A stretch of DNA of 54,411 nt from positions 1 to 54,411 of the forward strand of contig JAATFQ010000098.1 of the NCBI GenBank assembly GCA_015655115.1, given 5' to 3'. A program made the translations under genes and the position numbers. This DNA comes from Sphingobacteriales bacterium. Its GTDB lineage: Bacteria; Bacteroidota; Bacteroidia; Sphingobacteriales; Sphingobacteriaceae. Below are positions 1 to 54,411 of the stretch, in pieces. A model generated the notes under the pieces. That model saw only the letters and a program-made list of their open reading frames with translations. It was not told the DNA's origin and made no database searches. Numbering within the stretch: the stretch's first letter is position 1; each line of letters starts with the position of its first letter.

Positions 1-513
1 AAGGATTTCTTTATCTGTGCCTTCAAATTTATACAGCAGGGAATTCAAATCTTCAGCTGAAGAAGCCAACAACTCAGCCTGTTCCAATAAGTCGGCCTTG
101 TGCAAGAAAGGATGATCTTCAAATAATAATACTTCCATCACCTGGAACCCTGAAGGCTCCTGATATTCCATATAAGGCTCATCTACCTCCACCTTTGCCG
201 GCCTGTTATAGATGAGTGATGAGCTTTCAAAGAAATAATCCATAAAGAACTCAATGCGCTTATAGTCCATCCGGCTTTTTGCCAGTGCCTATTGCGCAAG
301 AATTACAGAAGCCTTACTGCTGTCGAGTAACGACAGCGAGTGGATTAAACTCAGGGAAGAAGTCCTGAATGCAGCACTACCTTCCCTGAAATTGTTGACA
401 GCATGACTTACACCTATGCTCTTATCCTCTGTCTTTAATCCCAAAACAATAACACAAAGACAAGTTAACCACAAGCTGGCAGCGATGAATGTTTTCGCCT
501 TATTTCGTGCCAT
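1..513 (-). pseudogene. Di-haem cytochrome c peroxidase-like protein, N-terminal part, interrupted by in-frame TAG and cut by the window edge
   Basis: The first 74 codons from the ATG at 513 encode a signal-anchor-like N-terminus (hydrophobic residues about 9-26), then a TAG at 289-291. The same frame stays open from there to base 1 and reads like the N-terminal helical region found before the di-haem domain in Bacteroidota cytochrome c peroxidases (motifs DYKRIEFFMDYFF, YNRPAKVEVDE, EPSGFQVMEVLLF). The haem-binding CXXCH motifs would lie outside the window, so the family call rests on this N-terminal region. The ATG overlaps the stop of the upstream metallophosphoesterase by 14 bases, which indicates translational coupling in the phytase operon. 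A Gln or Glu codon would be expected at the TAG. Whether the gene is dead or the stop is a sequencing error cannot be told here. Confidence 0.6.
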
Positions 514-1894
514 CTTTGCCTTGCTCTTTCACCATCGTAAACTGATCGCGGATTACACCATCGGCGCAGATCCATTTCAGCTCCAGACGATTACCCTGTA
601 TATCAAGTACACAAGAGCCTCCATGATCTGCATCAGAAAAATACATGGCATTATGTGGATATTCAGCCTGCTTACCTCCTAATTTTCCGGCAGAGCCGCT
701 GAGTACGTAGACGGTTCCTTTATTATTTTTCACTGTTTTTGTATAAGGCGCAGAGTTTTCAGTACCATCATTCTTTCCAGATGAAGAACTCAGATTATGT
801 TTCTTTGCATCAAATGTTTTTTCCATCCCATAATGGCCCTGTATCAATCTGCTGCGCTCATAGCCATGGCTATGGCCATTCAGCACTACATCAACACCAG
901 CACGCTCAATGATCCCAATAAAATTCTCCCTGATCTTTACCAGCTCCTCTTCTTCGTCTGAATTATGGGAACCCATTGTGTATGGAGGATGGTGCCAGAA
1001 AGCAATCACCCATCCTTTATTCTTGTTTGCCGCAAGGTCTTTTTTAATCCACTGTACCTGGGGACCAATGGTATCATAGAGACGGTAAGAATTCTGCTCT
1101 TTGCCGTAAGAGTCCAGTGACAAAAAGTGGATATTTCCAATATCAAAAGAGTAAAAAGCCTGGGTATGCGAAGGTACACCACCGGCTTCTCCTTCTGTAG
1201 GCATGGAGAAATTCTGATAATATGCTGTCTCATGAGTTTCCTGCGCATGTTTAGCGGTCAGGTCTGTATCATGATAATCATGGTTTCCCGGCGCCGGATA
1301 TAAAGGATATTTTTTCAGCAGATCATCTTTATAAATGTTGAAAAACTTACTCTGAAATTACGAATCCGTACCGTCCTGATAAGCATTGTCGCCCAGCAGA
1401 ATCCATGCATTCAGCTCATTACTGCCCAGATATTTTAACAGCTCTGCTTTTACATGGCGCTGATTGATGGAATTATCACCACAATCGCCTAATGCCGCAA
1501 TGCGGTAATGACCAGCCTTTCCCGGCTCAGGCAGGGTAACAAAGAAGTTATCCTCATTTCCCTGAAGAGTATCATTTAATCCTCCAACAACGTAATAATA
1601 CTTAGTACAAGGCTTCAGTCCCCCCAGTTTTATTTTGTGCTCCGTAACCAGTGTAAGATCTTCTGCAGATTGGTCCAGCTTACCTATAACAGTACCGAAC
1701 CTTACTTTAGATCTGGCAGAAACATCCGTTCTCCAGCGTACAAGAATACCAGTGCTGCTGGCTACCTGTAAATAAGGGCCTCGGATTAATCTCACCGGCT
1801 CAGTTGCCGCTCCAGCTTCTTTTTTATGTTGTGCCTGAATAGGATCAGCAAACAATGAAATTATCGATATCAACAGTAATAGTGCTTTTTTCAT
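500..1894 (-). pseudogene. Purple-acid-phosphatase-like metallophosphoesterase, interrupted by in-frame TAA at codon 179
   Basis: The reading frame of 464 codons is continuous except for a TAA at 1358-1360. Residues 1-21 are a signal peptide ending near QAQ. About 30-125 is a fibronectin-like phosphatase N-domain (IRGPYLQ, GLKPCTKYYYVVG). The metallophosphoesterase domain shows LGDCGD and LLGDNAYQDG before the stop, and GNHDYHD, FWHHPPY and NGHSHGYER after it, which together form the full dinuclear metal-binding set. The expected product is an exported phosphomonoesterase or phosphodiesterase. A truncated 178-residue product would lack the GNHD and GHSH ligands. An internal ATG at 1204 could start a 234-residue C-terminal piece, but it would not be active alone. 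The gene lies 25 bases behind the phytase gene. Homologues usually have Glu at the stop position (GTDSEFQ), so GAA to TAA is the simplest change. Confidence 0.85.
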
Positions 1895-1919
1895 CTGTTT
1901 TTTATAGGTTATGAAGCTA

Positions 1920-3017
1920 TCATTTTATATCAAGTTGTTTGCCCGCAATATCCTCCCAGCGGTAATAATGAAAAGTCCTGTCATCACTCATTACTACAAA
2001 AAGGCCATGTTTGAAAGTTGCATTCAAGGGCACATTTACCACATCCGACCCATCACTATGGCCCGCAGCTACCTTCACGATTTTCAGCAGCTGATGGTCG
2101 TATGGATTGACTGAAGTTCCTTCTCTTTTAAAAATATGAAAGCGGTTTGACCCCTGGTCAGACACGAGGATGTACCCCTTAGTTGCCGACGTTTTATAAA
2201 TAGAAATGCCTTCATGGTCTTCACTAAATCCTGTTTTTGCAAACTGGGCAAGTTCCTGATTTCCTTTTTCAGGATCTGCATAGTACTGCCTCACCCCATA
2301 TTGCTCATCAGAGTAATAGATATATCCAAGTTCGTTATCTACAGCAATAGCTTCAATTTCTTTTTTGCCGCTATAGTTCCCAAATTTCCTTACCAGTTCT
2401 GCCTTCACATTTCCGGTGCCATCATCTGATAAGAGGTATTGCCATAGGTAAGACCCATCTTTGGGACCTGTTTTGCGTCCTACTACTGCATATATATGGC
2501 CCGGCTTGCTGGTGTACAAAGCTATTCCCATCAGGTCTCTGTATTCCGGAGCAGTTTCACCTTCGAACACCGCAATGCCACCATTGTCTACCGGCGTCAT
2601 GTCCGGCAGCGCGTAAATTCTGAGTTTATGTGTAAAACGTTCTGTAGTAACAGCCAGATCCACAGGTTTTCCGTTTAATTTTAATCCGTAGACCACATCG
2701 ACATTATTAGGACGCTGTAATCCTTTCACCGTTAACTGAGGCTGTATTTTGCCATTCAGATCGAATACATACAGTCCGCCATTGGCCGATTTATCGGTTC
2801 CTATGACCAGGCTTTTATTTGGGTCTGCGGGGTTTACCCAGATGGCAGGATCGTCAGAATCGGATTGTACTTTCTCTGTAACGATAGCAGGCTGAATCAG
2901 GCTGAGTGTATCAGCGATTACCCTATCCTGCACAGCAGAAGATTTCCTGCTGCTACAGCTGGCAAATAATAACAGAAAAGCTATAGAAAATAGAATTGTA
3001 AGATGTTGTTTAAGCAT
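1920..3017 (-). CDS. Beta-propeller 3-phytase, lipoprotein
   Basis: The product has 365 residues and begins with a lipoprotein signal peptide (hydrophobic 8-20, lipobox LFASC, Cys about 21). The rest matches the six-bladed beta-propeller phytase family, with recognisable stretches such as DDPAIWVNPADP, GTDKSANGGLYVFDLNG, RPNNVDVVYG, EIEAIAVDNELGYIYYSDE and ILVSDQGSNRFHIF. Family members use Ca2+ to release phosphate from myo-inositol hexakisphosphate. The lipid anchor suggests a membrane-attached enzyme facing the periplasm or cell surface. It sits between the beta-helix lipoprotein and the metallophosphoesterase in one minus-strand run, so phytate or other organophosphate use is the likely role of the operon. 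The length is typical and I see no defect. Confidence 0.9.
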   Translation of the reverse strand: MLKQHLTILFSIAFLLLFASCSSRKSSAVQDRVIADTLSLIQPAIVTEKVQSDSDDPAIWVNPADPNKSLVIGTDKSANGGLYVFDLNGKIQPQLTVKGLQRPNNVDVVYGLKLNGKPVDLAVTTERFTHKLRIYALPDMTPVDNGGIAVFEGETAPEYRDLMGIALYTSKPGHIYAVVGRKTGPKDGSYLWQYLLSDDGTGNVKAELVRKFGNYSGKKEIEAIAVDNELGYIYYSDEQYGVRQYYADPEKGNQELAQFAKTGFSEDHEGISIYKTSATKGYILVSDQGSNRFHIFKREGTSVNPYDHQLLKIVKVAAGHSDGSDVVNVPLNATFKHGLFVVMSDDRTFHYYRWEDIAGKQLDIK

Positions 3018-3039
3018 TGTATAAATTAATAAAAGATAC

Positions 3040-3064
3040 TCCCCGGATGTATAAAATCCGGGGA
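3040..3064 (-). terminator. Possible terminator or attenuator hairpin between beta-helix and phytase genes
   Basis: Perfect 9-bp inverted repeat (TCCCCGGAT / ATCCGGGGA) with a 7-base loop in the 66-base gap between the two genes. On the minus strand it is followed by a modest T-rich stretch (TCTTTTATTAATTT). It could terminate part of the transcripts or stabilise the 3' end of the upstream message; the tract is weak for full termination. Confidence 0.5.
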
Positions 3065-3083
3065 ATGAATGGTCATATAAAGA

Positions 3084-4355
3084 TTATTTTAAACCGAAAG
3101 CTCCGATATATGAAGACGGCTCTGCTGTAGTATAAACAATTCCATTAACGGTAAGGCCGTCAGGAAAATTACGTGTAAAGGTTTTAATCCCTTTATTTAA
3201 AGCCGGTGATCCTTCAAGCAGATGAAAGTCCCAGCTCTCGTTAAATGTAGGACTGTCTGTAGCGGTTGACACAGGAAAGTTGACAAACTTAGGGTCATTT
3301 GCACCAGCTAGCGTACCAATTACGTCATTCGTTCCACCCACGATATCTTTACCAGGCTGAAACTGGTCAACACCAAGCTGTGTATACCCATAATACAATG
3401 AGTTTTTAAATACAGACCTTGAATCTTCAGGCAATTTAGTATCCCTTTTAATCCCGAAACGGGTATTGGCGAAAATATTATTGTAAAGCTCTGCATATAT
3501 GGTAGATTCTAACCATACTGACCCTCCTTTTACAGTTGGCCTTCTCCATCCTGTATTTAACAGCGTATTGTTAAACGCAACCACATGTGCCTGCGGAACA
3601 CGGTCTCCTGTATTTGAAAGTTTCAGCGCATTGGTATTAGTAGAGTAAAACAAGTTGTAAGCAATATCGGCCAGACATCCAGATTTAATGTTAATCCCTT
3701 CTCCACCTGTCGCCCCGGTAGAATAGAATTTATTATTTGCAAAGATGATTTTCCCGCCTTCCAGATAAGTACAGTCATCATTAAAATACCTGAAAGTACT
3801 GTTGACGACAACTACTTTACTATTCACATTAGAGGTCCATATTGCGGGTGTATTTTCTCCGCTTTTTGCTTTATACAATCCAAGTTTTACCGAGGTAGAT
3901 GCTTCAGTAGTTGTTGCACCACCATATTCCAGGATCGTATTGTCCAGCAACAATTCTGTATTTGTCTTAGCGGCCAGAATTCCACCCCACATCTTGCCGA
4001 ACCTGTGTGCCTGGTTTCTGTAACTTTCTTCGATGGTAAACTTAACCGGGTTTGCGGCGGTCCCCATTGAATACAAATTCCCGTTCAAAATGATCTCCGG
4101 CCTGGCCAGCGTATCCATAATTACAATTACCCCCTCCTCAATGGTCAGCGACTTGTTAACCGGAATAATAATATCGCCAGTTACTCTGATTACACTTCCT
4201 TTAGTCCATATGCCGTAAACCTCACCCGATACACCACTTGTATTAGTTGGCGTAGGACTTGTATCTACATCCACATTTGCTTTTTCACAGCCTGTAAATA
4301 ATGCAGTCATTACTACTGCACACATTAATAATGTTTTTAATTTCATATAGTTCAT
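3084..4355 (-). CDS. Right-handed parallel beta-helix lipoprotein
   Basis: This 423-residue protein starts with MNYMKLKTLLMC and has a lipobox at ALFTGCEK; translation could also begin at the second Met (4346). The body (about 50-400) consists of irregular short strands rich in Asn, Gly and Val, with pieces such as NKSLTIEEGVIVIMD, GNLYSMGTAANPVKFT and AYNLFYSTNTNALKLSN, as in right-handed parallel beta-helix proteins. The C-terminus ends with EGSPALNKGI and a YIGAFG motif, common in Bacteroidota surface beta-helix proteins of unknown function. No catalytic signature is evident. Its position behind a TonB receptor and before the phytase suggests a surface partner for binding or processing the imported substrate, but this is inference. 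Confidence 0.8.
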   Translation of the reverse strand: MNYMKLKTLLMCAVVMTALFTGCEKANVDVDTSPTPTNTSGVSGEVYGIWTKGSVIRVTGDIIIPVNKSLTIEEGVIVIMDTLARPEIILNGNLYSMGTAANPVKFTIEESYRNQAHRFGKMWGGILAAKTNTELLLDNTILEYGGATTTEASTSVKLGLYKAKSGENTPAIWTSNVNSKVVVVNSTFRYFNDDCTYLEGGKIIFANNKFYSTGATGGEGINIKSGCLADIAYNLFYSTNTNALKLSNTGDRVPQAHVVAFNNTLLNTGWRRPTVKGGSVWLESTIYAELYNNIFANTRFGIKRDTKLPEDSRSVFKNSLYYGYTQLGVDQFQPGKDIVGGTNDVIGTLAGANDPKFVNFPVSTATDSPTFNESWDFHLLEGSPALNKGIKTFTRNFPDGLTVNGIVYTTAEPSSYIGAFGLK

Positions 4356-4476
4356 TAATAAATAATGTTGTTTATCAAATAATGTAGTTTATCGCTTATG
4401 AAGCTATTATGAGTTTAGATTTCATGATTGAATTGCAAGCTCCTAATAGTTTCAAACTAATTTGATATCCTGTCTT

Positions 4477-7242
4477 TTATAATTTGTACCTTAAGCCAAT
4501 TAAATAAGTTTGTTCGTAAAAATCTTTACGGATGAGTGTCTCGTTACTATTCGCATCCTGATTTGGCAATCCTGCATTCTCAGCATTTATTCCTTTTATA
4601 AATAGCGTTGTAGGGGTATTTAGCAGGTTACCTGCCTTTACAAATACGCTGAAACTATTTTTAAACCTCTTCTCTACAGATGCATCCATTTGGATAAATC
4701 CTTTCTGCCAGATATCGTTATCTACAAACTGAGAAATAGTATTGATTCTTTCACCTGTATAAGATCCGGCCAATTGTGCGTCCCATCCGTTTTTAGTATC
4801 CTTGTATAGCAACGAAAGGTTTCCTATATGAGCAGCCTGACCAAATAGCGGTCTTGTTTGCTGAACAATCATTGGCTCAAGATCGCCGGTAACAGCATTT
4901 CTTACCCTTGTATCTTTGTCGGTAGTAATTCGTGAATGTGTATAAGTATAATTCGCTTTAAAACCGAATTTGTTAAAGAATTTCATATAATCCAGCTCCA
5001 GTCCATAATTTTTTGCTGTGCCAAAGTTACCTGGTTCATAATAAGAATCCTGACCTCTTGTCTCATCTGCCTTAATAGTATATTCAATCGGATCTTTAAT
5101 CTTTTTGTAAAAAGCACCGATCAACAATTGTTCTCCGCTATTAGGAAAAAGCTCATATCTGAAATCAATATTATCTGCAATAGCACGCTTCAGATCAGGA
5201 TTTCCACGTTCGCGGTATTCCTCTAAAGTCCTGCCTCCTGGAATCAGTTCAAAAAATCCTGGTCTGTTTATGGAGCGGAAATAAGTGGCCCTTAGATTCT
5301 GAGTGTTTGTTAAGCCGTATTTTAAGTTCAGACTCGGCAACACATCCGTATATATCTGGCTACCTGTAGGGCGCAGCTCACCGGCAGAGAATAACATCGC
5401 ATACCCCTGGTTAGTGTGCTCTACCCTGGCACCACCGATCACATCGAGCTGATTGATTTTAAAGGTAAACATTCCGTAACCTGCGCTTGTCTTTTCAGAA
5501 GCGTTGTACGTCAGCGCATTGGCTACCGCCCCTTTTGGATTCTGGATATCCCATTTAATATCCGCATAATTAGTGAAATCAACACCATAAGTGGTATTCA
5601 GCACCAGTGGTTCAAAGGTATAGTTGTTATAGAAACTACTTCGTTGTTTATCACGGTATAAACCACCAGCTGTAAAATCTACATTTACGCCTGCAATAGC
5701 TGCCGTGTAGGTAAGGTCAATGTAACCTGCTTTATCTTCATCTGTATTGCGCGACCAGCGATGCGTCAAGCCACCTTTAGCCACTGTAGTCTTTGAATCT
5801 ATGTTAGCTGTACGCAGGCCGTTCAGTGTAACAGATGATTCATCAGGCACATCATTTTTGGCCGATGAATATACGGCCGACCAGTTCAGTTTCAGCTTTT
5901 GCGGCACCAATGTATGTTCGCCATGCAGTGTAGTATTATAAATCTGTTGTTCAGTAAACCTCGCCCTGGTAGAGTAACTCAATTGTGCGCTGCCCGACTC
6001 TGGCTTATAATCACTTGAAAAGTTAGTCGTCACCTGGTCACGTGTCTGAATATTGGTTAGATTTACATAAGAATTAACAAGCGACAATGTATTGTATAGA
6101 TTGAACTTATAGTCAATTTTAGCATGCAGGCCATAGCGCTTTTGCTGCTCGCTATACTGTCTGTAATCCATTGAAGTAATCCTGGATATTTTATCCGTTG
6201 CATTAATTGTTGAATTGAAGAAAGTACTGTTGGTACCTCTGTAGGTATTCTGTATGCTTCCTGCAACAAGAACACCCAACTTATTATTTAGAAAACGCTG
6301 ACCAATGGAGATTCCCCCTACTAAATTCGGCGCAGCCTGTTTTGCTTTGAAGTCTACCGTTCCGGTAGAGAAATCAGCAGGTTTCGCATTATAATCACGG
6401 CCATTCAGTTCATATGGTGATTTAGCGTTTACAGCACCGGCATCAAAACCAAGGTATTTACGGTCGAAAAATAGCTGACTGTAACCTGTAGCAACGTTTG
6501 CACTGACAGCGAGCTTTGAAGGGGCATCTTTCATTACCATATTCACTACTCCGCCAACAGCGTCACCCTCCATATTCGGTGTCAATGATTTATAAATTTC
6601 CAGACGCTCTAATAATTCTACAGGAAAAATATCCAGTGGCACATACCTGAATTTATTATCAGGGCTGGGTATCTTAATCCCGTTTACCAAGGTATAATTA
6701 TAGCGCTTGTCCATACCCCTTAAAATAGCATACTGTCCATCACCATTGCTGCTTCTTTCTATCGATACACCAGAAACACGCTGGATCGCATTTGCCACCG
6801 TGAGGTCAGGAGAAATTTCCATTGCATGTCCTGACACTACATTCATCACCTGGAAAGACTTCTGCTCAATTTTCCTCGCTGTATTTTCAGTAGCTCCATC
6901 ATGTTTAGAAGCAATGACTACCTCACCAAGATCATTCCCGTTATCCTTGGTCAAATAGATATTAAGAGAAGCATTGTCTTCTTTCAGAATAACAATTTGT
7001 TTGGAGAAAACCTTGTAACTTACATACGATACCTTCAGTATAGCATTTCCGGCGACAACCTTCTTAAACTCAAAAGAGCCATCCAGTCCCGTAAGCGTAG
7101 CCCTGTCAGTTCCGATCTTTACGGAGGCTCCAACCAAAGGCTCGCCCGTATTCTGGTCATAAACATGTCCTTTAATGTTGCTCGCCCTGGCGATAGTAAC
7201 ACTTAACATTAAGCACAGAAAAGTTTTTAAAATTAGTTTCAT
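4477..7242 (-). CDS. TonB-dependent outer-membrane receptor with CarboxypepD-reg-like domain
   Basis: With the start at the ATG at 7242 (MKLILKTFLCLMLSVTIARA, a clear signal peptide) the product has 921 residues. A longer frame up to 7320 exists but has no signal character. About 25-110 is a carboxypeptidase-regulatory-like domain (GHVYDQNTGEPLVGASVKIG). About 130-250 is the plug domain (AIQRVSGVSIERS, GDAVGGVVNMVMKD). The remainder is a 22-strand-type barrel ending in the aromatic-rich YEQTYLIGLRYKL. It is not of the SusC type, since it lacks the DEVVVVGYG box and a SusD partner. It heads the beta-helix/phytase/phosphatase run, so its ligand may be an organophosphate or a metal-phosphate complex. 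The 260-base upstream region holds GTATAC repeats. Confidence 0.9.
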   Translation of the reverse strand: MKLILKTFLCLMLSVTIARASNIKGHVYDQNTGEPLVGASVKIGTDRATLTGLDGSFEFKKVVAGNAILKVSYVSYKVFSKQIVILKEDNASLNIYLTKDNGNDLGEVVIASKHDGATENTARKIEQKSFQVMNVVSGHAMEISPDLTVANAIQRVSGVSIERSSNGDGQYAILRGMDKRYNYTLVNGIKIPSPDNKFRYVPLDIFPVELLERLEIYKSLTPNMEGDAVGGVVNMVMKDAPSKLAVSANVATGYSQLFFDRKYLGFDAGAVNAKSPYELNGRDYNAKPADFSTGTVDFKAKQAAPNLVGGISIGQRFLNNKLGVLVAGSIQNTYRGTNSTFFNSTINATDKISRITSMDYRQYSEQQKRYGLHAKIDYKFNLYNTLSLVNSYVNLTNIQTRDQVTTNFSSDYKPESGSAQLSYSTRARFTEQQIYNTTLHGEHTLVPQKLKLNWSAVYSSAKNDVPDESSVTLNGLRTANIDSKTTVAKGGLTHRWSRNTDEDKAGYIDLTYTAAIAGVNVDFTAGGLYRDKQRSSFYNNYTFEPLVLNTTYGVDFTNYADIKWDIQNPKGAVANALTYNASEKTSAGYGMFTFKINQLDVIGGARVEHTNQGYAMLFSAGELRPTGSQIYTDVLPSLNLKYGLTNTQNLRATYFRSINRPGFFELIPGGRTLEEYRERGNPDLKRAIADNIDFRYELFPNSGEQLLIGAFYKKIKDPIEYTIKADETRGQDSYYEPGNFGTAKNYGLELDYMKFFNKFGFKANYTYTHSRITTDKDTRVRNAVTGDLEPMIVQQTRPLFGQAAHIGNLSLLYKDTKNGWDAQLAGSYTGERINTISQFVDNDIWQKGFIQMDASVEKRFKNSFSVFVKAGNLLNTPTTLFIKGINAENAGLPNQDANSNETLIRKDFYEQTYLIGLRYKL

Positions 7243-7329
7243 TATTATTTTGATTTTTGATTGCGGGTGAAGGTTTTCAATCACCGCTTCAAAGGTGCAG
7301 GTAGTTATTTCTGATGTCAAGATTACGGC

Positions 7330-7387
7330 GTATACAAAATGTGAACAGCGTTACCGACAGTGTATACATAACGCATACACCGTATAC
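7330..7387. promoter_or_regulatory. Cluster of GTATAC palindromes upstream of the TonB receptor
   Basis: GTATAC occurs at 7330-7335, 7362-7367 and 7382-7387, with a GCATAC variant at 7373-7378. The last three lie about 10 bases apart, one helical turn, which suits binding by an oligomeric regulator on one face of the DNA. The cluster sits 88-145 bases upstream of the receptor start, in the gap behind the TPR/HTH regulator gene. No protein can be assigned to it from sequence alone. Confidence 0.35.
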
Positions 7388-7501
7388 ACAGCCAATACAA
7401 ACATTTGATTACCTGATATTTACAAGAAACACAATCGCCATTATGTTTTAGTTAGCGTAACATTAAGAAATTGTTAACCTTAAAAATTATCGAATTTCCC
7501 A

Positions 7502-9097
7502 TTAAATTGTTTGTATGAATGCGCTCAGGTTATCTCCCTGATTAATGTTAAGTTTCTTCCTGAGTCTGTAGCGGGCTACGCGCAAACTATCCTGAGAGAT
7601 CCCAAATATGGCCGCCATATCTTTAGAAGGCATATTCATTTTAAGCAGTGCAATCAGTCGCATATCATTCACAGTAAGATCCTCACACTGGGCTTTAAGA
7701 TTATCAAAAAAAGATTGATGGAGCTGTTCAAACATAGTGGTAAAATCTTTCCACTGCTGATCCTGATTAATATTCTGGCTGATTTGTTTCACCAGCTGTT
7801 GTAACTGCTTTTTCTGATCGCGTTTTTCTTCTTTAAGCATCTCTTCAATTTTACTGCGCATGCTTTCCAGAAAATGATTGTGCTGTATCACCTGTAGCGT
7901 ATGCGTAGTCAGCTCCTTACTTTTAAGTTCAAGCTGTTCCTGCTGGGCAATATTGAGCTGTGCATTTTTTTCTGCTATAGCTATATTCTCCCGCAACTTG
8001 AGCCTTTGCCCGGAAATGGTCAGCAGGCCAAGGATTACCAGCAGCAGGATAACGATAGCGGCAGATATACCAATGATGGTATTGATTTTATGCCCATTTT
8101 CCAGCTTAGCGATCTCGTCATTCTTTTTATCCGTATCATAAATAATTTGCAGAAAAGACATCTGCCTGTTATTCTGATCAGAATAAATATTCAGCAGATG
8201 TTTTCTGCTGAGTTCCAGGTAGTAGAAAGCACTATCTTTTTGTCCGAGGAGGTGGTATGACTTTGCGATGTCCCTATAAGCAGATGCCTGCTGATACTCA
8301 TTCTTCATACCAAGCGACATCCTCAGTGCATTTTTCGAATACTGCAGCCCTTGCTCATAATCACCGGTTTTGCGTAACACATCGCCGATATTATTGATCA
8401 CCTCTATACTCGACAGCTGATTATTCACTGCCTTATATAATTGAAGGGAACGGTCAAAATAATACCGGGCAGAGTCGTAGCGCACCAAATCTTCAAAGAT
8501 ACTTCCCAGATTTTCGTAGATCTTCGCCATTCCCTGCTTATGATTTACATGCGTATAAGCAGTTAACGCCTTCCGCTGATAATAAAAAGCACTGTCATAG
8601 CGCTGTTCTTTCTCAAACAGGTGTCCGATGTTGCCATAAGTATCTCCAAGTCCGACTTTGTCATTATGGTCTTTATATAAATGCAGCGCCAGGTCATATT
8701 GCTTGCACGATGATTTAATATCCCTATTCTGGTAATACACAATCCCCATATCATTAAAATTATCGGCCAGCAATCTTTTGTCACCAAGTTGGATGAAGAC
8801 CCTGTAAGCCTGCTGATGATAGTCGAGCGATTGGGCCAGATGTCCTTGCGCATAACAGATTTCTCCCATCTGTTTCAGGCATATGCCGATAGTCTTCTTA
8901 TCGTTTCTATTCAGCGCCTCATGATACAATCTCTTAAGAATGAGGAATGCTGAGTCTGGCGATCGGTTACTTAATTCAATTGTATTTTTAAGTGCTGACT
9001 CAGGTAGTTCTGCTGAATAGGCCGTTGCAAAGCGCAGCAAAAACACAAAGGCTGTAAAGATGAATTTACCTGTAAATTTGCAATCACCAAATATCAT
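7502..9097 (-). CDS. TPR-repeat membrane regulator with C-terminal LuxR-like helix-turn-helix
   Basis: The 531-residue product has an N-terminal hydrophobic signal segment (about 10-29), then about six tetratricopeptide repeats (50-300; for example GNIGHLFEKEQRYDSAFYYQ and INNIGDVLRKTGDYEQGLQY), one membrane helix (about 340-360, IIGISAAIVILLLVILGLL), a coiled coil (about 365-440) and a C-terminal helix-turn-helix (about 470-525, MPSKDMAAIFGISQDSLRVA, YRLRKKL). This architecture is common in Bacteroidota. The TPRs would lie in the periplasm and the DNA-binding end in the cytoplasm. It is transcribed just ahead of the TonB receptor/phytase run and may control it. No sensor ligand can be inferred. 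An intact 14-bp palindrome lies 47 bases upstream. Confidence 0.8.
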   Translation of the reverse strand: MIFGDCKFTGKFIFTAFVFLLRFATAYSAELPESALKNTIELSNRSPDSAFLILKRLYHEALNRNDKKTIGICLKQMGEICYAQGHLAQSLDYHQQAYRVFIQLGDKRLLADNFNDMGIVYYQNRDIKSSCKQYDLALHLYKDHNDKVGLGDTYGNIGHLFEKEQRYDSAFYYQRKALTAYTHVNHKQGMAKIYENLGSIFEDLVRYDSARYYFDRSLQLYKAVNNQLSSIEVINNIGDVLRKTGDYEQGLQYSKNALRMSLGMKNEYQQASAYRDIAKSYHLLGQKDSAFYYLELSRKHLLNIYSDQNNRQMSFLQIIYDTDKKNDEIAKLENGHKINTIIGISAAIVILLLVILGLLTISGQRLKLRENIAIAEKNAQLNIAQQEQLELKSKELTTHTLQVIQHNHFLESMRSKIEEMLKEEKRDQKKQLQQLVKQISQNINQDQQWKDFTTMFEQLHQSFFDNLKAQCEDLTVNDMRLIALLKMNMPSKDMAAIFGISQDSLRVARYRLRKKLNINQGDNLSAFIQTI

Positions 9098-9143
9098 TTT
9101 AAAAGACTATGCCAACGATACTTTAATTAGTTCGTGTAGCACA

Positions 9144-9157
9144 AAGAACGCGTTCTT
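9144..9157. promoter_or_regulatory. Perfect 14-bp palindrome upstream of the TPR/HTH regulator
   Basis: AAGAACGCGTTCTT is a perfect palindrome 47 bases before the regulator start, in the 298-base gap between the regulator and uxaA. It may be an operator, possibly for autoregulation, but nothing else supports this. The rest of the gap (9158-9335) shows no gene or clear signal. Confidence 0.3.
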
Positions 9158-9335
9158 ATATTAACACAATGTTAAGCCGGCATACATAAGCCTTAGAAGA
9201 TAATGGAAGAAAATTTAGGGATGCTTCGATCTTTAAAAAGAACTTCTTGAATAAAGTTATAATTCCATCTCATTGAAAATGACGGAAAGGACATTTGACA
9301 GTATCAAGACCCTGTGAATTTCAAAGCGCATAAAC

Positions 9336-9373
9336 ATAAAAAAGCCAGATTTTGAGGCGATCAAAATCTGGCT
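9336..9373 (-). terminator. Intrinsic terminator of the uxaBA operon
   Basis: Perfect 12-bp stem (AGCCAGATTTTG at 9343-9354 pairing with 9362-9373) with a 7-base loop. On the minus strand it is followed directly by a run of T residues (complement of the A-run before 9343). It lies 22 bases beyond the uxaA stop codon, so it ends uxaBA transcription. Confidence 0.85.
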
Positions 9374-9395
9374 GCTATAAAAGTATATTAAATCT

Positions 9396-10883
9396 CTATA
9401 GTGTTACTCCTGTTTTAAAAATTGCGATCTCGCGGAAACCTGATTTCTCATGATGTGCTTTTTCGCCGCTGGCAACGCCAACTATTTTAGTGACAAACTC
9501 TTCAAGAGCTTCATCGAATGTTTTGTCTTCTGCAAGGGGCCCTGCATTGTAGTCGATCCAATGGGGTTTTCTCGAAGCAAGATCAGAATTCGTAGCAATT
9601 TTCAATGTAGGGATAAAACTTCCGAAAGGTGTACCACGTCCTGTGGTAAACAATACGATATGGCATCCAGAGGCACCCAATGCTGTAGTCGCCACCAGAT
9701 CGTTGCCCGGTGCACTTAGCAGGTTCAAGCCTTTAGTTTTTAAACGCTCACCGTATTTAAGTACGTCTACCACATTAGCGATTCCGCCTTTCTGCGTACA
9801 GCCCAATGATTTATCCTCCAGAGTCGAAATACCACCTGCTTTGTTACCTGGAGAAGGATTTTCATAAATAGGCTGCTTTAGGTCAATAAAATATTGCTTA
9901 AAGTCATTAATCAAATGCACAGTCTTATCAAATACCTGTTCGTTTACGCAACGATCCATCAGGATAGTTTCTGCACCAAACATTTCAGGCACTTCAGTTA
10001 AGATTGTTGTTCCTCCCTGGCTGATCAGAAAATCAGAGAAATAGCCCACCAGCGGATTCGCGGTAATACCCGACAGACCATCAGAGCCACCGCATTTCAG
10101 TCCCACTTTCAATTCGGAAATAGGGATAGGTTCTCTCCTGTCTTTACGTACCTGAGCATAGATTTCCTTTAACAGTTCTATACCGGCTTCAACTTCGTCA
10201 CCCACCTTCTGGCTTGAAAGAAACTTGATACGTTCTTTATTGTAATCACCCAGTCCAGTTTCGAACTCGTCGATACGATTGTTCTCACATCCCAATCCGA
10301 GGACAAGCACACCGCCGGCATTTGGGTGCAAAGCAATATCAGATAAAATTGCACGCGTATTTTCGTGGTCATCACCTAATTGTGAACATCCGTAACTGTG
10401 TTTAAACACTTCCAGTCCGTCGATATCATCAGGATTAACTTCAGCTTTAAACTCGCGGATAATCTGTTCTGCAATACCATTTACACAACCTACAGTAGGT
10501 ACAATCCATATTTCATTACGGATACCCACTTCACCACTTTTACGGCGGTAGCCGTTAAAAGTAAGGTTGCGCTGAGGGTGAGTCAATTCATGCAAAGCAG
10601 GGTGGTATGCATAGTCGTACACTTCACCAAGCTTCGTTCTTACATTTTGAACATGTACATGCTCGCCCTTTTTTATAGCTGCAGTAGCTTTTCCAATAGG
10701 GTATCCATATTTTAAAACATCACCTCCTTCAGCGATATCAACAATGGCTATTTTGTGTCCACGCTCAATGTCGTTTAACAGTTCAATAGTCTCTCCCTCT
10801 ACGTCTACCACTTCCCCTTTGTTGAAGTTCCTTAATGCGATAACCACATTATCACGCGAATGAATTTTAATTATCTCTTTCAT
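9396..10883 (-). CDS. uxaA: Altronate dehydratase
   Basis: D-altronate dehydratase removes water from D-altronate to give 2-keto-3-deoxygluconate in the galacturonate pathway. The 495-residue product has the full two-part family structure: an N-terminal SAF-type domain (about 1-95, NVVIALRNFNKGEVVDVEG, YGYPIGKATAAI) and a large altronate/galactarate dehydratase domain (about 105-495). The latter has the conserved Cys-containing motifs FKHSYGCSQLGDDH, LGLGCENN, LKCGGSDGLSGITANP and SLGCTQKGG. It lies 41 bases behind uxaB on the same strand and is followed by a strong terminator. UxaC (uronate isomerase), KdgK and KdgA are not in the window. Confidence 0.95.
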   Translation of the reverse strand: MKEIIKIHSRDNVVIALRNFNKGEVVDVEGETIELLNDIERGHKIAIVDIAEGGDVLKYGYPIGKATAAIKKGEHVHVQNVRTKLGEVYDYAYHPALHELTHPQRNLTFNGYRRKSGEVGIRNEIWIVPTVGCVNGIAEQIIREFKAEVNPDDIDGLEVFKHSYGCSQLGDDHENTRAILSDIALHPNAGGVLVLGLGCENNRIDEFETGLGDYNKERIKFLSSQKVGDEVEAGIELLKEIYAQVRKDRREPIPISELKVGLKCGGSDGLSGITANPLVGYFSDFLISQGGTTILTEVPEMFGAETILMDRCVNEQVFDKTVHLINDFKQYFIDLKQPIYENPSPGNKAGGISTLEDKSLGCTQKGGIANVVDVLKYGERLKTKGLNLLSAPGNDLVATTALGASGCHIVLFTTGRGTPFGSFIPTLKIATNSDLASRKPHWIDYNAGPLAEDKTFDEALEEFVTKIVGVASGEKAHHEKSGFREIAIFKTGVTL

Positions 10884-10924
10884 ATTTGATGTTTCTTATT
10901 GTATTAAATCGTTCCTATAACCCA

Positions 10925-12370
10925 CTAAACTGTCTCAACAGCTTTCTTCATACCATCCTTGGTGATGGCAATCAAATGTTTAGTTACCGACTGGGTTAAG
11001 CCTGGAATAGTATTCAGGTCTAACTTCCAGTTTTTTTCGTAGCCTAATACCTCTTTGACCATACCTTCAACAGAAGCATCACTGCCATCATACCTGCGCC
11101 ATACTCCGTTCAATAATTCAATAATTGCGGCATCATCGTTCAGGGCAATAGTTTCCCCGCCTCTTTTACCTCTATAAAATGCAATAGTCGCTGCCAGTGA
11201 GAAAGCCAGTTTCTCAGGTATTTCGCCTTTTCTTTTTACATATTCCAGAATTGAAGGCAACACCCTTGTTTCAAATTTCGGGAACGAATTCAGAGAAATA
11301 CTCATCAGCAAATGCTTGATATAAGGATTTCTGAACCTGTCGATCACTTCTCCGGCAAATTTCTCCAGTTCCTCTTTAGAAAGGTCAAGCGTAGGGATAA
11401 TCTCATCAAAAATTGCGGATTTGATAAATTTACCAACTACAGGGTGTTCAACAGCTTCTCTCACGGTATCTATACCATAAAGATAAGCAACGGGTACCAG
11501 TGTAGTATGGGCACCATTCAATATTCTTACCTTACGTGTACGGTATGGTGTTAAATCTTTAACATACAACACATCAAGCCCGATAGAAGGGAAAGGAAGT
11601 TCTTTCTCCAGTTCTTCAGGTCCTTCAATTACCCATAAATGGAAGTGTTCACCTTCTACAACCTGTTTATCTTCATAGCCCAGCTCTGCAGTAATCTCAG
11701 CAATACGTTCTCTCGGGTATCCCGGCACAATACGGTCAACAAGCGTATTGCTAAATGTACATGCAGAGTTTATCCATGCTGCGAAATCCGCTCCGAAGTT
11801 CCATTTCTCCGCCAACTGCAATATGATTTTTTTAAGGTTCTCCCCATTTTTCTCAATCAGCTCACATGGAATGATATGCATTCCTTTCGACGGGTCACCC
11901 GCAAAAGTCTGGAATCTGTGTTTTAACCAAACAGCTAATTTAGCAGGGTAAGAGTTGGGAGGAGTTGCTGCAGGCTCATCATTTTCATCAAATGCGATAC
12001 CAGCTTCAGTAGTATTAGAGATCACGAAGCGCATCTCCGGAAGCTCAGCAGTTTTTAAATATTCTTCAAAATCAGTATAGGGATTAATTCCCCTGCTGAT
12101 TACATCAATAGTTTCATGGATACTTTCTGCTTTACCATTTTTCAAGCCTCTTAGATATAAGGTATAAAGTCCGTCCTGCTCATTAAGCATATCAACCATT
12201 CCTTTATCTATAGGCTGAACAGCAATAACTGAACCATTGAAATCTGTTTTTTTATTTAGTTCATGAAACATCCAATCTACGAAACAACGCAGAAAGTTTC
12301 CTTCTCCGAACTGGAGTACTTTTTCAGGACGGTCTACGTATCCTGAAAACACTTTTTTACTTAATTGCAT
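10925..12370 (-). CDS. uxaB: Tagaturonate reductase (altronate oxidoreductase)
   Basis: This enzyme reduces D-tagaturonate to D-altronate with NADH, the step before UxaA. I chose the ATG at 12370 ([20 protein letters not shown]), the usual N-terminus of the family, giving 481 residues; an in-frame ATG at 12406 would add 12 residues without homology. About 15-190 is the mannitol-dehydrogenase Rossmann domain ([15 protein letters not shown]). The C-terminal helical domain carries the family signature around [20 protein letters not shown]. The gene shares an operon with uxaA. I could not identify a promoter in the 246 bases between 12370 and the DUF4249 gene. Confidence 0.93.
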
Positions 12371-12616
12371 ATTGAAATTTATATTTGATTTTAATTCAGT
12401 TACCACACGTATTTGTCCGGATGTTATTTTAAAGTCTGATTTCCATTACCTGCATTATACGGCGTACCAATATAAAGGCAAGATTACAGACTTTAGCCTA
12501 AAATAAAGATGAATTAGCGATATATATCTATGCAATCGTTATCGGAAATATAGCATTATGCCCCTAAAATCACAGGTCAAAAAATAAGAGCCTCGAAAAC
12601 CCGCCGCTGGGCCTGC

Positions 12617-13546
12617 TTACAAATCGCTCGCTTTATACTTGCGCAAATCGATATCCGACACCGCAAAATACCCCTGGGCATTTCCGGAAACATTGCCTTC
12701 CACATTGACAGGTACTCCCGAGAAAAGGCCGTTCCAGTCGGTCTCCATAAATATAGCATACAGGTATTTTTCATAATCCTCAGAAACAGAGATCTTATAA
12801 ATGTAGATGTATTTATCTTTTTCAAGGGTAAACTCCCTTTTCAGACTGTTAAGTGGATACAATGAATTTGGAGATCCTAAAAAATGGGTATAACTATAAT
12901 ATTTTGCCTGATCGAATTTTGAAGGATCCCACAGGGAAATATCCCCATAAGCAATGTACCATTTATTGGGATTGAGATAGCCGAAAGTATGCTTTGGAAT
13001 TACACCCCTGACCGAATTATCCGACAGCACAGTAGTAGATATAGGCAAGAAATCGTCTACGATATTTACTACCTGCCGCAAAGTATCAACAGCGGTGTAA
13101 ATCTTGCTATTGTATTTAATGGTTAAAGTATAGGCTGTATTATAATTAGGATCTTTCTTGTTCGTGCCCATGTACAGGCCCGGAGAAGTTTCTTTGAAAA
13201 TGATATCAGCCTTACCATCATTAACCACTACACTAGCCTTAGTTAAAGGCTGAGGAACCGAATCGGCATTTATGGAGGGGACAGTCAGCCTGATATACTG
13301 TGAAGGCATCAGGGTATTTATTCCCCCTTCAACAGCTATCTCGTATTTTCTATTAGATTTCAGAAATGAATCATTGTCCAAAACACTTTTTTTGCAGGCG
13401 GAAACCAGCACGAGCATAGCGGTCACAAAAAGTAATGTACCGGTCTTGCGGATTCTTGAATTCAGGTAAAAAATAAGAGCAGATAAAAACCGGCCAGGAC
13501 AACTTAAAAACAAATTAACAGCAAATAATAAACGGTTAGTATTCAT
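12617..13546 (-). CDS. DUF4249 family lipoprotein
   Basis: The start at 13546 leaves a one-base gap behind the TonB receptor stop. The product has 309 residues. The N-terminus is unusual: about 35 residues including a hydrophobic patch precede a second hydrophobic stretch with a lipobox (TAMLVLVSACKKS). The mature part (about 55-309) resembles DUF4249 (KYEIAVEGGINTL, VNDGKADIIFKETSPGLYMG, YTLTIKYNSKIYTAVDTL), a family nearly always encoded behind TonB receptors in Bacteroidota. It is probably an outer-membrane lipoprotein partner of that receptor. No enzymatic residues are known for the family. The stop is followed by about 250 bases without a gene before uxaB. Confidence 0.8.
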   Translation of the reverse strand: MNTNRLLFAVNLFLSCPGRFLSALIFYLNSRIRKTGTLLFVTAMLVLVSACKKSVLDNDSFLKSNRKYEIAVEGGINTLMPSQYIRLTVPSINADSVPQPLTKASVVVNDGKADIIFKETSPGLYMGTNKKDPNYNTAYTLTIKYNSKIYTAVDTLRQVVNIVDDFLPISTTVLSDNSVRGVIPKHTFGYLNPNKWYIAYGDISLWDPSKFDQAKYYSYTHFLGSPNSLYPLNSLKREFTLEKDKYIYIYKISVSEDYEKYLYAIFMETDWNGLFSGVPVNVEGNVSGNAQGYFAVSDIDLRKYKASDL

Positions 13547-13547
13547 A

Positions 13548-16115
13548 TTATATTCTGAAGCTGTAAGCGATCCATGGATAAAATCCAAATGCATATTGAA
13601 ATGTACTAGCCTGGATCTCAAAAGACGATGAATTCAAGTGGTAATATAATGCATTTTTGCGATCATATAAATTATATATACCTACAGAGAGCGTACTTAA
13701 GAAAGTCCGGTTTGCGGAAACCTTTGATAGAAACTGATATTGAGAAGAGATATCCAGTCTGCTGAAATCGGGAAAACGGGAAGTGTTTCTCGCTTCAAAA
13801 ATCGGAACATTTAAACCGTCATGCTGGTAATACCCAACCGGCAATGTAAGCGGTCTTCCTGTTGAATAGGTAAAAAAAGATTGAAAAGAAAGCTTGGTAT
13901 TGACGTTGTATTTAACTGTCAGTTTCACTTCATGAGGGATATCATAGTTCGCTACAAACCTTTCCCCATAATTGATATCACTAATTTTACGGTAAACTTT
14001 AGAATAGGTATAAGCCAGAGTACCCGAAAAGCCACCTGCCGTTTTACTGATTTCAGTTTCTACACCGTAGGCATTGGAAGTCCCCGACCTGAGTTGATTC
14101 ACCACATCAGGATTCCGGATTACCTGTGCATGCCCTATAAGATCTAACTGATGGTCCAGTTTCTTATAATAGGCATTCGCTGAAAAAAGAAAGTTTTCAG
14201 GAGAATAGCGGTATCCCAGTGAAAAATGATTTGACCGTTGGGGGCGGATTGAGCGGGAGGCCGGGATCCATGGCTCCAGGGAAGAAAATGCCAGTGTACT
14301 ATTTTGAATCAGCTGGAGATACTGGTAGTTAAGGTTATAGGTAATAAAGAAACGCTCATCAGGCCGCGGCAAATAATTAAAATTTATCCTGGGCTCAGGA
14401 TTTACAAAAACCTTAATATCCTCCTGTTCCAGCAGGTTACCCTGTTCATCAAATACATTACGTTTCTCCTGGGCATTCAGGAACATGCTTACCCTCAGTC
14501 CGTAGTTCAATTCAAAAGATTTGCCCAGAGAAAGTTCCTGTGAATAGTACAAGGTCGATTCCAGGGATCTATTCTTGGCAATATTAAATTCATAAGCTTC
14601 CTGATTGTACATCTCTCCAGGCCTGAACTGATGAAGGATCGACGATATCCCAAATTTGATCTGATTGGCCGGACTCCTATAGTAAGTATAATCTGCTTTT
14701 AACGTTAAATCCTTCACTGCCGTTTTCCACTGGCTCTTTTGTGAAAGCGTATCGGCATTCAGATCAAGCAAATTACTGTAATTACTAAAAATCACAGAGA
14801 TATTAGAGAATAATTTTGAGTTAAAGATATGGTTCCACCGCAGTGTTGAAGTTAGGTTACCCCAGTTATTTGAATAGTTATCTGCCGATAAAAGATTGTC
14901 TTTACCCACATAGACAGAATAAAACAAACTGTTATCCTTATCTAATTTATAGTTCACTTTAGCATTAAAGTCATAATATACCGAACTCGGATTAAACAAC
15001 TTAAACTTACTATGAAAAACATCTAAAAGACTTCTTCTGTAAGTAACGATAAATGACGCTCTATTTTTCACGAGTGGCCCTTCTACGGCTAACCGGGCCG
15101 ACATTAAACTCATGCCGCCACTAAGGTGGTATTCCTTGCTATTCCCTTCTGCCATGCGGTTTACAATTACCGAGGATAGCCTCCCTCCGAAATTTGCGGG
15201 CATATAATCCCGGTAAACCTGTATATTATTCGTCGCATCAGGATTGAATATGGAAACAAGGCCATATAAATGAGAAGGATTGTAGACAATCGCTTCATCA
15301 AGCAATATTAGATTCTGGTCCGCATTTCCACCTCTTATAAAAAGCCCCGAACTGCCTTCTGTTATAGCTTTAATACCATTTTCCATTTGCAACTTTTTCA
15401 GAACATCTATTTCTCCTGCATAATAGGCCGTATTATATATCTGTTTTTGCGAAATATTCTGGTCGTTAAATAATATTGGGTTAGGTGTTGAAGCAGAGGC
15501 ATTAACGACCACCTCTTGCAGCAAGTGTTCGGTAACAGCCAAATCGATTTCTTCCTGCAAATCTTTATTCAGATGGATATGTCCCTGCCTCGTCTGGTAG
15601 CCAACGGCTGATACCTGTACATCATAATCCCCTTCGGGGAGAGAGATAGAATAGAAACCATATTGATTGGAAGTTACCCCCGCCTTTAATAAGGGAACCT
15701 GTATTGTTGCCCCCATCAGGTCTTCCCCACTGGACTTATCAAGAATATGTCCATGGATAGTCCAGATTACAGGCTTTTTTAGAGCAATTACAAGGTCATT
15801 ACCTATAAGTGTATAGCCAAGGTTAGAGCCGAACAGTATCCTATCCAGCAATGCTCCTAACGGCATGCGTACTACGTGCAGTTCAGCACTGCGTTTCGCA
15901 CGGAGCTGATCCGGATCGAAAGCGAAGCTCACCTGAGCTTTCAGTTCAATTTTATGAAGTGTACTAATTAATGAATCAGCTATCAGATTGATCGTTATCT
16001 CCTTCTTCAGGCGATCACCATTTTGTGCATACGAATTCTTGCTGAAAAAGAATGAAATAAATAAAATAAGAATAAAAGACTGACACTTAGCGGTCCGACA
16101 AAATATATGAGCCAT
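13548..16115 (-). CDS. STN-domain TonB-dependent receptor (FecA-type transducer)
   Basis: The 855-residue product starts with a signal peptide (ILILFISFFFSKNSYAQ). About 35-110 is a secretin/TonB short N-terminal (STN) domain, the part that contacts the FecR anti-sigma factor. About 118-205 is a carboxypeptidase-regulatory-like domain (GHILDKSSGEDLMGATIQV). Next come the plug (EIDVLKKLQMENGIKAITEG, GLFIRGGNADQNLILLDEA) and the barrel, ending in AFGFYPWIAYSFRI. Its start overlaps the FecR stop by 29 bases, and the sigma/FecR/receptor order is the classic trans-envelope signalling layout. The ligand is unknown; siderophores or glycans are possible. Confidence 0.92.
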   Translation of the reverse strand: MAHIFCRTAKCQSFILILFISFFFSKNSYAQNGDRLKKEITINLIADSLISTLHKIELKAQVSFAFDPDQLRAKRSAELHVVRMPLGALLDRILFGSNLGYTLIGNDLVIALKKPVIWTIHGHILDKSSGEDLMGATIQVPLLKAGVTSNQYGFYSISLPEGDYDVQVSAVGYQTRQGHIHLNKDLQEEIDLAVTEHLLQEVVVNASASTPNPILFNDQNISQKQIYNTAYYAGEIDVLKKLQMENGIKAITEGSSGLFIRGGNADQNLILLDEAIVYNPSHLYGLVSIFNPDATNNIQVYRDYMPANFGGRLSSVIVNRMAEGNSKEYHLSGGMSLMSARLAVEGPLVKNRASFIVTYRRSLLDVFHSKFKLFNPSSVYYDFNAKVNYKLDKDNSLFYSVYVGKDNLLSADNYSNNWGNLTSTLRWNHIFNSKLFSNISVIFSNYSNLLDLNADTLSQKSQWKTAVKDLTLKADYTYYRSPANQIKFGISSILHQFRPGEMYNQEAYEFNIAKNRSLESTLYYSQELSLGKSFELNYGLRVSMFLNAQEKRNVFDEQGNLLEQEDIKVFVNPEPRINFNYLPRPDERFFITYNLNYQYLQLIQNSTLAFSSLEPWIPASRSIRPQRSNHFSLGYRYSPENFLFSANAYYKKLDHQLDLIGHAQVIRNPDVVNQLRSGTSNAYGVETEISKTAGGFSGTLAYTYSKVYRKISDINYGERFVANYDIPHEVKLTVKYNVNTKLSFQSFFTYSTGRPLTLPVGYYQHDGLNVPIFEARNTSRFPDFSRLDISSQYQFLSKVSANRTFLSTLSVGIYNLYDRKNALYYHLNSSSFEIQASTFQYAFGFYPWIAYSFRI

Positions 16116-17079
16116 TAACTCTTGTTACATTACACTGCAAAGATGCAGAAATAACCGACATTACACTATCCAAATCATGATAATGTAGTTTCGCTGTTAA
16201 CTTTCTATTTTTCAGTGCATCTCCATTAATGGTTATAGTCCTTTGGTAAACATCCTCTAATTGTACAGCAACATCTTTAAAAGGTACTTCATTAAATAGA
16301 AATTCCTTGTCAACCCAGGCCTTATAATTTAAATTGTTATTATTGATCGATTTTAACTCTTCAGATTTTAGGTCATAAAGTCCCATCTGACCCTTTTTAA
16401 GAATCACCTGCTTATTTGATTGTACATGCCTCAAAGCCACTGAGCCATTTTCAACCACGATCGAAATATGATTAGTATTTCTTGCCACATTAAAACTAGT
16501 ACCGATGTCCTTTGCATCAACCTTGCCCATTTCCACTACAAACTGGGAGGCGTAGTGCTTAATTACATGGATAAAGACTTCACCTTTCAATAGTTCAAGC
16601 TTTCTGTTCGCTATAAAGCCGTCCTTTTTATATCTGATGGTAGTAGCGGCCTTTAGGCTGACTTCAGTTCCATCAGGCAATGTAATGGCAGTCATGGGAT
16701 TATTCTCCGTATTAACCACCATATATCTGCTGTTGTTATAAAAGTAAAGCCCAACAAATAAAAACATCAGAACCACAGCTGCAATTTTGTACCAGTAAAA
16801 GTTATTGTCAGTTTTGACAGCTACAGGATTGTCTGCAGACTGCATCTCCAATTTTTCATTCAGGGCTTCCCAGGACGACTCAACAGCATACTGGTGCCGA
16901 TCATTAATTTTATCTAATGATATCTGCACCTTCAGGTATTCCTGGAAAATACGCTCATTCTCTTCGTCTTCATTTCTCCATCTGGTCAGCAGCAGCTTAT
17001 TTTCATATGTAATTGTATCCTCCAGATCATCGATAATCAGGCTATATATCATTTCATTATTTAATTCTGATTCTTTCAT
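16087..17079 (-). CDS. FecR-type anti-sigma factor with DUF4974 domain
   Basis: The 330-residue protein has a cytoplasmic N-terminal segment (1-90) that would hold the sigma factor, one membrane helix (about 95-115, IAAVVLMFLFVGLYFY) and a periplasmic FecR domain (about 120-225, ITLPDGTEVSLKAATTIRYK and FVVEMGKVDAKDIGTSFNVA). The C-terminal DUF4974 domain (about 255-328, FNEVPFKDVAVQLEDVYQRT) binds the STN domain of the receptor. It overlaps the sigma gene by 4 bases and the receptor gene by 29 bases, so the three should be translationally coupled. When the receptor meets its ligand, FecR is expected to be cleaved and release the sigma factor. Confidence 0.93.
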   Translation of the reverse strand: MKESELNNEMIYSLIIDDLEDTITYENKLLLTRWRNEDEENERIFQEYLKVQISLDKINDRHQYAVESSWEALNEKLEMQSADNPVAVKTDNNFYWYKIAAVVLMFLFVGLYFYNNSRYMVVNTENNPMTAITLPDGTEVSLKAATTIRYKKDGFIANRKLELLKGEVFIHVIKHYASQFVVEMGKVDAKDIGTSFNVARNTNHISIVVENGSVALRHVQSNKQVILKKGQMGLYDLKSEELKSINNNNLNYKAWVDKEFLFNEVPFKDVAVQLEDVYQRTITINGDALKNRKLTAKLHYHDLDSVMSVISASLQCNVTRVNGSYILSDR

Positions 17080-17693
17080 AATTCAGCGTTACAAATTATT
17101 CCGATTAATAGAAATAGCAGGATAATAGACTCTTTATGCTGTTCAAGGTGTTCTCTCAACTTTTGGAAACCATATGTCAGGTGATTTTTTACAGTTTTAA
17201 TTGAAATATTCATTTGGGCAGCGATTTCCTGTTGCTTCAACTTTCCAAATCGGCTTAAATACATGACCTGCCTGCATTTTTCAGGCAGCAATTCCAGTGC
17301 ACTTTCTAAACCTTTCAGCAATGCTTCTTCGGCATCTTTTGTCGTTTCTTCATCAGTAAATTCCTCCTGCTCAGATATATATTTCAATCTCTTTTCCATA
17401 TCTAACTTTTCTTTTTTTATAAGGTTCAGCGATGTATTTATAATGGACTTTATCAAATAGCTCTTCAGGGAATGCTCAATCTTTAACTGTCTGCCTTTAT
17501 TCCAAATATTTATAAATACATCATGAACAATCTCTTCAGCGGCTTCCGGCCGGCCCACATACCTGTAGGCTATAGCAAACAACTGTTTGTAGTGTTGCTT
17601 ATAGAGCACCTCAAACATTTTCTTATCCTGCAGAACAATAGCGTCGATCAGGTCCGAATCTTCCTGAACATATTTTATTAGTATCGCGCTCAT
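17076..17693 (-). CDS. ECF RNA polymerase sigma factor with hydrophobic C-terminal tail
   Basis: This 205-residue protein has sigma region 2 (about 22-90, FEVLYKQHYKQLFAIAYRYV, EIVHDVFINIWNKG) and region 4 (about 132-185, LPEKCRQVMYLSRFGKLKQQ, EIAAQMNISIKTVKNHL), as in the Bacteroidota FecI-like group. The last 16-18 residues (SIILLFLLIGIICNAEL) are strongly hydrophobic, long enough for a short membrane anchor. Similar tails occur in some relatives, so this may hold the sigma factor at the membrane near FecR. It starts 13 bases behind the CHRD lipoprotein and its stop overlaps FecR by an ATGA. Confidence 0.92.
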   Translation of the reverse strand: MSAILIKYVQEDSDLIDAIVLQDKKMFEVLYKQHYKQLFAIAYRYVGRPEAAEEIVHDVFINIWNKGRQLKIEHSLKSYLIKSIINTSLNLIKKEKLDMEKRLKYISEQEEFTDEETTKDAEEALLKGLESALELLPEKCRQVMYLSRFGKLKQQEIAAQMNISIKTVKNHLTYGFQKLREHLEQHKESIILLFLLIGIICNAEL

Positions 17694-17706
17694 TTAATTG
17701 CTGTTA

Positions 17707-18180
17707 CTATTGTTGCTTTAATGTAAGGACACCTGAAATTTCGGGTGTCATGCCAGCGGTATTTACTACTACAAACCATAATCCTTTCAATAAGTTACGC
17801 TCCTGAAGAGGGTTTAATAAAAAAGATCCTGTAACTGCAACCGGAGTCTGTTCCTCGTTGTTTTTTTTATATAATTCCCTCACTAAAGTACCCACACTTC
17901 CTTTGCTACCACTTTTTAAAGCAATCAATTGAGGTGTTATATTACTATACTCAATCGAATAACTTATTTTTTTTGTATCCTCATCATAAGTTCCTTTTAA
18001 TACTGCTGTTCCCTCAGAATTACTGTTTGTACCTTTTTTATCAATCCTGGCTGTTACCACATAAACTCTTACTGGTGCCTTAATCTTCGCTTCATCAGTG
18101 GCAACTACCTTTTTACAAGACCACAGGTTAAATAATATCAATACAGTAATTATTTGTAGTATATATTTCTTTAGCTTCAA
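17707..18180 (-). CDS. CHRD-domain-like lipoprotein
   Basis: The 157-residue product has a lipoprotein signal (IITVLILFNLWSCKK, Cys about 22). Its body (about 40-157) reads like a CHRD domain: VLKGTYDEDTKKISYSIEYS, TGSFLLNPLQERNLLKGLWF and VNTAGMTPEISGVLTLKQQ. CHRD was named from chordin and is found in many Bacteroidota lipoproteins of unknown function. The only plausible start is a TTG at 18180, since no in-frame ATG precedes the signal peptide; MKLKKYI-like starts normally use ATG, so a changed start codon is possible. It lies 13 bases ahead of the sigma gene and 50 bases behind the aminotransferase gene. Confidence 0.65.
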   Translation of the reverse strand: MKLKKYILQIITVLILFNLWSCKKVVATDEAKIKAPVRVYVVTARIDKKGTNSNSEGTAVLKGTYDEDTKKISYSIEYSNITPQLIALKSGSKGSVGTLVRELYKKNNEEQTPVAVTGSFLLNPLQERNLLKGLWFVVVNTAGMTPEISGVLTLKQQ

Positions 18181-18230
18181 CCTCTTATTTTTTAAAATGA
18201 GGAGCTAAAATACATATTCTCGTTATATTC

Positions 18231-19277
18231 TTATTTTTTAAATTCGTTCATTACAGATACAACTTTTTCAATTTCTTGTTCGGTATGGTAATAAGAAATT
18301 GGTAAACTTAATGTCGTTTGGTGGATCAGGTCTGCAATAGGGTAAGATCCATTTATCTTCCCCTTCAGCGCCTGTTGGCGGTGAGGAGGAACGGGGTAAT
18401 GTATTTCTGTTTTGATTTTATTTTCAAACAGATAGGCTCTTAGTTGATCTCTTTCAGGATGTCTTACGGTATAAATATGATACACATCTTTATAATCCGC
18501 ATCAATTACCGGGCGAATAAAATCAGCTTTAAGTCCCTGCTGGTAAATCAAAGCCAGTTTTCTTTTATGTGCATTGATGGCATCAAGAAATAGAAGCTTT
18601 ACCGATAAAAAGCCTGCCTGGATCTCATCAAGCCTTGAATTAACACCTATATACTCGTTGTAATATTTCTCAAGACAGCCATAATTGCGCATAGCTTTGA
18701 TTTTTTCAATACGCTCAAGATCAGCAGTAACCAAGGCACCACCATCTCCCAAAGCCCCTAGATTTTTTGTCGGATAAAAGCTGAAGGCGCCGAATGCACC
18801 AAACGTACCAGTCATCTTTCCTTTATATAAAGCACCATGCGACTGAGCACAATCTTCAACGATTTGAAGCCCGCTTTGCTCAGCTATAGCTAAAATGGGA
18901 TCCATATCGCATGATTTACCATATAAATGAACTACCAGGATTGCTTTTGTGCGCGGAGTAATTTTCTCTTCTATTTGAGCAGGATCTATATTATATGTTT
19001 GCAGATCAGGCTCCACTAACACAGGGATCAATCCGTTGTGGTAAATGGCCAAAATTGTTGCGATATAAGTATTTGAAGGAACGATGACTTCAGAGCCTTC
19101 CGGAAAGTCAAAATATTTCAATGCCAGTACCAGCGCATCCAGTCCGGATGCCAGGCCAGCACAATAACTACTTCCGCAATAAGCAGCAAACTCCTTTTCA
19201 AATTGAGCCACCTTATTACCAAGAATGAACCAGCCTTTTTGCAGACTATCAGCAAAACTTTTCTGATAATCGTCCAT
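18231..19277 (-). CDS. DegT/DnrJ/EryC1/StrS aminotransferase, FdtB/QdtB-like sugar 3-transaminase
   Basis: This PLP enzyme would transfer an amino group to a dTDP-3-keto-6-deoxyhexose, giving dTDP-3-amino-3,6-dideoxyhexose (Fuc3N or Qui3N type). The 348-residue frame has CGSSYCAGLASGLDALVLAL, VPSNTYIATILAI, the EDCAQSHGA motif and the PLP lysine in FYPTKNLGALGDGG (about K171). The first ATG in the open frame is at 19277, but upstream codons in the same frame still read YENLYLLNKPF, typical of the family's first residues. Before these come ATG CTA TAG at 19319-19311. So the native start was probably the ATG at 19319, blocked by a TAG at codon 3. Starting at 19277 loses about a dozen N-terminal residues, which may be tolerated. 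Confidence 0.88.
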   Translation of the reverse strand: MDDYQKSFADSLQKGWFILGNKVAQFEKEFAAYCGSSYCAGLASGLDALVLALKYFDFPEGSEVIVPSNTYIATILAIYHNGLIPVLVEPDLQTYNIDPAQIEEKITPRTKAILVVHLYGKSCDMDPILAIAEQSGLQIVEDCAQSHGALYKGKMTGTFGAFGAFSFYPTKNLGALGDGGALVTADLERIEKIKAMRNYGCLEKYYNEYIGVNSRLDEIQAGFLSVKLLFLDAINAHKRKLALIYQQGLKADFIRPVIDADYKDVYHIYTVRHPERDQLRAYLFENKIKTEIHYPVPPHRQQALKGKINGSYPIADLIHQTTLSLPISYYHTEQEIEKVVSVMNEFKK

Positions 19278-19305
19278 AAAAGGTTTATTCAGCAGGTACA
19301 GGTTT

Positions 19306-19692
19306 TCATACTATAGCATACGCATATGAAGGATAAGGAGTGTAGATATAATCTGTAGCTTCAAAATATTCAGAAGCCAGAACCATCAGAATAGCATCAT
19401 CACTAAAGCTGTGCATCGTATGCCAGTCCTCCGGCTGGATAAGCAAACATTTGTCCGGCGAATCCAATACCACAGAACTTTCTTCTATGCCATTATTATT
19501 GTAAATACAACAATATCCACGGATACAAATTGCAGCCTGCATAGTTTGATGATGGCGGTGCCCACCCCTTTCAGAATTATCGACACCATAGATATAAAAT
19601 ATACGCTTGATATCAAATGGAACGACTTTCTCAATTACAGTAAGGTTACCACGGCTATCAGTAAAAGTTTTCAGGTTAATTAAGGAAGCCAT
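19306..19692 (-). CDS. FdtA/QdtA-family dTDP-4-keto-6-deoxyhexose 3,4-ketoisomerase (cupin)
   Basis: The 128-residue cupin converts dTDP-4-keto-6-deoxyglucose to the 3-keto sugar used by the neighbouring aminotransferase. Visible family features are the N-terminal DSRGNLTVIE, the IKRIFYIYGV strand, the catalytic-type RGGHRHHQTMQAAICIRG with its His cluster, and LLIQPEDWHTMHSFSDDAIL followed by LASEYFEATDYI. The length is normal. Its start overlaps the glycosyltransferase stop by 17 bases, and its end overlaps the likely native start of the aminotransferase. Sequence alone cannot tell whether the product is the galacto or gluco epimer. Confidence 0.88.
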   Translation of the reverse strand: MASLINLKTFTDSRGNLTVIEKVVPFDIKRIFYIYGVDNSERGGHRHHQTMQAAICIRGYCCIYNNNGIEESSVVLDSPDKCLLIQPEDWHTMHSFSDDAILMVLASEYFEATDYIYTPYPSYAYAIV

Positions 19693-20683
19693 AGCTCAAT
19701 GCGGTTTTAGTGTAAATATTTTTATAATACCATCTTAAAGAGAATAACAGGGAACGGCCAACTACTTGTTTCACCCATTTAATATCATCTGTGATCTCGT
19801 GTGGAAGAATATCTTTCTGGTAGGCGCTGATTTCCTTCTCCGCTTTTGACAGTGAGTGGCTATAAGGCCGGTATATATGTTTTACCGGGTTTCTTATAAT
19901 CTTATAGACATTATTTGATAAGCTGTAAGTATTGTTTGTGGTATAGTGAAATTCATGATAATGATAAAAAACAAGATCAAACTCCTGTCCGGTCAGAATT
20001 TCTTTTCCTTTTACAGCATTCGATTCAGATTTGAACACATACTGTTGAACATTCCATGGCGCAATGCCTCCACCCAAATGTTTCAGTACATGAACTGTAC
20101 TAAAACGGCTTTGCCAATCGTCAAGATATTTCTGATCGCCAAACTTACCATCTTCGAAACGGTTATAACACCAGGTCATACAGGCATCTATCCACCAATT
20201 TAATACTTCCATCCCTTCTTCAGTATGTTTGAACGTCATGAACTGCACGCAGTATATCCCGCTGGTAACCGACTGATTATAACAAGGAGTATACCTATGT
20301 TCGGTGATTAATACTGATTTACTTCCCATTTCAGCGATCAATACGGCAGGGTCACTAAAAAACAATAAGTCGGCATCGACATAGGTACAGTGATCCAGTT
20401 GATACGTTTCCAAACAATATTTGATAGTAGATGAAGCACAAGTCCAACAATATTCGCCCGCTGTCCTGTCCTTTTTTACATCCAATAATTTCTCATTTTC
20501 AAACTCATACAAACTGATGACCGTTGCATGTTCAAGCTGAAGATTAGACAATACCTCATAACAATGGGTGTCAAAAGCAAAAATGTAGAGATGAAAACTG
20601 GCACAATGACTTTCCAAAGAATGATACATTGCCAATCCGCGTGACAAATAGGTAGAATTAAATAAAGTAGAGAATTTAAGCAT
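19676..20683 (-). CDS. Glycosyltransferase-like protein (GT-A, GT8-like)
   Basis: The 335-residue protein begins MLKFSTLFNSTYLSRGLAMY and contains CTYVDADLLFFSDP, a DxD-type motif for nucleotide-sugar and metal binding. GIYCVQFMTFKHTEEGMEVL, FGDQKYLDDW and HLGGGIAPWN follow, as in nucleotide-diphospho-sugar transferases of the GT8-like group. It has no membrane segment. It is first in the minus-strand run with the ketoisomerase and aminotransferase, so it may transfer the 3-amino sugar or work on the glycan that carries it. No polymerase, flippase or RmlA/RmlB gene is present here. Confidence 0.75.
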   Translation of the reverse strand: MLKFSTLFNSTYLSRGLAMYHSLESHCASFHLYIFAFDTHCYEVLSNLQLEHATVISLYEFENEKLLDVKKDRTAGEYCWTCASSTIKYCLETYQLDHCTYVDADLLFFSDPAVLIAEMGSKSVLITEHRYTPCYNQSVTSGIYCVQFMTFKHTEEGMEVLNWWIDACMTWCYNRFEDGKFGDQKYLDDWQSRFSTVHVLKHLGGGIAPWNVQQYVFKSESNAVKGKEILTGQEFDLVFYHYHEFHYTTNNTYSLSNNVYKIIRNPVKHIYRPYSHSLSKAEKEISAYQKDILPHEITDDIKWVKQVVGRSLLFSLRWYYKNIYTKTALSYGFLN

Positions 20684-21024
20684 TCTGAGATGGATTAAGA
20701 GGATATGTGTTTAAAGAGGCATTATTTTGTCCCATGATCCATCATCACAAAGCCGTTGGTGCTGATTTTGTTTACGCATAGAAAAATAGGGATTTGAACA
20801 TAAATGTTAGTTATGCTCTGAAGACAATGGGATTGGTAAAAAGTCCTATATGAATTTGAAGAATATTTTTATAAACTTCAATATTCTGCTTGCAGGTCAA
20901 TAATATTGATATTCCCCTGCAATATTAGGTTTGTGATCTACCCTATATTCAGATTAAGCAAGATAGAGACATACGCTATAAATCTATTGCCCAATAAAAG
21001 TACTCTTCCACATGGCCACGTTGA
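20684..21024. other. Divergent intergenic region between glycosyltransferase and encapsulin genes
   Basis: This stretch is non-coding on both strands as far as I can see. It holds small inverted repeats, such as GAATATT/AATATTC around 20850-20890 and a hairpin with arms GCAGG/CCTGC around 20894-20922. There is no TAnnTTTG box apart from those inside the palindrome that follows. Confidence 0.5.
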
Positions 21025-21030
21025 GTAAAC

Positions 21031-21038
21031 CAAATATA
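21031..21038 (-). promoter_or_regulatory. Promoter -7 box on the minus strand, left arm of the palindrome
   Basis: TATATTTG on the minus strand matches the Bacteroidota -7 consensus TAnnTTTG and mirrors the plus-strand box in the other arm. It could drive the glycosyltransferase run with a leader of about 340 bases. No -33 box was recognised. Confidence 0.35.
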
Positions 21039-21075
21039 TAAAATAAACACTACTAAATTAGTAGTGTTTATTTTA

Positions 21076-21083
21076 TATATTTG
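21076..21083 (+). promoter_or_regulatory. Promoter -7 box of the encapsulin operon
   Basis: TATATTTG matches the Bacteroidota -7 consensus TAnnTTTG. Transcription would begin near 21090, leaving a leader of only about 18 bases before the ATG at 21108. The box is inside the right arm of the perfect inverted repeat, so a protein bound to the palindrome would block or position RNA polymerase. Confidence 0.5.
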
Positions 21084-21107
21084 GTTTACAATAAAATTAA
21101 CAACAAT

Positions 21108-22034
21108 ATGGCAGGACAAGTAAAAAGTACACAACAAACAGCATTAAGTGATATTGCGGCCAGGCCACTGGCAATAGCGACACGGACAGTACCACAAGCC
21201 CCCTTTATTACACCGAGATGGTTACCTCATTTGTTAAGCTGGACGCCGGTGGAATCCGGTATTTACCGGGTAAACAAAGTTAAGGATGGAGAATCAGTAG
21301 ATGTAGATTGCTCTAACAGAGACGAACGTGTGCTGCCAAATACCTTTGTGGATTATGTTGAACAGCCACGCGAATACCTGTTAAGTGCAGTTAACACGGT
21401 CCTTGATGTTCATACCAGGGTTTCAGATCTTTACAGTAAACCTTACAATCAGATCAGCGAGCAACTTCGCTTAACGATTGAAGCCATTAAAGAGCGCCAG
21501 GAAAGTGAGCTGATAAACAATAAAGAGTATGGTTTACTGCATAGTGTTGTACCCTCTCAGCGCATCAATACGCGAACAGGAGCTCCAACGCCAGACGATT
21601 TAGATGAACTGATTACCAAGGTATGGAAAGAGCCAGGATTTTTTCTGCTGCACCCTCTTGCTGTAGCTGCCTTTGGCCGTGAATGCACGAGACGGGGCGT
21701 ACCTCCTCCCACAGTATCTTTATTTGGCTCACAATTCATTACCTGGAGAGGTATACCACTAATCCCCTCCGATAAAGTGCCTATTGAGAACAACAAAACT
21801 AAAATATTACTGATCCGTACAGGCGAAAGCAGACAAGGCGTAGTTGGATTGTACCAACCAGACCTGCCCGGAGAGCAGTCGCCTGGTTTATCAGTCCGCT
21901 TTATGGGGATAAATGAAAGAGCAATAGCTTCTTATCTCGTTTCCTTATATTGTTCATTGGCTGTGTTGGTAGATGATGCAATTGCCGTACTTGATGAAGT
22001 TGAAATCAATAAATACCACGAGTATAAATATTAG
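21108..22034 (+). CDS. Family 2A encapsulin shell protein (SrpI-like)
   Basis: The 308-residue protein matches the Family 2A encapsulin nanocompartment group, which has the HK97 phage capsid fold. Recognisable stretches are ARPLAIATRTVPQAPFITPR, WLPHLLSWTPVESGIYRVN, LPNTFVDYVEQPREYLLSAV, the hydrophobic FFLLHPLAVAAFGRECTRRG, SLFGSQFITWRGIPLIPSDK and LLIRTGESRQGVVGLYQPDL. Many copies should assemble into a closed shell. I chose the ATG at 21108; a TTG at 21081 would add residues encoded by the palindrome and is unlikely. The cysteine desulfurase gene follows after 5 bases, the known cargo pairing for Family 2A. Shells of this type have been linked to elemental sulfur storage. There is no signal peptide, so the compartment is cytoplasmic. 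Confidence 0.93.
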   Translation: MAGQVKSTQQTALSDIAARPLAIATRTVPQAPFITPRWLPHLLSWTPVESGIYRVNKVKDGESVDVDCSNRDERVLPNTFVDYVEQPREYLLSAVNTVLDVHTRVSDLYSKPYNQISEQLRLTIEAIKERQESELINNKEYGLLHSVVPSQRINTRTGAPTPDDLDELITKVWKEPGFFLLHPLAVAAFGRECTRRGVPPPTVSLFGSQFITWRGIPLIPSDKVPIENNKTKILLIRTGESRQGVVGLYQPDLPGEQSPGLSVRFMGINERAIASYLVSLYCSLAVLVDDAIAVLDEVEINKYHEYKY

Positions 22035-22039
22035 AGGTT

Positions 22040-23791
22040 ATGAGTGATACAATTAACGGCCCAAATGGGCTACCTGATGTACATACTTTACAAAAACTGG
22101 CGAACGAACTTTTCTCCGCTTTACCGGGAGGATATGTAACAGGGCCATTGCCTGCAAAAGAAATTTTACCCTATAGCAATGATGTAGCACAAAAAAATGG
22201 AAGCGGGCTTCCTCATTCTGCCATACACCAGGGCAATGCGGTAGACCTGACCAATCCGCAAACAAGCTTACCAGATGCAAATGGGCTGGGATTAGGTCAT
22301 ATTCCAGGATCTACAGCCGGAAGCGGAGGCGTATCCGGACAGAAGCCAATTGTTCAAAGTTATGAGCAGCTGCCTTATCAGCCGGCATGGGGATCAACTC
22401 TTTCCCTTCCGCTAGAATCTGAGAGGCCTTTTGAACAGGAGCTGAAGCAAGCATTAGCCAGTATAAATATATATACACCATCGGCCCAACTGCCATCTTT
22501 TCAATCTGGTCCGCTGACTGAAAGTGCTTATTATTTTTCGTCGTTCAATCAGTTTAGCCACGGAGGCCTTCTGCCAGCTTTTAATGTAAACCTGGTGAGG
22601 AATGATTTTCCTATTCTCTCTGAACACGTAAATGGAAAGCCTTTAATCTGGCTCGACAATGCAGCTACAACACAAAAACCCCGGCAGGTAATTGAGCGGT
22701 TAAGTTATTTTTATGAACATGAAAACTCCAACATCCACCGTGCAGCACATGAACTGGCCGCACGGGCAACAGATGCTTATGAAGGTGCCAGGCAAAAGAT
22801 CAGTAAGTTTATCAATAGCCGCTCAACAAATGAAATTGTTTTTGTACGTGGGACTACTGAAGCTATAAACTTAGTGGCTGGCAGCTGGGGAGAAGAATAC
22901 CTGCAGCAGGGCGATGAAATTATCATCACTCACCTTGAGCATCATGCCAATATTGTTCCCTGGCAATTATTAGCTAAAAAGAAAGGGTTAACAATTAGGG
23001 TGGTACCCGTAGATAATGATGGACAGCTGTTGCTGGATGAATACGGGAAACTACTAAATGCCAAAACTAAACTGGTCTCCTTCACAATGGTGTCCAATGC
23101 GCTTGGCACGGTTACTCCTGCAAAGCAAATTGTAGACATGGCCCATGCTGTAGGCGCCAGGGTACTCGCAGATGGTGCGCAATCTGTTTCTCATATCCGA
23201 ACGGATGTACAGGAACTAAATGCGGACTGGTTTGTTTTTTCGGGACATAAGATTTTTGGACCTACCGGCATAGGTGTATTATACGGAAAAGAGGACCTCT
23301 TAAATTCTAGCCAACCCTATCAAGGTGGTGGCAATATGATCAAGGATGTAACTTTTGAACATACTGAATTTCACAATGCACCTGCCCGGTTTGAGGCAGG
23401 GACGGGCAATATTGCGGATGCAGTTGGCTTAGGTGCTGCCATTGACTATGTACAAAAGCTGGGAATTGATCACATTAACGAGTATGAGCATTTCCTGCTT
23501 AAATACGCTACACAAAAACTTGAACGGATTTCCGGACTACGATTAATTGGTACCGCTGCTGAAAAAACCAGCGTACTATCTTTTGTACTTCATGGGTATA
23601 CTCCTGCCGAAGTGGGGACAGCACTGAGCCAGGAAGGTATTGCAGTAAGATCCGGACATCATTGTGCACAGCCAATTTTAAGACGTTTTGGACTGGAAGC
23701 CACAGTCAGACCTTCTCTGGCTTTTTATAACACTTGTGCAGAGATTGACCAGTTGTCTGATGTTATTTCTGGGTTAAGACAACGAAATTAA
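22040..23791 (+). CDS. Encapsulated cysteine desulfurase (SufS-like) with N-terminal cargo-loading extension
   Basis: The 583-residue protein has two parts. Residues 1-185 are low-complexity, rich in Gly, Pro, Ser, Gln and Leu and probably disordered. Two denser patches lie near the start (LPDVHTLQKLANELFSALPG) and the end (ESAYYFSSFNQF), as expected for the shell-targeting extension of Family 2A cargo. Residues 186-583 are a group II cysteine desulfurase: WLDNAATTQKP, HLEHHANIVPWQ, LADGAQSVSHI, the PLP lysine in FSGHKIFGPTGIG (K404) and the persulfide cysteine in RSGHHCAQP (C542). It converts cysteine to alanine and sulfane sulfur inside the encapsulin shell. The RSGHHCAQP form is SufS-like. 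No suf genes are adjacent, consistent with sulfur storage rather than Fe-S assembly. A terminator follows. Confidence 0.94.
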   Translation: MSDTINGPNGLPDVHTLQKLANELFSALPGGYVTGPLPAKEILPYSNDVAQKNGSGLPHSAIHQGNAVDLTNPQTSLPDANGLGLGHIPGSTAGSGGVSGQKPIVQSYEQLPYQPAWGSTLSLPLESERPFEQELKQALASINIYTPSAQLPSFQSGPLTESAYYFSSFNQFSHGGLLPAFNVNLVRNDFPILSEHVNGKPLIWLDNAATTQKPRQVIERLSYFYEHENSNIHRAAHELAARATDAYEGARQKISKFINSRSTNEIVFVRGTTEAINLVAGSWGEEYLQQGDEIIITHLEHHANIVPWQLLAKKKGLTIRVVPVDNDGQLLLDEYGKLLNAKTKLVSFTMVSNALGTVTPAKQIVDMAHAVGARVLADGAQSVSHIRTDVQELNADWFVFSGHKIFGPTGIGVLYGKEDLLNSSQPYQGGGNMIKDVTFEHTEFHNAPARFEAGTGNIADAVGLGAAIDYVQKLGIDHINEYEHFLLKYATQKLERISGLRLIGTAAEKTSVLSFVLHGYTPAEVGTALSQEGIAVRSGHHCAQPILRRFGLEATVRPSLAFYNTCAEIDQLSDVISGLRQRN

Positions 23792-23834
23792 CCGATTGCC
23801 TATAGAGAGCTTATGCACTAAATTTAATTCGTAA

Positions 23835-23880
23835 AAGGAGGGTGCATCAATAAATCATGATCACCCTCCTTGTTGTTTTT
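23835..23880 (+). terminator. Intrinsic terminator of the encapsulin operon
   Basis: Perfect 10-bp stem (AAGGAGGGTG at 23835-23844 pairing with 23862-23871) with a 17-base loop, followed by TGTTGTTTTT. It begins 44 bases after the cysteine desulfurase stop, so the operon is just two genes. The remaining gap to the HTCS gene (23881-24193) holds only a promoter-like box at 24081. Confidence 0.8.
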
Positions 23881-24080
23881 ATTCTTATACCTCGCACAGC
23901 GATTTTTCGAATCTAAAATAGCAGAGGTCCGATTTCATAAGAGGGAAATCCCCTTTATATTTCAATAATTAGTATTCCGAATTTGGGGCTATAGTATCTC
24001 TTTCCAGCGTTTTGCCCATTCATGATTCCCTAAAATTGCGTACTATAAGCGTTGTTAAGACATTTATTATAATATTTATT

Positions 24081-24088
24081 TATATTTG
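24081..24088 (+). promoter_or_regulatory. Promoter -7 box of the first HTCS gene
   Basis: TATATTTG fits TAnnTTTG. The predicted start near 24095 would leave a leader of about 100 bases before the ATG at 24194. The -33 region is AT-rich without a clear TTTG. Confidence 0.45.
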
Positions 24089-24193
24089 ATTAATGACTAT
24101 TTAATACTTTAAGATCTGGCTCCAGCAGCTGGTTAATCTGCCAGAATGAATAGTCTTCTACGTTGATAAAAAACCAAATATAATTATACCTGT

Positions 24194-27100
24194 ATGTTGA
24201 ATCGCTACTTCGGTGCTCTCCTGTTTTCACTTATTTTCCTGAATCAGTTATCAGCAATTGAATACCCATCTATAGTATACCTGGGAATTGAAAAAGGATT
24301 ATCAAACAATTCCGTAAGATGTATTTACAAAGACCGTAAAGGATTTATGTGGTTTGGGACGAGGGATGGGCTCAATCGTTATGACGGATACGAGTTCAAA
24401 ATATTCCGCAATCAGTTAGGAAATACAACCTCATTACCTCACAATTTTATCTATGCCATAAATGAGGACCAGGAGCACAATTTATGGGTCGGCACTGGTC
24501 AGGGAATCGGCATTTATAACAACCTTACTGCTAAATTTAGTTACGCCTATTATATTAATAAAAATTCCAGAAAAAAAGAGAGGATCAAAGCTCAGGTAAA
24601 TGTAATTGAAACCGCGGCAAATGGCGATGTACTGATAGGTACAAATGGGACAGGTTTGATGATACATGCTAAAAATAGCCATGCCGCTGTTCAGCTATCT
24701 ATAAGAAAAGATGGAAAAGACTTTACAGCCTATAATGTAACGTCTATAGAGGTTGATAGCAACCAAAATATATGGCTATTTATTCAATCAATCGGCTTAT
24801 GCAAGTATGATCCCTGGAGCAAAAAATTGCATATCATTAATCAAAGCATCCAATCAGCATATTGCCTCGAATCTGATAACCAGAAAAATATCTGGCTGGG
24901 TACCACAAATGGATTGTACAGCTATCATATCCCAAGCAATACCATGCTACCCTCTCCGAACGGGCAACCCGGAATGCTAGTAACGGAACCAGTGTTAAGC
25001 CTCTGTTTTGATCAGCAGAAAAAGTTATGGATAGGCACAAAAGCAGGTGGCATCAATATCTTAAATCCATCTACAAAAAAAGTTACTTATTTATCTTCTG
25101 GCGGGATAAGTAATTATCTTGCCAGTGAGTCGGTACCCGCAATCTACGAAGATAAAGAGGGCCTTAAATGGATTGGCACTTCAAAAGGCGGAGTAAATAT
25201 AGTTGATTCAAGAAGTGCCACGTTCAGGACAATTGCACACGACCCGCTAAATCCGGCTAGTCTCATTAATAATTTTGCATCGTCATTTCTGGAAGAACAA
25301 AATGGGAAAATCTGGATCGGCACCGATGGAGGCGGAATTAGTATCTGGGATCGCAAAAAAAACAGTTTCACCAACCTGAAATTTCAACCCGGCAATAAAC
25401 AATCATTAAGCAATAATCTGGTAAACAATATCAAACAAGATTATCTGGGTAATATCTGGATTGCCACATTTGGTGGAGGTATCAATAAATACAATAGGAC
25501 AGCTCATACATTTGAACATTTTCAATGCATAAACTGGTTAAATGGATTCGAAAATAAAAATGTTTGGCAGCTGCTCGAGGACCGCGATAAAGTACTATGG
25601 GCCACCACCTTTTCAGGTGGTAAACTATATTTCCTAAATCGGCAGCGCAATCGTTTTGAGGTATTCGACCAGAACTTAAAAGAAGACTTATTGGCTATAG
25701 CTGAAGACCGCGATAAAGTGTTGTGGGGCGGTGATGCCAAGTCACTGATTAAAATCGACAGGAAACATAAAAAACACAGGTACTATGAAATCGGTAAACC
25801 AGTCAGGATTGTTTATGAAGACCAACAAGGTAATTTTTGGGTCGGATCGGAAGGCGGCGGACTGATCCTATTCGACCGGAAGAAAGGACGGATCATCAGA
25901 AGATATTCAACGACAAACGGTTTATGCAACAATTCCATATTGAGTATCACCGAAGATAGAGGGAATTTATGGATTGGCACATTCAGCGGTCTCGCTAAAT
26001 TCAATTTGAGAAAACAAACTTTCTCTAACTTCTATTACGATGACGGCCTGCAAAGCGATCAGTTTCTTGACAATGCTGCCTTAAAGCTGAAATCGGGTGA
26101 ACTGGTCTTCGGCGGACTCAAAGGATTTAGTATTTTCCATCCCGACAGTATTAAATCTATCAAAACTGTCCCCCCTATCCTGATCACTGGTTTAAGAGTT
26201 AATAATCTGCCCGTAACCTCAGCAGGCCCATATATTTACAAAACTAAAGGGGATCAGATCGAGGCGCTGAAAATACCTTTTGACGAGGCCGTTGTTGCTG
26301 TCGATTTCGCGGCGTTGGAATACAGTGCTGCAGGAAAAATTTCTTATGCATATTATATGGCAGGCTGGGATAAAGGCTGGAATTATTCGGATAAACTCAA
26401 AACTGCTGCCTATACAAAGCTGGCAGAAGGAAATTATGTGCTACACATTAAATCGACCAATACTGCGGGCGACTGGGTAAAAAATGAGAAGATGATCAGT
26501 ATTAGGGTGCTCCCTCCCTGGTACCGAAGTTGGCTGGCCTACGTTTTTTATACTATGGCTGCTATGGGCGTTATTTTTATTTACTTTTTATACCAAAGGC
26601 ACCAGTCGCATTTAAAATATCAAATAGACCTTGCTCATATAAAAATGAAGCAGGAGCAAGAATTAAGTGAAAATAAATTATCCTTTTTCACACATATATC
26701 CCATGAGTTCAGAACTCCCCTAACGCTGATCATCAACCCGGTAAAAGAATTTATAAACAGCAACAACAGCCATATTGACTCCAAAGAGCTGATTATTGTT
26801 TATCGCAACGCCCGAAGATTACTTAGCCTTGTTGATCAGCTGCTGCTCTTCAGAAAGTCGGAAATAGATCATCTGAAGGTGTTAAAGTTCGATCTTATTT
26901 CTTTTTGTAAAGAAATTTATGTCTGCTTTAGTCAGCAGGCAAAATCAAAAAACATCAGCTTCAACTTTCAATCTACCGTGAATACGCTCGATATCTACGC
27001 AGACCGGGAAAAAATGGAAATTGTTCTGTTTAACCTGATTGCCAACGCATTCAAATTTACACCGGCAAACGGCTCGATCACTTTACGAATTGAAGAAGAT

Positions 27101-28288
27101 CCAGAGGAGATAATATTGTATGTAACAGATAATGGTGCGGGAATTTCTGAGGGCACGGGTGCCAGAATATTTGAAAGGTTTTACCAGGACACAAACCAAA
27201 GCTCAGCTACAGGCTTTGGAATCGGCTTGTTCTTAGTTAAAAAATTCATTGAAAGTCATCATGGTTCAGTTAGTTATAACAGTGTAGTGGGTGCTGGCAC
27301 TGAGTTTAAAGTAACAATCCTCAAAGGTAAAGAGCATTTTAAAGGACACATCATTCATGAACAACACAGCCTCCCTGCATTTGTTCCTGAATTAATTATG
27401 GAGCATGAAAATCCCGGGTTCCATGAGTTGACTGAAGAAGATGAAATCGACAAAAAAAGAGAAACCGCAATTGATCTGGATCCAACGACCGAAAAAAAGG
27501 CTATATTAATTGTTGAAGATAATGCTGACATCAGAAGCTATATTAAACAAATATTCAAATCACAATACCTGATCTATGAAGCCGAAGACGGCATGGAAGG
27601 ATATGAAGTTGCTAAAAAGTACATTCCAGACATGGTGATCACAGATATTATCATGAAAGGATTGAGTGGGATTGATCTGTGCATGAAGCTCAAATCCAAT
27701 CCGGAAACAAGTCATATCCCAGTGATTCTCCTTACTTCAAGTTCATCGTCAGAAATTAAGTTAAAGGGTATTGAACAAGGAGCGGACGATTTTATTACCA
27801 AGCCATTCGACAAGGAAATTTTGATGGCCAGAGTGGCCAACCTGTTAAAAAGCCGCAGCAACCTGCAAAGGTATTTTTTTAATGAAATTACGTTAAAGTC
27901 TGAAGATTTTAAGGTATCTGACGAATACAAGATTTTCCTGGAAAAGTGTATTGCAATAACAGAAAAACACATAGATGACCCCAATTTCAATGTTAAAACC
28001 CTGGCCAGGGAGCTGGCTACATCACCCTCTTTGTTATACAGGAAAGTTAAATCAATTTCCGGCAAAAGCACAAATGAATTTATCAGGTATATCAGATTAA
28101 GAAAAGCTGCACAGCTGCTGGTAAATTCCGACTATAACATTAATCAGACCGCGTTAATTTGCGGGTTCAATGATGTGAGATACTTCAGGGAACAATTCAG
28201 CAAGTTGTTTGGCATAAGACCTTCAGATTATATCAGGAAGTACCGTGGTAATTTATCAAATAAACACCGGGTTATCCGTGAATTCTGA
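24194..28288 (+). CDS. Hybrid two-component system (HTCS) sensor/response regulator
   Basis: The 1364-residue protein contains every HTCS module in one chain. There is a signal peptide (1-20). Periplasmic Reg_prop beta-propeller repeats (about 25-690) recur as WFGTRDGLNRYDGYEF, LWVGTGQGIGIYN and IWIGTDGGGISIWDR. A Y_Y_Y domain (about 695-770) precedes a membrane helix (about 778-800). Then come HisKA with the phospho-acceptor in ISHEFRTPLTL (H837), HATPase (NAFKFTP, DNGAGIS, GFGIGLFLV), a receiver domain with the acceptor in VITDIIM (D1151) and an AraC-type DNA-binding domain (about 1265-1355). HTCS proteins sense oligosaccharides and activate polysaccharide loci. It is convergent with the SusD/SusC genes and shares a bidirectional terminator with them. 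It most likely controls the first SusC/SusD pair. Confidence 0.95.
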   Translation: MLNRYFGALLFSLIFLNQLSAIEYPSIVYLGIEKGLSNNSVRCIYKDRKGFMWFGTRDGLNRYDGYEFKIFRNQLGNTTSLPHNFIYAINEDQEHNLWVGTGQGIGIYNNLTAKFSYAYYINKNSRKKERIKAQVNVIETAANGDVLIGTNGTGLMIHAKNSHAAVQLSIRKDGKDFTAYNVTSIEVDSNQNIWLFIQSIGLCKYDPWSKKLHIINQSIQSAYCLESDNQKNIWLGTTNGLYSYHIPSNTMLPSPNGQPGMLVTEPVLSLCFDQQKKLWIGTKAGGINILNPSTKKVTYLSSGGISNYLASESVPAIYEDKEGLKWIGTSKGGVNIVDSRSATFRTIAHDPLNPASLINNFASSFLEEQNGKIWIGTDGGGISIWDRKKNSFTNLKFQPGNKQSLSNNLVNNIKQDYLGNIWIATFGGGINKYNRTAHTFEHFQCINWLNGFENKNVWQLLEDRDKVLWATTFSGGKLYFLNRQRNRFEVFDQNLKEDLLAIAEDRDKVLWGGDAKSLIKIDRKHKKHRYYEIGKPVRIVYEDQQGNFWVGSEGGGLILFDRKKGRIIRRYSTTNGLCNNSILSITEDRGNLWIGTFSGLAKFNLRKQTFSNFYYDDGLQSDQFLDNAALKLKSGELVFGGLKGFSIFHPDSIKSIKTVPPILITGLRVNNLPVTSAGPYIYKTKGDQIEALKIPFDEAVVAVDFAALEYSAAGKISYAYYMAGWDKGWNYSDKLKTAAYTKLAEGNYVLHIKSTNTAGDWVKNEKMISIRVLPPWYRSWLAYVFYTMAAMGVIFIYFLYQRHQSHLKYQIDLAHIKMKQEQELSENKLSFFTHISHEFRTPLTLIINPVKEFINSNNSHIDSKELIIVYRNARRLLSLVDQLLLFRKSEIDHLKVLKFDLISFCKEIYVCFSQQAKSKNISFNFQSTVNTLDIYADREKMEIVLFNLIANAFKFTPANGSITLRIEEDPEEIILYVTDNGAGISEGTGARIFERFYQDTNQSSATGFGIGLFLVKKFIESHHGSVSYNSVVGAGTEFKVTILKGKEHFKGHIIHEQHSLPAFVPELIMEHENPGFHELTEEDEIDKKRETAIDLDPTTEKKAILIVEDNADIRSYIKQIFKSQYLIYEAEDGMEGYEVAKKYIPDMVITDIIMKGLSGIDLCMKLKSNPETSHIPVILLTSSSSSEIKLKGIEQGADDFITKPFDKEILMARVANLLKSRSNLQRYFFNEITLKSEDFKVSDEYKIFLEKCIAITEKHIDDPNFNVKTLARELATSPSLLYRKVKSISGKSTNEFIRYIRLRKAAQLLVNSDYNINQTALICGFNDVRYFREQFSKLFGIRPSDYIRKYRGNLSNKHRVIREF

Positions 28289-28297
28289 TAACCAATT

Positions 28298-28347
28298 TAA
28301 GCTAAAAAGCCAGTTCAGAAGAGTTTCTGAACTGGCTTTTTAGCTTA
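28298..28347. terminator. Bidirectional intrinsic terminator between HTCS and SusD genes
   Basis: Perfect 23-bp inverted repeat (28298-28320 pairs with 28325-28347) with a GAGT loop. The stem contains AGCCAGTTCAGAA flanked by CTAAAA/TTTTAG runs, so each strand reads GC-rich stem then T-run. It serves both the plus-strand HTCS (ends 28288) and the minus-strand SusD gene (ends 28359). Confidence 0.88.
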
Positions 28348-28358
28348 GTCATACTTCT

Positions 28359-30293
28359 CTACTGGGTTTTATCCTCGTCCGCTACGGCCTCCTCCCATGT
28401 TTCCCATCTTGGTATGGCGGCATTATAACCGGAATATCCTGGGTTTTGATAAAGCTGTGCCCCACCGTTAGACTGAATAGAACCATTAGGGATTGGCCAG
28501 TTGATATTATGCGGAGCCATCGTATAGGAACGGCCTTTCACCGTTACCTTCCCTTTATTGTAAAAGTCGCTGTAATGTTGGATGCGCTGATACCAGTAAC
28601 TGTTTTGAGACAAATTGTCAACAGTATAAGTATTTCCCCATTCATCTGCTTTACCGCTCAGGGCAAGGACATACGAAACACGACTCAGCTCTGTAAATCG
28701 CCATTCTTCCATATTCAATTCACGTGCCCGCTCGTTCATGATATCGCCAATAGTTACAGCAGTGTAGAGCTGTGTACATTTAGCGCGCGTCCTGATGATA
28801 TTAACGTCGGCCGTTGCCCCTCCGATATCGCCCTTGTAAAATTTGGCTTCAGCACGCAATAGATAGGCCTCTGCAAGACGGTAAAAATACCAGTCGCCTG
28901 CACCACCACGGTGATTAATTTCGTTCGGGTTCTGTGACTCTGTCGGATCTTCTACATAGTACTTATATTGAGGCCAATCGAAATAACTGCGGATAGTATC
29001 GGTACATAAAAGAGCACCTGCAGCATTGCGAAGACGAACATTCTGACCAAAAAAGGTACTGCTTGGGTCGTTGTATTTGAGCGATTCCATGGTTACCCAG
29101 TTGCCTGCAGTGGTGCTGTGGCGCAAGTCGCCCTGATCATTCACACCATTTACATACCATAGCGACTTTTGAGCAAAATAAGTAGGACGTATATGGGCTA
29201 TACCGCGGCCCAATGCATGTACATAATCATATTGTGACCGGAAACTGCCATTAGAAGCCAGATAATATCTTACTGCTTGCTTACCATCTGGCGAAGACAG
29301 GCCGATATTGTCCAGGTATGGAAGCCAGTTCCGCATGGAATTCATCTTTATCCCCATATCGGTATTATTGCGGTTAGGTAAAATCAGGATAGCCTCTGTA
29401 TTTGTACCTACGCTCTTGTTTTCGGGACGGTGCAAATCCCAGATCACATTGCGTGTAACAGGCCATGTTGCGGAATAAGGATTGATGAGGTCACCAAAAT
29501 TGTTCATCATCAATGAATAGCCCGAATTGTTGATCAGCAAATCTGCTTGTTCAATAGCCTTGTCGAATTGACCTGTAGCCAGGTAACATTTTATCAGTAG
29601 CTGACGGCATGCACCTTTATTTACCATACCTTTAAGTGTCATGTCCTTTTGATCGGGCACCCATTGCACAGCCTGCTCCATATCTGCTGTTATCTTTTTC
29701 AGGATCGCCTCTCTCTTAGTACTGCGGTAATTTACCTTTGGCGAACTCACAATTTTGGTGATCAATGGCACATCTTTAAACTGAAAACACAATGCCAGAT
29801 AGCGGAAGGAGCGATGAAAAAGTGCTCTTCCCCGGAATTGGTTCCTGGTCGTTTCATCCAGACCATCCACTACGTCGATATATTTAAGGATCGTATTTGC
29901 ATACTTGATTCCGTTATAGGTTTCTCCCCAAAAATAAGTTACTCTTTCGGGCATATCTGTGGGAGTAAGCCGGGTGGCTATATCTGCAAAGATAGCACCG
30001 TCATCGGTCTTGGAAGCGACATCCATTTCTGAAAACATATATTCTGTGCTGATTGGAAGTCCCAGGTCCTGATAAGTTGAATTAGTCCAGTAGGAACGCA
30101 GATGGCGGTCAGCTATTGCCAGTGCAGCATCTAATCCACCTCTGGTAGTAAATGTTTCTTCCGGATTGAAGAACGATAAAGGTTCTGGCTGCAAAAACTC
30201 TTTCTTACAACCCGAAAAAGTTGTTACAAATCCTGCAAATATCAGTAGCGCTATCGATAGGTTATTGTTGATTATATTATGAATCTGTTTCAT
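28359..30293 (-). CDS. SusD/RagB-family glycan-binding lipoprotein (first pair)
   Basis: The 644-residue outer-membrane lipoprotein has the signal ending FSGCKKEFLQPEP, the usual SusD start. About 30-260 is the TPR-containing SusD-like N-domain (FRGRALFHRSFRYLALCFQF, VNKGACRQLLIKCYLATGQF). About 300-640 is the RagB/SusD C-domain with GGAGDWYFYRLAEAYLLRAE and AREL-NMEEWRFTELSR-type motifs, where loops bind the glycan. It is somewhat longer than average. The gene is 12 bases behind its susC partner. The product should cap the SusC barrel and feed oligosaccharides into it. Confidence 0.94.
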   Translation of the reverse strand: MKQIHNIINNNLSIALLIFAGFVTTFSGCKKEFLQPEPLSFFNPEETFTTRGGLDAALAIADRHLRSYWTNSTYQDLGLPISTEYMFSEMDVASKTDDGAIFADIATRLTPTDMPERVTYFWGETYNGIKYANTILKYIDVVDGLDETTRNQFRGRALFHRSFRYLALCFQFKDVPLITKIVSSPKVNYRSTKREAILKKITADMEQAVQWVPDQKDMTLKGMVNKGACRQLLIKCYLATGQFDKAIEQADLLINNSGYSLMMNNFGDLINPYSATWPVTRNVIWDLHRPENKSVGTNTEAILILPNRNNTDMGIKMNSMRNWLPYLDNIGLSSPDGKQAVRYYLASNGSFRSQYDYVHALGRGIAHIRPTYFAQKSLWYVNGVNDQGDLRHSTTAGNWVTMESLKYNDPSSTFFGQNVRLRNAAGALLCTDTIRSYFDWPQYKYYVEDPTESQNPNEINHRGGAGDWYFYRLAEAYLLRAEAKFYKGDIGGATADVNIIRTRAKCTQLYTAVTIGDIMNERARELNMEEWRFTELSRVSYVLALSGKADEWGNTYTVDNLSQNSYWYQRIQHYSDFYNKGKVTVKGRSYTMAPHNINWPIPNGSIQSNGGAQLYQNPGYSGYNAAIPRWETWEEAVADEDKTQ

Positions 30294-30305
30294 CGCTCTA
30301 TTGCT

Positions 30306-33300
30306 TTAAAAATTTACGTTAAATCCGAATGTGAATATTCTTGGTGCTAAGCCGCCTGTTTCTATATCCCAGTAATTCCAGTTTTTATCTTTGGTCCACA
30401 CGGCCACATTACGAACAGAACCGTATACTTTAAATTTTTCCACACCGAGTTTTGTAATCAGTTGCTTAGGCAGTGTGTATCCTAAGGTTACATTTTCCAG
30501 CCGTATAAAAGACCGGTTATAAAGCCGTGCCGGAGCAGATACCCCTGCAGGTCCTCTGGCATCTAAACGGGCAAACTGATTAGTTGGGTTTTCAGGCGTC
30601 CAATATTCTTTGTCCCATGTATTGGCGAGATTGGTTACTTGCGAGCTCCCGTTATCCTGGTTTAAGTAAGCACCACTGAGACTTTTATGGCCCCAATAGG
30701 AATACATATTGAATGAGAAGTTCAGGTTTTTATAGGTGAAATCGTTACGTAAAGACCACATAACAGGAGGGTTTGTCTGCCCTAAAAATTCTTTGTCTTT
30801 ATCGTCATATACAGGAGTTGTGCTGCCATCAGCATTCACTTTATCATTGGCAGTATAGTTATTCGCTACTTTTGGGTCGCCCGGGCGCTGACCATACTTT
30901 AGCGCTTCTGCTGCCTCATCTGACTGCCAGATGCCCGTTACGCGGTAGTCCCAGATGCTGCCAATAGGTTGTCCGATAAACCACTTGTTTCCAAGATCGT
31001 CCCTTTCTTTTGTTCCGGTAACATTTCCCTGCGCATCCACTACATTGTCATATATATAGTATAGATGCTTTATGGTATTTTTATACTTAGAAATATTGAA
31101 AGTAGTATTCCAGCTAAAAGCATTGGTTTTGATATTCTGAGAGCTAATAGAGAGTTCAAAACCTCTATTCTCTACTTTACCGAGATTCGTATTTATAGAA
31201 GGAAAGCCTGTGAAGTCTGGCAGTGACCTGGTCATAATCATGTCCACTGTTGGCGTGATATAATAATCCAGTGATCCTGTGATGCGGTTATCAAGGAAAC
31301 CGAAATCCAGGCCAACATTGAAAGCCTCTGTTTTTTCCCAGCTAAGGCTCGGGTTTGCCAAACGATCCATCAGTAAATACCGGTATTGTATCAGATTACC
31401 GCTATTATCAATGTAGCCCATGGTTGCCCCGGCACCGAGACCAAGATTTGCCAGTGCAAGATAAGGATCAGACAGCGAGCGGTTACCATTTTGTCCCCAT
31501 GAAACTCTTAGTTTACCATTACTCATCGCCTTCCACTTAAAAAAGCTTTCATTGGTAAATGTCCAGGCAAAAGCAGTTGAGAAAAAGTTTGCCCGTGGAT
31601 TGGACGATCCAAACGCCGAGTATCCATCACGGCGGACCGACGTAGTGACCATGTAGCGGTCGTTATAAGAATAGAACACACGGGCCAGCAAACCGTCAGC
31701 CGTTTCTTTAACATCATCAGAATTGAAAGTACTCAGTGCCTTATCACCGAAAAGTGTTTCATGGTACCCCAGTGCATCGCTGGGTTTGATATTCCGGGCT
31801 TCAATTCTGTCCTGCCAGGATTGTCTTTCCTCTGCTTCCTGAACAAGGGTAACGTTGATACGATGCTTTTTAGCAAATTCATGCTCCCAGCTAAGTGTAT
31901 TATTCAGAGACCAGTCAAAGCGTTTCGTTTGTTCCCTGTTGACCAATCCATTAGTTCCCTTCCAGTCGGGATGGCTGGCCGACTCCCAGTAACGGTCGTG
32001 GAAAAACTGATATCGTGGTGATGCATTGAATGAATATTTGATATTGAATGGTAATTTCACCTTAGCTGTTAGAATGGTATTCAGCACGGTATAGCCCTTG
32101 TCCAGATCCATATAATTACGGTTGAAATCATAGTTGTAGCCGTAATTATTAACCATATTGTCTCCCATAGGGTGAACCAATAGATTTCCACTTGCATCAG
32201 TATAACTTGCGAAAGGAGCGTTTGATAATATTTGCTTGCTCCAATCTACTGTAAGATCACCGTCCGAGCGGTCCTGGAAATTCACATTAGCGCCAAGTTC
32301 CAGCCAATTATTGATTTTACCTTCGACTTTTATGTTGGCACGGATTGCTTTATATTCATTTCCTTTGGCAACACCTTCGTTAGACAGATAGCCGAGTGAC
32401 ATATAATAGTTCATCTGGTCGCTTGCACCAGATGCGCTGATGTTGTAATCCTGGTTGGTACCCGTCCTGAAAGAATGATCATACCAGTCGAAAGTCTGGC
32501 CACCAAGAAAATTGGTTAGTGCAGTACCCTGCATCAGCAATCGTTTTGCCCAGATCTCATTGTCGGAAGTGACGCCTGTGTTTGTCGTATAGCCCTGCCA
32601 TTGACTGAGAGTAACTCCATACTTCGCCAGATTTGATGCTGTAGGTGATTCAAAATATCCAGGCTGGGTTTTATAAGTTGACTGATAGGCTTCGTACTTA
32701 CCTGTTGTGGCATTCACTCCATATGTAGGGGCAGTATACCAGTCTTGCCGATATTGCATGTAACCATCAGCGTCAAAAACTTTACGGTTCGAAGCCATGG
32801 TGGCAATACCGAGATTTGAAGTGAAATTGATCTTTGGCTTACCTGCCTTCCCTCTTTTGGTGGTAATGATCAATACCCCATTGGCAGATTTGGCCCCATA
32901 AACGGAAGCTGCTGAAGCATCTTTCAACACATCTATCTGTTCAATATCATCGGGATTGATCTCCGATAATTCCCCATAAAAAATCGTTCCATCGAGAATG
33001 AGCAGCGGATCATTATGTCCTCCGGCACTATAGACTGAACGTTGCCCGCGGATTTGTATGGAGCCACCACCCTTGGCTGATGCATCAAGGCCCACACTCA
33101 ACCCGGGTGTTCCACGCAGGATATCCTGCACCGTATTTGGATTCTGGTCAGAGATTTTGTCGGGACGGATTTGCGTAATTGCACCAGTCAGGTCTTTCTT
33201 CCGCATTGTACCGTACCCAATGCCCACAACCGCCACTTCATCAAGTGTCCGCTCATTTGGAATAAGTTTAATCTGAAAGGTATTTGTCGCCCCTACATTA

Positions 33301-33593
33301 ATAACCTGAGAGTCATAACCGATATAGGAAACTACCAGTACCGATTTTGGCGACAGCTGCAATCTGAATGCGCCCTTTGCGTCGGTAGTTACACCGCCCG
33401 GGCCGTTCTGAACCTTTATTGAAACTCCGATGAGTGCTTCGCCGGTTTTTGCATCGGTTACCTGCCCGGTTATGGTCTTATTTTGTGCAAGTGCTATGCC
33501 TGGTGCTGCAATTGATACTGCAAACAAGAAAAAAAGACTGGCATATATAACTCTGGACTTGCTTAAGCTGAGGAATAAGAAATAATTTATCAT
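30306..33593 (-). CDS. SusC/RagA-family TonB-linked outer-membrane transporter (first pair)
   Basis: The 1095-residue product has a long signal peptide (cleavage near ALAQNK), a carboxypeptidase-regulatory-like domain (about 40-120, GQVTDAKTGEALIGVSIKV), a variant of the SusC TonB-box region (DEVAVVGIGYGTMRKKDLTG) and a plug (TPGLSVGL, IQIRGQRSV, DDIEQIDVLKDASAASVYG, ANGVLIITTKRG). The barrel ends APRIFTFGFNVNF. It imports oligosaccharides released at the surface, using TonB energy. It stands first in the susC-susD pair. The upstream 690 bases contain a regulatory-looking element shared with the second susC and a broken gene remnant. Confidence 0.95.
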   Translation of the reverse strand: MINYFLFLSLSKSRVIYASLFFLFAVSIAAPGIALAQNKTITGQVTDAKTGEALIGVSIKVQNGPGGVTTDAKGAFRLQLSPKSVLVVSYIGYDSQVINVGATNTFQIKLIPNERTLDEVAVVGIGYGTMRKKDLTGAITQIRPDKISDQNPNTVQDILRGTPGLSVGLDASAKGGGSIQIRGQRSVYSAGGHNDPLLILDGTIFYGELSEINPDDIEQIDVLKDASAASVYGAKSANGVLIITTKRGKAGKPKINFTSNLGIATMASNRKVFDADGYMQYRQDWYTAPTYGVNATTGKYEAYQSTYKTQPGYFESPTASNLAKYGVTLSQWQGYTTNTGVTSDNEIWAKRLLMQGTALTNFLGGQTFDWYDHSFRTGTNQDYNISASGASDQMNYYMSLGYLSNEGVAKGNEYKAIRANIKVEGKINNWLELGANVNFQDRSDGDLTVDWSKQILSNAPFASYTDASGNLLVHPMGDNMVNNYGYNYDFNRNYMDLDKGYTVLNTILTAKVKLPFNIKYSFNASPRYQFFHDRYWESASHPDWKGTNGLVNREQTKRFDWSLNNTLSWEHEFAKKHRINVTLVQEAEERQSWQDRIEARNIKPSDALGYHETLFGDKALSTFNSDDVKETADGLLARVFYSYNDRYMVTTSVRRDGYSAFGSSNPRANFFSTAFAWTFTNESFFKWKAMSNGKLRVSWGQNGNRSLSDPYLALANLGLGAGATMGYIDNSGNLIQYRYLLMDRLANPSLSWEKTEAFNVGLDFGFLDNRITGSLDYYITPTVDMIMTRSLPDFTGFPSINTNLGKVENRGFELSISSQNIKTNAFSWNTTFNISKYKNTIKHLYYIYDNVVDAQGNVTGTKERDDLGNKWFIGQPIGSIWDYRVTGIWQSDEAAEALKYGQRPGDPKVANNYTANDKVNADGSTTPVYDDKDKEFLGQTNPPVMWSLRNDFTYKNLNFSFNMYSYWGHKSLSGAYLNQDNGSSQVTNLANTWDKEYWTPENPTNQFARLDARGPAGVSAPARLYNRSFIRLENVTLGYTLPKQLITKLGVEKFKVYGSVRNVAVWTKDKNWNYWDIETGGLAPRIFTFGFNVNF

Positions 33594-33891
33594 AAAATAA
33601 ATAAATTTATCTGTTTTTTAAGTAATTAATTTTTCAATATTGTCTAATTATATTTATAGAGAAATAGTATATTATTACTGAGCTGACGGACTTGTATTAA
33701 AGCCAGTACTTCAGTAAATATTATTTTCAGTGATGATGAAGCTGTAAAAAGCATCATGCCGGCCCTTAATCATAGACAATAGATTAAGGATGGGTAATTG
33801 AGCTTGCCCTAGGGGTCGTCTCCGATAAACTTAAGTCTCATGTGGTTGAATTATATTTGGTAGTCCAAAGAAAACCGATATTTTTCTTCCG

Positions 33892-33926
33892 TATAAGGGA
33901 CATTTCTGTTTAAAATAGGGGGCAAA
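33892..33926 (-). promoter_or_regulatory. Element upstream of the first susC, shared with the second susC
   Basis: Read on the minus strand, TTTGCCCC is followed 17 bases later by GTCCCTTATA. The second susC has TTTGCCCC, 18 bases, then GTCTCTTTATA at 40393-40429. The pairing of two half-motifs at similar spacing before both transporters suggests an HTCS or promoter site. Here it is about 300 bases before the start codon. The gap 33594-33891 shows no gene and no other clear signal. Confidence 0.4.
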
Positions 33927-34019
33927 CTATAAGAGAGGAAATCCATATGCCATTGCAATGGGGAATATGCAAAGGTTGTAAATGCAGAAAGCATCCCAAA
34001 CGGAATGCTCTCACTTAAT

Positions 34020-34222
34020 TTAATATACAATAACAGGTATAATGCGAAATCTAGTGAGAAGGAGTTTTTTCTCTCCCAACATAATTTCTACAATACGCTC
34101 GTTGTCAATGATCATTTTTCCATGGCGGTCTTAATTACAGGATCCTGCTCTTGTGCAAAAACATTTACTGCTGGAAACAGTATAGCCAATAGCATCAGCG
34201 AATAGAAAAGTTTTTTAGGCAT
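34020..34222 (-). pseudogene. Remnant of a small exported protein, frameshifted
   Basis: From an ATG at 34222 a 36-residue frame encodes a good signal peptide (MPKKLFYSLMLLAILFPAVN, then VFAQEQDP) and stops at a TGA (34112-34114). One base inserted in the A-run just before the stop would join it to a frame that continues to 34020 (MIIDNERIVEIMLGEKK). The joined text loosely resembles the start of exported cupin-like proteins, but it is too short to be sure. It lies between the glycoside hydrolase and the first susC and looks like a decayed gene of this locus. Confidence 0.35.
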
Positions 34223-34280
34223 ATTATTTTATGGTTTAATTATTCTGCTTGATAAAAAGCAGGATTAAAAATTTACAGGT

Positions 34281-35699
34281 TTATTGTCCCTTTTTCCTGG
34301 CATCGAAGAAGTCTATAAGCACATACGCCTTCTCATTCAGGTCATTCATCTTTTGCGTTAAGCCTTTATAAAGCTGATAGTTATTATTGAGGATCCCCTT
34401 ATTGGCATCTGCATTTGATGGATCTACATTTTTATTCGTAGGGTCATTATCCTGGTATTTAAACCAATGCCAGCCGACACAATCACCAGATTCCATTAAA
34501 CCGAGTGTAAAATTCTGATAGAATAAGCCGCGTTCCTGCTGTGTTTTAACTACCCAGCCGGCACCAGAAAAATTGGCCATACCGGAATCTTCAGCTTTGG
34601 TGTACCATTCAGAAATAATAAATGGTTTGCCAGACCAGCTGGCCCAATTTCGCATGTGCTGGGCCTGGGGTGTCCATTGGTCATAATAATTTACAGACAC
34701 TGCATCGAGGTATTTTCCTGCCGCCTGAAACACTTCTGGTACATTTTTCTCATAGGCATTAAACCTGCAGCCGATATACATATGGTGAGGATCGTACTTT
34801 CTGATTGCTTTAGAGACGATAGAAAAATAACGTTCTGCTACGAAGCCCAGGAACATATTCCTTTCCTTATCAGTAATATCAGCAACACTTAGCTTTCTCT
34901 CCTTCAGCCAATTTCTCGCAGCCTGACAACCTGCATCTGCAGTATCCTTTTTAGACAAGTAATTGTCGAGCGTCTTTTTATAAAAAGGCATCTCATTATC
35001 TGAAAAGTAGGCATACAGGTTTTTATCATCCTTGTTCACTGAGATCTGCTGTGCATAGGTATCACAGTAACTTTCGAAACCGGGATCAAAAACAAAAATC
35101 GTATTATCGGGATAGCCAAGGTGTCCGGACTGCTGATAAGCACCTTTCTGTCGTCCATAACTTCCCATAAAGTCTAACATGACCGTATAAGCCAATGGCC
35201 TTTCCGTATTGCGCAGGTATTTATAGGAAGACCAGGCGCCTGTGCCATTAAATCCCAACTTAAACAGCATGTCTGTAGTCATTGAGGCCCAATCTTCTTC
35301 ATTACTGAATTGTTTATTAAAGGCGGCCTTATTCCTTTCGGACTCACCCGGTTTAATATCATTTACCCCCTTATGGATAAACAAATATCCTTCCGGATCA
35401 ACCGACCACCACCTGCCATCTATCTTCTTGAGATAGAAAAAGCCGGTGGCAGAAGTCTTTTTATCTAATCGCCCTCCATATTTACTCAGCTTCAATTCTT
35501 TTTCCGCATTAAAACCTGCCAGCGTTGCTATGGTACGGGTAGGATATACTTTCCACTCACCGAATGCAGGCTTTAAACCTGTGCCCTGGTTCGAAATCTT
35601 AGCACTCACCTTTAAGGTATATTCATCAGGTATTTGTGCATATAAAGTATTGACGAAGGTGACAAGGCATAGGAAAAATAGTTGTTTAATGAGCTGCAT
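34281..35699 (-). CDS. Clan GH-A glycoside hydrolase, agarase-like
   Basis: The 472-residue protein has a signal peptide (cleaved near TLYAQ) and resembles agarase-like members of clan GH-A, possibly GH50-related. Near the front is GRWWSVDPEGYLFIHKGVND. Further on are the probable acid/base glutamate in YFSDNEMPF (about E236) and the probable nucleophile in PFIISEWYTKAEDSG (about E364), with aromatic substrate-groove residues in VGWHWFKYQDNDP. It would cut galactan-like or related polysaccharide outside the cytoplasm. It follows the second susD by 9 bases, so it belongs to that operon. The exact substrate cannot be read from sequence, and no sulfatase or second hydrolase is nearby. Confidence 0.72.
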   Translation of the reverse strand: MQLIKQLFFLCLVTFVNTLYAQIPDEYTLKVSAKISNQGTGLKPAFGEWKVYPTRTIATLAGFNAEKELKLSKYGGRLDKKTSATGFFYLKKIDGRWWSVDPEGYLFIHKGVNDIKPGESERNKAAFNKQFSNEEDWASMTTDMLFKLGFNGTGAWSSYKYLRNTERPLAYTVMLDFMGSYGRQKGAYQQSGHLGYPDNTIFVFDPGFESYCDTYAQQISVNKDDKNLYAYFSDNEMPFYKKTLDNYLSKKDTADAGCQAARNWLKERKLSVADITDKERNMFLGFVAERYFSIVSKAIRKYDPHHMYIGCRFNAYEKNVPEVFQAAGKYLDAVSVNYYDQWTPQAQHMRNWASWSGKPFIISEWYTKAEDSGMANFSGAGWVVKTQQERGLFYQNFTLGLMESGDCVGWHWFKYQDNDPTNKNVDPSNADANKGILNNNYQLYKGLTQKMNDLNEKAYVLIDFFDARKKGQ

Positions 35700-35708
35700 A
35701 AACTGGAT

Positions 35709-37172
35709 TTATGGATTTTGAATGATATTGTTGTTAATCTGGATTTCTTTAAGCGGGATCGGGAACAGCAGGTTCCGGGCAGTAATACTTACCACGCCAG
35801 ACCCGCTTTTGATCTGATATTTAATAAAGTGAGCATTCATCACGTCTATCGCCCTGTCTGTTCTCACCAGGTCAAACCAACGGTGTCCTTCCATATTCAA
35901 TTCCAGCCTGCGTTCAGTTTCGATAGCCAGTCTAAGACTTCCCTGAGAAGCCATTTGAACAGACGTCAATACTCCTGTTGCACCTAAAGAACGGCGTCGC
36001 ACATCATTCACATAATCTTTTGCTACCGCAGGACCATTAAGTTCATTTTCTGCTTCAGCATACATCAGCAGTACATCTGCATAACGGATCACAATCCAGT
36101 CGTTATCTGCGTCAAAGCCATTAGTTGGTACATCTGTATATTTTTTTGTATAATAAACCGTTGATGATCCAACATATTTTCCCAGCGAGATGTCGCGTCT
36201 TGGGTCAGTTACCGGGAAGGCGTCAAACAAATCCTGTCTTACCGTATTAAAGCCCGAAGCACCTCCGACTTTAGCAATTGTAGAGCCTGTAGCTTCTGGC
36301 AGGAACCAGTTAAAAAATGGGCTACCGGTTCCAAAACCGCCTTTGGTGTAACGTACCGCAAATATAATTTCCTTGTTTAATTCATTCGTGGTAGAAAATA
36401 CATCTGCATAATTGGTCATAAGATCATATCCGTAAGGATTAGCCCCTTTTGGTACCAGCTCTCCTAATTTTGATTTGCAGAGATCAAATTTCTTTTCTGT
36501 CAGGTAAACTTTGCCCAGTAAAGCTTTTGCCGCACCACTGGTGGCCCTTCCTAAATCTGTATTAGCTGTATAAGTGATCGGAAGACCGGTTTCTGCTTCT
36601 TTGAAGTCTTTCTCAATTTGCGCATAAACGTTTGCCGTTGTTTCTCTACCATAGCTCAATGACTCGTTTACAGTTTTTAATTCCTTAGTCACAAGTGGCA
36701 CATCGCCCCAGATCCTTACGGCATTGAAATAAGATAGGGCCCTCAGGAATTTTGCTTCAGTGATATAACGATCTCTTAGCGTAACATCCATCTCAATACC
36801 AGGTGCCCGATCTATGATTGCATTACAACGTGCTATACATTTATATATAGTTGTCCACATGGTTTGCAGATTTTGATTTTCCGGTGCAGTGATAAAAAAC
36901 TCCAGGTCAGACAGTCCGGCGCCAGAAACGATTGCCGTACTGTTATCTGACGGAACTTCACCAAAGAGGTACATTCCTACCCCACCGGAGCCCTTTCCGT
37001 ACATATCTTGTAAAGTACCATAAGCAGCAGTGAGTGAAAGGTTTAAGCCATTCGCATCTTTATAGAGATCTTCTGCTGAGATCTTTGTAGGATCTTCCAG
37101 CTGAAGAAAATCCTTTTTGCAGGCAGTGGTTAACAGGAATAATAAAACCGTTAACATCATATATTTTTTCAT
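35709..37172 (-). CDS. SusD/RagB-family glycan-binding lipoprotein (second pair)
   Basis: The 487-residue lipoprotein begins MKKYMMLTVLLFLLTTACKK with its lipidated Cys at about 18, followed by DFLQLEDPTKISAEDLY. The N-domain helices include RDRYITEAKFLRALSYFNAV and KALLGKVYLTEKKFDLCKS. The C-domain has DNDWIVIRYADVLLMYAEAE and ETERRLELNMEGHRWFDLVR, both hallmark SusD stretches. It is 26 bases behind the second susC and 9 bases before the glycoside hydrolase, so the three form an operon. It is much shorter than the first SusD, and the two pairs appear to be separate families rather than a recent duplication. Confidence 0.95.
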   Translation of the reverse strand: MKKYMMLTVLLFLLTTACKKDFLQLEDPTKISAEDLYKDANGLNLSLTAAYGTLQDMYGKGSGGVGMYLFGEVPSDNSTAIVSGAGLSDLEFFITAPENQNLQTMWTTIYKCIARCNAIIDRAPGIEMDVTLRDRYITEAKFLRALSYFNAVRIWGDVPLVTKELKTVNESLSYGRETTANVYAQIEKDFKEAETGLPITYTANTDLGRATSGAAKALLGKVYLTEKKFDLCKSKLGELVPKGANPYGYDLMTNYADVFSTTNELNKEIIFAVRYTKGGFGTGSPFFNWFLPEATGSTIAKVGGASGFNTVRQDLFDAFPVTDPRRDISLGKYVGSSTVYYTKKYTDVPTNGFDADNDWIVIRYADVLLMYAEAENELNGPAVAKDYVNDVRRRSLGATGVLTSVQMASQGSLRLAIETERRLELNMEGHRWFDLVRTDRAIDVMNAHFIKYQIKSGSGVVSITARNLLFPIPLKEIQINNNIIQNP

Positions 37173-37198
37173 AAAACTCCTTTTATTTATTGATCAAC

Positions 37199-40100
37199 TT
37201 AAAAACTAACATTTAATCCCATGGAAAAAGTCCGGGCTACAGGATAAGTACCCTGATCTACACCATATCTTGGCTGCGAAGAGCCTGCCCACACATTGAT
37301 CTCCGGGTTATAGCCGAAGTAATCGGTGAAAGTAAAGAGGTTCTCACCAGAAACATAAATACGTGCACTGCTGATTTTGACCTTTTTCAGTACATTCTGA
37401 GGAATGCTATACGCCATAGTTACATTTCTGACACGCAGGAAAGAACCGTCAAAAACATTACGTGACGAAGCGACAGATGTTGAAGAAGGGTTAGGATTTA
37501 TGGCCTTTGGCGTCATGCCATCACCAGGATCTTCAGCTGAGCGCCAGCGGTTAAGTGCATTGGTACGTACATTGAAAGAGCCATTGTAGTAATTAGTGTA
37601 GCGGTCTGCGGCATTAAAGATCTTGTTTCCATAAACACCCTGCAGCAGGACGCTCAGCTCAAATTTACCGTAGTTGAATTTATTGGTCATGCCATAAATA
37701 AATTTAGGAAGCGGACTGCCGATATTGGTAATATCACTGGCATCTATCTTGTTGTCCCCGTTTATATCTGCATACTTGATATCACCTGGGGTAGAACCAC
37801 CGGACACCCATTTTGGGCTGTTGGTCACATCCGCAGCATCCTTATAAACGCCAATCTGTTGATAGCCATAAAAACTGCTCATGGATTCTCCCGGAACTAC
37901 CCGGATAGAGTTTGTATAACCAAAAGCGGCATCATAGCCGATAAAAGAACCATCGTCAGTCAGAGACATCACTTTATTGCGGGTAAATGAGATATTCATG
38001 TCGGTAGACCACTTGAATTTACCAGCCAGGTTCACTGTCTTTAAAGCAAATTCAAGCCCATTATTCCTCACTTCTCCTACATTGCTTAAAATGGACGTCG
38101 CAAACCCAAGGAGTGCAGGCACACTTCTGCTGAGCAGTAAATTACTGGTTATCCTGCGATATGCATCAGCAGTAAAGTAAATTCTATCTTTAAGGAAGCC
38201 GAGTTCCAGTCCGAAATCAAACTGTTTATTCGTTTCCCATGTCAAATCTTTATTTTCAAGTGAAGCGGGTGAAAAACCAAATGTCTGCACTCCGGAATTA
38301 GCACCGAAAACATAATTAACCTGCTGTGCATAACTTTGAGAAGAATAATCTCCGATATTATTATTTCCTGTTACGCCGTAACTTGTTCTGATTTTAAATT
38401 CACTGATGTAAGAGATATCGCTGATAAATTTCTCTTCCCCTATTCTCCATGCGGCAGAGAAAGCCGGAAATACTGCATATTGCTTGTTAGTGCCAAAGCG
38501 GGAAGAACCGTCGCTCCTGATCGATGCAGAGAATAAATACTTATCCTTGTAACTATAATTAGCACGTCCGAAGGTAGAAATTAACGCATTGTCACTGTAA
38601 CCTACAGTTCCCAGGATAATCCCTGCATTAGTAGGATATTCTACTATCGAGTTGGTCGTAGTACCGCTCTGCCCGTATTGACTGCCTTCATTGTAAGTAT
38701 TTTTCTGAAATGAATAGCCGGCCAGTAAAGACAGGTTGTGATCCTTATTAAAAACCGTGCTATAAGAAAGCGTATTTTCCGATACAAAGTTGTAATTCGT
38801 TCCATTGGTCACCCTAGCCCTTACATTACTTAACAAAGGATTGGAAAGATTAGCTGCGGGTGCATTATCCGTCATCAGCGTTGACGGCACAAACCAGCGG
38901 CGGTTAGTTACAATAGCTTCAAAGCCAAAATTGGTTCTGAAGGTAAGTCCTTTAATAATTTGATAATCCAGTGATGTACTTGAAAGAATACGTCCTGTTG
39001 TTGTTCTGTCTTTATAAAGATCCAACACGGCAACCGGGTTAAAAGGGTTTCCATTAAATATCTGTCCATTACCGGAAAGCGTAACCGGCGCACTTGAATA
39101 ATCTCCATTAGCATTTCTTACCGGCAGTATTGGTGGTTGCAGCAGGGCACTTAATACCGAACCTCCAACCCCCGATGGATTAACACCGATACCATTAATG
39201 GTCGCGTTATTTAACCCGCCACCAGTTGCTGTTTGATCGTTTATGGTATAAGATGGAGCTATATTAAAGCTCAGTTTAAGTTTTTTAGTCAATTCTGCAT
39301 CAATACCGGCTCGTAGCGTATATCGGTTAAAATCTGTTCCCTTTACTATCCCATCCTGGGTATAGTAGGAACCAGTAACGTTAAACTTCAATTTATCAGT
39401 ACCCCCAGATGCCGATACGGCATAGTTTGACTGTACCCCTGTTCTGAAGATCTCATCCTGCCAATCGGTATTCGTTAACAATGAAGGTTCATTATAAATA
39501 GCAGGCAAAGTTTTTGCCCCGTTTAAAAATGCATCTTTAACATAATCTATATACTGATCTTTTGATAAGACGTCAATTTTTTTTGTCACCTGCTGAAAAC
39601 CGGTATTACTCGTAAAATTAAACCTGGTAATGCCTGGAGTTCCACGTTTTGTGGTTACAATAACAATCCCATTACCACCTCTTGACCCGTAGATCGCTGC
39701 TGCAGCAGCATCTTTCAGCACCTGGATAGATTCTATATCTGCCGGGTTAATCTGGTTAAAGTTGTCAGGATTGTTGAGCGGATAACCATCTACAACAAAT
39801 AAAGGGCTGTTTCCCGCTCCAATGGAGCCAATGCCCCTCACCTGTATAACCGGTGCCGTCCCTGGCTCACCTGATGCCTGTGTAATATTAACACCCGCCA
39901 CCTGACCCGCCATGGCTTGTGCGGGATTGGCGACCAACCTATCTTCCAACTGCTTCGCATTTAAAGAGCTGATAGCGGTAGAAAGTTGCTTTTTCTTTTG
40001 TTGTCCATAGCCGACCACAACGACATCATTCAGGTTGATGGCATCATCTTTTAGTGTCACATTGATGGTGGTCTGTGTACCGGCCAGCCGTTCTTCAGTA

Positions 40101-40351
40101 GTAAAACTGATATAGCTGAACACTAAGATGGACTGCTTGTTGGGAACTGAAATGGTATAGGCTCCGGAAGTATTTGTTAAAGTAGCCTTAGCCGTACCTT
40201 TAACTTTTACACCTACTCCGATCAGAGGCTCTCCCTTAGCATCGGTAACAATACCTTTTACTGTTATAGTTTGTACTTGTGATTGGGCTGTCTGCAGCAG
40301 TAGAATAATACTTAGCAGCAGCAATCCCGTTTTGAATAGAAATCTCTTCAT
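37199..40351 (-). CDS. SusC/RagA-family TonB-linked outer-membrane transporter (second pair)
   Basis: The chosen start is the ATG at 40351 (MKRFLFKTGLLLLSIILLLQ), which begins directly with the signal peptide, giving 1050 residues; an ATG at 40387 would add 12 residues. About 25-105 is the carboxypeptidase-regulatory-like domain (GIVTDAKGEPLIGVGVKVKG). Next is the canonical DVVVVGYGQQKKKQLSTAIS segment and a plug (QVAGVNITQASGEPGTAPVI, DIESIQVLKDAAAAAIYGSR, GNGIVIVTTKRG). The barrel ends ARTFSMGLNVSF. It starts 92 bases after the HTCS gene on the same strand, and the shared upstream element lies in that gap. Confidence 0.95.
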   Translation of the reverse strand: MKRFLFKTGLLLLSIILLLQTAQSQVQTITVKGIVTDAKGEPLIGVGVKVKGTAKATLTNTSGAYTISVPNKQSILVFSYISFTTEERLAGTQTTINVTLKDDAINLNDVVVVGYGQQKKKQLSTAISSLNAKQLEDRLVANPAQAMAGQVAGVNITQASGEPGTAPVIQVRGIGSIGAGNSPLFVVDGYPLNNPDNFNQINPADIESIQVLKDAAAAAIYGSRGGNGIVIVTTKRGTPGITRFNFTSNTGFQQVTKKIDVLSKDQYIDYVKDAFLNGAKTLPAIYNEPSLLTNTDWQDEIFRTGVQSNYAVSASGGTDKLKFNVTGSYYTQDGIVKGTDFNRYTLRAGIDAELTKKLKLSFNIAPSYTINDQTATGGGLNNATINGIGVNPSGVGGSVLSALLQPPILPVRNANGDYSSAPVTLSGNGQIFNGNPFNPVAVLDLYKDRTTTGRILSSTSLDYQIIKGLTFRTNFGFEAIVTNRRWFVPSTLMTDNAPAANLSNPLLSNVRARVTNGTNYNFVSENTLSYSTVFNKDHNLSLLAGYSFQKNTYNEGSQYGQSGTTTNSIVEYPTNAGIILGTVGYSDNALISTFGRANYSYKDKYLFSASIRSDGSSRFGTNKQYAVFPAFSAAWRIGEEKFISDISYISEFKIRTSYGVTGNNNIGDYSSQSYAQQVNYVFGANSGVQTFGFSPASLENKDLTWETNKQFDFGLELGFLKDRIYFTADAYRRITSNLLLSRSVPALLGFATSILSNVGEVRNNGLEFALKTVNLAGKFKWSTDMNISFTRNKVMSLTDDGSFIGYDAAFGYTNSIRVVPGESMSSFYGYQQIGVYKDAADVTNSPKWVSGGSTPGDIKYADINGDNKIDASDITNIGSPLPKFIYGMTNKFNYGKFELSVLLQGVYGNKIFNAADRYTNYYNGSFNVRTNALNRWRSAEDPGDGMTPKAINPNPSSTSVASSRNVFDGSFLRVRNVTMAYSIPQNVLKKVKISSARIYVSGENLFTFTDYFGYNPEINVWAGSSQPRYGVDQGTYPVARTFSMGLNVSF

Positions 40352-40392
40352 AAAATTTATAATTGGTCCGGCAAAACTGCGTATCAATTATT

Positions 40393-40429
40393 TATAAAGA
40401 GACGAAAAATAGTCTTTTATAGGGGCAAA
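40393..40429 (-). promoter_or_regulatory. Element upstream of the second susC, shared with the first susC
   Basis: Minus-strand TTTGCCCC, 18 bases, then GTCTCTTTATA, matching the element before the first susC. It lies 42-78 bases before the start codon, a normal place for an activator site or promoter. Confidence 0.4.
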
Positions 40430-40443
40430 ATCTGACTTATTGC

Positions 40444-43400
40444 CTATTTATGTGCAGCAATCAGCTCTGAGGGGGATTGCCCATGTAGTTTTTTAAATTC
40501 TTTACTGAAATATTTCCGGTCATTGAAACCGACCAGTGAAGCAATTTCATTGACATTCAGCAGGCCCTGCTGCAATAAAAAAGCTGCTTTTTTAAGCCGT
40601 ATAGATTTAAGAAAGTCCGAAGGAGAAAGATCCGTCAATGCGATAATCTTTTTATAGAGGACAGTTTTACTCATCCCGATTTCGTCGCCCAGAGCCACAA
40701 CGCCGAAATCCGGATTCTCCATATGATCCTCAATCACCTGCATGAGTTTTTTAATAAAACGTTCATCGGGAGAAGTGATCGGCAGATTTTGAGGTTGTAA
40801 TGTAATTTGCCGGGCAAATTTCTTACGCATGAGTTCTCTCGAAGCCAGCAAATTGCGGACATTAAGACACAGAATACTCGTACTGAATGGTTTGGTCAGA
40901 TAAACATCTGCACCGGTTTGAAACCCGTCCACCTGATGCATCTGTGAAGCCAGCGCTGTCAATAAGATCACCGGAATATGGCTGGTCCGCTCATCGCTTT
41001 TTATCTTACTACAAAGTTCCAGCCCATTCATCACAGGCATCATCACATCGCTGACGATCAGGTCAGGAATTTTAGTAACTGCGTTCTCAAAGGCATCTGC
41101 TCCGTTTACACAGGCAATAATTTCATAGTCCTCCAGCGCTTCAGCTATAAAATTCCTGAGTTCGTCATTGTCCTCAGCTAACAAGACAAGATATCTTTTC
41201 GTCTCTTCTTTAAGCGCAATAGGTGCAGTCGTAATAGTTTCCGGCATGAATTCGTAAACATTCTGCTGCCAGCGGTCATCCGGATATTTTCCATTGACAG
41301 GTATAACTGCAGTAGCTTTTAGTGGTAGTTTTACCGTAAAAGTGGTACTCCCTGCAATGGCAGCTGTTGAAGGCTGACTTTCCAGCGTTATTGTACCCTG
41401 GTGAAGATCAACTATACTTTTGGAAAAGGCGAGCCCTACCCCTGTACCCGGTTGTGACTTATCAGATGTTACCTGATAGAAGTTATTAAATATTTTATGC
41501 TGATGCTCATGAGGAATGCCCTTGCCATTGTCAGTTATTTTTACCGTTAAATAATGAGCAGGTTCTGCCAGTACTTCCAGTATGATCGTACCATTATCGG
41601 GCGTAAATTTAAAAGCATTTGACAGGATATTAAAGAATACTTTCTCCAGTTGGTCTCTATCTGCATTCAGCAAAATCTCCGGTTGTTTAACTATTAAATG
41701 GTACTTTATATTTTTACTCTCTGCCAATGACCGGAAAGACAAGTAAATCTCTTCCATAAAAGGCACAATATTAATTTGCTGTAAATGAAGAACGACATTC
41801 CCGGTTTCTGCTTTCCTGAAATCCATCAGTTCACCGATTAACCTTAATAACCTCTCGGCATTGTTCTTTAATTGCAGAACCTGCCTGTTTAACATAGGAT
41901 CGTCCAAAGTCTTCTTATAGATATTTTCTACAGGCCCAAGTATTAAGGTCAAGGGTGTACGCAGTTCATGAGATATATTAGTAAAAAAATCCAGCTTCAT
42001 TTTGTAAAACTCTTCCTGTCTTTCATTATGCAGGTGTTCATTGTACAGGTCTGTTTCCAACTTAGCCCTTATCCGGAAGAACTTGATAATTTTATAAGAG
42101 ATAGAAATTACAATAATGGCATAAAGCAGGTATGCCCACCATGTGCGCCACAATGGCGGCAGGATCTCGATCTCTATACTCCTTCCCTTATTGTTCCATA
42201 ATCCATCATTATTGGCCGCCTTTACGCTGAAGATATATTTCCCGGGTTCCAAATTAATAAAACTGACTTCCTTTTGGTTTCCTATATGTGTCCACTCCTC
42301 ATTTTTTGGCAGGCCACTCATCTTGTAGGCATATGTATTTTTATCCGGATGGATGAAATTCAGTGCGGAGAACCGGAGTGAAATGTTATTTTCCGCAGAA
42401 GGGATAATAATCTTTGACGTTTCATTTACAGGCAATGCTAATGGAGAGTCACCTCCAAATGCAACTTCCTTGTTCCTGAGATAAAAACCGGTAAACAGGA
42501 TATTAGGCCTATACATATTCTTTATAATTTTATCAGGATAAAAGGCCGTTATGCCATTCATTCCGCCAAAAAGTATCTCTCCCTCATTGGTTTTTAGCGA
42601 TGCATTAATTATAAACTGATTACTAGGCAATCCATTTGCAGAAGTATAATTTTCGATTTTATAATCTGCCGGCAGCAGAGGGAAACTGATTTTATGGAAG
42701 GTAATGCACGACAAACCATTGTTTGTGCTTAACCAAAGGCGCCCCGAATTATCCGCTACCATAGCAGTAATTACATCATCGGCAAGACCTCCCCGCTGGT
42801 TAATAGTATAAATCTGCCCTGTTTTCTGATCTAAACAACTGAGGCCACCTCCATCCGTTCCAATCCACAATCTCTTGCCGGGGTCCATAAATAAGCTCAA
42901 TACATTGTTATTGCCGAGCCCTACCTGGTTTTTTCTTCTAAAAAGCGTAAAAGTGTTGCTTTTTTTATGATAACAGTTTAACCCGTTTTGTGTACCGATC
43001 CAAACGTTATCACCATCTTTCAATAAAGCGTTGATGTAATTATCACTTAGTCCATGGCGCTGCGCCGGATCATTTATAAATGATCTGGTTTCTATTCCCC
43101 CGTAATCCACGAACCTTAGTCCGCCGCCATTGGTACCTACCCAGACGCCATTGCCATCTGTTGCAAGTGCATTTATTAACTTTGTTCCGGTCTTCTTATT
43201 AAAGACTTCAAGATCAATATATCTGATAGCTCCGTTTTTTTTATTAAAAAGACCTAAGCCATCTAAAGTACCAACCCATAAATTTCCATCGCGGCCAGTG
43301 GCAATAGTCTTTACTTCATTACTGAATTTTCTGTTCTTTATATCTTCAACGCGATAATATTTGGCAATCCCGCTATTTCTATTGATGTAGTTCAATCCAC

Positions 43401-44562
43401 CTCCGAACGTGCCGATCCATAAACTACCATTTTTGTCTTCGACAATAGTATTGGCCAATGGTTTGTTTAAACCCACTCTATTACCTATCCGCTCACCGAT
43501 GTTAGAAAAATTACTGTTACCCGGGTAATAAATATTGATGCCCCCGGCATAGGTACCGATCCATACATTTTTGGATTTATCTTCAAATAAGCTCCAGACA
43601 GAATCGTCATTTATACTTTTTTGATCAGCACTATCATGCTTATAAGTATAAAAGCTGTTTTTCTGTATATCGAAAATGGCCAGTCCATTCCTGGTTCCAA
43701 TCCAGACCTTTCCATTCCTAATCAAAATATCATTGATCCAGCTGGAGGGCGGTCCATTGGTCTGGCCCTCCCGATAAAAATATCTTATACAAGAATTCTC
43801 TTTCGCACTGTACCTGAAAAGTCCATTCTCTTCTGTCCCAAACCATATATCGCCTGATGGATCTTGCTTAATTACCAGGATCTTTGCTGCATTCAGCTCT
43901 TTATTAAGCCGCAATACTTCCGGCAGGGGAATAACTTGCTTACTATTGGAGTCGAACCGTTTTAGCCCTTGTTTTATACCTACCCAGATTGTTTTCTGTT
44001 TGTCTTCGAATAGGGAAAAAGCAATGCCCGCCGATAATTCTGCTTCACCAGTTTTATTCCAGAAAGGCACACTTTCCAGTTTATGGGTACCAGGATGAAT
44101 GAATTTTAGGCCCTTAAAGGTAGCAACCCAGAGTCTGCCATACCTATCCTGTTGTATAGAGGTAATAAAATTACTACCGCCTTTATCCGTTGAAACTCCT
44201 ATATGAGTAAATTTCTCTGTCTTTTTATTGTATAGATTAAGTCCTCCTCCGGTACCTATCCAAAGGTTGCCACTCCTGTCTTCATAAATTTTATTGATTC
44301 TGTTATGGCTGATGCTGCTGATCGTAGTATCGGTATGCCTGAAATTTTTGAATGTAGTGCCGTCATATCTTGACAGTCCGCTCCAATTGCCTACCCAGAT
44401 ATAGCCCTCCTTGTCTTGTAAAACAGAAGAAATCGGGCTCTGCGACAAGCCTTCTTTATAAGAAATGTACCTGAAATTAATGCGTGGCCTTTGAGCAAAA
44501 ATGCCAAAAGGTATCAATAAGCAATAAATCAGACAGCTGATTAGAAGAAATCGGAACTTCAT
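40444..44562 (-). CDS. Hybrid two-component system (HTCS) sensor/response regulator
   Basis: Starting at the ATG at 44562 (MKFRFLLISCLIYCLLIPFG) the product has 1372 residues. It shares the architecture of the other HTCS. The Reg_prop propeller (about 25-700) includes GYIWVGNWSGLSRYDGTTFK and LWIGTDGGGLSCLDQKTG. Then come Y_Y_Y (about 705-780), one membrane helix (about 790-812), HisKA with ISHELRTPLTLILG (H865), HATPase (NAFKFTPDNG, DNGKGIPHEH, GTGVGLAFSKS), receiver (LVSDVMMPVMNGLEL-like segment, D1172) and an AraC-type HTH at the C-terminus (LVGFNDRKYFSKEFKKLHGQ). It is co-oriented with and directly upstream of the second susC-susD-hydrolase operon, its likely target. Confidence 0.95.
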   Translation of the reverse strand: MKFRFLLISCLIYCLLIPFGIFAQRPRINFRYISYKEGLSQSPISSVLQDKEGYIWVGNWSGLSRYDGTTFKNFRHTDTTISSISHNRINKIYEDRSGNLWIGTGGGLNLYNKKTEKFTHIGVSTDKGGSNFITSIQQDRYGRLWVATFKGLKFIHPGTHKLESVPFWNKTGEAELSAGIAFSLFEDKQKTIWVGIKQGLKRFDSNSKQVIPLPEVLRLNKELNAAKILVIKQDPSGDIWFGTEENGLFRYSAKENSCIRYFYREGQTNGPPSSWINDILIRNGKVWIGTRNGLAIFDIQKNSFYTYKHDSADQKSINDDSVWSLFEDKSKNVWIGTYAGGINIYYPGNSNFSNIGERIGNRVGLNKPLANTIVEDKNGSLWIGTFGGGLNYINRNSGIAKYYRVEDIKNRKFSNEVKTIATGRDGNLWVGTLDGLGLFNKKNGAIRYIDLEVFNKKTGTKLINALATDGNGVWVGTNGGGLRFVDYGGIETRSFINDPAQRHGLSDNYINALLKDGDNVWIGTQNGLNCYHKKSNTFTLFRRKNQVGLGNNNVLSLFMDPGKRLWIGTDGGGLSCLDQKTGQIYTINQRGGLADDVITAMVADNSGRLWLSTNNGLSCITFHKISFPLLPADYKIENYTSANGLPSNQFIINASLKTNEGEILFGGMNGITAFYPDKIIKNMYRPNILFTGFYLRNKEVAFGGDSPLALPVNETSKIIIPSAENNISLRFSALNFIHPDKNTYAYKMSGLPKNEEWTHIGNQKEVSFINLEPGKYIFSVKAANNDGLWNNKGRSIEIEILPPLWRTWWAYLLYAIIVISISYKIIKFFRIRAKLETDLYNEHLHNERQEEFYKMKLDFFTNISHELRTPLTLILGPVENIYKKTLDDPMLNRQVLQLKNNAERLLRLIGELMDFRKAETGNVVLHLQQINIVPFMEEIYLSFRSLAESKNIKYHLIVKQPEILLNADRDQLEKVFFNILSNAFKFTPDNGTIILEVLAEPAHYLTVKITDNGKGIPHEHQHKIFNNFYQVTSDKSQPGTGVGLAFSKSIVDLHQGTITLESQPSTAAIAGSTTFTVKLPLKATAVIPVNGKYPDDRWQQNVYEFMPETITTAPIALKEETKRYLVLLAEDNDELRNFIAEALEDYEIIACVNGADAFENAVTKIPDLIVSDVMMPVMNGLELCSKIKSDERTSHIPVILLTALASQMHQVDGFQTGADVYLTKPFSTSILCLNVRNLLASRELMRKKFARQITLQPQNLPITSPDERFIKKLMQVIEDHMENPDFGVVALGDEIGMSKTVLYKKIIALTDLSPSDFLKSIRLKKAAFLLQQGLLNVNEIASLVGFNDRKYFSKEFKKLHGQSPSELIAAHK

Positions 44563-44699
44563 TATCCTATACAAAAAACTTAAAACCAACAGACTTAGTG
44601 TCCAGGAAAAAGGCTATAGACACAATTTATTAATCGTTCAAGTTAGTATTAAAAATCGGTTATGCGTAGTCTTTATAAACATTGGAATTTATCTTTTCC

Positions 44700-44756
44700 C
44701 TATCTGAATGACAAGGCTCTCTATCTGAATCACAGGAATCACCTCTCTAAATGACA
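44700..44756. repeat. Three 14-bp direct repeats upstream of the second HTCS gene
   Basis: CTATCTGAATGACA (44700-44713), CTATCTGAATCACA (44721-44734) and CTCTCTAAATGACA (44743-44756) repeat every 21-22 bases, about two DNA turns. They lie 138-194 bases upstream of the HTCS start, in an otherwise empty 340-base gap that ends at the tRNA terminator. The arrangement suits a regulator binding one face of the helix, perhaps the AraC-type domain of the HTCS itself. Confidence 0.5.
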
Positions 44757-44849
44757 GTTTTATTAATGTAGCTATATCCTGCAGAATGTACTTTTGATTT
44801 CCAGATAAAATAGATTCGTATGTAAATGGGATTGAATATGGTCAGGAAA

Positions 44850-44894
44850 CAATATAGCCGGTTTTAATCTATTGATTAACAACCGGCTATATTG
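44850..44894 (-). terminator. Terminator downstream of tRNA-Leu
   Basis: Perfect 14-bp inverted repeat (44850-44863 with 44881-44894; core TAGCCGGTT) with a 17-base loop. It begins 8 bases beyond the tRNA 3' end on the minus strand and is followed there by a short T-rich run (TTGTTTCC, overlapping the stem end). Confidence 0.65.
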
Positions 44895-44902
44895 TTATTA
44901 TG

Positions 44903-44986
44903 TACCCGAGAGCAGATTCGAACTGCCACGCCGTTGCCAGCACCAGCCCCTCAAGCTGGCGCGTCTACCAATTTCGCCACCCGGGT
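44903..44986 (-). tRNA. tRNA-Leu(GAG)
   Basis: The minus-strand sequence folds as an 84-base class II tRNA. The acceptor ACCCGGG pairs with CTCGGGT (one G-U), the D-arm contains AAATTGGTAGACGCG, and the anticodon stem CCAGC/GCTGG encloses the loop TTGAGGG with anticodon GAG. A long variable arm and the T-arm GGCAG-TTCGAAT-CTGCT follow. It reads CUC and CUU leucine codons. The 3' CCA is not encoded. A promoter box lies just upstream and a terminator just downstream, so it is a single-gene unit. Confidence 0.95.
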
Positions 44987-44996
44987 ATTTATTCTG

Positions 44997-45004
44997 CAAA
45001 TATA
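44997..45004 (-). promoter_or_regulatory. Promoter -7 box for tRNA-Leu
   Basis: Minus-strand TATATTTG matches TAnnTTTG and ends 11 bases before the tRNA 5' end, placing the start point at or just before the mature tRNA. Confidence 0.55.
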
Positions 45005-45042
45005 TATTTATTCAGAACAGTAAAAAGGGTTATTTTAAAATA

Positions 45043-45804
45043 TTAAACAATAATACTCAAGCCATCGTAAGCAAGCTTAATATTTTCAGGCAGTAAAGGC
45101 TCTACATCAGCATGTTTACCTAAATTATGGCTGATATGGGTAAAATATGTAGTCTCTGCTCCAATATCCTTTGCAAAAGCAATCGCCTCATTCAATGTAA
45201 AATGCGAAATATGGTCTTGTACCTGCAACGCATTTACCACTAGTACCTTAGTGCCTCTTATTTTATCAATAGAATGTTGAGGCACAGTCTTCGCATCCGT
45301 AATATAAGTAAAATTACCAATTCTGTATCCCAGGATAGGCAATTTATAATGCATAATATCTAGAGGAGTAATCTCCGTCTCACCTATCCAGAAATTCTGA
45401 TCTGTAAGCGTGTGCATGGCAATTTCAGGAATACCGGGATAATGCCGCTCACTAAAAATATAAGAAAACTCCCGTTTTAAAGCATCCTGAACCCGATCTG
45501 TAGCATAGACAGCAATATTCTTTTTCAGCAGATAATTAAAAGGCCTGATATCATCTAAGCCCGCAATATGATCCTTGTGCTCATGAGTGAATATAATCGC
45601 ATCCAGATCCTTTACGTGCGCTCTCAGCATCTGATACCTAAAGTCTGGCCCGCTGTCAATAACAATTACTTTATCGGACGTTTCCAGCAGAACTGATGTC
45701 CTCAGCCTGTTATCCCTGGGATCATCGGAAGTGCATACTGCACAACCACAACCTATAACAGGAATTCCCTGCGATGTGCCTGTCCCCAGGAATGTAACTC
45801 TCAA
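45043..45804 (-). CDS. MBL-fold metallo-hydrolase, PhnP-like
   Basis: The 253-residue metallo-beta-lactamase-fold protein starts RVTFLGTGTSQGIPVIGCGC and has the metal-binding FTHEHKDHIAGLDD, a later YITDAKT segment and FTHISHNLG near the end. The CGCAVC cysteine cluster near residue 20 is typical of the PhnP-like group, which hydrolyses cyclic phosphate or other phosphodiesters; the true substrate is unknown. The only start in frame is a TTG at 45804, 18 bases behind the expected transcription start. The gene has its own promoter box, and the upstream neighbour is lolA. Confidence 0.85.
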   Translation of the reverse strand: MRVTFLGTGTSQGIPVIGCGCAVCTSDDPRDNRLRTSVLLETSDKVIVIDSGPDFRYQMLRAHVKDLDAIIFTHEHKDHIAGLDDIRPFNYLLKKNIAVYATDRVQDALKREFSYIFSERHYPGIPEIAMHTLTDQNFWIGETEITPLDIMHYKLPILGYRIGNFTYITDAKTVPQHSIDKIRGTKVLVVNALQVQDHISHFTLNEAIAFAKDIGAETTYFTHISHNLGKHADVEPLLPENIKLAYDGLSIIV

Positions 45805-45829
45805 AATAAGGTGGTTAAAGTCATAGAAG

Positions 45830-45837
45830 CAAATATA
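45830..45837 (-). promoter_or_regulatory. Promoter -7 box for the MBL-fold hydrolase gene
   Basis: Minus-strand TATATTTG fits TAnnTTTG in the 36-base gap behind lolA. The predicted leader is about 18 bases long. Confidence 0.5.
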
Positions 45838-45840
45838 CCA

Positions 45841-46491
45841 TTATCTTAAATCTACTACTTCAACTCCCGGATACTTTTTCGCATCGAACGTAAATATTGT
45901 CTCAGCAACCTTCACGTTTGGCGTAAATGCCTTCACGTTATAGGTATATCTGTTGCCATTCTTGTCAAATATTAGTACGTTGGCAATCTGTTGAGCAGCC
46001 TTATCAATGCTCAATCTTATTTTAAAATAAGATTTCTTAGGATCAGTGGGCGACAAGTCGATCATTTGATAAGTTTTCTTCCCTACTTTACGTTCACCGG
46101 TATATAGATTCTTAAACCCATTTTCATAAATGGTGAATATTTTAGCTGGATTAAGTGCATCGCCGCTATTATCGACATTTGCAACCTGCACCTCTTTATC
46201 TTTTTTCAGATACGTCCATTGCGTTTTACCGTCACTGATCAACTCCTGGGCAGTCATACTGACCTTAAACTTATTTTTACTTGACTTTACATATAGAGTA
46301 CCCTGCTGCGTTTCCTTGGTATTCGCCTGCTTATTGTCGAGTGTAAAAGTGAAATCAGTCTTAACAATATCATAAGAGCGGTATTTCTCACTCACATCGG
46401 CTAATATAGCTTTAGCCTTCTCATCAGTCTGTGCATACGAGGCATAACCAACACCAATAAAAGTCAGCCATAACATCAATATCTTTTTCAT
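45841..46491 (-). CDS. lolA: Outer-membrane lipoprotein carrier protein LolA
   Basis: The 216-residue periplasmic protein has a signal peptide (MKKILMLWLTFIGVGYASYA) and the LolA-type half-barrel pattern: AILADVSEKYRSYDIVKTDF, QGTLYVKSSKNKFKVSM, ISDGKTQWTYLKKDKEVQVA and RLSIDKAAQQIANVLIFDKN. LolA ferries lipoproteins from the inner to the outer membrane. It lies 18 bases behind ftsK, a gene pair commonly conserved in Bacteroidota, and both are probably expressed from the ftsK promoter. Confidence 0.9.
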   Translation of the reverse strand: MKKILMLWLTFIGVGYASYAQTDEKAKAILADVSEKYRSYDIVKTDFTFTLDNKQANTKETQQGTLYVKSSKNKFKVSMTAQELISDGKTQWTYLKKDKEVQVANVDNSGDALNPAKIFTIYENGFKNLYTGERKVGKKTYQMIDLSPTDPKKSYFKIRLSIDKAAQQIANVLIFDKNGNRYTYNVKAFTPNVKVAETIFTFDAKKYPGVEVVDLR

Positions 46492-46509
46492 CTTCTCTGT
46501 CTAATTAAA

Positions 46510-49107
46510 TTATTTCTTAAGGTTATCCAAGAACTGTTCCAAAGCATAATCGTCGGGCAGTAACACTTCCCTCGCTTTACTACCCTCAAAGGGTCCAACC
46601 ACACCTGCAGCCTCCAGCTGATCAATGATCCGTCCTGCACGGTTATACCCTAACTTCAGCTTCCGCTGGATCAGGGAGGTAGATCCCTGTTGGTGCATCA
46701 CGATCAAACGGGCAGCATCCTCAAACATACTATCCCTGTCTGACGGGTCAAAATCAGCTTTAGCAGATTCAGCTGCTTCATCCAGGTATTCAGGCAGTTG
46801 GTAAGCTTCAGCATAACCACGCTGGTTACCGATAAATTCAGATATACGATCTACCTCGGGTGTATCCACAAAGGCACACTGTAGCCTGATCAGGTCATTT
46901 CCGGTAGATAACAGCATATCCCCGCGACCAATCAGCTGATCTGCACCACCACTATCCAGAATAGTCCTTGAATCGATCTTGGACAATACCCTGAAAGCAA
47001 GACGTGCCGGGAAATTGGCTTTTATAGTACCCGTAATAATATTCACCGATGGACGCTGTGTGGCCAGTACCAAGTGAATACCTACCGCACGTGCCAGCTG
47101 GGCGAGACGGGCAATCGGTGTTTCCACCTCCTTCCCAGCCGTCATCATCAGGTCGGCAAATTCATCTACCACAAGTACGATATAAGGCAAAAAGCGGTGC
47201 GAATTGTTAGGATTTAACTTACGCTTGATAAACTTATCATTATACTCCTTCAGGTTCCTCACCTGTGCATCCTTCAACAGATCATAACGCTGATCCATCT
47301 CTATACACAAGGAGTTGAGGGTATTGATTACTTTTTTAGTATCGGTAATAATTGCATCAGCCTCACCAGGAAGCTTAGCCAGGAAATGCCGTTCAATCTT
47401 ATTAAACAGCGTAAGCTCCACCTTTTTAGGGTCGACCAAAACAAACTTCAGCTGTGAAGGATGTTTTTTATACAGCAAGGAAACCAGGATCGCATTAATA
47501 CCGACCGACTTACCTTGCCCTGTTGCTCCTGCAACCAGTAAATGAGGCATCTTGGCCAGATCAGCAATATAAACCTCATTGGAAATGGTTTTACCAAGGG
47601 CAATAGGCAGATCATAATCTGTTTTCTGGAATTTCTCCGTCGCCAGTATACTGCGCATTGAAACCATCTCAGGATGCATATTCGGCACCTCTATACCTAT
47701 CGTTCCTTTTCCGGGCATTGGTGCAATAATACGGATTCCCAATGCAGCCAGACTCAGGGCAATATCATCTTCCAGATTTTTGATCTTGGAAATCCTTATG
47801 CCCGGGGCAGGAATAATTTCATAGAGGGTAACTGTGGGACCTATTGTTGCTTTAATCTTATCAATTTCAATATTGTAATGATTAAGCGTCTCTACAATTT
47901 TATTCTTATTGGCCTCCAGCTCATCTGCATTAACAGAGATCTTGTTAGATCCATAGTTCTCCAGTAAATCCAGACCGGGATATTTATAGCTCGCCAGATC
48001 AAGTGTAGGGTCATAATTCCCGAATTGCTCCACCAGCTCCTCAGATTTTTTCTCCTCTTCACTTTTCTCGATCGTTAACTGTGGTTCGGGCTTAACATCC
48101 TCATAAACAATTTCCTCAATAGGCGCTACCACCGGAGAGAGGATAATTGGCGCATTCATCAGGTTTTCCAGATTTGGGCGTACCGGAACGATCGCTTCTT
48201 CTGCAATCTTCTCCTCAAAACGACTGGGAGTAAGGACAATATTCTGCTCTCTTTTCTTTTGATCCCTGAGTTTATCATTCAGTGTAAACTCTACCTGGGC
48301 CGGCATAGCATTAAATTCCGGTTCCGGCCGCTGAGGTACATGCTGAACATTGCCTGTTAAAGACTCATCTTCAACCAACTCTTCATCTGTCAAAACCAGT
48401 TCTTCTTTTCTTTTACGCTCAGGCAGTTTAAAATCTATATTGTAAGCTACAATCAGGATCGAAAGTCCGAGGAAAGCAAGCAGCCCGCCCACACCTGTAA
48501 TACCTACCTGTGCTACTAATAATTTATTAGACCAATAGCCTATTTCCCCTTCGAGAAAGTGTGGTGCATCGAGAAAAAAAGAATGTAAAAACCCGAAAGT
48601 GAGCGACAAATAAAGCAGAAAAAACAGGCTATAGCCTAAAGTTTTCTCTACCGCGAATATCTTTACCTTAAACAGCAGGCGATAACCAAATACAAAGAAT
48701 ACAAAAACAAATAAAAAAGAAGCAACACCGAACCATTCATAAATAAACTGGTGCGCTAATAAGGCACCGAACTTACCCAACCAGTTTTGCACCACAACAG
48801 GAATATTATGCTGCTGCAACTCCTCAATAGTTTTAAAGAGGTTGCTCCATCCACCATTCGCGTCGATCACATAACTATAATCATCCTGCCAGGTAAACAA
48901 ATAAGAGGTAAAAGCTACCAAAAAATAGATAGCAAGAATCAAAAAGAACAAACCTGCAATCTTTATCACGCGGCCATCCTGAAAATTCAGTGACGGCAAA
49001 CGCTCAAATCTCTCTTTTGGTTCCTGGTATGAAGCTTTGGAAGCGGGCTTCCCCCCATATTCGTTTTTGAATGAATTAGCTTTAAATTGGTTTCCCTTTA
49101 CCGGCAT
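46510..49107 (-). CDS. ftsK: DNA translocase FtsK/SpoIIIE
   Basis: The 865-residue protein has an N-terminal membrane domain with about four helices (50-230), a charged linker (about 235-370), the FtsK alpha/beta motor with Walker A in AGATGQGKSVG (K533), Walker B in VLVVDEFADLMM and the LATQRPSVNIITG motif. A gamma winged-helix domain follows at the end (about 790-855, TSLIQRKLKLGYNRAGRIID). It pumps chromosome ends through the division septum and directs dimer resolution. The length is normal for Bacteroidota. Confidence 0.96.
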   Translation of the reverse strand: MPVKGNQFKANSFKNEYGGKPASKASYQEPKERFERLPSLNFQDGRVIKIAGLFFLILAIYFLVAFTSYLFTWQDDYSYVIDANGGWSNLFKTIEELQQHNIPVVVQNWLGKFGALLAHQFIYEWFGVASFLFVFVFFVFGYRLLFKVKIFAVEKTLGYSLFFLLYLSLTFGFLHSFFLDAPHFLEGEIGYWSNKLLVAQVGITGVGGLLAFLGLSILIVAYNIDFKLPERKRKEELVLTDEELVEDESLTGNVQHVPQRPEPEFNAMPAQVEFTLNDKLRDQKKREQNIVLTPSRFEEKIAEEAIVPVRPNLENLMNAPIILSPVVAPIEEIVYEDVKPEPQLTIEKSEEEKKSEELVEQFGNYDPTLDLASYKYPGLDLLENYGSNKISVNADELEANKNKIVETLNHYNIEIDKIKATIGPTVTLYEIIPAPGIRISKIKNLEDDIALSLAALGIRIIAPMPGKGTIGIEVPNMHPEMVSMRSILATEKFQKTDYDLPIALGKTISNEVYIADLAKMPHLLVAGATGQGKSVGINAILVSLLYKKHPSQLKFVLVDPKKVELTLFNKIERHFLAKLPGEADAIITDTKKVINTLNSLCIEMDQRYDLLKDAQVRNLKEYNDKFIKRKLNPNNSHRFLPYIVLVVDEFADLMMTAGKEVETPIARLAQLARAVGIHLVLATQRPSVNIITGTIKANFPARLAFRVLSKIDSRTILDSGGADQLIGRGDMLLSTGNDLIRLQCAFVDTPEVDRISEFIGNQRGYAEAYQLPEYLDEAAESAKADFDPSDRDSMFEDAARLIVMHQQGSTSLIQRKLKLGYNRAGRIIDQLEAAGVVGPFEGSKAREVLLPDDYALEQFLDNLKK

Positions 49108-49135
49108 TTTTATTATTCTGTTTTTTAATAGACAA

Positions 49136-49143
49136 CAAATATA
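49136..49143 (-). promoter_or_regulatory. Promoter -7 box for ftsK-lolA
   Basis: Minus-strand TATATTTG fits TAnnTTTG, 29 bases before the ftsK ATG, so the leader would be about 22 bases. Confidence 0.5.
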
Positions 49144-49199
49144 AAATATAAAACGTATGTGCCGCCCTATTCCCTTTTACAAAACGATATAATTCGATA

Positions 49200-49421
49200 T
49201 TATAAATCCCAAATATGTAGTCTAATCCGCTTAATATAATGACGGATATCCAATACCAACCCTGCCATCATGTAAAAAACAATAGGAAAACCTACTGCAA
49301 GAAATGATGAATAAATAAAGAAAAGCCTTATTTTTGAAGTAGACATATTTAGTCGCTCTGCGAGATAAGTGCAAACCCCAAAACTTCTTTTTTCGAAGAA
49401 GGTTACTATACGCTGAAACAT
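49200..49421 (-). CDS. PspC-domain small membrane protein
   Basis: The 73-residue protein matches the PspC domain: FGVCTYLAERLNMSTSKIRL is the conserved N-terminal helix pair, followed by a membrane helix (FIYSSFLAVGFPIVFYMMAG). PspC-like proteins are linked to envelope stress responses and to the anti-sigma or regulator role of PspC in proteobacteria; the job of this short stand-alone form is unclear. It starts one base behind the DUF2851 stop, so the two are co-transcribed. Confidence 0.82.
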   Translation of the reverse strand: MFQRIVTFFEKRSFGVCTYLAERLNMSTSKIRLFFIYSSFLAVGFPIVFYMMAGLVLDIRHYIKRIRLHIWDL

Positions 49422-49422
49422 C

Positions 49423-50703
49423 TTATTGAGTTAAAATTTTATTTCCTATGATACAATTTAGGCATTTTTTCTGATTACAATAGCTTTTATTTAAATGTAA
49501 TAACGATTGCGAATCATAAGCAGTTTTAATCGTTATCCCACTAGCTGCATATTGACGGATTATAGCATTTTGCTCCGCAGGTATCTGCCGCAATAATGAC
49601 AAAGCCCTATCTATTAACTGAGGCTGATCCATGCTCTTCCCATAACTATACAGGACAAGACATACCGTATTAATGATCAGGCTGTCTACGGATTGACGGC
49701 CAGTATTCACTTCCATATGCTGTACCTCTTTATCAAAATGAAAATGACTTTCCCAGTATTCGTTTACGGCCAACGGTTTAAATAACACCCTCAGTTCGTG
49801 CAGTTCTTTACCTTCCAGTACTAACGCAAAAAAATGATTTTTATGCAAAAATAATGCCGCCAATTGTGCGATCCTGCGCGCCGGGAAATTATTTGGCCTC
49901 ATCCTTAAGAATTTCCACAATGAAACATCTATGGGGCGCAGCTCATATTTTTTCTTTAAAAAATTATACTCTGCTTTGAGCTCCCTGGGATATTGATCTT
50001 TAAAATCCTGGTTCAGAAATCCTGCCTGGCCAAATAACAAGGCCTCTACCTGCAACGCATGGTCGCGGTGTTTTAACAACAGCATAGCCGAAAGGGAATT
50101 GGCCAGCATTTCAAAAGGTACTGCATTTACCCCAAATCCGAAGTTTCGCATCAGTAAATAATAAAAGGTTTCATTCCAGTGATTCCGGTTCTGAACAGAT
50201 TTTTCTACTACTGCTATACACTTCTCCTCGAAACGTTCCAGGATTACCCTTCCCAGCATTTTGTCGATATACTCTTGCCCTACTCCGTTAATTTGCGGCG
50301 CACATGGAAAGCAATTCCTTTCATTAAGTAAACGGAGATAATTATGTACCAGTTTTTCTGGTAACAAGTCCTTTAGTACCAGTACCGGAATTAATGTCCC
50401 ATCTGTCCGGTATACCGCAAAATCATCAATATAAACCGCATGCAAGATCACCGTATCATAAGACTTATCAAGATGGTGTCCATGCAAAACCCAGTCAGAC
50501 GACCGGATATGGATCTCTATATTGCCCAGCCAAACAGTAGGGCCGATTTTTAATTTGGCTAAACTAAAATCCGGCCCCGCATTTGTATTCGGTTTCCCCT
50601 GGTCTATGATTTGCAGGTCACTTCCATCAGTACAACAGATATTTCTCTGAGTAAGCAGCCTGAACTGCCAGATATAATGTAAGAAATGTTCGGTAAATTG
50701 CAT
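49423..50703 (-). CDS. DUF2851 family protein
   Basis: The 426-residue protein belongs to DUF2851, a Bacteroidota family of unknown function. Conserved-looking stretches are FLHYIWQFRLLTQRNICCTD, GPTVWLGNIEIHIRSSDWVL (with HGHHLDKSYDTVILHAVY) and LLMRNFGFGVNAVPFEMLAN. The C-terminal CNQKKCLNC has closely spaced cysteines that could bind metal. The GNIEIHIRSSDW portion resembles a nuclease-like fold, but I would not assign an activity. It is followed directly by the PspC gene. Confidence 0.85.
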   Translation of the reverse strand: MQFTEHFLHYIWQFRLLTQRNICCTDGSDLQIIDQGKPNTNAGPDFSLAKLKIGPTVWLGNIEIHIRSSDWVLHGHHLDKSYDTVILHAVYIDDFAVYRTDGTLIPVLVLKDLLPEKLVHNYLRLLNERNCFPCAPQINGVGQEYIDKMLGRVILERFEEKCIAVVEKSVQNRNHWNETFYYLLMRNFGFGVNAVPFEMLANSLSAMLLLKHRDHALQVEALLFGQAGFLNQDFKDQYPRELKAEYNFLKKKYELRPIDVSLWKFLRMRPNNFPARRIAQLAALFLHKNHFFALVLEGKELHELRVLFKPLAVNEYWESHFHFDKEVQHMEVNTGRQSVDSLIINTVCLVLYSYGKSMDQPQLIDRALSLLRQIPAEQNAIIRQYAASGITIKTAYDSQSLLHLNKSYCNQKKCLNCIIGNKILTQ

Positions 50704-50827
50704 CCCGCAATTTAACCGTAAAGAATTTATTACACAAATAAAACACTATAAATCTTAAAGGTGTAACTAAATTTCTCTACAAGCTTATTTTTTCATAAAT
50801 TTATACTATGCATTTTATAAAATGATG

Positions 50828-51658
50828 CTACAGTAGATTTGCCTTCTCCAGTATCTCTTCCATCTCAACCTGCATTTTCAAAGCCTCTTCTCTCGCTTTT
50901 TCTGCAAAATCTGCACCATTGCCAGCATAAATAATACTTCTTGCAGCATTGATCAATAACCCACAACTATCATTTAATCCGTATTCACAGACAGCAGACA
51001 GGCTTCCACCTTGTGCACCAACACCCGGGACAAGTAAAAAATGATCAGGGGCCAGTGTCCTGATATTGGCAAACTCGGCCGGCATAGTAGCACCAACTAC
51101 GTACATCATCTGATCGCTTGTTGCCCATGACGAAGAAATCCTGATCACCTCCTCATAAAGTTTACCATTAGCTGTGTTCTGCAACTGAAAATCATTGTGC
51201 CCTGCATTAGACGTCAATGCGAGTAAGATAACCCATTTATCAGCATGTGTTAAAAACGGGCTTACAGAATCCTTGCCCATATAGGGGGCAACGGTAACAG
51301 AATCAAAGCTCATACCTGATTTTTCCTCGTTAAAAAAAGCATCGGCATACATGGCAGAGGTGTTACCTATATCCCCTCTTTTGGCGTCTGCTATAGTAAA
51401 AATACCACTGGGGATATATTTCCAGGTTTTTAGCAGGCTGTCCCAGCCCTTTAAACCACGCGATTCATAAAAAGCAGTATTTGGCTTATAGGCTACACAG
51501 ATATCTTTTGTGGCATCAATAATTTGTTTATTAAACTCAAATATCGGATCTTCATATTCCAATAGATGTTTTGGCAGGTTTTCCATCACAGGGTCAAGAC
51601 CTATACACAAAAATGATTTTTTTAATTTTATCTGTTCAAATAGTTGCTTTTTATTCAT
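50828..51658 (-). CDS. pyrF: Orotidine-5'-phosphate decarboxylase, type 2
   Basis: The 276-residue protein converts OMP to UMP, the last step of de novo pyrimidine synthesis. Type 2 features are [15 protein letters not shown] near the start, the catalytic lysine in [32 protein letters not shown] and the phosphate-binding [13 protein letters not shown]. The length and motifs are complete. A near-match -7 box (minus-strand CATATTTG, one mismatch) lies at 51677-51684. The gene is divergent from rho. Confidence 0.95.
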
Positions 51659-51927
51659 TATAGCTTAGATTTCGTGCAAATATGACAATTTTTACATCAA
51701 TTTTTCAGACAGAGTTTTACACACTCTGAGTAATTTATTCATAACAATTTCAATTTCTCTTGGAGATTAATTTTAAAATACATACAATTGCAACATAATT
51801 CTCTAAAGTTTATCTGATCACACCAGAAAAATCCCATACAATTTGTCCTTTTTTTATTTACATATTGCATTTTTTGCTTTGATTGGCTGATAAACACTTT
51901 TATAAAAAATTTCTCTACACCCACATA

Positions 51928-53652
51928 ATGTTTAACAAAACAGAATTAAATGAAAAACTCACTGCTGAATTGCGGGAGTTAGCAAAATCTCAAGGTATCC
52001 TAAATGCTGATGATTTGCGCAAGGCCGAATTGGTTGAAGTTATTCACCAGATCAGCGAGCAACAAAACCAACAGGATAATGCTCCTGCAGAAGAAACTGC
52101 AGCAGTGAAAGATACTGTAAAACCGGGTCCGGTAAAAGTTGCTAAACCAAAATCAGCGAAAATCAATACTGCTGAAAAACCACTTAGAAAAAGAGTGCGT
52201 ATCAACAAAGATGAACCTGAAGCTCCTTCAACAACCCCGAACAACTTTAACAGGGCATCATTGTTTGATACACCTGCCGCTGAAGAACCTGCACAGGAAC
52301 CTATACAGGCTCCCCAAGCGATCGAAACTGAATCGGCGGTTACAGCAGAACAACCAACAAAAGAAGCTGCCACTGCTATCGAAAAGAGGGAACAGACAAA
52401 TGTTGCTGCACAGCCGAATACTGTAAATGGCGAATTGAGGAAAGCCAAGCCTGTAAGAGATGACAACAGGCCGAAAAATCCCAATAACGGTAACAATGGC
52501 GCCAAGCAAAACGAAAATAGCTATTCCAACCTGGATTTCGACAATACGATTACCAATGAAGGCGTACTGGAAATCATGCCTGATGGCTATGGCTTCCTGA
52601 GATCGGCCGATTATAATTACCTTTCATCACCTGATGATATTTATGTATCACAATCGCAAATCAAACTATTCGGTTTAAAAACAGGTGATACCGTTAAAGG
52701 CAGTATCCGCCCTCCTAAAGAAGGCGAGAAATATTTCCCTCTGGTAAGGGTAGAAACTATCAATGGCAGGTTACCTGCAGATGTGCGTGACCGTGTTCCT
52801 TTTGATTACCTTACGCCACTTTTCCCTACAGAAAGATTAAACTTGTTTACAGAATCCAACAACTACTCTACGCGTATTATCGACTTGTTTACCCCGATAG
52901 GTAAAGGTCAGCGTGGTTTAATTGTTGCACAGCCTAAAACCGGTAAAACAAACCTGCTGAAAGAAGTAGCGAATGCTATTGCTAAAAACCATCCTGAAGT
53001 ATACCTGATCATATTGCTGATTGATGAGCGTCCGGAAGAGGTAACAGATATGGCAAGAAGTGTACGTGCGGAAGTAATTGCTTCTACATTTGATTAACCT
53101 GCTGAGAGACATGTTAAAATTGCCAATATCGTACTTGAAAAAGCAAAACGCCTGGTAGAATGTGGCCATGATGTGGTTATCCTGCTGGATTCAATTACCC
53201 GTCTGGCACGCGCTTATAACACGACTGCCCCTGCTTCAGGTAAAATCTTGTCTGGTGGTGTTGATGCCAACGCTTTACACAAACCGAAACGATTCTTTGG
53301 TGCTGCACGTAACATTGAAAAAGGTGGATCTTTAACCATTCTTGCTACTGCACTGACAGATACAGGATCGAAAATGGACGAGGTGATCTTTGAAGAGTTT
53401 AAAGGTACGGGTAACATGGAGCTGCAGCTGGATCGTAAATTGTCTAACAAACGTATTTTCCCTGCTATCGATATTACTGCTTCAAGCACACGCCGTGATG
53501 ATTTACTGCATGACAGAGATACACTGCAAAGAGTATGGATACTACGTAACCACCTGGCAGATATGAACGCTCAGGAAGCAATGGAATTTGTTCAGGCACA
53601 AATAAGGAACACCAAAACAAATGAGGAGTTCTTAATTTCTATGAACAGCTAA
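51928..53652 (+). pseudogene. rho: Transcription termination factor Rho, interrupted by in-frame TAA at codon 390
   Basis: The frame from the ATG at 51928 to the TAA at 53650 spans 574 codons and is broken only by a TAA at 53095-53097. Before it are the Rho N-terminal domain (1-50), a long low-complexity insert rich in Ala, Glu, Pro and Asn (about 50-205), the cold-shock RNA-binding domain (about 210-280, [20 protein letters not shown]), and the motor with Walker A QPKTGKTN and [11 protein letters not shown]. The break falls in VIASTFD-stop-PAERHV; other Rho proteins, including E. coli, have FDEPASRHV, so GAA became TAA. After it are Walker B ([16 protein letters not shown]), [20 protein letters not shown] and GTGNMEL. 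A 389-residue product could not hydrolyse ATP. The pssA gene follows 6 bases later. Confidence 0.93.
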
Positions 53653-53658
53653 ATCCAA

Positions 53659-54354
53659 ATGAAAAGACACATTCCTAATGCATTAACTTGCGCCAACCTG
53701 CTTTCGGGCTGTATTGGTGTGGTTTTTGCATTTAAAGGCGAATTAAATGTTGCAGCTTACGCTGTATTGCTATCGGGGATATTTGATTTCTTTGATGGTT
53801 TTATTGCGAGGCTGCTTCATGTTAAGTCTGCCATAGGCAAGGAGCTGGATTCTTTGGCTGATATGGTCAGCTTTGGTGTTTTGCCAGGAGTAGTAATGTT
53901 CCAGTTATTAGCAGAGAGCAGCTTTTCTTCGCCATACCTGCCATATCTGGGTTTTTTAATCACTATATTTTCTGCATTGCGACTGGCAAAGTTCAATATA
54001 GATACGCGGCAGACGGAAGATTTCATAGGGCTGAATACACCGATGAATACTTTGTTTATTGTGTCGCTGCCTTTTATTCAGAAGGACTATCCAGGAATGA
54101 TCAATTCATCCATATTGTTAATTGCGATCACAGTAGTCATGAGCCTGTTACTAGTGAGTGAAATAAAAATATTCTCATTAAAATTCGGGTCACTGGACTG
54201 GGCAGGGAATAAGATCAAGTATATCTTTTTATTGATTTCAGCGGTACTGATTGCTTTTTTTAAATTTACCGCCATTCCTTTTGTTCTGGTCATTTATATC
54301 TGCACCTCATTCCTGCACTTTGGTAGCCAACAGCAAGATCAACCTAAGCCATAA
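53659..54354 (+). CDS. pssA: CDP-diacylglycerol--serine O-phosphatidyltransferase
   Basis: The 231-residue inner-membrane enzyme makes phosphatidylserine from CDP-diacylglycerol and serine, the step toward phosphatidylethanolamine. It has the CDP-alcohol phosphotransferase signature DG-x2-AR-x8-G-x3-D-x3-D (starting at FDFFDGFIARLLH and ending in LDSLADMVSFG) and about seven membrane helices. The NALTCANLLSGCIGVVFAF opening is typical of the family. It lies 6 bases behind the rho frame and would share its transcript, followed by a terminator. Confidence 0.93.
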   Translation: MKRHIPNALTCANLLSGCIGVVFAFKGELNVAAYAVLLSGIFDFFDGFIARLLHVKSAIGKELDSLADMVSFGVLPGVVMFQLLAESSFSSPYLPYLGFLITIFSALRLAKFNIDTRQTEDFIGLNTPMNTLFIVSLPFIQKDYPGMINSSILLIAITVVMSLLLVSEIKIFSLKFGSLDWAGNKIKYIFLLISAVLIAFFKFTAIPFVLVIYICTSFLHFGSQQQDQPKP

Positions 54355-54357
54355 AAA

Positions 54358-54399
54358 AGATTATAGCCTAAAATTATTTTAAGCTATAATCTCTTATAA
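54358..54399 (+). terminator. Intrinsic terminator after pssA
   Basis: A stem of AGATTATAGC (54358-54367) with GCTATAATCT (54383-54392), extended inward by TAAAAT/ATTTTA with one mismatch, is followed by CTTATAATCTTTTTT. It begins 3 bases after the pssA stop and ends the rho-pssA transcript. Confidence 0.7.
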
Positions 54400-54411
54400 T
54401 CTTTTTTCTAA

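What the first reader, a model, noticed from the sequence alone, without database searches (positions are those of the whole stretch)
21025..23880. Complete two-gene Family 2A encapsulin operon with cysteine desulfurase cargo
Seen: an SrpI-like shell protein, a 5-base gap, a cysteine desulfurase with a 185-residue extension, then a terminator; no other gene is in the unit. Known: Family 2A encapsulins load cysteine desulfurase and are tied to elemental sulfur storage. Inferred: this soil-type Bacteroidota makes a minimal sulfur-storing compartment, without the serine acetyltransferase or rhodanese genes that sit beside some relatives. Its position between a glycan locus and a divergent sugar-modification cluster suggests it arrived as an independent cassette.
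Basis: partly seen in the sequence, partly recalled or inferred. Interest (0 to 1): 0.85.

Follow-up and report, generated by a model that had tools for sequence, protein, structure and literature searches.

The report
Sulfur-regulated two-gene encapsulin cassette
This Pedobacter-type bacterium carries a two-gene unit of a known kind, a Family 2A encapsulin shell gene with its cysteine desulfurase cargo gene, behind a perfect 65-base DNA palindrome whose core partly resembles a site before its sulfate-assimilation genes, so the predicted nanocompartment is likely made during sulfur shortage and has likely moved between related bacteria as a self-regulated unit.

Summary
Shell (21108-22034) and cargo (22040-23791, 185-residue extension) pass NCBI's curated Family 2A models; 111 such Bacteroidetes operons were counted in 2021 (PMC8346489). 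As an encapsulin it is a new member of a known kind.

Two things were missed. (1) A perfect 65-nt palindrome (21025-21089) overlaps the promoter. A 17-bp motif learned outside the genus precedes 8 of 12 encapsulin operons of the genus (9 with one placed afterwards), against 0 of 116 upstream and 6 of 115 intergenic controls, three of the six being encapsulin operon heads. It also fits sulfite reductase promoters of the genus (22 of 32 at 8 bits, against 8 of 115), though weakly family-wide. Control by sulfur status is likely; the regulator is a guess. (2) The unit was probably exchanged between lineages: its closest relative matches only from palindrome to cargo stop and is more alike at silent sites than two core genes (57% against 41%, p=4e-6).

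Sulfur storage remains untested. Cysteine-codon leader peptides before sulfite reductase were noticed in passing.

The parts
21025..21089 (.). Perfect 65-nt palindrome (32-nt arms, 1-nt centre) overlapping the promoter; predicted operator
   Evidence: 100% complementary arms; DNA fold z -11.5; arm length 32; longest arm upstream of 352 other genes is 19
21049..21065 (.). 17-bp predicted operator core ACTACTAAATTAGTAGT
   Evidence: PWM learned from shell upstreams of other genera scores 12.5 bits here; similar sites before the sulfite reductase operon and other genes of the same genome
21076..21083 (+). Bacteroidota-type -7 box TATATTTG of the encapsulin promoter (predicted; the consensus TAnnTTTG is recalled)
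   Evidence: sequence; conserved in the closest relative
21031..21038 (-). Mirror-image -7 box on the other strand, facing the divergent sugar-gene cluster (predicted)
   Evidence: sequence
21108..22034 (+). Family 2A encapsulin shell protein (SrpI-like), 308 aa
22040..23791 (+). SufS-type cysteine desulfurase cargo, 583 aa; PLP lysine K404 and catalytic cysteine C542 assigned by motif (motifs recalled)
22040..22594 (+). Codons of the 185-residue N-terminal extension with loading motifs LQKLANELF (residues 17-25) and SAYYF (162-166)
   Evidence: compared with the motifs printed in PMC8049743 (passage)
23835..23871 (+). Terminator-like hairpin after the cargo gene, followed by a T-rich stretch
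21035..23792 (+). Block homologous to the closest relative (P. cryoconitis M2T3, L168), 84% DNA identity: promoter, shell and cargo; proposed transfer unit

Best explanation
This is a Family 2A encapsulin gene pair, predicted to build an SrpI-type protein shell around a cysteine desulfurase, and it likely travels with its own promoter and a palindrome that would act as an operator tying it to the cell's sulfur-shortage response. Shown: the two genes, their family membership, the palindrome, a related site before most encapsulin operons of the genus and before many of its sulfate-assimilation operons, and homology to the closest relative that is confined to promoter plus two genes. Inferred: when cysteine or sulfate runs low, a sulfur-sensing repressor (candidate: the CymR-like Rrf2 protein encoded beside the sulfate-assimilation operon in some relatives) leaves the operator, shell and desulfurase are made together, the disordered extension of the desulfurase draws it into the shell, and sulfur taken from cysteine is held or handed on inside the compartment. 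The cassette would plug into a host circuit that already exists, because sulfite reductase promoters of some genus members without the encapsulin carry the same kind of site.
For: Family; both loading motifs of Nichols 2021 present in relaxed form (PMC8049743 passages). Operator: a palindromic motif from 26 deduplicated shell upstreams, log-likelihood 86.5 against at most 31.2 in 5 shuffled sets. A PWM built without the genus finds 8 of 12 genus encapsulin operons at >=10 bits against 0 of 116 full-length upstream controls and 6 of 115 intergenic controls (p=9e-7; three of those six are heads of encapsulin operons). The same PWM finds 22 of 32 genus sulfite reductase upstreams at >=8 bits and 10 of 32 at >=10, against 8 and 6 of 115. 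The 15-bp core has 9 distinct places with at most 1 mismatch in the own genome, the reversed pattern none; 7 of the 9 are intergenic: before the encapsulin, a peroxiredoxin, a thioredoxin-like gene, two TonB receptor genes, a PcRGLX-like gene and one gene not annotated. Further sites precede the sulfite reductase gene, a TonB receptor with gamma-glutamyltranspeptidase, and another thioredoxin-like gene. The palindrome lies between divergent genes and its core lies upstream of the -7 box, so a terminator would make no sense there. Transfer: silent sites 212/375 against 213/521 for the window and G312 (P. cryoconitis M2T3), p=3.9e-6; bounded homology. SrpI is induced by sulfate starvation in Synechococcus (PMC8049743, passages including its abstract).
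Against: The relaxed 17-bp pattern (up to 2 mismatches) is not enriched genome-wide (256 against 268 for the reversed control). Family-wide, the sulfite reductase upstreams fit the shell motif weakly: 7 of 26 against 23 of 280 at >=10 bits, and 2 of 26 against 22 of 280 at >=12. In named loci 13 of 58 Bacteroidota shell upstreams not from Mucilaginibacter or Olivibacter reach 10 bits, 3 of them among 8 Pedobacter (36 of 439 controls, p=0.002), and 0 of 10 betaproteobacteria do. In the genus G305 has no site, G312 scores 6.9 and G340 8.0. A PWM made from sulfite reductase sites scores the window's operator at only 1.4 bits: the promoters share the half-site CTACTA more than the whole site. In one search three operons could score at either of two starts, and controls were cut at neighbouring genes and so were shorter than the 250-base test stretches; both favour the test sets. 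The regulator is a guess: the Rrf2 protein scores 76-81 bits on the CymR model, far below its cut-off of 195, and by eye no site stands in the 130 bases before the Rrf2 genes. No expression data. Transfer rests on two core genes; in other close pairs (such as G308 with G310 or G311) encapsulin genes are also less alike than core genes, so G312's distance from its relatives is only partly special; base composition is not foreign. The shell model was poor (mean pLDDT 46.7).
Confidence: 0.6

Rival explanations
1. The compartment is a sulfur store made in times of plenty or constitutively; the palindrome is unrelated to sulfur status.
For: Storage of elemental sulfur by a Family 2A encapsulin is recalled from work on another bacterium (no call; the library search did not list it). 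The window's site is not close to the sulfite reductase site as a whole, and the family-wide fit is weak.
Against: In the genus, related sites precede most encapsulin operons and many sulfate-assimilation operons, above intergenic controls; SrpI is induced by starvation (PMC8049743).
Confidence: 0.2
2. The palindrome belongs to general AT-rich promoter architecture, or its perfection is an assembly or template-switch artefact; it is not an operator.
For: The relaxed pattern is not enriched genome-wide; the assembly is fragmented (294 contigs, 80.9% complete); the closest relative has only an imperfect palindrome here.
Against: The right half and core are conserved in the closest relative; perfect palindromes with arms of 12 nt or more occur upstream of 7 of 39 shell genes (some near-duplicates) against 10 of 352 other genes; 0 of 116 upstream controls reach 10 bits. 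The extra perfection of the left arm may well be a recent mutation.
Confidence: 0.15
3. Vertical inheritance in the genus with many losses and local rearrangements, no transfer as a cassette.
For: 11 of 12 genus shells, the query included, are 94-100% identical to the query, like a genus-level family; composition is not foreign.
Against: Of 45 pairs only the window and G312 are significantly more alike at silent sites in encapsulin than in core genes; homology stops at the palindrome and the cargo stop; about 8 neighbourhoods among 12 operons.
Confidence: 0.25

Closest known systems
SrpI encapsulin with cysteine desulfurase, Synechococcus elongatus PCC 7942 (6x8m/6x8t; PMC8049743)
   Same: Shell similar over nearly its full length (518.9 bits); SufS-type cargo with an N-terminal extension and the two loading motifs in relaxed form; starvation induction shown there, predicted here
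   Different: Two-gene unit of a Bacteroidota behind a palindromic promoter; no evidence yet of particles
Two-gene encapsulin unit of Pedobacter cryoconitis M2T3 (L168)
   Same: Shell 97% identical, cargo of the same length (583 aa) and the same 5-base gap, similar promoter
   Different: Different flanking genes; imperfect palindrome
Family 2A operons of other genera of the same family (Mucilaginibacter among them)
   Same: Shell and cargo order; a palindromic site in many
   Different: A cysE-like gene follows the cargo in 13 of the 30 neighbourhoods examined, the window included in the 30
Operons with a DUF4395 gene before the shell (G310; by likeness G321)
   Same: Operator CTACTAATTTAGTAG before the first gene
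   Different: Three-gene unit with a DUF4395 protein (Pfam for G310 only); the window lacks it

Membership tests
Family 2A encapsulin | SrpI-type shell sequence passing the curated model | tested here: met
   NCBIfam encap_f2a 528.6 bits, cut-off 380; Pfam SrpI-like
Family 2A encapsulin | No cyclic-nucleotide-binding domain fused to the shell (which marks Family 2B) | tested here: met
   308 aa, only SrpI-like found; it also passes the 2B model (431.5 against 400), its best stretch being positions 210-449 of 450, with a lower score than 2A
Family 2A encapsulin | Adjacent SufS-type cysteine desulfurase with a long N-terminal extension | tested here: met
   f2_encap_cargo1 852.6 bits, cut-off 800; 185-residue extension
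Family 2A encapsulin | Two loading motifs in the extension (LARLANEFFS and AASPYYFLDG in PMC8049743) | tested here: met
   Relaxed forms: LQKLANELF at 17-25 and SAYYF at 162-166; both in 50 of 77 cargo sequences examined, the first in 66, the second in 53
Family 2A encapsulin | HK97 fold of the shell | tested here: inconclusive
   AlphaFold model from 23 close sequences is poor (pLDDT 46.7); inferred from similarity to solved shell 6x8m over residues 8-308
Family 2A encapsulin | Assembly into about 25-nm shells with cargo inside | not testable with these tools
   needs purification and electron microscopy
Sulfur-storing encapsulin | Elemental sulfur inside particles | not testable with these tools
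   needs sulfur analysis of particles
CymR (Rrf2) sulfur regulon | Regulator passes the CymR equivalog model | tested here: not met
   76.1 and 81.5 bits, cut-off 195; CymR is the best-scoring named subfamily in that table, so 'CymR-like' only
CymR (Rrf2) sulfur regulon | Shared operator before sulfate-assimilation genes and the encapsulin | tested here: inconclusive
   Enriched in both sets of the genus with the shell-derived PWM; weak family-wide; the reverse test scores the window's own site at 1.4 bits

The most novel reading that the evidence does not exclude
Family 2A encapsulin genes in Bacteroidota spread as self-regulated plug-in cassettes: a palindromic operator-promoter plus two genes that hook into a pre-existing sulfur-shortage regulon (sulfate assimilation, TonB uptake with gamma-glutamyltranspeptidase, thioredoxin-like proteins) under a CymR-like Rrf2 repressor, a regulon for which the library searches returned no Bacteroidota study.
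Probability: 0.38. Interest if true: 0.6.

Novelty: new member of a known kind. Interest (0 to 1): 0.42.

Why it matters
What Family 2A encapsulins are for is still open: knock-outs of SrpI and its cargo gave no growth defect in Synechococcus (PMC8049743, passage). A recurring site shared in part with sulfate assimilation says when the compartment should be made and gives a simple, testable condition in named Pedobacter strains. A promoter-bounded transfer unit would also help to explain how these organelle genes spread between bacteria without losing their control.

Tried and rejected
Empty-site test: the nearest relative of the right-hand neighbour (G115, 73% identity) shares no other window protein in its fetched 19 kb, nor do G361, G233 and G338 in 15 kb each (only members of the same sensor family were hit), so no empty site could be shown.

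Foreign composition: shell and cargo GC 0.443 and 0.447 against 0.408 +/- 0.026 for window genes; third-position GC 0.375 and 0.354 against 0.386 +/- 0.038; not a clear sign of foreign origin.

Terminator reading of the palindrome: the pattern scan lists it, but it lies in a divergent intergenic region where no transcript of a listed gene would run into it.

Structure prediction with 23 close relatives gave a poor model; no fold search was run on it, and no deeper alignment was made, because sequence similarity to solved shells settles the family.

sigma-70 promoter scan: 9 sites found, 9.3 expected; uninformative for Bacteroidota.

Own-genome sites: 14 were looked at in context; 12 are intergenic, 2 lie inside genes. 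Downstream genes of 8 of them were run against Pfam: three thioredoxin/peroxiredoxin-like, three TonB receptor genes, one PcRGLX-like, one without a family. The other intergenic ones were not annotated.

Papers: PMC8346489, PMC8049743, PMC9723704, PMC7366714, PMC8632094 and PMC1262725 were seen as passages found by term; all others as search listings. 'Encapsulin + Pedobacter' and 'Rrf2 + Bacteroidetes + cysteine + sulfate assimilation' returned no paper; 'CymR + Bacteroidetes + Rrf2 + regulon' returned one on Bacillus.
Full report
Observation. The shell gene starts at ATG 21108 (308 aa) and is followed after 5 bases by the cargo gene (22040-23791, 583 aa) and a terminator-like hairpin. Both proteins pass the curated NCBIfam models of Family 2A shell and its cysteine desulfurase cargo, and the closest solved structures are SrpI and related shells and cysteine desulfurases. 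The cargo has a 185-residue extension with relaxed forms of both loading motifs printed in PMC8049743, and by motif the PLP lysine (K404) and catalytic cysteine (C542). AlphaFold with 23 close relatives gave a poor model, so the HK97 fold is inferred from similarity, not from prediction.

What is known. PMC8346489 (passages) counted 1281 Family 2A operons with cysteine desulfurase, 111 of them in Bacteroidetes, with serine acetyltransferase and rhodanese as the most enriched accessory genes. The operon is therefore a new member of a known kind. In the family searched here 34 of 301 genomes have a match: 28 cover nearly the whole shell without a stop inside, one more has a stop, and 5 are partial or weak. 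In the genus it is 12 of 145. A cysE-like gene follows the cargo in 13 of 30 family neighbourhoods (one member checked, below the cysE cut-off), but not here.

The palindrome. The finding begins at the first base of a perfect 65-nt palindrome. It ends 18 bases before the shell ATG, contains a Bacteroidota-type -7 box (21076-21083; consensus recalled) and, by symmetry, a mirror-image box facing the divergent sugar-gene cluster. Long perfect palindromes recur at this place: arms of 12 nt or more in 7 of 39 shell upstreams (some near-duplicates) against 10 of 352 other genes. De novo search in 26 deduplicated shell upstreams found a palindromic 17-mer, TCTATaaAaTttATAGA, far above 5 shuffled sets. 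Retrained without the genus, it finds 8 of 12 genus encapsulin operons at >=10 bits and 0 of 116 upstream controls; with strictly intergenic controls 6 of 115, three of which are themselves heads of encapsulin operons (G310, G321, G334), so that control count is too high rather than too low. Two features favour the test sets: three operons could score at either of two starts, and the intergenic controls were cut at neighbouring genes, hence shorter. G310 was missed by my operon-head rule, but its site CTACTAATTTAGTAG stands before its DUF4395 gene. The 12 operons are related, so the p-values overstate independence; they lie in about 8 different neighbourhoods, 5 of which have a site at >=10 bits by my count.

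Link to sulfur. The sulfate-assimilation operon (sulfite reductase first) of the own genome has ACTACTAATTCTATATA before its first gene (14.1 bits). With the shell-derived PWM, 22 of 32 sulfite reductase upstreams in the genus (one a second copy in G334) reach 8 bits and 10 reach 10 bits, against 8 and 6 of 115 controls. Those at >=10 bits include genomes without the encapsulin (G115, G120, G140), so the site does not depend on the cassette. In the own genome the 15-bp core has 9 places with at most one mismatch and the reversed pattern has none; 7 of 9 are intergenic. Genes downstream of good sites include a peroxiredoxin, thioredoxin-like proteins, TonB receptors and a gamma-glutamyltranspeptidase, a plausible but partly chance set; one site lies beside a PcRGLX-like gene with no evident link to sulfur. 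Against this: the relaxed pattern is not enriched genome-wide; in the family-wide set sulfite reductase upstreams fit weakly (7 of 26 against 23 of 280 at >=10 bits, 2 of 26 against 22 of 280 at >=12); in named loci 13 of 58 Bacteroidota shell upstreams not from Mucilaginibacter or Olivibacter reach 10 bits (8 of the 58 are Pedobacter, with 3 of the 13) against 36 of 439 controls, and 0 of 10 betaproteobacteria; and the reverse test with a sulfite reductase PWM gives 8 of 12 operons at >=4 bits against 9 of 106 controls but scores the window's site at only 1.4. The operator is thus likely shared in part (half-site CTACTA), not proven identical.

Regulator. Rrf2 genes were sought in 6 genomes. 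One stands beside the sulfite reductase gene in G288 and G019 and about 3.7 kb from it in G101; in G000, G221 and G190 the similar protein is encoded elsewhere. Among named subfamilies it fits CymR best, but below the cut-off. It is a candidate, nothing more.

Cassette. Homology to P. cryoconitis M2T3 runs from 21035 to 23792 at 84% identity and stops at both ends. At fourfold-degenerate sites the encapsulin genes of this pair agree at 212 of 375 positions and the core genes sir and ftsK at 213 of 521 (p=3.9e-6); of 45 pairs among 10 genomes (G334 and G340 left out) only this one shows a significant excess. The G312 encapsulin is less like those of G308, G310, G311 and G321 than their core genes are (0.34-0.39 against 0.50-0.54, p=4e-5 to 1e-7); but other pairs within that group also show deficits (for example G308 with G310, 0.48 against 0.61, p=9e-5), so part of this is a faster silent change of the encapsulin genes. 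Exchange between the two lineages, or receipt from a common donor, is the simplest reading; only two core genes were used.

Mechanism. Shown: gene content, family, palindrome, recurrence of the site, bounded homology. Inferred: assembly, cargo loading, repressor identity, induction under sulfur shortage, and what happens to the sulfur. Storage of elemental sulfur is recalled from another bacterium and was not listed by the library search. Being made in sulfur shortage would be compatible with a store or buffer of cysteine-derived sulfur, but would argue against a compartment that is filled only in times of plenty.

Noticed in passing
L124, L327, L329, L330, L333-L336, L341 and others: about 120 to 50 bases before the sulfite reductase gene: A short ORF with neighbouring cysteine codons (such as MCCCKTQ, MCCCCKTQ, MIYCCCKTH) is followed in most such cases by a terminator-like hairpin with a T run: of 46 sulfite reductase upstreams 24 have such an ORF, 36 a hairpin somewhere in the 250 bases (some far upstream and probably of the gene before), 23 both. 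It looks like a cysteine-responsive attenuator; in the own genome neither was found. Rfam has no match in 4 loci searched. Such leaders are described for Actinobacteria and, before cysS, in Rhodobacterales (PMC1262725 and PMC8632094, passages); the search listed 4 papers, and passages of two of them showed none for cysteine in Bacteroidetes.
   Followed up: partly
L311 (6972-7427, minus strand) and L312: In two genomes of the P. cryoconitis group a DUF4395 gene (Pfam for L311 only; L312 by likeness) stands between operator and shell; in G308 and G311 (L309, L310) only a remnant-like stretch is left there, by eye.
   Followed up: partly
L309:9638-10846: An FGE-sulfatase domain (formylglycine-generating type) gene follows the cargo in G308, another possible sulfur link.
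   Followed up: no
L105:7880-10213: A porin and PBP-like binding protein gene pair near the sulfite reductase operon of G219 has a CTACTAAATCAGTAG site before it: possible anion uptake genes of the same regulon.
   Followed up: no
L101 (G053) and L050: Shell gene with an in-frame TAA and cargo split into several frames: a decaying encapsulin operon.
   Followed up: no
window 21031-21038: The palindrome also creates a mirror-image -7 box pointing at the divergent sugar genes (19676-20683 and beyond), which might be co-regulated.
   Followed up: no
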